Origin: a virus | Strand: one strand, 5' to 3' | Length of the DNA: 31,073 bases | IMG/VR virus record: IMGVR_UViG_3300017724_000043 | Location: 1-31,073 of that record | Part shown: positions 1-31,073 of the stretch, piece after piece | How the letters are laid out: every line of letters starts with the position of its first letter | Position numbering within the stretch: the first letter of the stretch is position 1 | The notes under the pieces: generated by a model | The model's database searches: none | What the model was told of the DNA's origin: nothing | The model's input: the letters and a program-made list of their open reading frames with translations, nothing else | Position numbers and translations under genes: made by a program

Positions 1-123
1 GGCAGAAATGAACAATGCGCCACAAGATGAAATACGCGAACTAAGCAAAAAGGTATTCGCCGCAGACAATCAAGTGAGTTCTGCGTCAGTAGAATTAGGC
101 AAAATAAATAATGCTATACAAGA
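1..123. repeat. Terminal direct repeat (copy 1), circular-closure overlap
   Basis: These 123 bases are identical to 30951-31073 at the other end. The repeat lies inside an open reading frame that stays in frame when the ends are joined, so it most likely reflects assembly of a circular or circularly permuted genome of 30,950 bp. A genuine packaged terminal repeat is less likely, because those usually sit in non-coding DNA near the terminase genes. Confidence 0.93.
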
Positions 124-580
124 ACAGCGTGACATTGCAGGAGTTAAGCAGGTTAGCGATTGGAAATTTGGTGACGATACAAGCCTAAGACCGCATACGT
201 CAGAAAAGTTTTTTGTTGACCCTCTGGATGATATTAGAAGCACTGTCTATCACGAATATGGTCACACAGTGCATCAGGAATATAATAGGGTAGCTTTTCA
301 GTATAGTGGCAATGAACCTGCCTTAGAGCAGGTGTTAAAGCGATTAAATCGCAAAAGAGACAAGATGCAATCTACAAAGTATATGCAAAAAAACGGCTTG
401 GAATGGTGGGCAGAAAGTTTTAGTTTACATAATATGGGGAGACAGGACTTAGTAGACCCTAGAATGAATGCGCTAATTGCGGCTATAGCAGACTCGCCTG
501 TACGTTTGTCGGAGCAAGAACTTCAAGCAGTCGTTGATAAAGCAGACAAAGAAATGAAGGCGAATAAGAGGAAGAAATAA
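1..580 (+). CDS. Minor head protein, C-terminal metallopeptidase-like part (continues from window end)
   Basis: This is the 3' part of the gene that begins at 29608; the codon phase is continuous when base 30951 is laid on base 1 (ATG at 8 equals ATG at 30958, residue 451 of 640). This part carries a zincin signature, HEYGH followed by TVHQ, at about residues 532-540 of the full protein. A downstream WAESFSLH segment (Glu about 586) could supply a third zinc ligand. Metallopeptidase or toxin-like domains fused behind Mu gpF-like minor head domains are known in phages. Whether this one cleaves a capsid protein, an injected target or nothing is not visible. The basic tail ends in NKRKK. The stop TAA overlaps the next ATG (TAATG at 578-582), implying translational coupling. 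A separate 190-aa protein starting at base 8 is an artefact of the cut. Confidence 0.85.
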   Translation, partial: AEMNNAPQDEIRELSKKVFAADNQVSSASVELGKINNAIQEQRDIAGVKQVSDWKFGDDTSLRPHTSEKFFVDPLDDIRSTVYHEYGHTVHQEYNRVAFQYSGNEPALEQVLKRLNRKRDKMQSTKYMQKNGLEWWAESFSLHNMGRQDLVDPRMNALIAAIADSPVRLSEQELQAVVDKADKEMKANKRKK

Positions 581-777
581 TGGCAGACCTATTTGATACA
601 GCATTAAAGTTGTCACAGACAGAACCAATGACACAAGAGATTATTGACGCGCTAGAGTCATTAGCGGAACTAGCAGAACCAGACGATGCTAGAGGTTTAG
701 GCATGATCCTAGAGGGCGCGTTGATGGATTTTAATGACAGTATAAACATGGAGACAGAAGAAGATGCCTTACGGTAA
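580..777 (+). CDS. Small acidic helical protein, function unknown
   Basis: This is a 65-residue, strongly acidic, leucine/alanine-rich protein, probably all alpha-helical (EIIDALESLAELAEPDDARG). Its ATG overlaps the stop of the minor head gene, so it is translated as part of the head operon. It ends 14 bases inside the next tiny ORF. I do not recognise a family. Its position between the minor head gene and the scaffold suggests a head-assembly accessory role, which is inference only. It is probably real because of tight packing and coupling. Confidence 0.7.
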   Translation: MADLFDTALKLSQTEPMTQEIIDALESLAELAEPDDARGLGMILEGALMDFNDSINMETEEDALR

Positions 778-838
778 AGGATCATACGGTTCAAAGGTCG
801 GCAGACCTAAGAAGAAGAAGCGCAAGACGAAGAAGTAA
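764..838 (+). CDS. 24-residue basic peptide (MPYGKGSYGSKVGRP plus Lys tail)
   Basis: A 24-codon ORF begins MPYGKGSYGSKVGRP and ends in a run of Lys/Arg (KKKKRKTKK). Short peptides of the MP-GKG-YG-KVGRP-poly-Lys type recur in head operons of many phages, so this is probably a real gene despite its size. It overlaps the previous gene by 14 bases, with GGAGACAGAAG upstream as a possible ribosome site. The composition suggests nucleic-acid or capsid-interior binding; this is inference, since no function is established that I can name. Confidence 0.6.
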   Translation: MPYGKGSYGSKVGRPKKKKRKTKK

Positions 839-887
839 TGTGCTAAACTAACATTTTATTTAACTACTCCAAGTGAGGTTCGTACAC

Positions 888-1544
888 ATGAGCGATGAAA
901 TCATGGAAACACAAGCTGAGACTGAAACAGTTCAAACACAGGATAAGACGTTTACACAGGAAGAATTAGATCGCATTGTTGCTGATCGCATTGCTAGAGA
1001 ACAACGCAAGTTTGATAAGAAGCTAGGTGGTATTAACTTAGATGAAGCTAAGGAACTACTTACTCAGAAAGAACAGGCGGAGTTAGAGCAACAGAAGCAA
1101 CGTGGCGAGTTTGATACAATCCTAAAGCAGACTGTCGAAAAGAAAGAAGCAGAGATAAGCAGTTACAAAAGCAGATTGCAGGAGACGCTGATAGATGGAG
1201 CGTTGACTACAGCCGCGAGTCGTAACAATGCAGTCGATGTTTCGCAAGTGACGACACTATTGAAAGGCAAAACCCGACTAGCCCAAGATGGCACAGTCGA
1301 AGTGCTAGACGCTAATGGAACGCCTAGATACAATGATAAAGGTGAACTGTTATCCGTTGATGATATGGTGACTGAATTTTTAACTGTAAATCCACATTTT
1401 GTTAGAGCGTCACAAGGCGGCACTGGCAGTATGGGGAACGCAGGTGGGAGTACATCGAAGCCCGAAAAGTCGGTGGATTGGATGGTTGAGAACTGGAGTC
1501 AAGGCGGCAAAGAAATGTACGCTAAGATGAAAGGGAAAACCTAA
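888..1544 (+). CDS. Capsid scaffolding protein
   Basis: The product is a 218-residue protein directly upstream of the major capsid gene, the usual place for a scaffold. It is highly charged with a long Glu/Lys/Gln-rich helical, coiled-coil region (roughly residues 20-110: FTQEELDRIVADRIAREQRKF, then a QKEQAELEQQKQRGEFD type stretch). A Gly/Ser-rich linker follows at about 180-195, then a basic C-terminus that would bind coat protein. The layout resembles DUF4355-type scaffolds. An in-frame GTG at 873 exists, but GTGAGG at 873-878 looks like the Shine-Dalgarno site for ATG 888 (9-base spacing), so 888 is chosen. Confidence 0.8.
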   Translation: MSDEIMETQAETETVQTQDKTFTQEELDRIVADRIAREQRKFDKKLGGINLDEAKELLTQKEQAELEQQKQRGEFDTILKQTVEKKEAEISSYKSRLQETLIDGALTTAASRNNAVDVSQVTTLLKGKTRLAQDGTVEVLDANGTPRYNDKGELLSVDDMVTEFLTVNPHFVRASQGGTGSMGNAGGSTSKPEKSVDWMVENWSQGGKEMYAKMKGKT

Positions 1545-1576
1545 TTATATTTACCCTATTTTAAGGACTTTTTATT

Positions 1577-2431
1577 ATGGCTATTACAATTTCAAAATCA
1601 GTAACTTCTGGTGGTTCTACTACCGAAAACATGAGCAACCTATTTAGCAACATCGTAGCGCAAGCACGATTCACTGCTGAAGAAGGTTCATTGATGGCAG
1701 GTCTAGTAAAGACTTACGACATCGCTAACGTATCTGGTACTACTATTCAGATTCCTAAGTATGGCACTATCACTGCGGCTGACATCGCAGAAGAAACAGA
1801 CCTAACTGCATCGGCTTTGCAAACTACTTCAACTGACGTAGCTATCAAAACTGTTGGCGCATCTGTTCTACTTTCTGACCTTTCTACTATGGGCGGTCAA
1901 GGAAACGTAGCGGCAGAGGTTGGCACTGTACTTGGTAACGCTATTGCTAAGAAAATTGATGCAGATATTATTGCTCAGTTTGATAATTTCTCACAAGAAG
2001 TTGGCGGCGATGATGTTGCTATCTCACCTGATACTATCTTTGAAGCTGTTGCAAAAATCCGCAACAATGCTTACACAGGTGAATTGGCTTGCGTTTTAAA
2101 CCCATTGCAGGCATTCCACTTAAAGTCAGCACTTACTGGCAGTAATGCATTTAGCAACGATGTTGCAAACGAAGCTATGGTTCGTGGCTTTATCGGTAGC
2201 ATTGCAGGTTGTAATGTGTATGAGCATTCAGGTGTAGCTATCGACACTAACATTGCTAAGGGTGCAGTATTTGCTCCAGAGGCACTAGCTATGGCACTCA
2301 AGCGTGACTTCACTGTTGAAGAGCAACGTGATGCGTCTGCTAGAGCAACTGAGTTAGTAGCAACTGCATACTATGGTGTTGCAGAACTAGAAGATGGTTT
2401 CGGTGTAGAAGTACGCGGAAAAACCAACTAG
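1577..2431 (+). CDS. Major capsid protein (HK97-fold type)
   Basis: The product is a 284-residue protein following the scaffold, in the position and size range of a HK97-like coat protein without a long N-terminal delta domain, which fits with having a separate scaffold. Visible features include an N-terminal arm (SVTSGGSTTENMSNLF), an internal segment typical of coat E-loop/P-domain regions (IQIPKYGTITAADIAEETDL), and a VSGTTIQIP strand. The C-terminal half has A-domain-like NPLQAFHLKSAL and GCNVYEHSG segments. AAGGAC precedes the ATG. The gene is closed by a strong UUCG-loop terminator. Codons look rich in GCT/GTA/GAA forms, as expected for a highly expressed gene. Confidence 0.87.
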   Translation: MAITISKSVTSGGSTTENMSNLFSNIVAQARFTAEEGSLMAGLVKTYDIANVSGTTIQIPKYGTITAADIAEETDLTASALQTTSTDVAIKTVGASVLLSDLSTMGGQGNVAAEVGTVLGNAIAKKIDADIIAQFDNFSQEVGGDDVAISPDTIFEAVAKIRNNAYTGELACVLNPLQAFHLKSALTGSNAFSNDVANEAMVRGFIGSIAGCNVYEHSGVAIDTNIAKGAVFAPEALAMALKRDFTVEEQRDASARATELVATAYYGVAELEDGFGVEVRGKTN

Positions 2432-2448
2432 TAGTAAGTAATATGAAA

Positions 2449-2479
2449 CCCCCTGCTTCGGTGGGGGGAATCTTTTTTT
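2449..2479 (+). terminator. Rho-independent terminator with UUCG tetraloop after capsid gene
   Basis: Bases 2449-2456 pair with 2461-2468 (five C-G pairs, two G-U pairs, one C-G pair) around a TTCG loop. AATCTTTTTTT follows, so a T tract runs to about 2479. It lies 17 bases after the capsid stop and just before the ribosome site (TGAGG, 2481-2485) of the next gene. It probably attenuates rather than abolishes read-through, giving excess capsid mRNA. Confidence 0.9.
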
Positions 2480-2490
2480 CTGAGGTTAAT

Positions 2491-2766
2491 ATGGCGATTA
2501 CATATAGAGGCGAAAGGTTCAGTGGCTATAACAAGCCTAAAAGGACATCTGGTCATAAGACTAAGTCTCACGCTGTGTTAGCTAAAGATGGAGACAAGGT
2601 AAAGCTGATTCGTTTCGGTCAGCAGGGAGCAGATAACAAGCCCCCTAGAAAGAATGAAACACAGGCAGACAAAGCAAAGCGAGCCGCATTTAAAAAGCGT
2701 CACGCAAAGAATATAGCCAAAGGCAAGATGTCTGCGGCATTTTGGTCAGACAAGGTGAAATGGTAA
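2491..2766 (+). CDS. Conserved small basic phage protein, head-tail region
   Basis: The product is a 91-residue, very basic protein with the segments RFSGYNKPKRT, KSHAVLAKDGDKVKLIRFG and AKNIAKGKMSAAFW. Small proteins with this pattern are widespread in phage structural operons and in some giant viruses; their function is not established that I can name. A longer ORF from 2443 would read through the terminator hairpin, so ATG 2491, behind GAGG at 2482-2485, is chosen. The stop overlaps the next start. Association with capsid DNA or head completion is plausible but inferred. Confidence 0.75.
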   Translation: MAITYRGERFSGYNKPKRTSGHKTKSHAVLAKDGDKVKLIRFGQQGADNKPPRKNETQADKAKRAAFKKRHAKNIAKGKMSAAFWSDKVKW

Positions 2767-3179
2767 TGGCGTTTTCAGAAGATAAAGACTTGCAAGAACT
2801 AGTGCCGGATATTCTGCAACTAGGTATTAATACGTTTGCTGACGAGCATACAAGAGCGCAGTCAGACATAGTACGTGAACTACGAATACAGTGGTGGGAC
2901 AGAAAGGGCATTAAGGGCGAGATGAATGCCGCTTACCTTACTGACTCACAATTTACGCGATGTGCCGCATACTTGGTTCTATGGCGTTACGCGCTACCCC
3001 AACTGACTAACTGGGTAGATGGCGACAGATTTCAAAGCATGATTACTTTTTACAAATCACGTTACGGTGAGGAACTAGAAGCGATCCTGCGCGATGGTGT
3101 TAGATACGATGCTGATAACAACAGCACAATCACAGAGAAAGAGAAACAAGCACACCATAGCGGCAGGTTGACTAGATAG
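2766..3179 (+). CDS. Head-tail connector / adaptor protein (probable)
   Basis: The product is a 137-residue protein rich in predicted helices, starting MAFSEDKDLQELVPDILQLG and with WRYALPQLTNWVDGDRFQSM in the middle. Position (after capsid, before the tail terminator) and its helical character fit a gp6/DUF1320-like adaptor that docks on the portal ring. Possible starts are TTG 2742, ATG 2760 and ATG 2766; AAGGTG at 2752-2757 gives 8-base spacing only for 2766, which also overlaps the upstream stop (TAATG). Family assignment is by context rather than a clear motif. Confidence 0.6.
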   Translation: MAFSEDKDLQELVPDILQLGINTFADEHTRAQSDIVRELRIQWWDRKGIKGEMNAAYLTDSQFTRCAAYLVLWRYALPQLTNWVDGDRFQSMITFYKSRYGEELEAILRDGVRYDADNNSTITEKEKQAHHSGRLTR

Positions 3180-3598
3180 TGGATTTCACTATACGCGACA
3201 ATCTAAAGCTAATTAAGCTAACCCTTAATGGTGATGAGCCTAAGAAGGCTATAAAAGACGCGCTACTGCGTACAGGGCAGAAGGGTGCAAACCTTATACT
3301 TAACAGGACTGCGAAAAGCAGAGGTATACAGGATGCGCCTTTTAAGGCTTACAGTGAAAGTTATGCCAAGTGGCGAGCAAAACGAGGCAAGACTAGAAAG
3401 CCTACCTTGTTTAACAAAGGTCAGATGCTTTCGGCTATAAGGGCAAAAGCCAGTAGCGAGAAGGCGACAATATTTTTTAGTTCTGCGGCAGAATCTAAGA
3501 AGGCGGCGTTCAACCAAAAGACGCGACCTTTCTTTGGGTTTAGCAGAAAAGACAAAGGAGAACTTGCGAAGTTCTTTATAAGGAATCTGAAAGTATGA
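3179..3598 (+). CDS. Head closure / neck protein (HK97 gp10-like, probable)
   Basis: The product is a 139-residue, strongly basic protein. The pattern FKAYSESYAKWRAKRG, then LFNKGQMLSAI, then RPFFGFSRKD is typical of the neck and tail-completion proteins annotated as HK97 gp10-like or virion morphogenesis proteins. Such proteins plug the connector and join head to tail. The start is GTG at 3179, overlapping the preceding TAG by one base (TAGTG); no nearer ATG exists. It overlaps the next gene by four bases (ATGA). Confidence 0.62.
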   Translation: MDFTIRDNLKLIKLTLNGDEPKKAIKDALLRTGQKGANLILNRTAKSRGIQDAPFKAYSESYAKWRAKRGKTRKPTLFNKGQMLSAIRAKASSEKATIFFSSAAESKKAAFNQKTRPFFGFSRKDKGELAKFFIRNLKV

Positions 3599-4029
3599 GC
3601 ATAAGAGAGAAGATAGCTGACAATCTAGTGACTACACTGCAAGGCGTTACACAGCCTGTTGCAGTTAAGTATGTAACCAGAGAACCGTTTGATTTTGAGA
3701 AGTTATCTAACGCTCAGTTTCCTGCTATACTTGTCAGATCGGCAGATGAGGATCGCACAGACAGCACTGTTGGCGGTTCTTTATCGCAAAGGATGGCGAC
3801 AATAAACTATGACCTAATCTGTTATGTCAAAGGTAGCAAGATTGACACAGCTAGGAATCTGCTTATTGAAGCTATTGAAGAAAAGATTGATGCAGACAGA
3901 ACGCGTGGATTAAATGCACTTGATACACAAATTCTAAGTATTGAAACAGATGAAGGTTCTATTGCCCCTGTTGGGGGCGTAATTATAACGCTAAGAGTTC
4001 TTTATAATTATACTCGCGGCACACTTTAA
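3595..4029 (+). CDS. Tail terminator / tail completion protein (probable)
   Basis: The product is a 144-residue protein immediately before the tail tube gene, the normal position of a lambda U/HK97 gp10-type tail terminator. It begins with an amphipathic helix (SIREKIADNLVTTLQGV). It continues with strands of the DUF3168-like kind (FPAILVRSADED, ATINYDLICYVKG) and a long helix IDTARNLLIEAIEEKIDADR, ending in GGVIITLRVLYNYT. This alpha/beta order matches the family. The ATG overlaps the previous stop by four bases. Confidence 0.62.
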   Translation: MSIREKIADNLVTTLQGVTQPVAVKYVTREPFDFEKLSNAQFPAILVRSADEDRTDSTVGGSLSQRMATINYDLICYVKGSKIDTARNLLIEAIEEKIDADRTRGLNALDTQILSIETDEGSIAPVGGVIITLRVLYNYTRGTL

Positions 4030-4046
4030 ATTAATGAGGCAAGAAA

Positions 4047-4442
4047 ATGGCTATAGTAACAGGGCAAACAGGAATAGTAAAAATAGGCAGTAGCGCGGCA
4101 AACGAAAACGCAGTTGGAAATGTAAGGTCTTTTAGCATTGAAACTTCTGCTGACACTATTGAATCTACAGTCATGGGTCAGACTGAAAGAGAATATCTGC
4201 GAGGTCTTTCAACTGGCACAGTTTCTATTGAAGCATATTGGGATGAAACTGATGAAGGACAACTTTTGATGGATGAAAGAGCAATAGTATTTTTTGAAAT
4301 TTTCCCTACTGGCGATGCGTCAGGGCAAGAGAAATATACAGGATCAGGCATTGTAACTAGCAAGTCTGTCAGCGCGGCATTTGATGGCATGGTTGAAGCT
4401 AGTTTTACAATTCAGATTTCTGGTGCTATCGCTACACCTTAA
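4047..4442 (+). CDS. Major tail tube protein
   Basis: The product is a 131-residue protein starting MAIVTGQTGIVKIGSSA, with FSIETSADTIESTVMG, an aromatic turn (SIEAYWDETDEGQ) and a beta-rich C-terminus (GTGIVTSKSVSAAFDGMVEASFTIQIS type). Compact beta-sandwich tube proteins of this size occur in siphoviruses, and the sequence reads well as one. It is followed by the G/GT-type chaperone, the canonical order tube-chaperone-tape measure. GAGGCAAGAAA precedes the ATG as a ribosome site. Confidence 0.78.
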   Translation: MAIVTGQTGIVKIGSSAANENAVGNVRSFSIETSADTIESTVMGQTEREYLRGLSTGTVSIEAYWDETDEGQLLMDERAIVFFEIFPTGDASGQEKYTGSGIVTSKSVSAAFDGMVEASFTIQISGAIATP

Positions 4443-4461
4443 TTAACAAAGGGGAATAATC

Positions 4462-4809
4462 ATGGGATTTGCTAAAGAGTTGCGAGAAAGACGCACTGTA
4501 GAAGCTAGAGAAGTTGTTGTGCCAGAATGGGGTGACGAGTCTGGAGCGTTTAAATTGTATTCTAAGCCAATTACTTGTGCTGACTTACAAAAGCTACAGA
4601 TAAAGCACCCTAACTTCTTAGAGAACACTACGATAGAAGCTATGGTGGATTTAATTATCATCAAGGCGTTAGACGAAGATGGCAAGAAGATATTTGCGCC
4701 TTTACAGGATCGCAAAGACTTAATGGAAGAAGAAACTTCTGTTATTAGTGAAATAGCTAATCAGATGTTTGCCGAGATAGAAACGCAGGAAGCGTTAGCA
4801 AAAAACTAA
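4462..4809 (+). CDS. Tail assembly chaperone, short form (gpG-like)
   Basis: The product is a 115-residue protein between tail tube and tape measure genes, where lambda-type G sits. It carries WGDESGAFKLYSKPITCADL, a common pattern for this chaperone group (short beta region followed by helices), then VDLIIIKALDEDGKKIF. It ends EALAKN just after an A AAA AAC heptamer, where a fraction of ribosomes is expected to shift -1 and make the longer GT-like form. It would bind the tape measure protein before tube polymerisation and not remain in the virion. AGGGGAATAATC precedes the ATG. Confidence 0.82.
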   Translation: MGFAKELRERRTVEAREVVVPEWGDESGAFKLYSKPITCADLQKLQIKHPNFLENTTIEAMVDLIIIKALDEDGKKIFAPLQDRKDLMEEETSVISEIANQMFAEIETQEALAKN

Positions 4810-4952
4810 AAACCGATCACTTTCGCATGAATTTATATGTGTTAGCTGATCGGTTACACAAGACCATTGATGAGGTTGAGCATATCAGTATCACTGAGTT
4901 CAACGAGTGGATGGCTTATCTATCACTGCTAAATAAGGATCAAAATGGCTAA
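4462..4952 (+). CDS. Tail assembly chaperone, -1 frameshift fusion (gpGT-like)
   Basis: Reading the first frame to 4806 and then slipping back one base gives CTA AAA ACC and a 48-codon extension ending at TAA 4950-4952, for about 163 residues in total. The extension contains LYVLADRLHKTIDEVEHIS and TEFNEWMAYLSLLN, the typical pattern of the T part of gpGT (helix, V-E-H-I, x-E-x-x-E-W-x-A-Y). The -1 ORF has no good start of its own and overlaps the tape measure start by eight bases. The frameshift is inferred from the slippery site, stem-loop and protein pattern. Confidence 0.83.
4800..4855 (+). promoter_or_regulatory. Programmed -1 ribosomal frameshift signal (slippery heptamer plus stem-loop)
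   Basis: The heptamer A AAA AAC occupies 4800-4806 in the correct phase (gcA AAA AAC), with the zero-frame stop TAA directly after it. Four bases further, AACCGATCA (4811-4819) is perfectly complementary to TGATCGGTT (4847-4855). This gives a 9-bp stem with a 27-base loop, a textbook stimulator position although the spacer is slightly short. Confidence 0.85.
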
Positions 4953-6951
4953 TCAAAACATGACCATTGCCATAAAGGCAAAAGACTTAACTCAGGCGGC
5001 GTTGAAGAATATCAACACAAGCATGAGAAAGATCAATGCTAGTGTTTACTTGGCTCAGAAAAGATTTCCTAAATTATCAAAAGCGATTAGGTCTGTTGGT
5101 CGCGGTGCTAAAGGTTTAGTGGTCGGTCTAGGTAAATTAATTAAAAGACTAGCTTCAGTATCGTTAAAGATCGGTGCAGTTGCGGCTGTCGCAGGCGCAG
5201 GCATATTTGCGATGATGATAAAGTCGAGTATGAGCGCGACTGACAATCTAGCTAAGACCGCAAGAAAGATAGGCACAACCACTGAAGCATTATCTAAGAT
5301 GCGTTACGCGGCACACCTAACCGGTGTAGCGTCAACCACAATGGACATGGCTTTACAGCGTTTCACAAGACGTACAGCAGAAGCCGCTAAAGGAACAGGC
5401 GAAGCAAAAGACGCGCTTAAAGAGTTAGGCATCAATGCAAGACAGATGCTCAAACTGCCGTTAGAAGAACAGATGCTTGAATTATCTAAAGCATTTGAAG
5501 ATTTCAGTTCTGCTGACAAAGTTAGATTAGCTATGAAGCTGTTTGACTCCGAAGGTGTTGCCCTTGTTAATACTCTTGGTTTAGGCAAGGAAGCCTTACA
5601 AGAAATGATGGGCGAAGCGGCGGCACTAGGCATAGTTATGTCTACAGATGCCGCTAACGGTGTTGAGGATGCAAACGATGCGTTTAGCAAGCTAGGTTTC
5701 TTGTTTAAGGGCATTCGTGATCAACTGACTGGCGCACTAGCCCCTGCCCTAGAAGAACTGGCAACAGCCCTTAAAGACAAGATACAGGCAGGTATAGATG
5801 CCGCAGGTGGTAGCGTAGAGGACTTTGCGCGAATACTTGCTGTCGATATTATGCAAGCAATAATGACTGCACTGTCTGGACTGCAAAAGTTTATCAATGG
5901 CGTAATACGCACATTCAATGAAATCAAATTAGCCGCATCTGACTTTACTGGTTTCTTTAAATCTGACGATGAAAAGAACGCGACACAACTGACGCGCAGA
6001 ATAGAAAAGCTAAATGAGGCTATGGCAGAACGCCAAAAGCTGATTGATAGCACATCATCCAGAGCGCAACGATCCCATGAGGCGGCACAACAAAGAGATG
6101 CGGCAGAAAAAGAAAGCCTAGAAGAACTGTTGGCAAAAAGAACAGAACTAGGTGAAGTTGCCTTAGTGCCAGAACTTAATTTTGCCGATGATATTAATGG
6201 GTTTCTCGGCGGTCTGGTTGAAAAGTACAATGCTGTCACACTAGCAAAAAAAGGTGAAGGTGAAGGTGGTGATACTACCGGTGGTGATGACGATCCTAAC
6301 AAAGAAGAAAAAGAAAAGACAGAAGAACTAACTGCTTTTCAATTACATCATAAAGACTTGTTAGCGAAAGGCGATGAAAAATACTTAGCATTTAAAAAGA
6401 AAAATGCAGTTGATAAGACAAAGGCTGTTATAGGCGGACTTAGTGAACAGCTTAAAGGCACAGGTGCTATAAGCAAGAAACTTGGCGCATTAGAGAAAGC
6501 GGCGGCAATTAAGAAGGCATTGATAGCTACTTACGAATCATCAGTAAAAGCGTTTTCTGCGGCAGGTGGTTTTCCGTTTGGTATACCTGCGGCGGCTATG
6601 TCTATAGCACAAGGTATGGTGCAGGTTAATGCTATTAGATCGCAATCCTTTGATGGTGGCGGCTTCACTGGTCATGGCGCAAGAACTGGCGGTGTAGATG
6701 GTAAAGGTGGATTCAATGCTATACTACACCCTAACGAAACTGTTATTGACCACACTAAAAGCAGTGTAGCATCTGGGTCAGGTGATGCAGTTATCGTAAA
6801 CCAGACCATAAACGTAACCACAGGCGTTCAGTCGACAGTTAGAGCAGAGATTGCTAACCTTATGCCACAAATATCTGAAGCGGCTCAAAACGCAGTTTTA
6901 GAGGCTAGAATGCGCGGTGGATCATACAGCAAACAATTAGTGGGTCGATAA
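4945..6951 (+). CDS. Tail tape measure protein
   Basis: This is a 668-residue protein, one of the longest in the genome, directly after the chaperone pair. It has a basic N-terminus (KAKDLTQAALKNINTSMRKI) and a hydrophobic helix at about residues 70-92 (GAVAAVAGAGIFAMMIK). The next section, DNLAKTARKIGTTTEALSKM, is standard for tape measure proteins. A charged coiled-coil region lies at about 345-400, a Gly/Asp-rich spacer near 435-450, and another hydrophobic region near 540-560. The C-terminus has the FDGGGFTGHGARTGG, HPNETVIDHTK pattern typical of these proteins. At about 1.5 angstrom per residue (established rule) the tail would be roughly 100 nm. Confidence 0.95.
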   Translation: MANQNMTIAIKAKDLTQAALKNINTSMRKINASVYLAQKRFPKLSKAIRSVGRGAKGLVVGLGKLIKRLASVSLKIGAVAAVAGAGIFAMMIKSSMSATDNLAKTARKIGTTTEALSKMRYAAHLTGVASTTMDMALQRFTRRTAEAAKGTGEAKDALKELGINARQMLKLPLEEQMLELSKAFEDFSSADKVRLAMKLFDSEGVALVNTLGLGKEALQEMMGEAAALGIVMSTDAANGVEDANDAFSKLGFLFKGIRDQLTGALAPALEELATALKDKIQAGIDAAGGSVEDFARILAVDIMQAIMTALSGLQKFINGVIRTFNEIKLAASDFTGFFKSDDEKNATQLTRRIEKLNEAMAERQKLIDSTSSRAQRSHEAAQQRDAAEKESLEELLAKRTELGEVALVPELNFADDINGFLGGLVEKYNAVTLAKKGEGEGGDTTGGDDDPNKEEKEKTEELTAFQLHHKDLLAKGDEKYLAFKKKNAVDKTKAVIGGLSEQLKGTGAISKKLGALEKAAAIKKALIATYESSVKAFSAAGGFPFGIPAAAMSIAQGMVQVNAIRSQSFDGGGFTGHGARTGGVDGKGGFNAILHPNETVIDHTKSSVASGSGDAVIVNQTINVTTGVQSTVRAEIANLMPQISEAAQNAVLEARMRGGSYSKQLVGR

Positions 6952-6952
6952 A

Positions 6953-7549
6953 ATGGCAATACTTTATCCTAGAGATTTTCCAACCGTTAATGGTAGTAAC
7001 ATCATCGAGAAGATGACTATTCGCCAAGTAAACGCAGTAGCAGTACAGCAATCGCCTTATACCTACCAACAGCAGATACAGGACTTCGGCGGTCAGAGAT
7101 GGGAAGCTGAAGTGACCATAAGACCTCTAGCCCATAATGAAGCCTTAGCCTTTCAGGGGTTTTTATCAAGTTTAAAAGGACAAAAGAATACCTTTAAGCT
7201 AGGCAATCCATTATCTGTAAGCACTAACAGCGACAGTGATATTACTGTTAATGGCACTTATGCACAGGGCGATGATACAATTAGCTTTACTGTTGAATCA
7301 CTAAAAAATGCTGTTGCAGGTCAATTTTTTTCTATCAACGATAAGCTATATATTTTTTTAGAGGATATGCCATCTGGCACTGCTACAAAAGCTATATCTC
7401 CACCGTTAAAAGAAGCTGTTACAAATAACACAAATTGCGTTACTAATTTACCGCAAGGCATTTGGCGTTTAGCATCTAACAAAGTTGATTGGGATATAAG
7501 CAAAGCAGGTTTATACAGTTTCACCTTTGCTTGCGTAGAGGCACTTTAG
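6953..7549 (+). CDS. Distal tail / minor tail protein (M or DUF2460-position)
   Basis: This 198-residue, beta-rich protein directly follows the tape measure gene. The opening YPRDFPTVNGSNIIEKMTIR and the pattern FGGQRWEAEVTIRPLAHNEA are typical of the minor tail protein that forms the ring at the tube tip. In lambda and gene-transfer-agent tails this slot holds gpM or DUF2460/distal tail proteins. The second half has a hinge (NPLSVSTNSDSDITVNGT) and a second beta domain. One base separates it from the tape measure stop; its own stop abuts the next start. Confidence 0.65.
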   Translation: MAILYPRDFPTVNGSNIIEKMTIRQVNAVAVQQSPYTYQQQIQDFGGQRWEAEVTIRPLAHNEALAFQGFLSSLKGQKNTFKLGNPLSVSTNSDSDITVNGTYAQGDDTISFTVESLKNAVAGQFFSINDKLYIFLEDMPSGTATKAISPPLKEAVTNNTNCVTNLPQGIWRLASNKVDWDISKAGLYSFTFACVEAL

Positions 7550-8122
7550 ATGGCTAGAAATATAACCACAGATTTATCAAATGAGTTTTCAGCAGATACG
7601 CTAAGACCTTATTACGCCTGTAAAGTAACATTCCCAAACATACAAGGTAGCGGTGATGTCGTTTATAAGATGTGGACAGGTAATTTCCCTTTGACTGTTG
7701 GCTCGGATACCTTTGAGGGTCTAGGTGAGTTTATAAGTGTAAGCGATGTATCAGAGACATCGGATATGTCAGCATCAGGTTTAAGCATTTCTATTGTAGC
7801 TAATCCTACATTCCTTACAGTATTAAGAGATAAGCAATATCAGGGCAAGTCTGTTGAGGCTTTTGTGGGTGCGCTTGCTGACGATAATACTTCAGCAGGT
7901 CAGTTCAAGTTTTTTGAAGGCTTTGCAGATCAGTTGCTATTCTCTATGCAACCAGAAGCCTGTATTGTTACGCTTAAAGCAGAAAACAAACTTATTAGAT
8001 TATCTAAAAGCAGTAACAGGTACTACACGCATCAAGATCAAAGAACTGAACACTTTACTGATAAAGGGTTAGAGTTTGTTAATGTAATACAAGATCAAGA
8101 GGTACTTTGGGGGAGAACATAG
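7550..8122 (+). CDS. Minor tail protein (L or DUF2163-position)
   Basis: The product is a 190-residue, beta-rich protein. Segments such as LRPYYACKVTFPN, WTGNFPLTVGSDTFEGLGEFI and LSISIVANPTFLTVLRDKQY resemble the tail-tip proteins that follow the distal tail protein in GTA-like and lambda-like tails. Unlike lambda gpL it lacks a cysteine cluster, so an iron-sulfur site is unlikely. The C-terminal segment RYYTHQDQRTEHFTDKGLEF is conserved-looking and could be the hub contact. The family label is by position and pattern; no catalytic site is visible. Confidence 0.62.
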   Translation: MARNITTDLSNEFSADTLRPYYACKVTFPNIQGSGDVVYKMWTGNFPLTVGSDTFEGLGEFISVSDVSETSDMSASGLSISIVANPTFLTVLRDKQYQGKSVEAFVGALADDNTSAGQFKFFEGFADQLLFSMQPEACIVTLKAENKLIRLSKSSNRYYTHQDQRTEHFTDKGLEFVNVIQDQEVLWGRT

Positions 8123-8123
8123 A

Positions 8124-8576
8124 ATGCAGTTTCAAAAAGAAAAGATTGATGGATTGCAACAAGAATTAGAACCATTGCTACAGGCGCACTGGGAACAAAT
8201 CGCGCTAAACAAGGATAAGATAAAATTAAACCCTGCATGGGATGAATACATCAAGTTTAATAATCTAGGCTTGATACACTTTTACACAGTCAGAGATAAG
8301 CAGGAACTAGTTGGTTATTTCTGCGTAGTAGTAACCAAATCATTACACTATAAAGACCATATTTTTGCTACTTGCGATATAATCTATGTCAAGCAAGATA
8401 AGAGAGCAGGAATGACTGGGTATAAACTTATACAATTTGCAGAACAAGACCTAAAAAAACTAGGCGTTTCTGCTTTAGCAATTAACACAAAGGTACACGC
8501 GCCGTTCGATAAGTTGCTGAATCGTATGGATTACAATTTAACTGAGCGACTTTACACAAAGTATATTGGTGAATAG
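8124..8576 (+). CDS. GNAT-type N-acetyltransferase in tail operon
   Basis: The product is a 150-residue protein with the GNAT core: an N-terminal helix, strands around residues 50-70 (LIHFYTVRDKQELVGYFCVV), motif A at about 84-115 with strand CDIIYVKQDK, acetyl-CoA loop RAGMTG at 94-99 and helix YKLIQFAEQDLKKLGV. It ends with FDKLLNRMDYNLTERLYTKY, like the motif B end of the family. It sits between tail-tip genes, where lambda K or the GTA cell-wall peptidase is usually found. The substrate is unknown; acetylation of a tail protein or of a host target is possible but inferred. The ribosome site is weak, suggesting coupling to the gene before it. Confidence 0.78.
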   Translation: MQFQKEKIDGLQQELEPLLQAHWEQIALNKDKIKLNPAWDEYIKFNNLGLIHFYTVRDKQELVGYFCVVVTKSLHYKDHIFATCDIIYVKQDKRAGMTGYKLIQFAEQDLKKLGVSALAINTKVHAPFDKLLNRMDYNLTERLYTKYIGE

Positions 8577-11441
8577 ATGGGTTTCGTAGTAGCAGGAGTA
8601 GTAGGCGGATTCGCGGCAGGTGCGGCAGGAGTAATTGCAGGTGGACTATCTAGCCTAGTAATTGGTGCGGCGGTAGGGTACGGCTTAAAAGCCACTTTCG
8701 ATTATGTCATGGACAGCATGATGGAAGATTTGTCTGTCGATACTATGGGTGGTCGTACTGTTACTAAGAAAGATTCTACAGCTACAAGAAAGATAGTTTA
8801 TGGAACAGTAAGAACTGGTGGCACTATTGTCTATCAAGAGAATTCTGGAACTGAAAACGAATTTTTGCATAATGTTGTCGTTTTTTCGGAAGGTGAAATT
8901 AATGAAATTAGCGAAATATATTTTGATGACGTTAAGGTTTTAGGTTTAGTCAATGGGGTTGTAAGGTACTACAATAAATATAGTACCAATGCTGACGGTA
9001 CAGCATCACAATTTAGCGATGTTGTTGATATAGAATTGAGTAATGGTGCATCTACAAGCAACGCATTGACTAACCTTGCAACTTCTGAAGTAGAGTGGTC
9101 GGAAGATCACAATTTAAGCAAAATCGCACACGCCTATATTCGATTAAGATACAGCGATGAAATATACACTAATGGCTTTCCAAAGATAACGGCTATTATT
9201 AAAGGCAAGCATCATTACGATCCTAGACAAGATAGCACTGCAACAGCTTATAGCGGCAGTGGAAGTCAGAGAATAGATAATCCTTCTACATGGGAGTATT
9301 CTAGCAACTCTGCCGTCTGCGTCTTAAACTATATGCTCGATGATCGCATTGGTTTAGGTGAAAGCCTAGATGCCTTTGATGCACCTTCATTGCTAGCATC
9401 TATGGATGATTGTGATTCCGATGCGACTATATATAACAATTTAACGCAGAAAAAATATACCTGCGATGGCATCATTGATTCTAAGAATAGCCACAAAGCT
9501 AATATTCAAAACATTCTTACCTCTATGAATGGACAGCTTTTATATAGTGGCGGTAAGTATCACGTTAAGTCTTATAAATATGACGATCCCCATAGTCAGG
9601 TTGTTACTGAGGATATGATTCTTGGAAACATAGACATAGCGACAAAGGCAAGCCGTAGAAGTTTATATAACAGGGTCAAAGGAAAGTTTGTTTCAGAAGA
9701 AGATAACTATGTGATGACTGAGTACCCTACTCAAATTTATTACGAAGCAGGAACTACTAATTTACCCTTTGAAATAGACGATGGCGAGACTCTATACCAT
9801 GAGTACAATTTGCCAATGACTACTAACCACATTAGGGCGCAAAGATTAGCGCGTCTTACTATGTTGCGATCTCGTATGCAGAGCAGTATTAAGTTTTCTA
9901 CTAATGCTAAAGGACTGCTTTACACAGTAGGCGATAACATAAAGGTAACTAACAGCACTTTAGGAATCACTCAAAAGATTTATCAAATACAGAGATTAAA
10001 TGTTCGACCAGATACAGAGAAAGGTCTTACAGTGCATATCGAGGCTAAAGAAAATGTAGAGGAATTTTACAATTGGGCAATAACTGATGTTTTAGATTTT
10101 GACAGTGGACAGACCGTAAGCCTTTTTTCTGGAGCAGTTACAGCCCCTACTAACTTACAGCTCGAAGCCTATTATGAAAATAATCAATCTAAAATGCGAG
10201 CTTCTTGGAATGCTAGTTCATCGCAGGGAGATATAATTTATAAGGTGTTTTACAGAAAATCTAACACTTTCACAAGGCTAGCGCATGAGGCATACACATA
10301 CGATACATTTATTGAAATTGCTGTCAAAGATTATTTAGAGGGAGAGGCAGTACAAGTTTTTGTTCAGGCAATGCGCCAAGCATCAGGCGTACATAGTGGC
10401 TTTTTAAGTGGAACTACAAAAGCGGCTAGACGAGTAAATAATAATCAAAACTTTATTATCAGAGGAAGTTTTGCTAATCCTAGTGTACAGCAAGTCACAG
10501 AGTTATGTGCCGCCGCAGGTATTCCTATTGATGCAGGTAGAGAAGTTACCTATTTGCAGGTTGATGATAATGGTTTAGTGCTAAACGCTATTGATTTTGA
10601 ATTTGAAACAATGTCACTTGTACCAATTACTACAAAAGTTAAAAACGATGTTGTTGGTTCAACTTTTGGCAATCAAGTAGCAAACCCACATTTCAACAGT
10701 TTGGCGCACTGGGGATTTATAAATGATACTGCTACAGAATTTTCTATTGATACTGCAAATGAAAGGTTAGATTATCAATCAACAGGTAACGTTTCTGCCT
10801 GTTTACAGTTTATTGGTAATGTAAAAGTTGGCGCAAGATACACAGGGTCTTTTAATGTTAATAGCCTTGTTGTCGTTGGTACTAATAATTTATTTTTTAC
10901 AATTAGAGATTTTATAAATATTGAAGATAGAATTGTTGATATAGACATTGTAGACGCTGGTAATGGGACGCACACCTTTAGTTTTATATCCCCTTCAGAC
11001 AGTTTAGCAATAGCCTTTGTATCTGTAGCCGAAGCCGGATCATCGGCAGTATTTGATAATGTAATTTTAGAGAGAGATGATGAACAAGCAGAGCATAAAA
11101 TTGTTCTTAGTCTGCCCCCATCGGTGACTGCTGATGTTTCTTGGACTTATAGTGTAGAGGATGATAATCAAACAAATACTTTTACAAATACTAATAGTGT
11201 TGGGATAGTTGACGAGTCAGGGGTTACTCCTAGTTTTGTTGGTTTTGATGACAGTTTGCAAGTCAATAATCGAAAATCAGTAGAAGTAGGATTAACTAGA
11301 GCATCAGATTCAATAGGGTTTTCACAATGCGAAATCACAGTTACAGCTAATTGGACGCAAGTTGTTAGTTTTGGCGGTGTAAACCATGACGTACCTAAAT
11401 CAGCAACAGAAACAGTAGTGCTATCAGCTAGGGTAAAATAA
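8577..11441 (+). CDS. Central tail hub / tip attachment protein (gpJ-like)
   Basis: The product is a 954-residue protein, the longest in the genome. The N-terminus is a Gly/Ala-rich hydrophobic stretch (residues 1-40), then SVDTMGGRTVTKKDSTATRKI and VYGTVRTGG, the standard opening of gpJ-like hub proteins. A middle hub domain follows. A fibronectin type III domain lies near residues 520-610 (APTNLQLEAYY, MRASWNASS, YKVFYRKS). Then comes a carbohydrate-binding-like beta sandwich at about 700-840 (ANPHFNSLAHWGF to SSAVFDNVILERD), and a beta-rich C-terminus. It would form the baseplate centre and carry receptor-recognition modules. Its TAA overlaps the next ATG. Confidence 0.85.
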   Translation: MGFVVAGVVGGFAAGAAGVIAGGLSSLVIGAAVGYGLKATFDYVMDSMMEDLSVDTMGGRTVTKKDSTATRKIVYGTVRTGGTIVYQENSGTENEFLHNVVVFSEGEINEISEIYFDDVKVLGLVNGVVRYYNKYSTNADGTASQFSDVVDIELSNGASTSNALTNLATSEVEWSEDHNLSKIAHAYIRLRYSDEIYTNGFPKITAIIKGKHHYDPRQDSTATAYSGSGSQRIDNPSTWEYSSNSAVCVLNYMLDDRIGLGESLDAFDAPSLLASMDDCDSDATIYNNLTQKKYTCDGIIDSKNSHKANIQNILTSMNGQLLYSGGKYHVKSYKYDDPHSQVVTEDMILGNIDIATKASRRSLYNRVKGKFVSEEDNYVMTEYPTQIYYEAGTTNLPFEIDDGETLYHEYNLPMTTNHIRAQRLARLTMLRSRMQSSIKFSTNAKGLLYTVGDNIKVTNSTLGITQKIYQIQRLNVRPDTEKGLTVHIEAKENVEEFYNWAITDVLDFDSGQTVSLFSGAVTAPTNLQLEAYYENNQSKMRASWNASSSQGDIIYKVFYRKSNTFTRLAHEAYTYDTFIEIAVKDYLEGEAVQVFVQAMRQASGVHSGFLSGTTKAARRVNNNQNFIIRGSFANPSVQQVTELCAAAGIPIDAGREVTYLQVDDNGLVLNAIDFEFETMSLVPITTKVKNDVVGSTFGNQVANPHFNSLAHWGFINDTATEFSIDTANERLDYQSTGNVSACLQFIGNVKVGARYTGSFNVNSLVVVGTNNLFFTIRDFINIEDRIVDIDIVDAGNGTHTFSFISPSDSLAIAFVSVAEAGSSAVFDNVILERDDEQAEHKIVLSLPPSVTADVSWTYSVEDDNQTNTFTNTNSVGIVDESGVTPSFVGFDDSLQVNNRKSVEVGLTRASDSIGFSQCEITVTANWTQVVSFGGVNHDVPKSATETVVLSARVK

Positions 11442-12535
11442 TGAGTTGGATTAAAAAAGACAGAAGTGTATCTGGTCAAACTGTTGTAAAAGAAAGCGTT
11501 GCAGCTGATAATCTTAATTGTGTAAAAGATGAGTTCGATATGGCTAGTGCTAGCCCAGAACATCTACCAACACAGCGATCTGTAAGAGATTATGTTAGAA
11601 CATATGCTACCGCACCAGTTATTGAAGGACTTCAAGAAAATCCAACAGATGCTTATATTGCTGGGTTGTTGCAAGCAAATAATATAAGAATAAAACAAGG
11701 TGAATCTATTTTATACTTATATGTCCATGCTGGAAAAGTCAGGGATTCTAGGTCTGTCAGATTAGAGGATAGGAGTTTTACAATAACAGAAACTCAAAGC
11801 ACTGAAATTGATGTAGCTAATGGAATTACAAATTACATGAGCAATATTGATAGACAAGGTGAAACTGCTTTTAACCCTTCAGTTTGGATTTTAACAAGTG
11901 GTGTTACAAAAACGGCAGAAAAAGATGCAGTTGTTATTAATGGTGGTGTAAGCGACTATGTTGTTTCTTGGTCGGGCATTCAATTAGAAGTAGGCACAAC
12001 TTACACTATTTCAGGAAATGTCACTGCAACTGATGGAACAGGTTGTAATTCAAGAGTATATGCAGGATTTCCTATAAATGTTTTATCAGAATCACATATA
12101 GGGCAGACAACAGGTGTTTTCACACATGATTTTGTTGCATTAGCCGAAAACCATATTATTGGATTATCAGGACGAGCAGGAAGCAACTTAACTGTTAAAG
12201 ATTTTGCTGTTAAAAAAAATCTTACCGAAAAAATTGTACGATATGAAATAAGATTAGCCTACCCTGCTACTTTTAAATTTAAAACAACAACCTCTGTTGA
12301 AGCGAATCTTGCAACCTTAGTCGCTACAATTGGTGGTGTAAACTTAAATGCAAATACAACAAGTTCCGAAACAACAGAACCACTAGTTATAGAGTACAAA
12401 AGGTCAGCTATTGGACGTTCAGGACAAAATATAACAATTATTGGAGTAATGGAAGAACAAGTAACAGTGAATGGCGAACAAGTAACTATAACTAATGAAG
12501 TTGTTAAAAGTTTTTCTTTATATGTGCAAGTTTAA
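11441..12535 (+). CDS. Tail fibre / tip protein with CBM-like module
   Basis: The product is a 364-residue protein opening MSWIKKDRSVSGQTVV, similar in its first residues to the next gene. Residues 25-56 (LNCVKDEFDMAS, HLPTQRSVRDYV) carry the common phage-fibre linker motif also found in the fibre gene at 14320. Residues about 145-265 look like a carbohydrate-binding-type beta sandwich (WILTSGV, YTISGNVTATDG, LTVKDFAVKK). The C-terminus is beta-rich. It may be a receptor-binding subunit attached to the hub. It is more AT-rich than its neighbours by eye, consistent with module exchange. Confidence 0.68.
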   Translation: MSWIKKDRSVSGQTVVKESVAADNLNCVKDEFDMASASPEHLPTQRSVRDYVRTYATAPVIEGLQENPTDAYIAGLLQANNIRIKQGESILYLYVHAGKVRDSRSVRLEDRSFTITETQSTEIDVANGITNYMSNIDRQGETAFNPSVWILTSGVTKTAEKDAVVINGGVSDYVVSWSGIQLEVGTTYTISGNVTATDGTGCNSRVYAGFPINVLSESHIGQTTGVFTHDFVALAENHIIGLSGRAGSNLTVKDFAVKKNLTEKIVRYEIRLAYPATFKFKTTTSVEANLATLVATIGGVNLNANTTSSETTEPLVIEYKRSAIGRSGQNITIIGVMEEQVTVNGEQVTITNEVVKSFSLYVQV

Positions 12536-12557
12536 AAAACGGATAAAGGTATAAATA

Positions 12558-13772
12558 ATGTCATGGGTTGATAATAAACCAACAGTATCAGGCAACTTAA
12601 TAATTGATGGAACGCTTGAGGCAAAGCACATTAAGGCTACTACTATTACTGCTGACAAGTTTAGCGGTGCGGTGCAGGAACAATACTGGTCATACACTGA
12701 TGATGTAGATTTAGCATTTTCTTACAGCACTTATGTGACAGTTCATGAATGGACTTTTCCCAAATGTGAATTAAATATATTTAAAGGTCGCCATGTAAGC
12801 TATAACACAGAAGGCTACATGAACACTGGCACTAGCACAGAGTACACAGGTAAAGTTTATTTCAAACTAGAAGCAGAAGTTCCTGCTGTTCAATCATCAA
12901 CTATAATTGGTCAGGCAACCCATATAGCAGTGACTTCAGGTTATCAGCTAGTATCCTTAGATGGATTCATTCCTTTGAACAGGATAGGCAGTGGCGGCAG
13001 TGTAGGGCTTGTAGGTGGTAGCTATAGAACCTATAAGAACCTAAAGTATGATCCAAGATACTTACAAGGCTCGGATTTGGTTACTAATGGTAACTTTAAT
13101 TCTGGCACTGCCAATTGGACAATCGGTGAAGGCACACATTCATCTGGTTATGGTGCGTACTCTTTAGCTACAGGCGCATCTAACAAAGGATTTTCCTATC
13201 AGGCTATAACAACTGAGGTTGGAAAGCTATATCAGGTCACTGGCAACATTGTTGATGGCGTAGCTAGTGGTGAGATCAGAATATCATCATCTGCTGACCT
13301 TGATAACAATAACACAATAGCAACAAGTACAGTGCAATCAGGATCGGCTTCTGTAGATTATGAGTTTACAGCGACAGGAACTACCACTTACATAATATTA
13401 AAAGCATCAGGTTCAGCCGCATCGCAGACGGTTGGCTTTGATAACTTAGTTGTTAAACAGTATATTGATAAAACATTATTAGAAATTAGCACTACAGGCG
13501 GTCAGATTGTTGCTCAAGGCACACCTGCAAATATATATTATCACCCTTACAGCGGTGCATCATCAGGCAGTTGGCAGGTTGTAGATACGCACATTAGAAG
13601 TGATAGGACAGTGCCTTATACTAATTACTTTAGATACAATGCAGATGTATATGTTGGTTGGTTTAATGACTCTATAAAGCTGAGATTAAGGTGCTTAAAT
13701 AACGCGGCATTTGGTAAGACTTTGACGCTAAACAATTTAAAAATATTTATGGATAGCAGGATAGTAGAATGA
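12558..13772 (+). CDS. Tail fibre protein with shared beta domain and CBM-like module
   Basis: The product is a 404-residue protein opening MSWVDNKPTVSGNLIIDGTL, followed by EAKHIKATTITADKFSGAV, a linker typical of tail-tip proteins (gpJ C-terminal regions). Residues about 40-155 form a beta domain with LEAEVP and GGSVGL motifs that aligns with the C-terminal part of the fibre gene at 14320. Residues about 170-305 look like a carbohydrate-binding-type module (LVTNGNFNSGTANWT to TVGFDNLVVKQY). The last 90 residues are another beta domain. It is probably a receptor-recognition protein. It overlaps the next gene by four bases (ATGA). Confidence 0.7.
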   Translation: MSWVDNKPTVSGNLIIDGTLEAKHIKATTITADKFSGAVQEQYWSYTDDVDLAFSYSTYVTVHEWTFPKCELNIFKGRHVSYNTEGYMNTGTSTEYTGKVYFKLEAEVPAVQSSTIIGQATHIAVTSGYQLVSLDGFIPLNRIGSGGSVGLVGGSYRTYKNLKYDPRYLQGSDLVTNGNFNSGTANWTIGEGTHSSGYGAYSLATGASNKGFSYQAITTEVGKLYQVTGNIVDGVASGEIRISSSADLDNNNTIATSTVQSGSASVDYEFTATGTTTYIILKASGSAASQTVGFDNLVVKQYIDKTLLEISTTGGQIVAQGTPANIYYHPYSGASSGSWQVVDTHIRSDRTVPYTNYFRYNADVYVGWFNDSIKLRLRCLNNAAFGKTLTLNNLKIFMDSRIVE

Positions 13773-13981
13773 TTGTAATCGGTTATCAAAAACTAGTAGA
13801 CGAAGAAATCGTAGATGTTGTCTTTGAAGAGCATGAAGATAGAGAAGATGCTATTGAATCAGAAAACAGACTAATCGCTAGTGAATCAGAGTTGGAAAAT
13901 CTGATACAATACTTCTGGGCTATTAAACACGAAACAGGCTATAAGATAATGGCTGTTAAAGACAAGACTATCGAGGGCTAA
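13769..13981 (+). CDS. Small acidic protein between fibre genes, function unknown
   Basis: The product is a 70-residue, Glu/Asp-rich protein (EEHEDREDAIESENRLIASESELENLI) with a central helix and aromatic C-terminal half (YFWAIKHETGYKI). The ATG overlaps the previous stop (ATGA) and the next gene follows after three bases, so it is part of the fibre operon. I do not recognise it. Similar size and position to the 66-residue protein at 16167, also just behind a fibre gene, suggests a fibre chaperone or accessory role, which is inference. Confidence 0.65.
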   Translation: MIVIGYQKLVDEEIVDVVFEEHEDREDAIESENRLIASESELENLIQYFWAIKHETGYKIMAVKDKTIEG

Positions 13982-13984
13982 ACA

Positions 13985-14320
13985 ATGTCAGCAGGAAACT
14001 ACGATATAACAATTGATCAGGGTTCAGACTTTGCCTTGTCTGTTACGGTTAGTGATGACGGCAATGCTAGAAATTTATCTGACTGGGACGCTCGCGCAAA
14101 ACTAAAAGCAACACTATCATCGACAGACGCAACCACTATTACAGTAAGCGAAGCAAACGCGGCAGATGGTATTCTTGTCATGGCACTATCGCACACACAG
14201 ACAGCCGCTTTAGCTATTGGTTCATACGTTTATGACCTTGAGATATACAAAGCTGACGGCACAAAAGCCACAAGACTGCTACAAGGTAGAGCAACTGTCA
14301 GAGGTGAGGTAACTAACTAA
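13985..14320 (+). CDS. Baseplate upper protein-like beta-sandwich (BppU N-terminal type, probable)
   Basis: The product is a 111-residue protein: YDITIDQGSDFALSVTVSDDG, then WDARAKLKATLSSTDATTI, LVMALSHTQTAALAIG and YVYDLEIYKADGTKATRLLQG. This is the Ig-like pattern of short phage proteins related to BppU N-terminal domains, which link fibres to the baseplate. The final RATVRGEVTN motif is typical. The stop overlaps the start of the following large fibre gene (TAATG), which fits a partner role as fibre adaptor. Confidence 0.68.
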   Translation: MSAGNYDITIDQGSDFALSVTVSDDGNARNLSDWDARAKLKATLSSTDATTITVSEANAADGILVMALSHTQTAALAIGSYVYDLEIYKADGTKATRLLQGRATVRGEVTN

Positions 14321-16167
14321 TGGCAACTACCATTACTGTCACTGAGGATGTAACTGAAGTTACCGTCACAGAGACTACAACGCAGTTAAACATAACTCCA
14401 CAGGTAACAACTGTAGGCGTTTCTGCTGTCGATATTACAGCCGCTAACATAGCAAGTTCGGTCAGCCTTACACCTACCGGCAACATTTCTGCAACTAATG
14501 TGCAAGCAGGTTTCAATGAATTAGCTAGTGAAGTTGCGTTTCTATCTGGTGCTGATTTTACGGGTGATGTAACTATCTCCAATGGCGAACTTACTGTAAA
14601 CGGTAAGGTAGAGGCAGAGTTATTTCAGGGCGATATAGACGGTGCTGTTCACTTCAAAGGCGCAGTGGCAAGCGGAGCAACGCTAACAAAAGGCGATGTG
14701 GTATATATCTCTGGACACTCAGGGCAGAAAACAGAAGTTGATAAAGCAGATGCAAGCGACAGCAATAAGATGCCAGCTTTCGGTATTGTTGCGGCTGACC
14801 CAGTTAGTCAGAATGTAGACGTAGTAACTTTTGGCACACTTAAAACTATCAATACTAGTGCTTATTCTGAGGGTGATGAATTATTTGTTTCTACCACAGC
14901 AGGACAAATAACTAGCACAGCACCCTCTGGCGAAGGTAATCTTGTACAAAAAATAGCCAAAGTAGTTAGGGCAGGTGTTAGCGGTAACATTAAAATCATG
15001 GGTGCAGGTCGCACTAACGCTACACCTAATCTTAATGACGGCAATATCTTTATTGGTGATAGTAACAACCTAGCAACAACTGCTAGCTTTGCCACACAAG
15101 TAGCGTCAGCCGATATAACAGAATCACAAATAACCGATCTACAATCCTATTTAACAACAGAAACCGATCCAGTTTTTTCTGCACACGCGGCAAGCGGTGT
15201 TACTTCTACTAAAATTGACCAATGGGATACTGCTTATAGTTGGGGCAATCATGCAGACGCAGGATATTTAACCTCTGAAACAAGCCATACTGACGTAGTA
15301 GTTGATGGAGACTTTACATCAGCAGGATTTATTAAGCGAGGTGCATCAGCAGGAACTTACGAGATAGCATCAACAGTATCATTTACTGACCTTGATTGCG
15401 TTAAAGACGAAGATGATATGGCATCTGACAGCGCAGGTCATGTGCCTACGCAACAATCGGTTAAAGCATTTGTAGAAGATCAAGAAAAAATACACATTTA
15501 TACCAGAGATTACCCAAATAATTTTAGCTTGGGCAATTCTTATAGTGATATATTTGAAGAGTTTGAAACTCCTACATATACAGAAAAACGATTGCATGAA
15601 ATAGATATAAATCTACATCTAATAGGCGGTAGCACTACTGATAATGATGGATCAATAATAGTTGAAGCAGAAGTTCCAACAGGCACTACTGTTTTTTCGT
15701 TAGGTAATGCTACACGCTATGGCGGTGGACAACAATCCTTTTCAGGAATTTTACAGATAGATGGGGATGTTACAGATCAAGTATCTGATGGTGGCAGTAT
15801 TTCTCTTAGCACTAATCCATCAGGTGATTTTAGTAGTAGAGGAATATATGGCGTTCACTATGATCGCGCTAGTGATAAAACTCGCATAGAGTATAGCGAA
15901 TACCCAAGTGCGCTTATAACTAATGAACCAACAGAGTTGTTTCACGATCCATTTAGATTTTCTACATCTGGCACATTTATAACTGTCGATGATATCTCCT
16001 TAAATGTATATGGCGCAGGTCAAGATACACAGCAAAAATTAACCGCAAGATTTGGTTACATTTCTCAGGGCTTTAAATACCGAGTAAGAATGCGAGAGCA
16101 AGCTAGCGGCACAGATCAATTAATTCATAGAAAAGTAAAATATAAGCTAACGAGCAGGAAAGTGTAA
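14320..16167 (+). CDS. Large tail fibre protein
   Basis: The product is a 615-residue protein. It has a Thr/Val-rich N-terminal region, then AGFNELASEVAFLSGADFTGDVTI and a beta domain FKGAVASGATLTKGDVVYIS, common in phage fibres. Fibre repeats of the LTTETDPVFSAHAASGVT and WDTAYSWGNHADAGYL type follow. The linker LDCVKDEDDMASDSAGHVPT at about 358-390 is shared with the gene at 11441. The last 220 residues form a beta-rich tip with EAEVP and GGSISL motifs shared with the gene at 12558. It would be the main lateral or long fibre that recognises the host. Confidence 0.85.
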   Translation: MATTITVTEDVTEVTVTETTTQLNITPQVTTVGVSAVDITAANIASSVSLTPTGNISATNVQAGFNELASEVAFLSGADFTGDVTISNGELTVNGKVEAELFQGDIDGAVHFKGAVASGATLTKGDVVYISGHSGQKTEVDKADASDSNKMPAFGIVAADPVSQNVDVVTFGTLKTINTSAYSEGDELFVSTTAGQITSTAPSGEGNLVQKIAKVVRAGVSGNIKIMGAGRTNATPNLNDGNIFIGDSNNLATTASFATQVASADITESQITDLQSYLTTETDPVFSAHAASGVTSTKIDQWDTAYSWGNHADAGYLTSETSHTDVVVDGDFTSAGFIKRGASAGTYEIASTVSFTDLDCVKDEDDMASDSAGHVPTQQSVKAFVEDQEKIHIYTRDYPNNFSLGNSYSDIFEEFETPTYTEKRLHEIDINLHLIGGSTTDNDGSIIVEAEVPTGTTVFSLGNATRYGGGQQSFSGILQIDGDVTDQVSDGGSISLSTNPSGDFSSRGIYGVHYDRASDKTRIEYSEYPSALITNEPTELFHDPFRFSTSGTFITVDDISLNVYGAGQDTQQKLTARFGYISQGFKYRVRMREQASGTDQLIHRKVKYKLTSRKV

Positions 16168-16367
16168 TGAAGATAGGTAAGTTTATATTAGATAAAAATG
16201 GTGCTATTCAAGAGATTGTTGAGCCAACTGTTTATGATACTTTTGCAGAAGCAAAACAGGCGGCAGAATCTCTTAAACTAGCGAACGCAAACAATCAGCA
16301 GGTACTTGATATATTTATGGCTGATGAAATTTCACCCGAAAGCTATCGCATAAGCGTTGTTTTATAG
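16167..16367 (+). CDS. Small protein downstream of fibre gene, function unknown
   Basis: The product is a 66-residue protein with a beta start (MKIGKFILDKNGAIQEIVEP), a helix (TFAEAKQAAESLKLANANN) and a beta end (YRISVVL). The ATG overlaps the fibre stop (TAATG), implying coupling. I do not recognise a family. A fibre-assembly helper is possible by position only. Confidence 0.65.
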   Translation: MKIGKFILDKNGAIQEIVEPTVYDTFAEAKQAAESLKLANANNQQVLDIFMADEISPESYRISVVL

Positions 16368-16375
16368 GACTTATT

Positions 16376-16597
16376 ATGGAAGATTTAAAGCCAAGAGTAG
16401 CAAAACTAGAGTGGCAAGTTGAGGCTCACGCAGATCAGCTACACAATTTAACTAATGTTACTGCTGAACTAAAGCAAGAACTATGTGCTATTAACAGAAG
16501 TTTGCTACAGATTAAGTGGCTTGGATTGGGTGTTGCCTTAACTATATTTAGTGAGTCTTTTGGGCTTGGTAGTATATTCAAGATATTTGGAATGTAA
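16376..16597 (+). CDS. Coiled-coil plus transmembrane protein (XhlA-like, lysis-associated, probable)
   Basis: The product is a 73-residue protein with a heptad-rich N-terminal half (VAKLEWQVEAHADQLHNLTN, then a TAELKQELCAI type segment) followed by one hydrophobic helix (WLGLGVALTIFSESFGLGSI, residues about 50-69). This coiled-coil-then-TM layout resembles XhlA-type proteins that assist holins. It opens the lysis and export block. GGAC upstream is a weak ribosome site; the stop overlaps the next start (TAATG). Alternative: a structural membrane-interacting tail accessory. Confidence 0.62.
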   Translation: MEDLKPRVAKLEWQVEAHADQLHNLTNVTAELKQELCAINRSLLQIKWLGLGVALTIFSESFGLGSIFKIFGM

Positions 16598-17211
16598 TGT
16601 TTAGGATTGTTTTACTGTTACTACTTGCATCAAGTGCAGTAGCTAATCAGCAAGAGGGTTCACTAAACACCTACAACGGTGATGGCTCAACCACTAATTC
16701 TAACAACACTACCGAAGATAACTCAACAAGCAACTCTTATTCTGGAGCAGGTGCGGCTAGTCAAATACCAGTAGGTTCTGCTATCTCTCCTAGCTACATG
16801 AGCAACGGAATAGAAACCTGTTTACAGGGTGTTGGTTCATCAGTGCAGACAGTGCTTTTAGGGTGGTCTAACGGTAAGTACAAAAGCGATCCAGACTGTA
16901 ACCGCAGACGAGACGCATTAACATTAAACCAATTGGGAATGAAGGTAAGTGCTGTTAGCAGATTATGCGAATCAGTAAAGGTGTTCAGGGCTATGCTAAA
17001 CAGTGGCACACCCTGCCCGATTTTATCAGGGGGAAAACTAGTGGTTGGTCGCAAAGCATTGATGGTGCTAAAGACTAAACCGGAAACTTACATTCCAGAT
17101 TATAGTGATGACAAAGACTATTACGATTCACTGTTACAAATTGGCGAGGTGGTACAAGATGAAAAAGATGATGTGGACATTGTTGCTAAGTTCAGGACTA
17201 GCAAACAGTAG
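16597..17211 (+). CDS. Exported protein with signal peptide, function unknown
   Basis: The product is a 204-residue protein with a clear signal peptide (MFRIVLLLLLASSAVA, cleavage expected after AVA). A Ser/Thr/Asn-rich low-complexity stretch follows (residues about 24-55). Then comes a folded domain with four cysteines (ETCLQG, DPDCNRRRD, SRLCES, GTPCPIL), which could form disulfides in the periplasm. Proteins of this pattern (PVGSAISPSYMSNG, DPDCNRRRDA) occur in other marine phages without known function, to my recollection. The 3' end overlaps the next gene by 53 bases. Confidence 0.75.
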   Translation: MFRIVLLLLLASSAVANQQEGSLNTYNGDGSTTNSNNTTEDNSTSNSYSGAGAASQIPVGSAISPSYMSNGIETCLQGVGSSVQTVLLGWSNGKYKSDPDCNRRRDALTLNQLGMKVSAVSRLCESVKVFRAMLNSGTPCPILSGGKLVVGRKALMVLKTKPETYIPDYSDDKDYYDSLLQIGEVVQDEKDDVDIVAKFRTSKQ

Positions 17212-17980
17212 TGAACTTAATAACCTTATAGATTCATCATCTGCGATTGTAGACCAGATGAACAAGGGCGTAATGATGGTTGGCGCAGGGTTAGAATATG
17301 CTAATCATGGCGAGGCTTTATCTAGCGGTACAGTTCACCAGTCAGCACAGATCACATCAGCACAAGTATCAGCCTACAACAATGCGCTAGTTTCGATGTC
17401 TTACTATATGCCTTATGGTGATGTTAAACAGGTGCTAGAAGCTAAAGCATCAGAACACCTACAGCTAGTCGATGAGGCGGTAGATGTATTTACTGGCGCA
17501 GTAGTACAGATGGCGCAAGTACAACAGGTAGTAGAGATGGCAGAGACAGCCGCCACCCCCAACGAAGAAGAACAGGTGCAAGAGTTTGTTACTGCTAACG
17601 TAGAGTCTTTACAGATTACGCAAGAGACAGTGGACGATTACAACACTAGTCTTGAATCTATTGAGGTTAATGCTAACCAAGCCAGTGCATTCATCGCAGT
17701 TGCTAACAATGAAGATGCCGTTGAGTTCTTAGAGCAGGGCGCAGACAACAACAACACTACAGCTAGTCTAGCTACAGTTGCCTATGACGCTAACCAACAA
17801 TGGGTAAGCATGAACTGGGGCAACAATAACGCCACTGCTGTTTTATTAAATGGGCAAAACTTTGGCTTAGACCTTTACATTACTGAAGCTGATATACTAG
17901 CCGCAGGTAGTGAGTCTGAGTTCTACCAAACAAGCCCGATGTCTATGGGCTATAATTGTTTCTTTGAGCAGGATTGCTAA
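17159..17980 (+). CDS. Second exported protein with signal peptide, function unknown
   Basis: A longer ORF from 17105 exists, but ATG 17159 has GAGGTGG at 17146-17152 (six-base spacing) and starts a signal peptide MKKMMWTLLLSSGLANSS, so this start is chosen: 273 residues. The mature part is acidic, helical and Gln/Asn/Val-rich (VQMAQVQQVVEMAETAAT), with two cysteines at the end (NCFFEQDC). It begins inside the preceding exported gene in another frame. No family is recognised. The pair may be co-exported partners that act at the envelope before lysis or are attached to virions; this is inference. Confidence 0.72.
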   Translation: MKKMMWTLLLSSGLANSSELNNLIDSSSAIVDQMNKGVMMVGAGLEYANHGEALSSGTVHQSAQITSAQVSAYNNALVSMSYYMPYGDVKQVLEAKASEHLQLVDEAVDVFTGAVVQMAQVQQVVEMAETAATPNEEEQVQEFVTANVESLQITQETVDDYNTSLESIEVNANQASAFIAVANNEDAVEFLEQGADNNNTTASLATVAYDANQQWVSMNWGNNNATAVLLNGQNFGLDLYITEADILAAGSESEFYQTSPMSMGYNCFFEQDC

Positions 17981-18456
17981 TGGGTTTAGAAGATACAGAA
18001 TTAAAAATAGGTGGCACTAGCTTTAAGGGTGTCTACATTGCCATACTGTTTAGCCTAGCAACTACACTGGGCGGTGGTGTATGGACGGCTAGTAGCCTCT
18101 ATAGTAGACTAGAAGCAGTTGAATCAATAACCATTCCAGACGTACAGCCTATGCAAGAAGAACTACAACTTATTAAACAACAGTTACAGGATAACGAAAT
18201 TGGGGCTTTAAGCGCGAAATTAGCCACTTTAGGAACTAACCTTACAACTATTATGGATCAGCAGGAAAAGCTGTTAGAATTGAAATCTGAGCTTTCTACG
18301 CTATCTAAAGAAATAGAGGCAATGAAAGGTACAGTTGCGGCGGCAGAAGTTATTACAAAAGATAATGAAGATATTGCAGAGCGCATCAAGATTCTTACTA
18401 AGGAAGCAGAGGATTTGTGGGAAGCGGTGTCGTATCTCAGCAACCCCTATAGGTGA
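17980..18456 (+). CDS. Membrane-anchored coiled-coil protein (i-spanin-like topology, probable)
   Basis: The product is a 158-residue protein: a short N-terminal segment, one TM helix at about residues 17-38 (GVYIAILFSLATTLGGGVWT), then a long coiled coil (EELQLIKQQLQDNEIGALS, KLLELKSELSTLSKEIEAMK) to the end. This topology and its position just before holin and endolysin are like inner-membrane spanins. However, no outer-membrane lipoprotein partner with a lipobox is visible nearby, so the spanin label stays tentative. ATG 17980 overlaps the upstream stop (TAATG); an in-frame TTG at 17974 is less likely. Confidence 0.65.
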   Translation: MGLEDTELKIGGTSFKGVYIAILFSLATTLGGGVWTASSLYSRLEAVESITIPDVQPMQEELQLIKQQLQDNEIGALSAKLATLGTNLTTIMDQQEKLLELKSELSTLSKEIEAMKGTVAAAEVITKDNEDIAERIKILTKEAEDLWEAVSYLSNPYR

Positions 18457-18459
18457 TTT

Positions 18460-18831
18460 ATGTGGCAAAATCTAATTGCACCAGTAGCCAAGTTAGCAGG
18501 CGGCTACATGAAGAACAAGGCAGAAGAGAAACAGGCTAAACACAAAGCCAAGATGAGCATGATTAAGAATGATGCAGATTGGGAAACCAAGATGGCAGAG
18601 GCTTCTAATTCGTCATTTAAAGATGAATTTTTCGTAATTGTTTTAAGTTTTCCTTTGTTTTTTATCGGCTATGCAGTAGGCGTAGATGACCCTGCTATCA
18701 TTGACAGAGTAAAAGAGGGCTTTAATGCTTTAAATGAACTGCCGGACTGGTATCAATATTTGCTATTTATAGCAGTTAGTAGTAGTTTTGGCATCAAAGG
18801 TGCTGACAAAATAATGAAGATGAGGAAGTAA
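18460..18831 (+). CDS. Holin, GTA_holin_3TM-like
   Basis: The product is a 123-residue protein: a basic cytoplasmic N-terminal half (MKNKAEEKQAKHKAKMSMIK), then two or three hydrophobic segments (FFVIVLSFPLFFIGYAVG and YQYLLFIAVSSSFGIKGA). The LPDWYQYLLFIAVSSSFGI pattern matches the gene-transfer-agent 3TM holin family. It would form lesions in the inner membrane that release the endolysin. It is placed directly before the endolysin gene, with one base between them. Confidence 0.82.
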   Translation: MWQNLIAPVAKLAGGYMKNKAEEKQAKHKAKMSMIKNDADWETKMAEASNSSFKDEFFVIVLSFPLFFIGYAVGVDDPAIIDRVKEGFNALNELPDWYQYLLFIAVSSSFGIKGADKIMKMRK

Positions 18832-18832
18832 C

Positions 18833-19255
18833 ATGACAGAAGAAACTAAGCCAAAGGCAAAAGCAAAGCCTAAGAAAAAAGAAGTTGTTGAAAACGATTT
18901 TTTTAAAGCAAAAGAATTACGATGCAAGCACACTGGTAAAGACGGTTTTGATCCAGAGTTTTTAGAACTGCTGACAAAGATTAGAATCGAATGTGATTTT
19001 CCTTTTCCAATTACCAGTGCATACAGGCACGAAAGCCACCCTGCTGAACAAAGGAAAAAAGGCGTAGGAAGCCACCAACTCGGCAAGGCTGTCGATATAT
19101 TATGTCGCGGAGAAAAAGCCTTAAAGCTAATTGAGGTGGCTCAGAAGCATGGAATCAAAAGGATTGGCGTACAGCAACGCGGTCTTAGCAGATTTATTCA
19201 TATCGATTCATGTACCGAAGCAGACGGTAAACCCCCTGCAATCTGGTCTTACTAG
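18833..19255 (+). CDS. Endolysin, peptidase M15 family
   Basis: The product is a 140-residue protein with a Lys/Ala/Pro-rich N-terminal tail (residues 5-17), then a M15 (D-Ala-D-Ala carboxypeptidase-like) domain: ITSAYRHESHP at 60-70, SHQLGKAVDI at 80-89 and FIHID at 121-125. The predicted zinc ligands are His81, Asp88 and His123. It should cut peptidoglycan peptide stems. There is no signal peptide, so it depends on the holin. The basic tail may bind the wall or membrane. A terminator follows immediately. Confidence 0.9.
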   Translation: MTEETKPKAKAKPKKKEVVENDFFKAKELRCKHTGKDGFDPEFLELLTKIRIECDFPFPITSAYRHESHPAEQRKKGVGSHQLGKAVDILCRGEKALKLIEVAQKHGIKRIGVQQRGLSRFIHIDSCTEADGKPPAIWSY

Positions 19256-19308
19256 CAGACGCACCCTCTCTCGCTGTCTGCGAAGCCCCTTAATTGGGGC
19301 TTTTTTTT
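19255..19308 (+). terminator. Tandem hairpins and rho-independent terminator after lysis genes
   Basis: A first inverted repeat, GCAGAC (19255-19260) with GTCTGC (19276-19281), begins at the endolysin stop. Then AAGCCCC (19283-19289) pairs with GGGGCTT (19296-19302), followed by a T run to 19308. This is a clear end of the late transcript. Confidence 0.93.
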
Positions 19309-19328
19309 GCTTCATGAAAACCAAAGTG

Positions 19329-19357
19329 TTGACATCTGTTAAGTAAACGATTAACCT
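19329..19357 (+). promoter_or_regulatory. Early promoter, sigma70-like (TTGACA)
   Basis: TTGACA at 19329-19334 is followed after 17 bases by TAACCT (19352-19357), a weak -10. The box is preceded by AAAGTG exactly as at 24650. It sits in a gap after the late terminator and before the early genes, which supports it more than the weak -10 does. Confidence 0.62.
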
Positions 19358-19391
19358 GCTATCTCAATTTATAAATCAATGAGGATTTTTT

Positions 19392-19580
19392 ATGACTGAC
19401 TTAAACAAATTGACTGACTACGAATCCGGTGAGTTCGATTGTGTACATGGGCATCCTGCTAGGGAGTGCGAGTCATCGCGTTACTATGCAGGTTATGCTG
19501 ATGCTTACGCAAGCGAGCAGAGTGCAACTTGGTATTCAGAGCGTAAATTTTTAGAAATCATGGGGGAAGCAAATGAGTAA
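19392..19580 (+). CDS. Small early protein, function unknown
   Basis: The product is a 62-residue acidic protein with two cysteines and many Tyr/Ser/Ala (YYAGYADAYASEQSATWYSE). It is the first gene after the early promoter, with GAGGATTTTTTATG as ribosome site and start. It overlaps the annealing-protein gene by eight bases. As the first early gene it may act on the host, but nothing in the sequence shows how. Confidence 0.65.
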   Translation: MTDLNKLTDYESGEFDCVHGHPARECESSRYYAGYADAYASEQSATWYSERKFLEIMGEANE

Positions 19581-20184
19581 CGTATGGAAAACGCTATCTA
19601 AAATAGATGTTTCTAATCACATAGAAACAAAGGGTGGCTTGCACTACCTATCATGGGGGTGGGCTTGGTCTACCCTATGCGAGCATTATCCCGATAGCAC
19701 TTATAGCTATAACGATGAACCTATATGGTGCGAAAAAACCAACACTGTAGAAGTTGAGGTCACTGTAACTGTAGAGGGTAAAGCTATATCAATGTGGCTA
19801 CCTGTTATGGACTACCGCAACAAAGCTATTGAGAACCCCACTAGCCGAGACATATCAGACGCAAGGATTAGATGCCTTGTAAAAGCTATAGCGATGCATG
19901 GTTTAGGTATGTGCTTGTACATGGGGCAAACTAAACCGCAAGAGTTTACAGATGCTTCTAAAGAGAAAGAAGCCTATCAGGACATGATTGTTGACCTACT
20001 GCCTAGCGTTAAAGCTATCAAAGACGGCATAGCTACCAACGATTATTCAACAGCTAACGAAGCATGGAAAGAACTCACAAGCGTTGAAAAACAATTGCTA
20101 TGGAAAGCCCCTTCAAAAGGTGGGGTGTTCAGCACTCAGGAACGCGCCATAATGAAAACATCAGAATTTAGACAAGCCCAATAG
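19573..20184 (+). CDS. Single-strand annealing protein, DUF1071 (Sak-like) family
   Basis: The product is a 203-residue protein with the DUF1071 signatures: KGGLHYLSWGWAW at about 20-32, MWLPVMDYRNKAIENPTSRD at about 74-93 and IRCLVKAIAMHGLGMCLYMG at 99-118. Members are phage recombinases that anneal complementary single strands, working with an SSB. The next gene is an SSB-like protein, so the pair forms a homologous recombination module. It could serve concatemer formation or replication restart in a phage lacking its own polymerase. Confidence 0.87.
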   Translation: MSNVWKTLSKIDVSNHIETKGGLHYLSWGWAWSTLCEHYPDSTYSYNDEPIWCEKTNTVEVEVTVTVEGKAISMWLPVMDYRNKAIENPTSRDISDARIRCLVKAIAMHGLGMCLYMGQTKPQEFTDASKEKEAYQDMIVDLLPSVKAIKDGIATNDYSTANEAWKELTSVEKQLLWKAPSKGGVFSTQERAIMKTSEFRQAQ

Positions 20185-20195
20185 GAGAAGTAAAA

Positions 20196-20519
20196 ATGAA
20201 AGTAAGAGTTAATGTAAGTATAGATTGCATGAAAATCGACAAGTCACGCATGAAGCAAGTGACAAAAAAAGATGGTAGTAAGGCGGCATATATTGACCTA
20301 ACAACCTACCTAGACACTGACAAAAACAGCGAGTTTGGAGATCATGGCTTTATTAGCCAACAGGTAAGCCAAGAAGAACGTGAAGCAGGAACGCAGACAC
20401 CGATTCTAGGCAACTGCAAGGTTGTATGGTCTGATATTGAAGTTCCAGAACCAAACCAAAAGCCAATTAATGTTAGGGAAGAACAGCAATCTTTAATGGA
20501 TGATGACATTCCGTTCTAG
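20196..20519 (+). CDS. Single-stranded DNA-binding protein (phage SSB)
   Basis: The product is a 107-residue protein, beta-rich, with DLTTYLDTDKNSEFGDHGFI in the core and a C-terminal acidic tip DDDIPF, the classic SSB tail that recruits partner proteins. It is 11 bases behind the annealing protein, with AGGAGAAG as a strong ribosome site. It is shorter than bacterial SSB and of the phage OB-fold type that accompanies DUF1071 proteins. The tail hints at interaction with host replication or recombination factors. Confidence 0.85.
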   Translation: MKVRVNVSIDCMKIDKSRMKQVTKKDGSKAAYIDLTTYLDTDKNSEFGDHGFISQQVSQEEREAGTQTPILGNCKVVWSDIEVPEPNQKPINVREEQQSLMDDDIPF

Positions 20520-20527
20520 TTAAAAAC

Positions 20528-20547
20528 CCCACCCCCGAAGGGGTGGG
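20528..20547 (+). other. GC-rich hairpin after SSB gene, no T tract
   Basis: CCCACCCC (20528-20535) pairs with GGGGTGGG (20540-20547) around a CGAA loop. On the + strand no T run follows (TAAACC), whereas on the - strand TTTTT does follow it. It may be an mRNA-stabilising 3' end, a weak or rho-dependent terminator, or a terminator for the opposite strand. Confidence 0.7.
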
Positions 20548-20565
20548 TAAACCATAGGAGTATAG

Positions 20566-20622
20566 ATGATCGAGAGGGGAAGCCCGATCACGATTAATTT
20601 ACCACAGCGAGGACTAGAATGA
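20566..20622 (+). CDS. 18-codon leader ORF coupled to the Cro-like gene
   Basis: ATG at 20566 is preceded by AGGAG (20556-20560, five-base spacing) and reads MIERGSPITINLPQRGLE. Its TGA overlaps the next gene's ATG (ATGA, 20619-20622). The strong ribosome site plus perfect coupling suggests it is translated and controls the regulator's translation. It could also be only a ribosome-loading device. It is too short for homology. Confidence 0.5.
   Translation: MIERGSPITINLPQRGLE
20567..20590. repeat. Inverted repeat at the start of the leader ORF
   Basis: TGATCG (20567-20572) and CGATCA (20585-20590) are exact reverse complements separated by 12 bases. It overlaps the leader start codon. It could be an RNA hairpin covering the start or an operator for the HTH protein encoded just downstream. 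Confidence 0.55.
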
Positions 20623-20813
20623 TACATTTTGGAGAATGTTTAAAGACTGCACAGTCGGACAAAAAGGTAAGCAGTTCCGAACTGGCTAGGAAATTAGGGG
20701 TTCACAGACAGCAGGTTGCTATCTGGCGCAACAAAAAGAGTTGCCGACTAGATACAGCCATCAAGGTTTGTAACGCCTTAGAATACAAATTGGATGAGTT
20801 TTGTAGCTTATAA
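20619..20813 (+). CDS. Cro/CI-type HTH transcriptional regulator
   Basis: The product is a 64-residue protein made up almost entirely of a helix-turn-helix: SSSELARKLGVHRQQVAIWRN at about 18-38, with a following helix LDTAIKVCNALEYKLDEFC. It is Cro-sized, with no oligomerisation or cleavage domain. It is the only DNA-binding regulator recognised in the genome, and no integrase is present, so it probably times early transcription rather than keeping lysogeny. Possible operators are the palindrome 20900-20919 and the repeat at its own leader. GCGAGGA lies upstream of its ATG. Confidence 0.8.
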   Translation: MIHFGECLKTAQSDKKVSSSELARKLGVHRQQVAIWRNKKSCRLDTAIKVCNALEYKLDEFCSL

Positions 20814-20817
20814 AAGA

Positions 20818-20837
20818 AGCCCCCAATTAAGGGGGCT
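20818..20837 (+). other. GC-rich hairpin after regulator gene, no T tract
   Basis: AGCCCCC (20818-20824) pairs with GGGGGCT (20831-20837) around AATTAA, four bases after the HTH stop. No T run follows on the + strand. The palindrome closely resembles the terminator stem at 19283-19302 but lacks its T tract. Confidence 0.7.
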
Positions 20838-21238
20838 GTACAAATGCCGTAAAAACGGCGATACTTGTAGCACGACCAAACAAGTTAGGTGAGTATAGCA
20901 TAGTATTTTAACGTACTATAATGTCTTTTAAAGAACAATCCTTTCTTGTATAGGTCACTAGTTATCGGGCTAGAGGCTGATGAATCCCTTAAATAAAACA
21001 TCAGAGCGAAGTTGACCCTCTTGACATAGCCCCAAAAGCAGATCGGTTTCTGCTAATGGATAGATTAGATATTCGATACGATAACGATTATAACCGCAGA
21101 GTCGCGCAAGCCCTTTGATCTAAAAATTTAACTGCGACAGGTTAAAGGGTGAAACTTATCTGAAAAATATATATTAAAATATACATTCAATTACATAACA
21201 GGCGAGGCTTGACCGAGCCATACAACGAGGAAAGCACG
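20838..21238. other. Structured non-coding region (possible control region or origin)
   Basis: No convincing gene is seen; a 20-codon ORF at 21056-21118 lacks a ribosome site. The stretch holds a hairpin GCCGT-AAAA-ACGGC (20846-20859), a palindrome ATAGTA/TACTAT (20900-20919) overlapping a TATAAT at 20917-20922, and arms CTGATG/CATCAG (20977-20982, 20999-21004). It also has AGCAGA/TCTGCT (21037-21054), a near-perfect TTTAAC/GTTAAA dyad (21127-21146) and a very AT-rich tract (about 21160-21190). The CGATA-type repeats near 21073-21091 could be iteron-like. It may be a promoter-operator, a small RNA, or a replication origin. Confidence 0.6.
20900..20922 (+). promoter_or_regulatory. Palindrome overlapping a TATAAT box (candidate operator/promoter)
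   Basis: ATAGTA (20900-20905) and TACTAT (20914-20919) are exact reverse complements with eight bases between, and TATAAT lies at 20917-20922. No good -35 is found 17 bases upstream. Its place 87 bases after the HTH gene makes it a candidate repressor site. Confidence 0.4.
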
Positions 21239-21580
21239 ATGAAAACAAGACACGATGAAATGTTAGAACAGGCAAAAAAATATCACAAAGATCATCCGGA
21301 AGTATGGGATGCTTTTGTTGACTTTACATTTGATAGAATTAAGAAGGGTTACAATAACTACTCTGTCTACTCAATCATGGAGCGCATCCGGTGGGATATG
21401 GGGCAGATTGGTGGTGATGGCATCACAGAATTTAAGATTGGTAATAACCACAGACCTTTCTATGCCAGATGGTTTATGGAACAATATCCAGAACACGCAG
21501 GTTTTTTTAGAACAAGACAGCAGAACAGTCACATGAATCCTGCAACTGGACTGGACATGAAACCAGACATGGTGAAATAA
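21239..21580 (+). CDS. Conserved phage protein of unknown function
   Basis: The product is a 113-residue protein with a basic N-terminus (MKTRHDEMLEQAKKYHKDHP), FVDFTFDRIKKGYNNYSVYS and the motif FKIGNNHRPFYARWFMEQYP. This RWD, NNHR-YAR, ME-P pattern is widely conserved in phage early regions without a known activity. An upstream TTG at 21209 extends the ORF, but ATG 21239 has CGAGGA eight bases before it, matching the leader of the gene at 24713, so it is chosen. The stop abuts the next start. Confidence 0.75.
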   Translation: MKTRHDEMLEQAKKYHKDHPEVWDAFVDFTFDRIKKGYNNYSVYSIMERIRWDMGQIGGDGITEFKIGNNHRPFYARWFMEQYPEHAGFFRTRQQNSHMNPATGLDMKPDMVK

Positions 21581-21952
21581 ATGTTATTAAATACTGGCGA
21601 CAACTACGAACCGGAAGAAGCTGACGTTATAGCATGGCAGAGAACCTATCCTGCCATCAATGTTCACCAAGAACTAAACGCTATGGAGTCATGGCTAGAC
21701 GCTAACCCAACACGCCGCAAGACCAGTAAAGGCATTAAGCGGTTCATTAACTCTTGGCTTACACGCGCACAAGATAGAGGCGGATCACCACAGGTCAAGT
21801 CAAAAGCAAACAGCAGTAAAGCAATTAGCATAGAAGATAAGCTAGCCGATGTTGGATGGATTCAAAATGAAACCATGAAGCAACAAGCAAAGGATTTCTA
21901 CCTAAGAACTAAAGGTTTTTATTTTGACGGTGAGAAGCGGCACAATGCTTAG
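21581..21952 (+). CDS. Replication-type protein (helicase-loader/initiator C-terminal-like, probable)
   Basis: The product is a 123-residue protein with an acidic N-terminus, ELNAMESWLDANPTRRKTSK then GIKRFINSWLTRAQDRGG at about 30-68, a pattern found at the C-termini of phage replication initiators and helicase loaders. The last part (LADVGWIQNETMKQQAKDFY) could be a partner-binding helix. It may recruit the host DnaB helicase, consistent with the lack of any phage polymerase or helicase. The assignment is from this motif alone. Confidence 0.55.
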   Translation: MLLNTGDNYEPEEADVIAWQRTYPAINVHQELNAMESWLDANPTRRKTSKGIKRFINSWLTRAQDRGGSPQVKSKANSSKAISIEDKLADVGWIQNETMKQQAKDFYLRTKGFYFDGEKRHNA

Positions 21953-22091
21953 ATGGTGCGTATGGGTGGACAATATTGGGCATTATTTTGATGATCTAAA
22001 TGAAGCGCATGAGTTCGCCCAAACGTGGCTAGACAATGATATTGAAGATGTAGTTATTGAAGCGGTAGCAGACAACAGGACAATCAATTAA
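21945..22091 (+). CDS. Small acidic protein, function unknown
   Basis: A 48-codon ORF starts in the last codons of the preceding gene: MLRWCVWVDNIGHYFDDLNE, then a helix AHEFAQTWLDNDIEDVVIE. The ATG lies behind a GAGAAG-like site. The beta-helix-beta look resembles other tiny phage proteins, including the one at 16167. It fills an otherwise empty gap, which supports it. No function is apparent. Confidence 0.55.
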   Translation: MLRWCVWVDNIGHYFDDLNEAHEFAQTWLDNDIEDVVIEAVADNRTIN

Positions 22092-22101
22092 GGGGATGAA
22101 A

Positions 22102-22383
22102 ATGGGTAATATAAGACGACTAAGATACGAAGGAACGACAGCAAAGAACCTAGAGCGAGGCAAAGAATACACTTACAGAGAGTTTGCAGAAGAGGCAAAC
22201 GTAGGCTATAGATGCATGGTTTCTCGCCTACACAATAAAAGATTTGTAAGCGATAAAGAACTAGAACCGCTTAACGCTCACAAGATACCTAAAGCATGGC
22301 GAAATGAGCCGGTGTTAGACAACAGTAGATTTGAACATCCATTTGAAATGGTTTCGCAGAAGTGGTTGAGCAAGCGTCTATGA
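22102..22383 (+). CDS. Small basic protein with possible HTH, early region
   Basis: The product is a 93-residue basic protein. TYREFAEEANVGYRCMVSRL at about 27-46 could be a helix-turn-helix, and the C-terminus is positively charged (FEMVSQKWLSKRL). AAGGGG at 22090-22095 sits six bases before ATG 22102, which is preferred to ATG 22096. It overlaps the NinB-like gene by four bases (ATGA). It is probably DNA-binding; this is inference. Confidence 0.6.
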   Translation: MGNIRRLRYEGTTAKNLERGKEYTYREFAEEANVGYRCMVSRLHNKRFVSDKELEPLNAHKIPKAWRNEPVLDNSRFEHPFEMVSQKWLSKRL

Positions 22384-22835
22384 GTCAAGGTGCATTTATA
22401 AGGATCAGGACAAGGCAGGAGATAGAGAAAAAACTGCCTTTCCTAATCAACGAAATCAAAGCATGGGATTATGAGAAGCCGCTTTGTATAAAGCTAGAGC
22501 AATATAGAAACCCAAGATCATTAGGTCAAAATGCGATGTCACATATTTGGTATCGAGAGATCGCGCAGGGTATGGAGAAGAAAGGTCACAAGGTTGATTA
22601 TGAAAAGCCAGATGAAGCATGGAAGTTATGGCTCAAGAAACGCTTTCTAGGCTCGACTGAGATAACCATAGGCAAACATACCTTTGAGAAGATACAACAC
22701 ACTAGCGACCTAAACAGTGCTGACATGGCGCATTATTTAGATCAGGTGTATCATTGGGCTGATGAAAGGGGAATAAGGCTATCAATTCCAAAAGAAAGTG
22801 AATATGCCGAGATACTAAAACAACAGGAGAGTTAA
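22380..22835 (+). CDS. ninB: NinB-family recombination protein
   Basis: The product is a 151-residue protein with the NinB pattern: a basic first strand region (GAFIRIRTRQEIEKKL), RNPRSLGQNAMSHIWYREIA at about 43-62 and a conserved C-terminal helix region (DMAHYLDQVYHWADERGIRL). Lambda NinB (Orf) binds SSB and single-stranded DNA and substitutes for RecFOR functions. The ATG overlaps the preceding stop. NinG lies three genes downstream and the annealing protein/SSB pair upstream, so these form a recombination set. Confidence 0.82.
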   Translation: MSQGAFIRIRTRQEIEKKLPFLINEIKAWDYEKPLCIKLEQYRNPRSLGQNAMSHIWYREIAQGMEKKGHKVDYEKPDEAWKLWLKKRFLGSTEITIGKHTFEKIQHTSDLNSADMAHYLDQVYHWADERGIRLSIPKESEYAEILKQQES

Positions 22836-22837
22836 GG

Positions 22838-24025
22838 ATGTCAACCATAGACCCACGAACACTGTTAAATTTAGATATACCAATTACCGATAGACAGCGA
22901 CAATACTTAGAAGCCACTATTGAAACTGGCTCACACACAAAAGCCGCCGCCAAACTAGGCGTTAGCCGCAGGGCAGTTGATCGCGGTATCAAGCTAGTAG
23001 AGGCAAAAGCCGCCGCAGTAGGCGTAGCACCCCACCGAGACCTTACCAGACAAACCGCAGAAGGGTTTGAAGCCAAACGAATATCCACAGCATATAAAGA
23101 CGATGGTTCAGTTGCACTTCAATGGGTTATCCAAGAACCACTTAAACGCGATATGCGAGCAAAAATCGAAGCCTTACTGGATGGGTTAGTCGATGACATA
23201 ACAGGGCTTAAAAAGCCACAGAAGCCCCCTAAAGAAGTAGATAGTGACTACTGCGCTATGTATCTTATAGGCGACCACCATTTTGGTTTATTAGCTGATG
23301 CAGAAACTAAGATGGCAGGTGATGAAGATAACTGGGACGTTAAGATAGCAACAAAGGTTCTAGGAAATGCTGTTGATCGACTAGCAAAAAGAGTTGGTAA
23401 CGCGCATACAGGTGTTTTAGTAAACGTAGGTGATTTCTTTCACGCTGACAGCAGTGCCAATACCACCACAGCAGGAACGCCAGTAGACGTTGATACACGA
23501 ATCGGTAAGACGTTCAAGCTAGCAGGTCGGTTGTTTCAGTTGCTTATAGATAAGATGCTAGAGACACATCAGGAAGTGGTTGTTATTAATGTTAGGGGCA
23601 ACCATGATTCAGATATGGCTTGCCACTTGTCTAGTTGCCTAGAGTTACTATACGACAAAGAACCAAGAGTAGATGTGCTTAAAAACTACTCAAAATTCCT
23701 ACACTGGGAATGGGAAAATAACTTGTTTGTATATCATCATGGAGATAGGATTAAACATGAGCAGATTTTACAGGCGGTGATAACTAACCTAGATGATGAA
23801 TGGTCAAACTGTAAAAACCGCTACTGTCATTTAGGGCATATCCACCACCACATGAGCAGAGAAGTTGGTTCTATGCAGTTTAGTCATTGGGGTAGCCTAA
23901 CAGCAACCGATCAATGGCACAGCGATTCTGGCTACGGAGCAGAGCGTTCTATGACTGCTATCGTTTACCATAAGCAATATGGTGAGGACTCAAGAGTTAA
24001 AATTAATGTGGATGCAGTTAAATGA
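22838..24025 (+). CDS. HTH plus calcineurin-like phosphoesterase protein
   Basis: The product is a 395-residue protein. Residues about 17-60 form an HTH (SHTKAAAKLGVSRRAVDRGI). The C-terminal two thirds is a metallophosphoesterase with complete motifs: GDHHFG (Asp146, His148), GDFFH (Asp199), RGNHDSD (Asn255, His256), YHHGD (His300/301) and GHIHHH (His334, His336). These ligands bind two metals. Phage versions are often annotated as DNA-repair exonuclease-like. The HTH suggests that it acts on or regulates through DNA. Sitting between ninB and ninG, it may supply a nuclease to recombination; this is inference. Confidence 0.87.
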   Translation: MSTIDPRTLLNLDIPITDRQRQYLEATIETGSHTKAAAKLGVSRRAVDRGIKLVEAKAAAVGVAPHRDLTRQTAEGFEAKRISTAYKDDGSVALQWVIQEPLKRDMRAKIEALLDGLVDDITGLKKPQKPPKEVDSDYCAMYLIGDHHFGLLADAETKMAGDEDNWDVKIATKVLGNAVDRLAKRVGNAHTGVLVNVGDFFHADSSANTTTAGTPVDVDTRIGKTFKLAGRLFQLLIDKMLETHQEVVVINVRGNHDSDMACHLSSCLELLYDKEPRVDVLKNYSKFLHWEWENNLFVYHHGDRIKHEQILQAVITNLDDEWSNCKNRYCHLGHIHHHMSREVGSMQFSHWGSLTATDQWHSDSGYGAERSMTAIVYHKQYGEDSRVKINVDAVK

Positions 24026-24216
24026 CTAAGATTTTAAAGTTTCCAGACGATAAAGGGGGTAGTGAAGGTGTTAGGGTTACTAAGGAGTTTTGCCAATCTT
24101 GTGGTGGCGGTCTTGATTTGTGGTCTGGTGATGATGGCGTGGCTTATGGTATTTGCACTGTCTGCGATTTTGAAGTTGGTAAACAGCCCATTATTCTTGT
24201 ACAGGGTGCTGAGTAG
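24022..24216 (+). CDS. Small zinc-ribbon-like protein
   Basis: The product is a 64-residue protein with two CxxC pairs (FCQSCGG and ICTVCDF), as in small zinc ribbons. The ATG overlaps the phosphoesterase stop (ATGA) and its stop abuts the NinG gene. It probably binds nucleic acid or a partner in the recombination operon; no family is recognised. Confidence 0.68.
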   Translation: MTKILKFPDDKGGSEGVRVTKEFCQSCGGGLDLWSGDDGVAYGICTVCDFEVGKQPIILVQGAE

Positions 24217-24645
24217 ATGGCTAAGAGAAAGAAGCGCACAATAGCCCAAGAGGTTGAGGTAGCGGCAACCTTACTGCAAAAGTTAGTAAGGATGAAGGCG
24301 GCTGATGATTGCGGCTACGCTCAATGCGTTAGTTGCGGCAAAATAGATCATTGGAAGGCTATGGATGGTGGTCATTATTTCAGCAGAAGGCATACAAGGC
24401 TTAAATGCTTTGAGGAAAATATCGCAATCCAGTGTAAAAGATGCAATATGCTTATGGGCGATCCGCAGGTGCATGATGCCTATCGTGATTACATGCTTGA
24501 AATGTATGGCGAGAGAAGGCTAAAGGCAATGAAGAAGCTGACCTATTTGCCGCCTAAGAAATACAACAGGGATGAGGTCATAGAGTTCCAAAAACAGCTT
24601 AAAGAACAGATTAAAGAACAAGAAAAAAGAATAAATGTCTACTAA
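24217..24645 (+). CDS. ninG: NinG/Rap-family recombination nuclease
   Basis: The product is a 142-residue protein with the NinG layout: a basic N-terminus, CVSCG (Cys37, Cys40), MDGGHYFSRRHTRLK (His53), and IQCKRCNMLMGDPQ (Cys73, Cys76). The cysteines form a zinc site and the central His region resembles the HNH-like core. Rap of lambda is a structure-specific endonuclease for D-loops and Holliday junctions. The C-terminus is a long charged helix (QLKEQIKEQEKRIN). It ends the first early operon; a promoter follows at once. Confidence 0.88.
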   Translation: MAKRKKRTIAQEVEVAATLLQKLVRMKAADDCGYAQCVSCGKIDHWKAMDGGHYFSRRHTRLKCFEENIAIQCKRCNMLMGDPQVHDAYRDYMLEMYGERRLKAMKKLTYLPPKKYNRDEVIEFQKQLKEQIKEQEKRINVY

Positions 24646-24649
24646 AGTG

Positions 24650-24678
24650 TTGACAGGGTGATTTAGAACCCTTATATT
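24650..24678 (+). promoter_or_regulatory. Strong sigma70-like promoter for second early operon
   Basis: TTGACA (24650-24655), a 17-base spacer and TATATT (24673-24678) give a near-consensus promoter. It starts five bases after the ninG stop and lies 34 bases before ATG 24713. The AAAGTG in front of the -35 matches the promoter at 19329. Confidence 0.87.
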
Positions 24679-24712
24679 TGTATTTCAATCAAACGAACAA
24701 CGAGGAATACAC

Positions 24713-24958
24713 ATGACAGATTTTGACTACAGTGAGTACAGCATCGAGACTTTGCAGAACGCTATTGCTAGATGCGAAGATGAGATTCGCGACACAGAGA
24801 GCAGATGCAAAAGCTACTTAAAAAAGATCAAAAAACCTAGAGGTTATTCTGCTTTAAAGCTAGATTATTTTGCTACATACATCCTGCACAGCATTACTAT
24901 GCTCAAACATTTAAAGCAAGAGATTGCCGAATGTGAAGAAGAAATAAAAAAAAGATAA
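24713..24958 (+). CDS. Small charged helical early protein, function unknown
   Basis: The product is an 81-residue protein made of two charged helices with a basic patch (SYLKKIKKPRGYSALKLDYF) and an acidic/basic end (EIAECEEEIKKR). It is the first gene after the strong promoter, with CGAGGA seven bases before the ATG. That makes it highly and early expressed, as expected of a host-takeover or anti-host protein, but no such activity is visible in the sequence. Confidence 0.7.
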   Translation: MTDFDYSEYSIETLQNAIARCEDEIRDTESRCKSYLKKIKKPRGYSALKLDYFATYILHSITMLKHLKQEIAECEEEIKKR

Positions 24959-24965
24959 ATCAACA

Positions 24966-24981
24966 GCCCCCGAAAGGGGGC
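24966..24981 (+). other. GC-rich hairpin with GAAA loop, no T tract
   Basis: GCCCCC (24966-24971) pairs with GGGGGC (24976-24981) around a GAAA tetraloop, just after the stop at 24958. No T run follows. A GNRA-capped stem like this can protect an mRNA 3' end or slow RNA polymerase. Confidence 0.75.
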
Positions 24982-25007
24982 AATCAATCAATCGAGAGGA
25001 TATAACA

Positions 25008-25169
25008 ATGCAAGATTTTCAAAGAACTTATATGGACTATAACAAAGAGGAACGCATGGACAGCAACAACATCAAAGGCATTATTGCCGCAGTAGCTTTA
25101 TTCGCTATGTATGCTTTTGTATCTACTATGGATTATCAAGACTGTTTGCGAGGTGCTACATCATGTTAA
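25008..25169 (+). CDS. Small single-span membrane protein, possible dual start
   Basis: A 53-codon ORF with GAGAGGA before ATG 25008 carries one TM helix (GIIAAVALFAMYAFVST) and ends DYQDCLRGATSC. A second in-frame ATG at 25056 has its own AGAGGAA site (25046-25052). Two forms differing by 16 charged N-terminal residues are therefore possible, as in dual-start holins, though it lies far from the lysis genes. It overlaps the next gene. Confidence 0.6.
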   Translation: MQDFQRTYMDYNKEERMDSNNIKGIIAAVALFAMYAFVSTMDYQDCLRGATSC

Positions 25170-25636
25170 TGACTTGTTTTGATGACTTTATCTGGCAACA
25201 TATAGACACTATCTACCACACAGAAGATTCGCGCCTAATGGACTTATCTGACAAGGCTAAGGATGAGGCAGTACACATCTGGATGCACAGCCATAGAACT
25301 TGGTTTGATGACATCTATCCAGTCGCTATAGGCAGAAGCGTAGGCAAGATTGCAACAGATATGCTATTTGGTAAGAAGCCAAACAACAGCAAACTGATTG
25401 CTAACCTGTTTATTGCTATGGCAGAAGATTGCCCCGATGACTACGGCAGAGATGAGCAGTGGTGGTCAGAAGCACTAGGAATCCACTTGGACGAGATAGT
25501 TAATCTAGGCAACTTTGCTGACGACCTTAGAGATCGCGTATACCTGTATTTAGAACCTGCTATTGAGGACTACTTGTGGGATAGGGCGGCTAACCTAGTG
25601 GCAACAGAGAAACGCGATAGGGGGGTGTATGAGTAA
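25163..25636 (+). CDS. Acidic helical protein, function unknown
   Basis: The product is a 157-residue protein, acidic and rich in Trp/His/Asp (IWMHSHRTWFDDIYPVAIGR, EDCPDDYGRDEQWWSEALGI), predicted all-helical. CGAGGTG at 25149-25155 gives seven-base spacing to ATG 25163; ATG 25169 is too far. It overlaps the genes on both sides. No family is recognised. Confidence 0.7.
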   Translation: MLMTCFDDFIWQHIDTIYHTEDSRLMDLSDKAKDEAVHIWMHSHRTWFDDIYPVAIGRSVGKIATDMLFGKKPNNSKLIANLFIAMAEDCPDDYGRDEQWWSEALGIHLDEIVNLGNFADDLRDRVYLYLEPAIEDYLWDRAANLVATEKRDRGVYE

Positions 25637-25799
25637 TGAGGAAGAATGGAAAAGATTAAGGGATAGTTATCCACCCTTAGAAAACGAGTTCGACAAAGAG
25701 GAACGCACAGCCTTTGACAGATGGGTTGAAGGCATGGGTTTTGATGGTATTATACAAATAACAGGGGCAGACAATGACAAAGACAAAAAGAGCAGTTAA
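25629..25799 (+). CDS. Small acidic protein, function unknown
   Basis: A 56-codon ORF reads MSNEEEWKRLRDSYPPLENE and continues FDKEERTAFDRWVEGMGFDG, ending KDKKSS. It overlaps its neighbours on both sides (8 and 26 bases) in the style of the operon. A 15-base sequence in it (ACAAAGAGGAACGCA) also occurs in the small membrane gene at 25008, encoding the same KEER residues. Otherwise unrecognised. Confidence 0.6.
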   Translation: MSNEEEWKRLRDSYPPLENEFDKEERTAFDRWVEGMGFDGIIQITGADNDKDKKSS

Positions 25800-25962
25800 A
25801 GAGGCAAACAAAATGGCAGATAATGAACTACTAAAAGCAGGTTTAAAAAGCATGAAACAAGATGCAATCAAATGGTTGACATCAGATGTAGAGGGTTTCA
25901 AACGCTATCAGGTCTACGGAGTAATCGTTGTATCAGCGTTAATCGTTTTAATCCTTAACTAA
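25774..25962 (+). CDS. Small tail-anchored membrane protein
   Basis: The product is a 62-residue protein with a basic, helical N-terminal part (KAGLKSMKQDAIKWL) and one hydrophobic helix at the extreme C-terminus (VYGVIVVSALIVLILN). GGGGC lies before the ATG. It is probably inserted in the inner membrane with the N-terminus inside. No function is apparent; it ends the second early operon. Confidence 0.62.
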   Translation: MTKTKRAVKEANKMADNELLKAGLKSMKQDAIKWLTSDVEGFKRYQVYGVIVVSALIVLILN

Positions 25963-26127
25963 TTACCTCAAAGTTTAGCAGGGTATCCTCTACCCCGATT
26001 GAGCAAGACTGATCCACTTGTGCTAAGAAACGGATCATTACCTAGAAACATATCTAATATCACTAAACATCATTAGCTAATACCCATAGAACGCCCTAGA
26101 ATGCCGCCTAACGCACTTGGGGGGCAA
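25963..26127. other. Non-coding stretch before terminase genes, candidate packaging site
   Basis: The stretch holds a small hairpin GGGTA-TCCTC-TACCC (25981-25995) and an exact inverted repeat TGATCC (26010-26015) / GGATCA (26032-26037). No gene is evident. It is the largest gap near the terminase genes, so a cos or pac site and a late promoter are expected around here. Neither can be pinned down by eye. Confidence 0.5.
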
Positions 26128-26238
26128 ATGAAGCTAATCATACTATTCACACTTATAATGCTTGGACTGATCGCTAAAGACGATTTAAAAGGCTATCGCA
26201 GAAAACAAACGATTGATTCACACAATGTCATAAGATAG
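26128..26238 (+). CDS. Tiny hydrophobic protein (possible)
   Basis: A 36-codon ORF has the N-terminal hydrophobic helix MKLIILFTLIMLGLIA followed by a basic tail KGYRRKQ. A G-run (TTGGGGGG) precedes the ATG as a loose ribosome site. An in-frame ATG at 26101 would add nine residues. The composition (signal-anchor plus basic tail) suggests a real membrane peptide, but the case is weak. Confidence 0.42.
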   Translation: MKLIILFTLIMLGLIAKDDLKGYRRKQTIDSHNVIR

Positions 26239-26275
26239 ACTGTCTGTACCTATATAACCCAACTGGGGGTGAATT

Positions 26276-26527
26276 ATGGACTTACACTTAATCAACAGAG
26301 TAGTTGAATGTGAAGAGAACGGATGGCATGACTTGCTGTCTAAGCTAGATCAGATAGTACAATCACTAATGGATAACCCATCAGCAGGACACCAGATAAA
26401 GATTGCATTGACCTATTGGGCTGATGCTGTCGATTGTCGTTTACATGGGTTGCCACCAGAAGAACACGAAATCATAATGAAAAACCCAATCATGGATGTC
26501 AGACAGGCATTCGGACAGGATATGTAA
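26276..26527 (+). CDS. Small protein upstream of terminase, function unknown
   Basis: The product is an 83-residue acidic, helical protein (LLSKLDQIVQSLMDNPSAGH, YWADAVDCRLHGLPPEEHEI). The ribosome site is GGGGGTGA. The stop overlaps the terminase small subunit ATG (TAATG), so the two are coupled and may act together in DNA recognition; this is inferred from position. Confidence 0.68.
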   Translation: MDLHLINRVVECEENGWHDLLSKLDQIVQSLMDNPSAGHQIKIALTYWADAVDCRLHGLPPEEHEIIMKNPIMDVRQAFGQDM

Positions 26528-26892
26528 TGGCAAGACCTAGTTGGACACCAGACGCTAAGATATGCAAGAGAGCAAAAAATATGGCGGCTAGAGGCTTAAC
26601 AGTCGCACAAATAGCTGATTGTTTAGGTGTTTGCGAGGCTACTATCTACTCAAAACAGAAAGAGTTTCCAGAGTTTTTAGAGGCTATAAAAAGAGGTCGC
26701 AGTTCTGGCATGGATGAGGTCACTAGCGCACTGTATGAGAAAGCTATTAACGGCGACAATACAGCGATTATCTTTTACCTTAAACACAGAGACAGGGAAA
26801 ACTGGGGTGAGCAGGTAATAGAACCAGTACAAGAGATACCACCAATTCAAATCATCTTGGATCGCGATGAACCTAACAAAGCCACAGACTAA
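26527..26892 (+). CDS. terS: Terminase small subunit
   Basis: The product is a 121-residue protein: an HTH at about 19-42 (MAARGLTVAQIADCLGVCEA), followed by FPEFLEAIKRGRSSGMDEVT, YEKAINGDNTAIIFYLKHRD and NWGEQ, the standard small-terminase pattern. It binds the packaging site and delivers DNA to the large subunit. A longer ORF from 26434 exists, but ATG 26527 is coupled to the previous stop and starts the MARPSW opening of the family. It overlaps terL by 26 bases. Confidence 0.85.
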   Translation: MARPSWTPDAKICKRAKNMAARGLTVAQIADCLGVCEATIYSKQKEFPEFLEAIKRGRSSGMDEVTSALYEKAINGDNTAIIFYLKHRDRENWGEQVIEPVQEIPPIQIILDRDEPNKATD

Positions 26893-28096
26893 GATATTTG
26901 ATAGTCAGTCTAGGTTTCGCGCTGTTGTAGCAGGCAGGCGATTCGGAAAGACCTTTCTGTCTACCGGCGAGATACTAAAAGCGGCTGTCAGCGGCAAGAA
27001 CAAGAACTGTTGGTATGTTGCGCCTACCTACGGTGCGGCTAAAGAGATTGCTTGGGATATGCTTATCCACAGTATACCTGTTGAATACATATCTAAGACC
27101 AACGAAACAGCCCTTACAATCAAACTAATCAATGGATCAACTATCAGCCTAAAGGGCGCAGAGAAGCCTAACAACCTGCGCGGACGCGCACTAGACTTTG
27201 TTGTCCTTGACGAGTTCGCAGATATGCGACCAGAGGCATGGTATGAGGTTTTAAGACCATCGCTGTCAGATAGGCATACAGAAGAAAGCCCAACCAGAGC
27301 GTTGTTTATAGGCACTCCTAAAGGGCGTAATCACTTTTATGATCTATGGGCGGCAGGAATTAACGGACAGGATGAATGGCAGTCTTTCCAGTTTACAACC
27401 TTACAAGGTGGCAACGTGCCGCAGGAAGAAGTAGAGCAGGCTAGGATTGATTTAGACGAACGTACATTCAATCAGGAATACTGCGCTGAGTTCGTAACCT
27501 ATCAAGGGCTTATCTACTACGGATTCAATAGAGAACTATCTGTTTTGGATGTTGCCGACAATGGTGGTACACTACACATTGGTATGGACTTCAACCTTGA
27601 TCCTATGTCTGCTGTCGTATGTCAACGGCAGGGTGAGGACATATTGGTCATTGATGAGGTCTGTATGTTTGGATCGAATACAGATGAAATGGTTGATGAG
27701 ATAAAGGCTAGATACCCTAACCGTCACATTATTATCTACCCCGATCCTGCATCAAGACAGCGCAAAACAAGCGCAGGTGGTCGCACTGATTTGTCGATCT
27801 TACAGAACGCAGGGTTTAGCGTTAAGGTTAAGAAGTCTCACGCATTGGTCAGGGATAGAATCAACGCAGTGAATAGTCGCTTAAAATCTAGTAATGGCAA
27901 GCGGCATCTGTTTGTTGCACCTAAGTGCAAGCAGACAATCAAGAGTTTAGAAAGACAAACATATAAGGAAGGAACAAGCCAACCAGATAAAGACGGTGGC
28001 TACGATCACATGAATGACGCGCTTGGTTATTTAGTGGAGACTATGTACCCAATAAGAACTGAATATAACGTGCAACAGCCTACAAGGTGGACTTGA
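26867..28096 (+). CDS. terL: Terminase large subunit
   Basis: The product is a 409-residue packaging motor with AGRRFGKT (Walker A, residues 22-29), FVVLDEF (Walker B, 111-117), coupling motif GTPKGR (149-154) and a nuclease domain with GMDFNLDP (Asp241), YPDPAS (Asp293) and YDHMNDALGY (Asp380/384). It is slightly short but complete. It pumps DNA into the prohead through the portal and cuts the concatemer. It starts within terS and ends at the portal start (TGATG). Confidence 0.95.
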   Translation: MNLTKPQTKIFDSQSRFRAVVAGRRFGKTFLSTGEILKAAVSGKNKNCWYVAPTYGAAKEIAWDMLIHSIPVEYISKTNETALTIKLINGSTISLKGAEKPNNLRGRALDFVVLDEFADMRPEAWYEVLRPSLSDRHTEESPTRALFIGTPKGRNHFYDLWAAGINGQDEWQSFQFTTLQGGNVPQEEVEQARIDLDERTFNQEYCAEFVTYQGLIYYGFNRELSVLDVADNGGTLHIGMDFNLDPMSAVVCQRQGEDILVIDEVCMFGSNTDEMVDEIKARYPNRHIIIYPDPASRQRKTSAGGRTDLSILQNAGFSVKVKKSHALVRDRINAVNSRLKSSNGKRHLFVAPKCKQTIKSLERQTYKEGTSQPDKDGGYDHMNDALGYLVETMYPIRTEYNVQQPTRWT

Positions 28097-29607
28097 TGAA
28101 GGAAGAAAAAGCAATAACAGATACACATCCAACTTATGACGCTTACGCTCCCCAATGGGAGTTCTTTCTGCGGTCTTACTTGGGTGGCGAGCATTACACA
28201 AGTGGCGCATTCTTAACGCAGTACGTCAGCGAAGGTGAGAAAGAATACAATCGAAGATTAGACCTTACCCCGATGGACAATCATTGTAAGAACATTGTCC
28301 ATATCTACAGTTCATATCTATGGCGCATACCGCCAACTAGATCGTTTGATAAGATGGCAGGTGATCCGTCTTTAGAGTCATTCTTAAAAGATGCTGATCT
28401 TGACGGCAGGTCTTTTGATTCGTTTATGAGACAGGCGCAGGTATGGTCTAGCGTTTACGGTCACGTTTGGTTGATGATGGATAAGCCTGCAAGCGTAGCA
28501 GGAACTAAAGCAGAAGAACTAGACCAAGACATCAGACCTTATGTGACGATGTTCACGCCAGAAAATGTGTTTGATTGGAAGTACAAAAGATCGCCTAGCG
28601 GCAGGTTTGAACTGGAGTTTTTAAAGGTTAGGGAAGAAGTAAACTTTATTGATAACACTGAGACTGAATCCTTTTTCCGGGAGTGGACACCAGAGACAGT
28701 TCGTAGTTATCGCATCAGAAACGATGGCGTATACGCAGAAGAGATAGTGCCTAACCCATTAGGTCGCGTTCCTGCGGTGTTCCTACCCTCTAACAGATCA
28801 AACATCAGAGGTATTGGCATAAGCGATCTAACAGATGTTGCGCCTATGCAACGTGCTATCTATCAAGAGTTGTCAGAGATCGAACAACTAATCAGAATCA
28901 GTAACCACCCGACACTAGTTAAGACTTACGAGACTGACGCTAGTGCAGGTGCAGGTGCAGTAATCAACCTACCAGACGACATGGATGCCAATCTAAGACC
29001 TTATCAGATGCAACCTAGTGGACAGAACCTAGACGCTGTTAGAAACACTATAAACGACAAGGTAGAGGCTATTAACCGCATGGCTCACATGGGTGCAGTT
29101 CGTGGTAGTGAAGCAGTCAAGCAATCAGGCATAGCACTACAGACAGAGTTTCAGATGCTTAATGCCAAGCTGTCAGAGAAGGCAGATTTGCTAGAACTAG
29201 CAGAAGAACATTTATGGTCATTGTTCTGCGATTGGCAAGGACACGATAACAACATGGTAGAGGTGTTTTATCCCGATAGCTTTGATCTTAGAGACTACGA
29301 CAAAGAGTTAGTATTCTTACAGCAGATGAGAGCGACTGGCGTTAAGTCTACGGTACTTGCACAAGAAGTTGATAAGAAGATAGCCGATCTATTGCTAGAC
29401 GATGAGAAGCTAGCTAAAGCGCACCTAGAGATAGAAGCAAGCACTACTGCTGTTGGCGATTACAGTGACAAGACGCAGATATATGCTTACCACATGGATA
29501 GCGGAGTAGTTACAGCTAATGAGGTTCGTGAGAAGATTGGTCTTGAAGATGTGGCAGGCGGTGATGAACTGCTACAGCCAAAGGTATCACAACCCTCAGA
29601 GGCGTAG
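28096..29607 (+). CDS. Portal protein, DUF4055-like
   Basis: The product is a 503-residue protein following terL. The N-terminal region has YNRRLDLTPMDNHCKNIVHI and SSYLWR, typical of DUF4055 portals. The middle has NVFDWKYKRS, FLPSNRSNIRGIGISDLTDV and MQRAIYQELSEIEQLIRISN, then the stem-helix region MAHMGAVRGSEAVKQSGIAL. It forms the 12-mer ring for DNA passage. ATG 28096 is preferred over GTG 28087 because AAGGTGG (28084-28090) is correctly spaced for 28096. The stop abuts the minor head ATG. Confidence 0.9.
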   Translation: MKEEKAITDTHPTYDAYAPQWEFFLRSYLGGEHYTSGAFLTQYVSEGEKEYNRRLDLTPMDNHCKNIVHIYSSYLWRIPPTRSFDKMAGDPSLESFLKDADLDGRSFDSFMRQAQVWSSVYGHVWLMMDKPASVAGTKAEELDQDIRPYVTMFTPENVFDWKYKRSPSGRFELEFLKVREEVNFIDNTETESFFREWTPETVRSYRIRNDGVYAEEIVPNPLGRVPAVFLPSNRSNIRGIGISDLTDVAPMQRAIYQELSEIEQLIRISNHPTLVKTYETDASAGAGAVINLPDDMDANLRPYQMQPSGQNLDAVRNTINDKVEAINRMAHMGAVRGSEAVKQSGIALQTEFQMLNAKLSEKADLLELAEEHLWSLFCDWQGHDNNMVEVFYPDSFDLRDYDKELVFLQQMRATGVKSTVLAQEVDKKIADLLLDDEKLAKAHLEIEASTTAVGDYSDKTQIYAYHMDSGVVTANEVREKIGLEDVAGGDELLQPKVSQPSEA

Positions 29608-31073
29608 ATGTCAGACGGATCACACGCAGACTTTCTAGCTAAACTATCGGAAGATCATCAGGCTAAACTAGGTGATGCGATTGTAAACCTAGAGGACAAG
29701 ATAACTGACCTTTTGTCCGGTGCGCCTTTGACTGACGGTGAGTTCTTTGATCTTGAATGGGCAGTAGAGTCTAGGAATGAACTAAGAAAGATCATCGACA
29801 AAGAGTATCTTGAAGAAGTCGATAAGATCGTAAAGGACTATTCTGGTGTCGCAGAACGCGCTACAGATATGCTGTCAGAGTACGGTGACTTTACTAAGCT
29901 AGATACAGGCGTTGTCAGGCAGTTGCAGACTCTTACCTTTCAGGGTTTTGAGTCAGTAGGCGATCAGTATCTATCGGCTGTCTCTAAGGAGATATACGAC
30001 ATGACCTTAGTTGGCACATCGTTTTCTGATGCTGTTAAGAACGTCAGAGATACGGTTAGCGGCAATTTAAAGCGTTACGCAGATCAACAGGTGCATGATG
30101 GTCTAATGCAGTTTAACGCCAATGCTAACGTGGCTATCGGCAAGCAGTCAGGCGTTACTAAGTGGAAATACTATGGCGGTCTACAGGATAACAGTAGATC
30201 GCACTGTAGGAAGCACGTTGGTAAGGTCTACACTGAGGAAGAGATAGCAGAGATATGGTCAGGCAGTTGGCAAGGCAAGGCATCTGGCGACCCCTTTGTT
30301 GTTCGTGGTGGTTATAGATGTCAGCATCACTGGCGACCTGTATTTGATGAAGAAGTGGTATCTCAGGTAGTAGAGGAAGAACCAGTAGAACTAGACGAGC
30401 CGCCACAAGGTGTACCAAAGCGTCAGAAAAGAGTGGATGCTGAGAAGGAAATAAAGCAGAAGATTAAGCCTAAGTATCAAAGTGTAAAAGCAGGTGAAAT
30501 GGGTGATGACTATTCTGCTTATCCAAATGTAGGCGGTATAGCCGCAGTGCGTTTTAGAAGGGATACTTATGACGCAAGAAAACATGGTCGGGATTGGATT
30601 GAATACAGCAGACAAGGTTTCGGAAAGATTGAGCATGAGTTCAACGATGACCTTGCAAGCGTTATGGTTGGTATGCTAGACGAAACTGCGGAACTTTCTG
30701 CAAAGTACAAAGTGCCACAGGTCAGAGGTCTCGATATATCAAAACGCGGTGTCGCAAGCATGGGCGATGGCGTGATGTGCCTAAACCCTAAGTACATGGA
30801 TAAGTTAGCAACACAAGTTTATGTAACACCTGCTAACCGTAAAAAAGCGTTAGGGAAGGTTGACCAGTTAAGTAAGCAAAGACTAAAACAGCGTGAGGTT
30901 GTTGACAAACTTAAAAAAGAAAGAGATGAGTTGGAAGAATTGTGGATCAAGGCAGAAATGAACAATGCGCCACAAGATGAAATACGCGAACTAAGCAAAA
31001 AGGTATTCGCCGCAGACAATCAAGTGAGTTCTGCGTCAGTAGAATTAGGCAAAATAAATAATGCTATACAAGA
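29608..31073 (+). CDS. Minor head protein (Mu gpF-like) with C-terminal metallopeptidase-like domain, 5' part
   Basis: The gene has no stop before the window end and continues into base 1 (frame preserved), ending at 580: 640 residues in all. Residues 1-170 are charged and helical. The gpF-like head domain lies at about 183-252 (TKWKYYGGLQDNSRSHCRKH to DPFVVRGGYRCQHHWRP), with conserved Cys/His. A charged linker follows (VEEEPVELDEPPQGV). Residues about 290-450 (YKVPQVRGLDIS, VASMGDGVMCLNP) probably form the first half of the zincin-like domain whose HEYGH lies at 532-536. It starts straight after the portal stop, the usual place. Confidence 0.87.
   Translation, partial: MSDGSHADFLAKLSEDHQAKLGDAIVNLEDKITDLLSGAPLTDGEFFDLEWAVESRNELRKIIDKEYLEEVDKIVKDYSGVAERATDMLSEYGDFTKLDTGVVRQLQTLTFQGFESVGDQYLSAVSKEIYDMTLVGTSFSDAVKNVRDTVSGNLKRYADQQVHDGLMQFNANANVAIGKQSGVTKWKYYGGLQDNSRSHCRKHVGKVYTEEEIAEIWSGSWQGKASGDPFVVRGGYRCQHHWRPVFDEEVVSQVVEEEPVELDEPPQGVPKRQKRVDAEKEIKQKIKPKYQSVKAGEMGDDYSAYPNVGGIAAVRFRRDTYDARKHGRDWIEYSRQGFGKIEHEFNDDLASVMVGMLDETAELSAKYKVPQVRGLDISKRGVASMGDGVMCLNPKYMDKLATQVYVTPANRKKALGKVDQLSKQRLKQREVVDKLKKERDELEELWIKAEMNNAPQDEIRELSKKVFAADNQVSSASVELGKINNAIQ
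30951..31073. repeat. Terminal direct repeat (copy 2), circular-closure overlap
   Basis: This is identical over 123 bases to the first 123 bases of the window, with no mismatch found. One copy should be dropped when the genome is closed. Confidence 0.93.

Follow-up and report, generated by a model that had tools for sequence, protein, structure and literature searches.

The locus analysed here lies on the plus strand of a virus record of 31,073 bases (41% G+C), the whole of which we call the window. Its genes follow the standard siphovirus order: tail terminator, major tail protein, G, T frame, tape measure protein and distal tail protein. The major tail (tube) protein gene (4047–4442; PF06199, phrog_10528) is located upstream of G. 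Situated between the tail tube and the tape measure genes, the G/T locus includes G itself (4462–4809, zero frame, 115 aa) and a -1 open reading frame of 48 codons, the T frame (4806–4952), which would provide the C-terminal part of a GT fusion. The translation of the T frame is LKTDHFRMNLYVLADRLHKTIDEVEHISITEFNEWMAYLSLLNKDQNG and it closes at a TAA codon (4950–4952). The tape measure protein gene (4945–6951; phrog_9483, E 6e-71) comes next, and its ATG, at 4945, lies within the last bases of the T frame.

The 3′ end of G reads gcA AAA AAC TAA. As stated in a preliminary description of this DNA, and as can be read directly from positions 4800–4809, the heptamer A AAA AAC (4800–4806) is in phase and the zero-frame stop codon TAA (4807–4809) adjoins its 3′ end. 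The phasing, X_XXY_YYZ, is that required for tandem -1 slippage and places a slip site of the appropriate type near the 3′ end of G. The heptamer by itself is not rare: AAAAAAC is present 14 times in the window for about 10 expected. The 36 window genes carry 39 in-phase XXXYYYZ heptamers, and only that at 4800–4806 abuts its own stop codon with a long (48-codon) -1 extension.

G matches phrog_344 (tail assembly chaperone, E 6e-7). Neither Pfam nor NCBIfam provided a useful match for G or T. An AlphaFold model of G (mean pLDDT 75.6) was obtained with a 37-row alignment which included only the window and the retrieved loci. When compared to solved structures, this model was closest to 2OB9, the HK97 tail assembly chaperone, with 3FGX and 3KLU next. 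The fold match with the HK97-type chaperones is moderate (TM 0.56–0.61), whereas a PDB profile search with G found no sequence match to them or to other solved structures. The model predicts for G a fold resembling that of the HK97 chaperone; by similarity (phrog_344 and the fold match to 2OB9), G would itself be a tail assembly chaperone. The -1 ORF encodes a T domain, as the preliminary description had suggested: it matches phrog_337, as found for 16 out of 16 relatives, and so does lambda gpT. When G and T were artificially fused, residues 17–157, which span the junction, matched phrog_16513 (tail assembly chaperone), as expected if both are one protein.

Relatives were collected by scanning viral contigs, genome contigs and phage records. 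This gave 249 sequences, including some duplicated contigs, two sequences cut by contig ends and one without the end of G, with 120 distinct downstream sequences. In each of the 248 records with a complete 3′ end of G, the stop codon (TAA, TGA or TAG) is directly preceded by AAAAAAC (155) or GGGAAAC (93); the 120 distinct relatives carry these two canonical forms, A AAA AAC and G GGA AAC, without exception. With the remainder of G used for a tree, at least seven switches between the two forms of the heptamer can be counted. Each switch represents three base changes (Lys to Gly in G) and no intermediate was seen among the 248 relatives. The -1 frame includes W.(A/G/S)Y in 234 of the 249 sequences and EWIAF at the same place in 12. 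Homologues without both the heptamer and the downstream ORF, which the preliminary description had singled out as evidence against frameshifting, were looked for: the heptamer and stop are retained in 248/248 and a T-like -1 ORF in essentially all.

The two heptamer forms bear on whether the shift might occur during transcription, by RNA polymerase slippage on the A run to give edited transcripts encoding the fusion. The window does include six A in a row (4800–4805), but known cases of this type need longer runs (n > 7, PMC3711429) and the run has been replaced by GGGAAAC in relatives at least several times while the device was kept. Since GGGAAAC does not include an A run long enough for polymerase slippage, ribosome slippage is the better reading; transcriptional slippage was discarded on these grounds and we consider it extremely improbable.

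All 89 distinct sequences of the window's clade have an open T frame, while the other two frames are stopped in 100% and 99% of them. Third codon positions are the most variable and the median dN/dS is about 0.13, which indicates that the -1 ORF is under purifying selection. The preliminary description had added that this ORF has no start of its own, which is incorrect as written: ATG 4827 and GTG 4839 are both in the -1 frame. G and T might then be separate proteins, with T initiating alone at ATG 4827 or at another start in the frame, and codon 4827 is indeed ATG in 70 of the 89 distinct relatives. Against this, it is ATT, TTT, GTA, ATA or AGG, and not a start codon, in 17 of the 89 and TTG in two more, and its variation in these 19 sequences makes an independent start there unlikely. 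In the window, ATG 4827 is not preceded by a Shine-Dalgarno sequence at the usual distance and is located inside the hairpin described below. The T frame is also conserved 5′ of this codon, right up to the heptamer, and a separate T would leave the conserved in-phase heptamer without explanation. An independent start at ATG 4827, being neither conserved nor provided with a ribosome-binding site, was rejected, and a separately initiated T appears very unlikely.

The heptamer is followed by two arms, 4811–4819 (AACCGATCA, conserved core 4813–4818) and 4847–4855 (TGATCGGTT, conserved core 4848–4853), which form a perfect 9-bp inverted repeat. The RNA fold of 4807–4870 has a free energy of -20.0 kcal/mol (z = -4.4 compared to dinucleotide shuffles, with 0/200 shuffles as good). 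The upper part of the hairpin (4820–4846) folds into an interrupted helix in which 4820–4829 pairs with 4836–4845, and the hairpin is longer than first reported; similar extended hairpins occur in the clade. The pair 4812–4854 is A/C in 66 of 89 relatives; being usually unpaired, it does not belong to the conserved helix, which starts at 4813 and is separated from the heptamer by 6 nt. The perfect 9-bp stem of the preliminary description is confirmed, whereas its four-base spacer is particular to the window sequence. The conserved structure, 6 nt behind the heptamer, falls within the usual spacing for -1 stimulators (5–9 nt; PMC7618472).

Covariation in the stem was analysed in the window's clade, using 79 distinct sequences over 66 nt and 89 over 118 nt and ranking column pairs by a corrected G statistic. 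The pair 4813–4853 ranked first of all column pairs, with a score of 34.5 compared to 12.6 for the runner-up. In the 79 sequences it is GC in 46 and CG in 33 and never unpaired, and it is paired in 89/89 of the larger set. The pair 4818–4848 is fourth in the ranking and always paired. In a slid-partner control, paired cells dropped from 86% to 61% or less. The preliminary description had called for an examination of compensatory changes among homologues and, in the window's clade, this gave a positive result. The test which best separates RNA from protein constraint is that of the Arg codon at 4851–4853, whose third base is free: the codon is CGC whenever 4813 is G (53 of 53 sequences) and CGG whenever it is C (36 of 36). 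Elsewhere in these genes CGG represents 3% of Arg codons, and the favourite, AGA, is never found at 4851–4853. In two relatives (L158 and L162) the amino acids have changed and the helix has been kept. When compared to shuffles which maintain the T peptide, the natural sequence did better at the 5% level for 97% of distinct GGGAAAC sequences. For the AAAAAAC sequences, a set which includes the sister clade, the figure is 61%. These codon-aware shuffles and the Arg codon rule out the stem as a mere coding by-product, and the sequence comparisons indicate that selection at the RNA level maintains the hairpin in the window's clade.

The pair 4813–4853 changes eight times on the tree, both sides each time. 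The branches concerned are well supported for only three of the eight changes, a number with which a sign test does not reach significance, and this is a point against the frameshift reading. The pair 4816–4850 is an A-C mismatch in 23 of 89 sequences, many of which have a longer upper helix instead. RNAalifold retained only the core pairs for the clade, the upper helix being lost because its register varies between sequences. Among relatives in the window's clade, the switch of heptamer form is not linked to the state of the stem pair, all four combinations being observed.

The sister clade, that of the Roseobacter phages CRP-8xx and their relatives, is represented by 40 distinct sequences, each with AAAAAAC. 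The Roseobacter phages (CRP-822-type family) and the Pelagibacter phages HTVC026P/202P have a homologous G (~32–42% identical) which, as here, ends in A AAA AAC and a stop codon and is followed by a T frame. The window G is 42% identical to that of CRP-823, while the terminase is closest to those of the Pelagibacter phages HTVC112P/026P/202P (~53%). The CRP-822-type family is delimited by core genes, namely those for helicase, capsid, portal, tape measure and terminase (PMC12629253). In contrast to the window's clade, the 40 distinct CRP-clade sequences gave neither a consensus structure nor matching covariation. A shifted 3′ arm in CRP-823 (CTGATCGC), considered as a relocated stem, was dropped for the same reason. 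The presence of the heptamer without the stem in the sister clade suggests that frameshifting is family-wide and that the stem is particular to one clade.

In six isolate or genome records (L081–L086: CRP-823, CRP-811, HTVC202P, CRP-406, HTVC026P and DSL-LC06), only G is annotated and the T frame or GT product is missing. The gap between G and the tape measure gene, which holds the T frame, is 138–166 bases in these records and 210 in DSL-LC06. The text of the paper describing the CRP-822-type family, as far as covered by a term search, makes no mention of frameshifting (PMC12629253). The isolated relatives examined are annotated for G alone. On sequence-level evidence of conservation, the device can now be extended to a large group of uncultured marine phages as well as to the CRP and HTVC phages.

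The conservation of the heptamer, selection on the T frame, its membership of phrog_337, the predicted fold of G and the gene order all support the proposal of the preliminary description, a -1 ribosomal frameshift producing a G/GT pair. We infer, with high confidence, that this is a tail assembly chaperone gene of the G/GT type, in which a programmed -1 ribosomal frameshift takes place. Most ribosomes would read A AAA AAC, reach the adjoining UAA and release the 115-aa G. In a minority, both tRNAs would slip back one base on the heptamer and translation would proceed in the -1 frame through the T domain, to yield a 163-aa GT fusion (...ALAKN-LKTDHFR...). By analogy with lambda, G may coat the tape measure protein, and the tail tube subunit may be recruited through the T part of GT; if these roles are as in lambda, the slip would set the G:GT ratio.

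Slippery sites in this gene slot are known, as the preliminary description had pointed out, and the role and spread of G/GT frameshifting have been described (PMC5009743), so that the device is not unusual as a kind. In lambda, the G/GT site (G GGA AAG) occupies the same slot between tail tube and tape measure genes, is also an XXXYYYZ heptamer near the end of G and shifts in the same -1 direction, and the lambda T domain belongs to the same PHROG as the window's T frame. The two systems differ in several respects: the second codon of the heptamer is AAC in the window and AAG in lambda, the window's stop codon lies directly behind the heptamer, its T is 48 codons long compared to the 144 aa annotated for lambda T, and the covarying hairpin is a feature of the window. 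Lambda G also falls into other PHROGs than the window G. HK97-like chaperone genes frameshift at 6–7% in tests (PMC3711429). The g-t frameshift of the haloarchaeal viruses HCTV-1 and HCTV-2 uses the same two heptamers, G GGA AAC and A AAA AAC (PMC5009743); the likeness is in the heptamers and the hosts are archaeal.

In E. coli, A AAA AAC slips far less than A AAA AAG (PMC5009743), which counts against the frameshift reading. The weakness of the heptamer in E. coli also makes a stimulator plausible here. The hairpin of the window's clade, with its conserved base at a distance of 6 nt from the heptamer, would most likely stall or tug the ribosome and set the rate of slippage, and we think it probable that it is a frameshift stimulator. 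The site can be likened to that of E. coli dnaX where, in a bacterial gene, a slippery heptamer is stimulated by a hairpin located downstream (PMC3711429). The dnaX site differs in its heptamer (A AAA AAG), in having an upstream Shine-Dalgarno-like stimulator and in belonging to an unrelated gene. Alternatively, the frameshift may be real and the hairpin serve another purpose, such as mRNA stability or pacing of tape measure translation, or simply be a by-product of coding. Constraint at the RNA level does not by itself name a purpose, the hairpin is upstream of the tape measure gene, and the sister clade does without the stem, which is therefore not needed for the device as such. However, the by-product version fails both the Arg codon test and the codon-preserving shuffles, the distance to the heptamer is that of stimulators, the tape measure gene has its own AAGGA some 80 nt further on and an Rfam search found no match. 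A role of this type is unlikely when compared to that of a stimulator, although it is a more serious candidate than polymerase slippage or a separate T.

The locus can thus be described, with good support, as a device of a known kind, previously unannotated here, in which the clade-specific covarying hairpin is the one unusual trait. A literature search limited to open-licence papers, in which absence is weak evidence, found no covarying hairpin at a tail-chaperone frameshift site. We lean slightly towards the view that one lineage of marine phages has an RNA hairpin stimulator at its G/GT site while its sister lineage has none, and that slip rate on "AAC" heptamers would be set by RNA structure together with the abutting stop codon. 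If true, nature would have provided a pair, with and without hairpin, in which the tuning of the chaperone ratio by phages could be studied. The clade-specific hairpin offers a clean comparison, with the same chaperone family and heptamer, with or without a stem.

The one near relative from the genome collection (L247) is found in an uncultured Pseudomonadales MAG (gammaproteobacterial). This is a weak hint to the host of the clade, since binning of phage contigs is unreliable. The window ends, 1–123 and 30951–31073, are an exact direct repeat of 123 bases, so the record is probably a complete genome. An ORF behind the portal gene starts at 29608 and continues across the join (29608–31073) into 1–580. 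Pfam found no family for its 29608–31071 part; its C-terminal part, which is encoded at the beginning of the window, includes HEYGH, a zinc-metallopeptidase-like HExxH motif.
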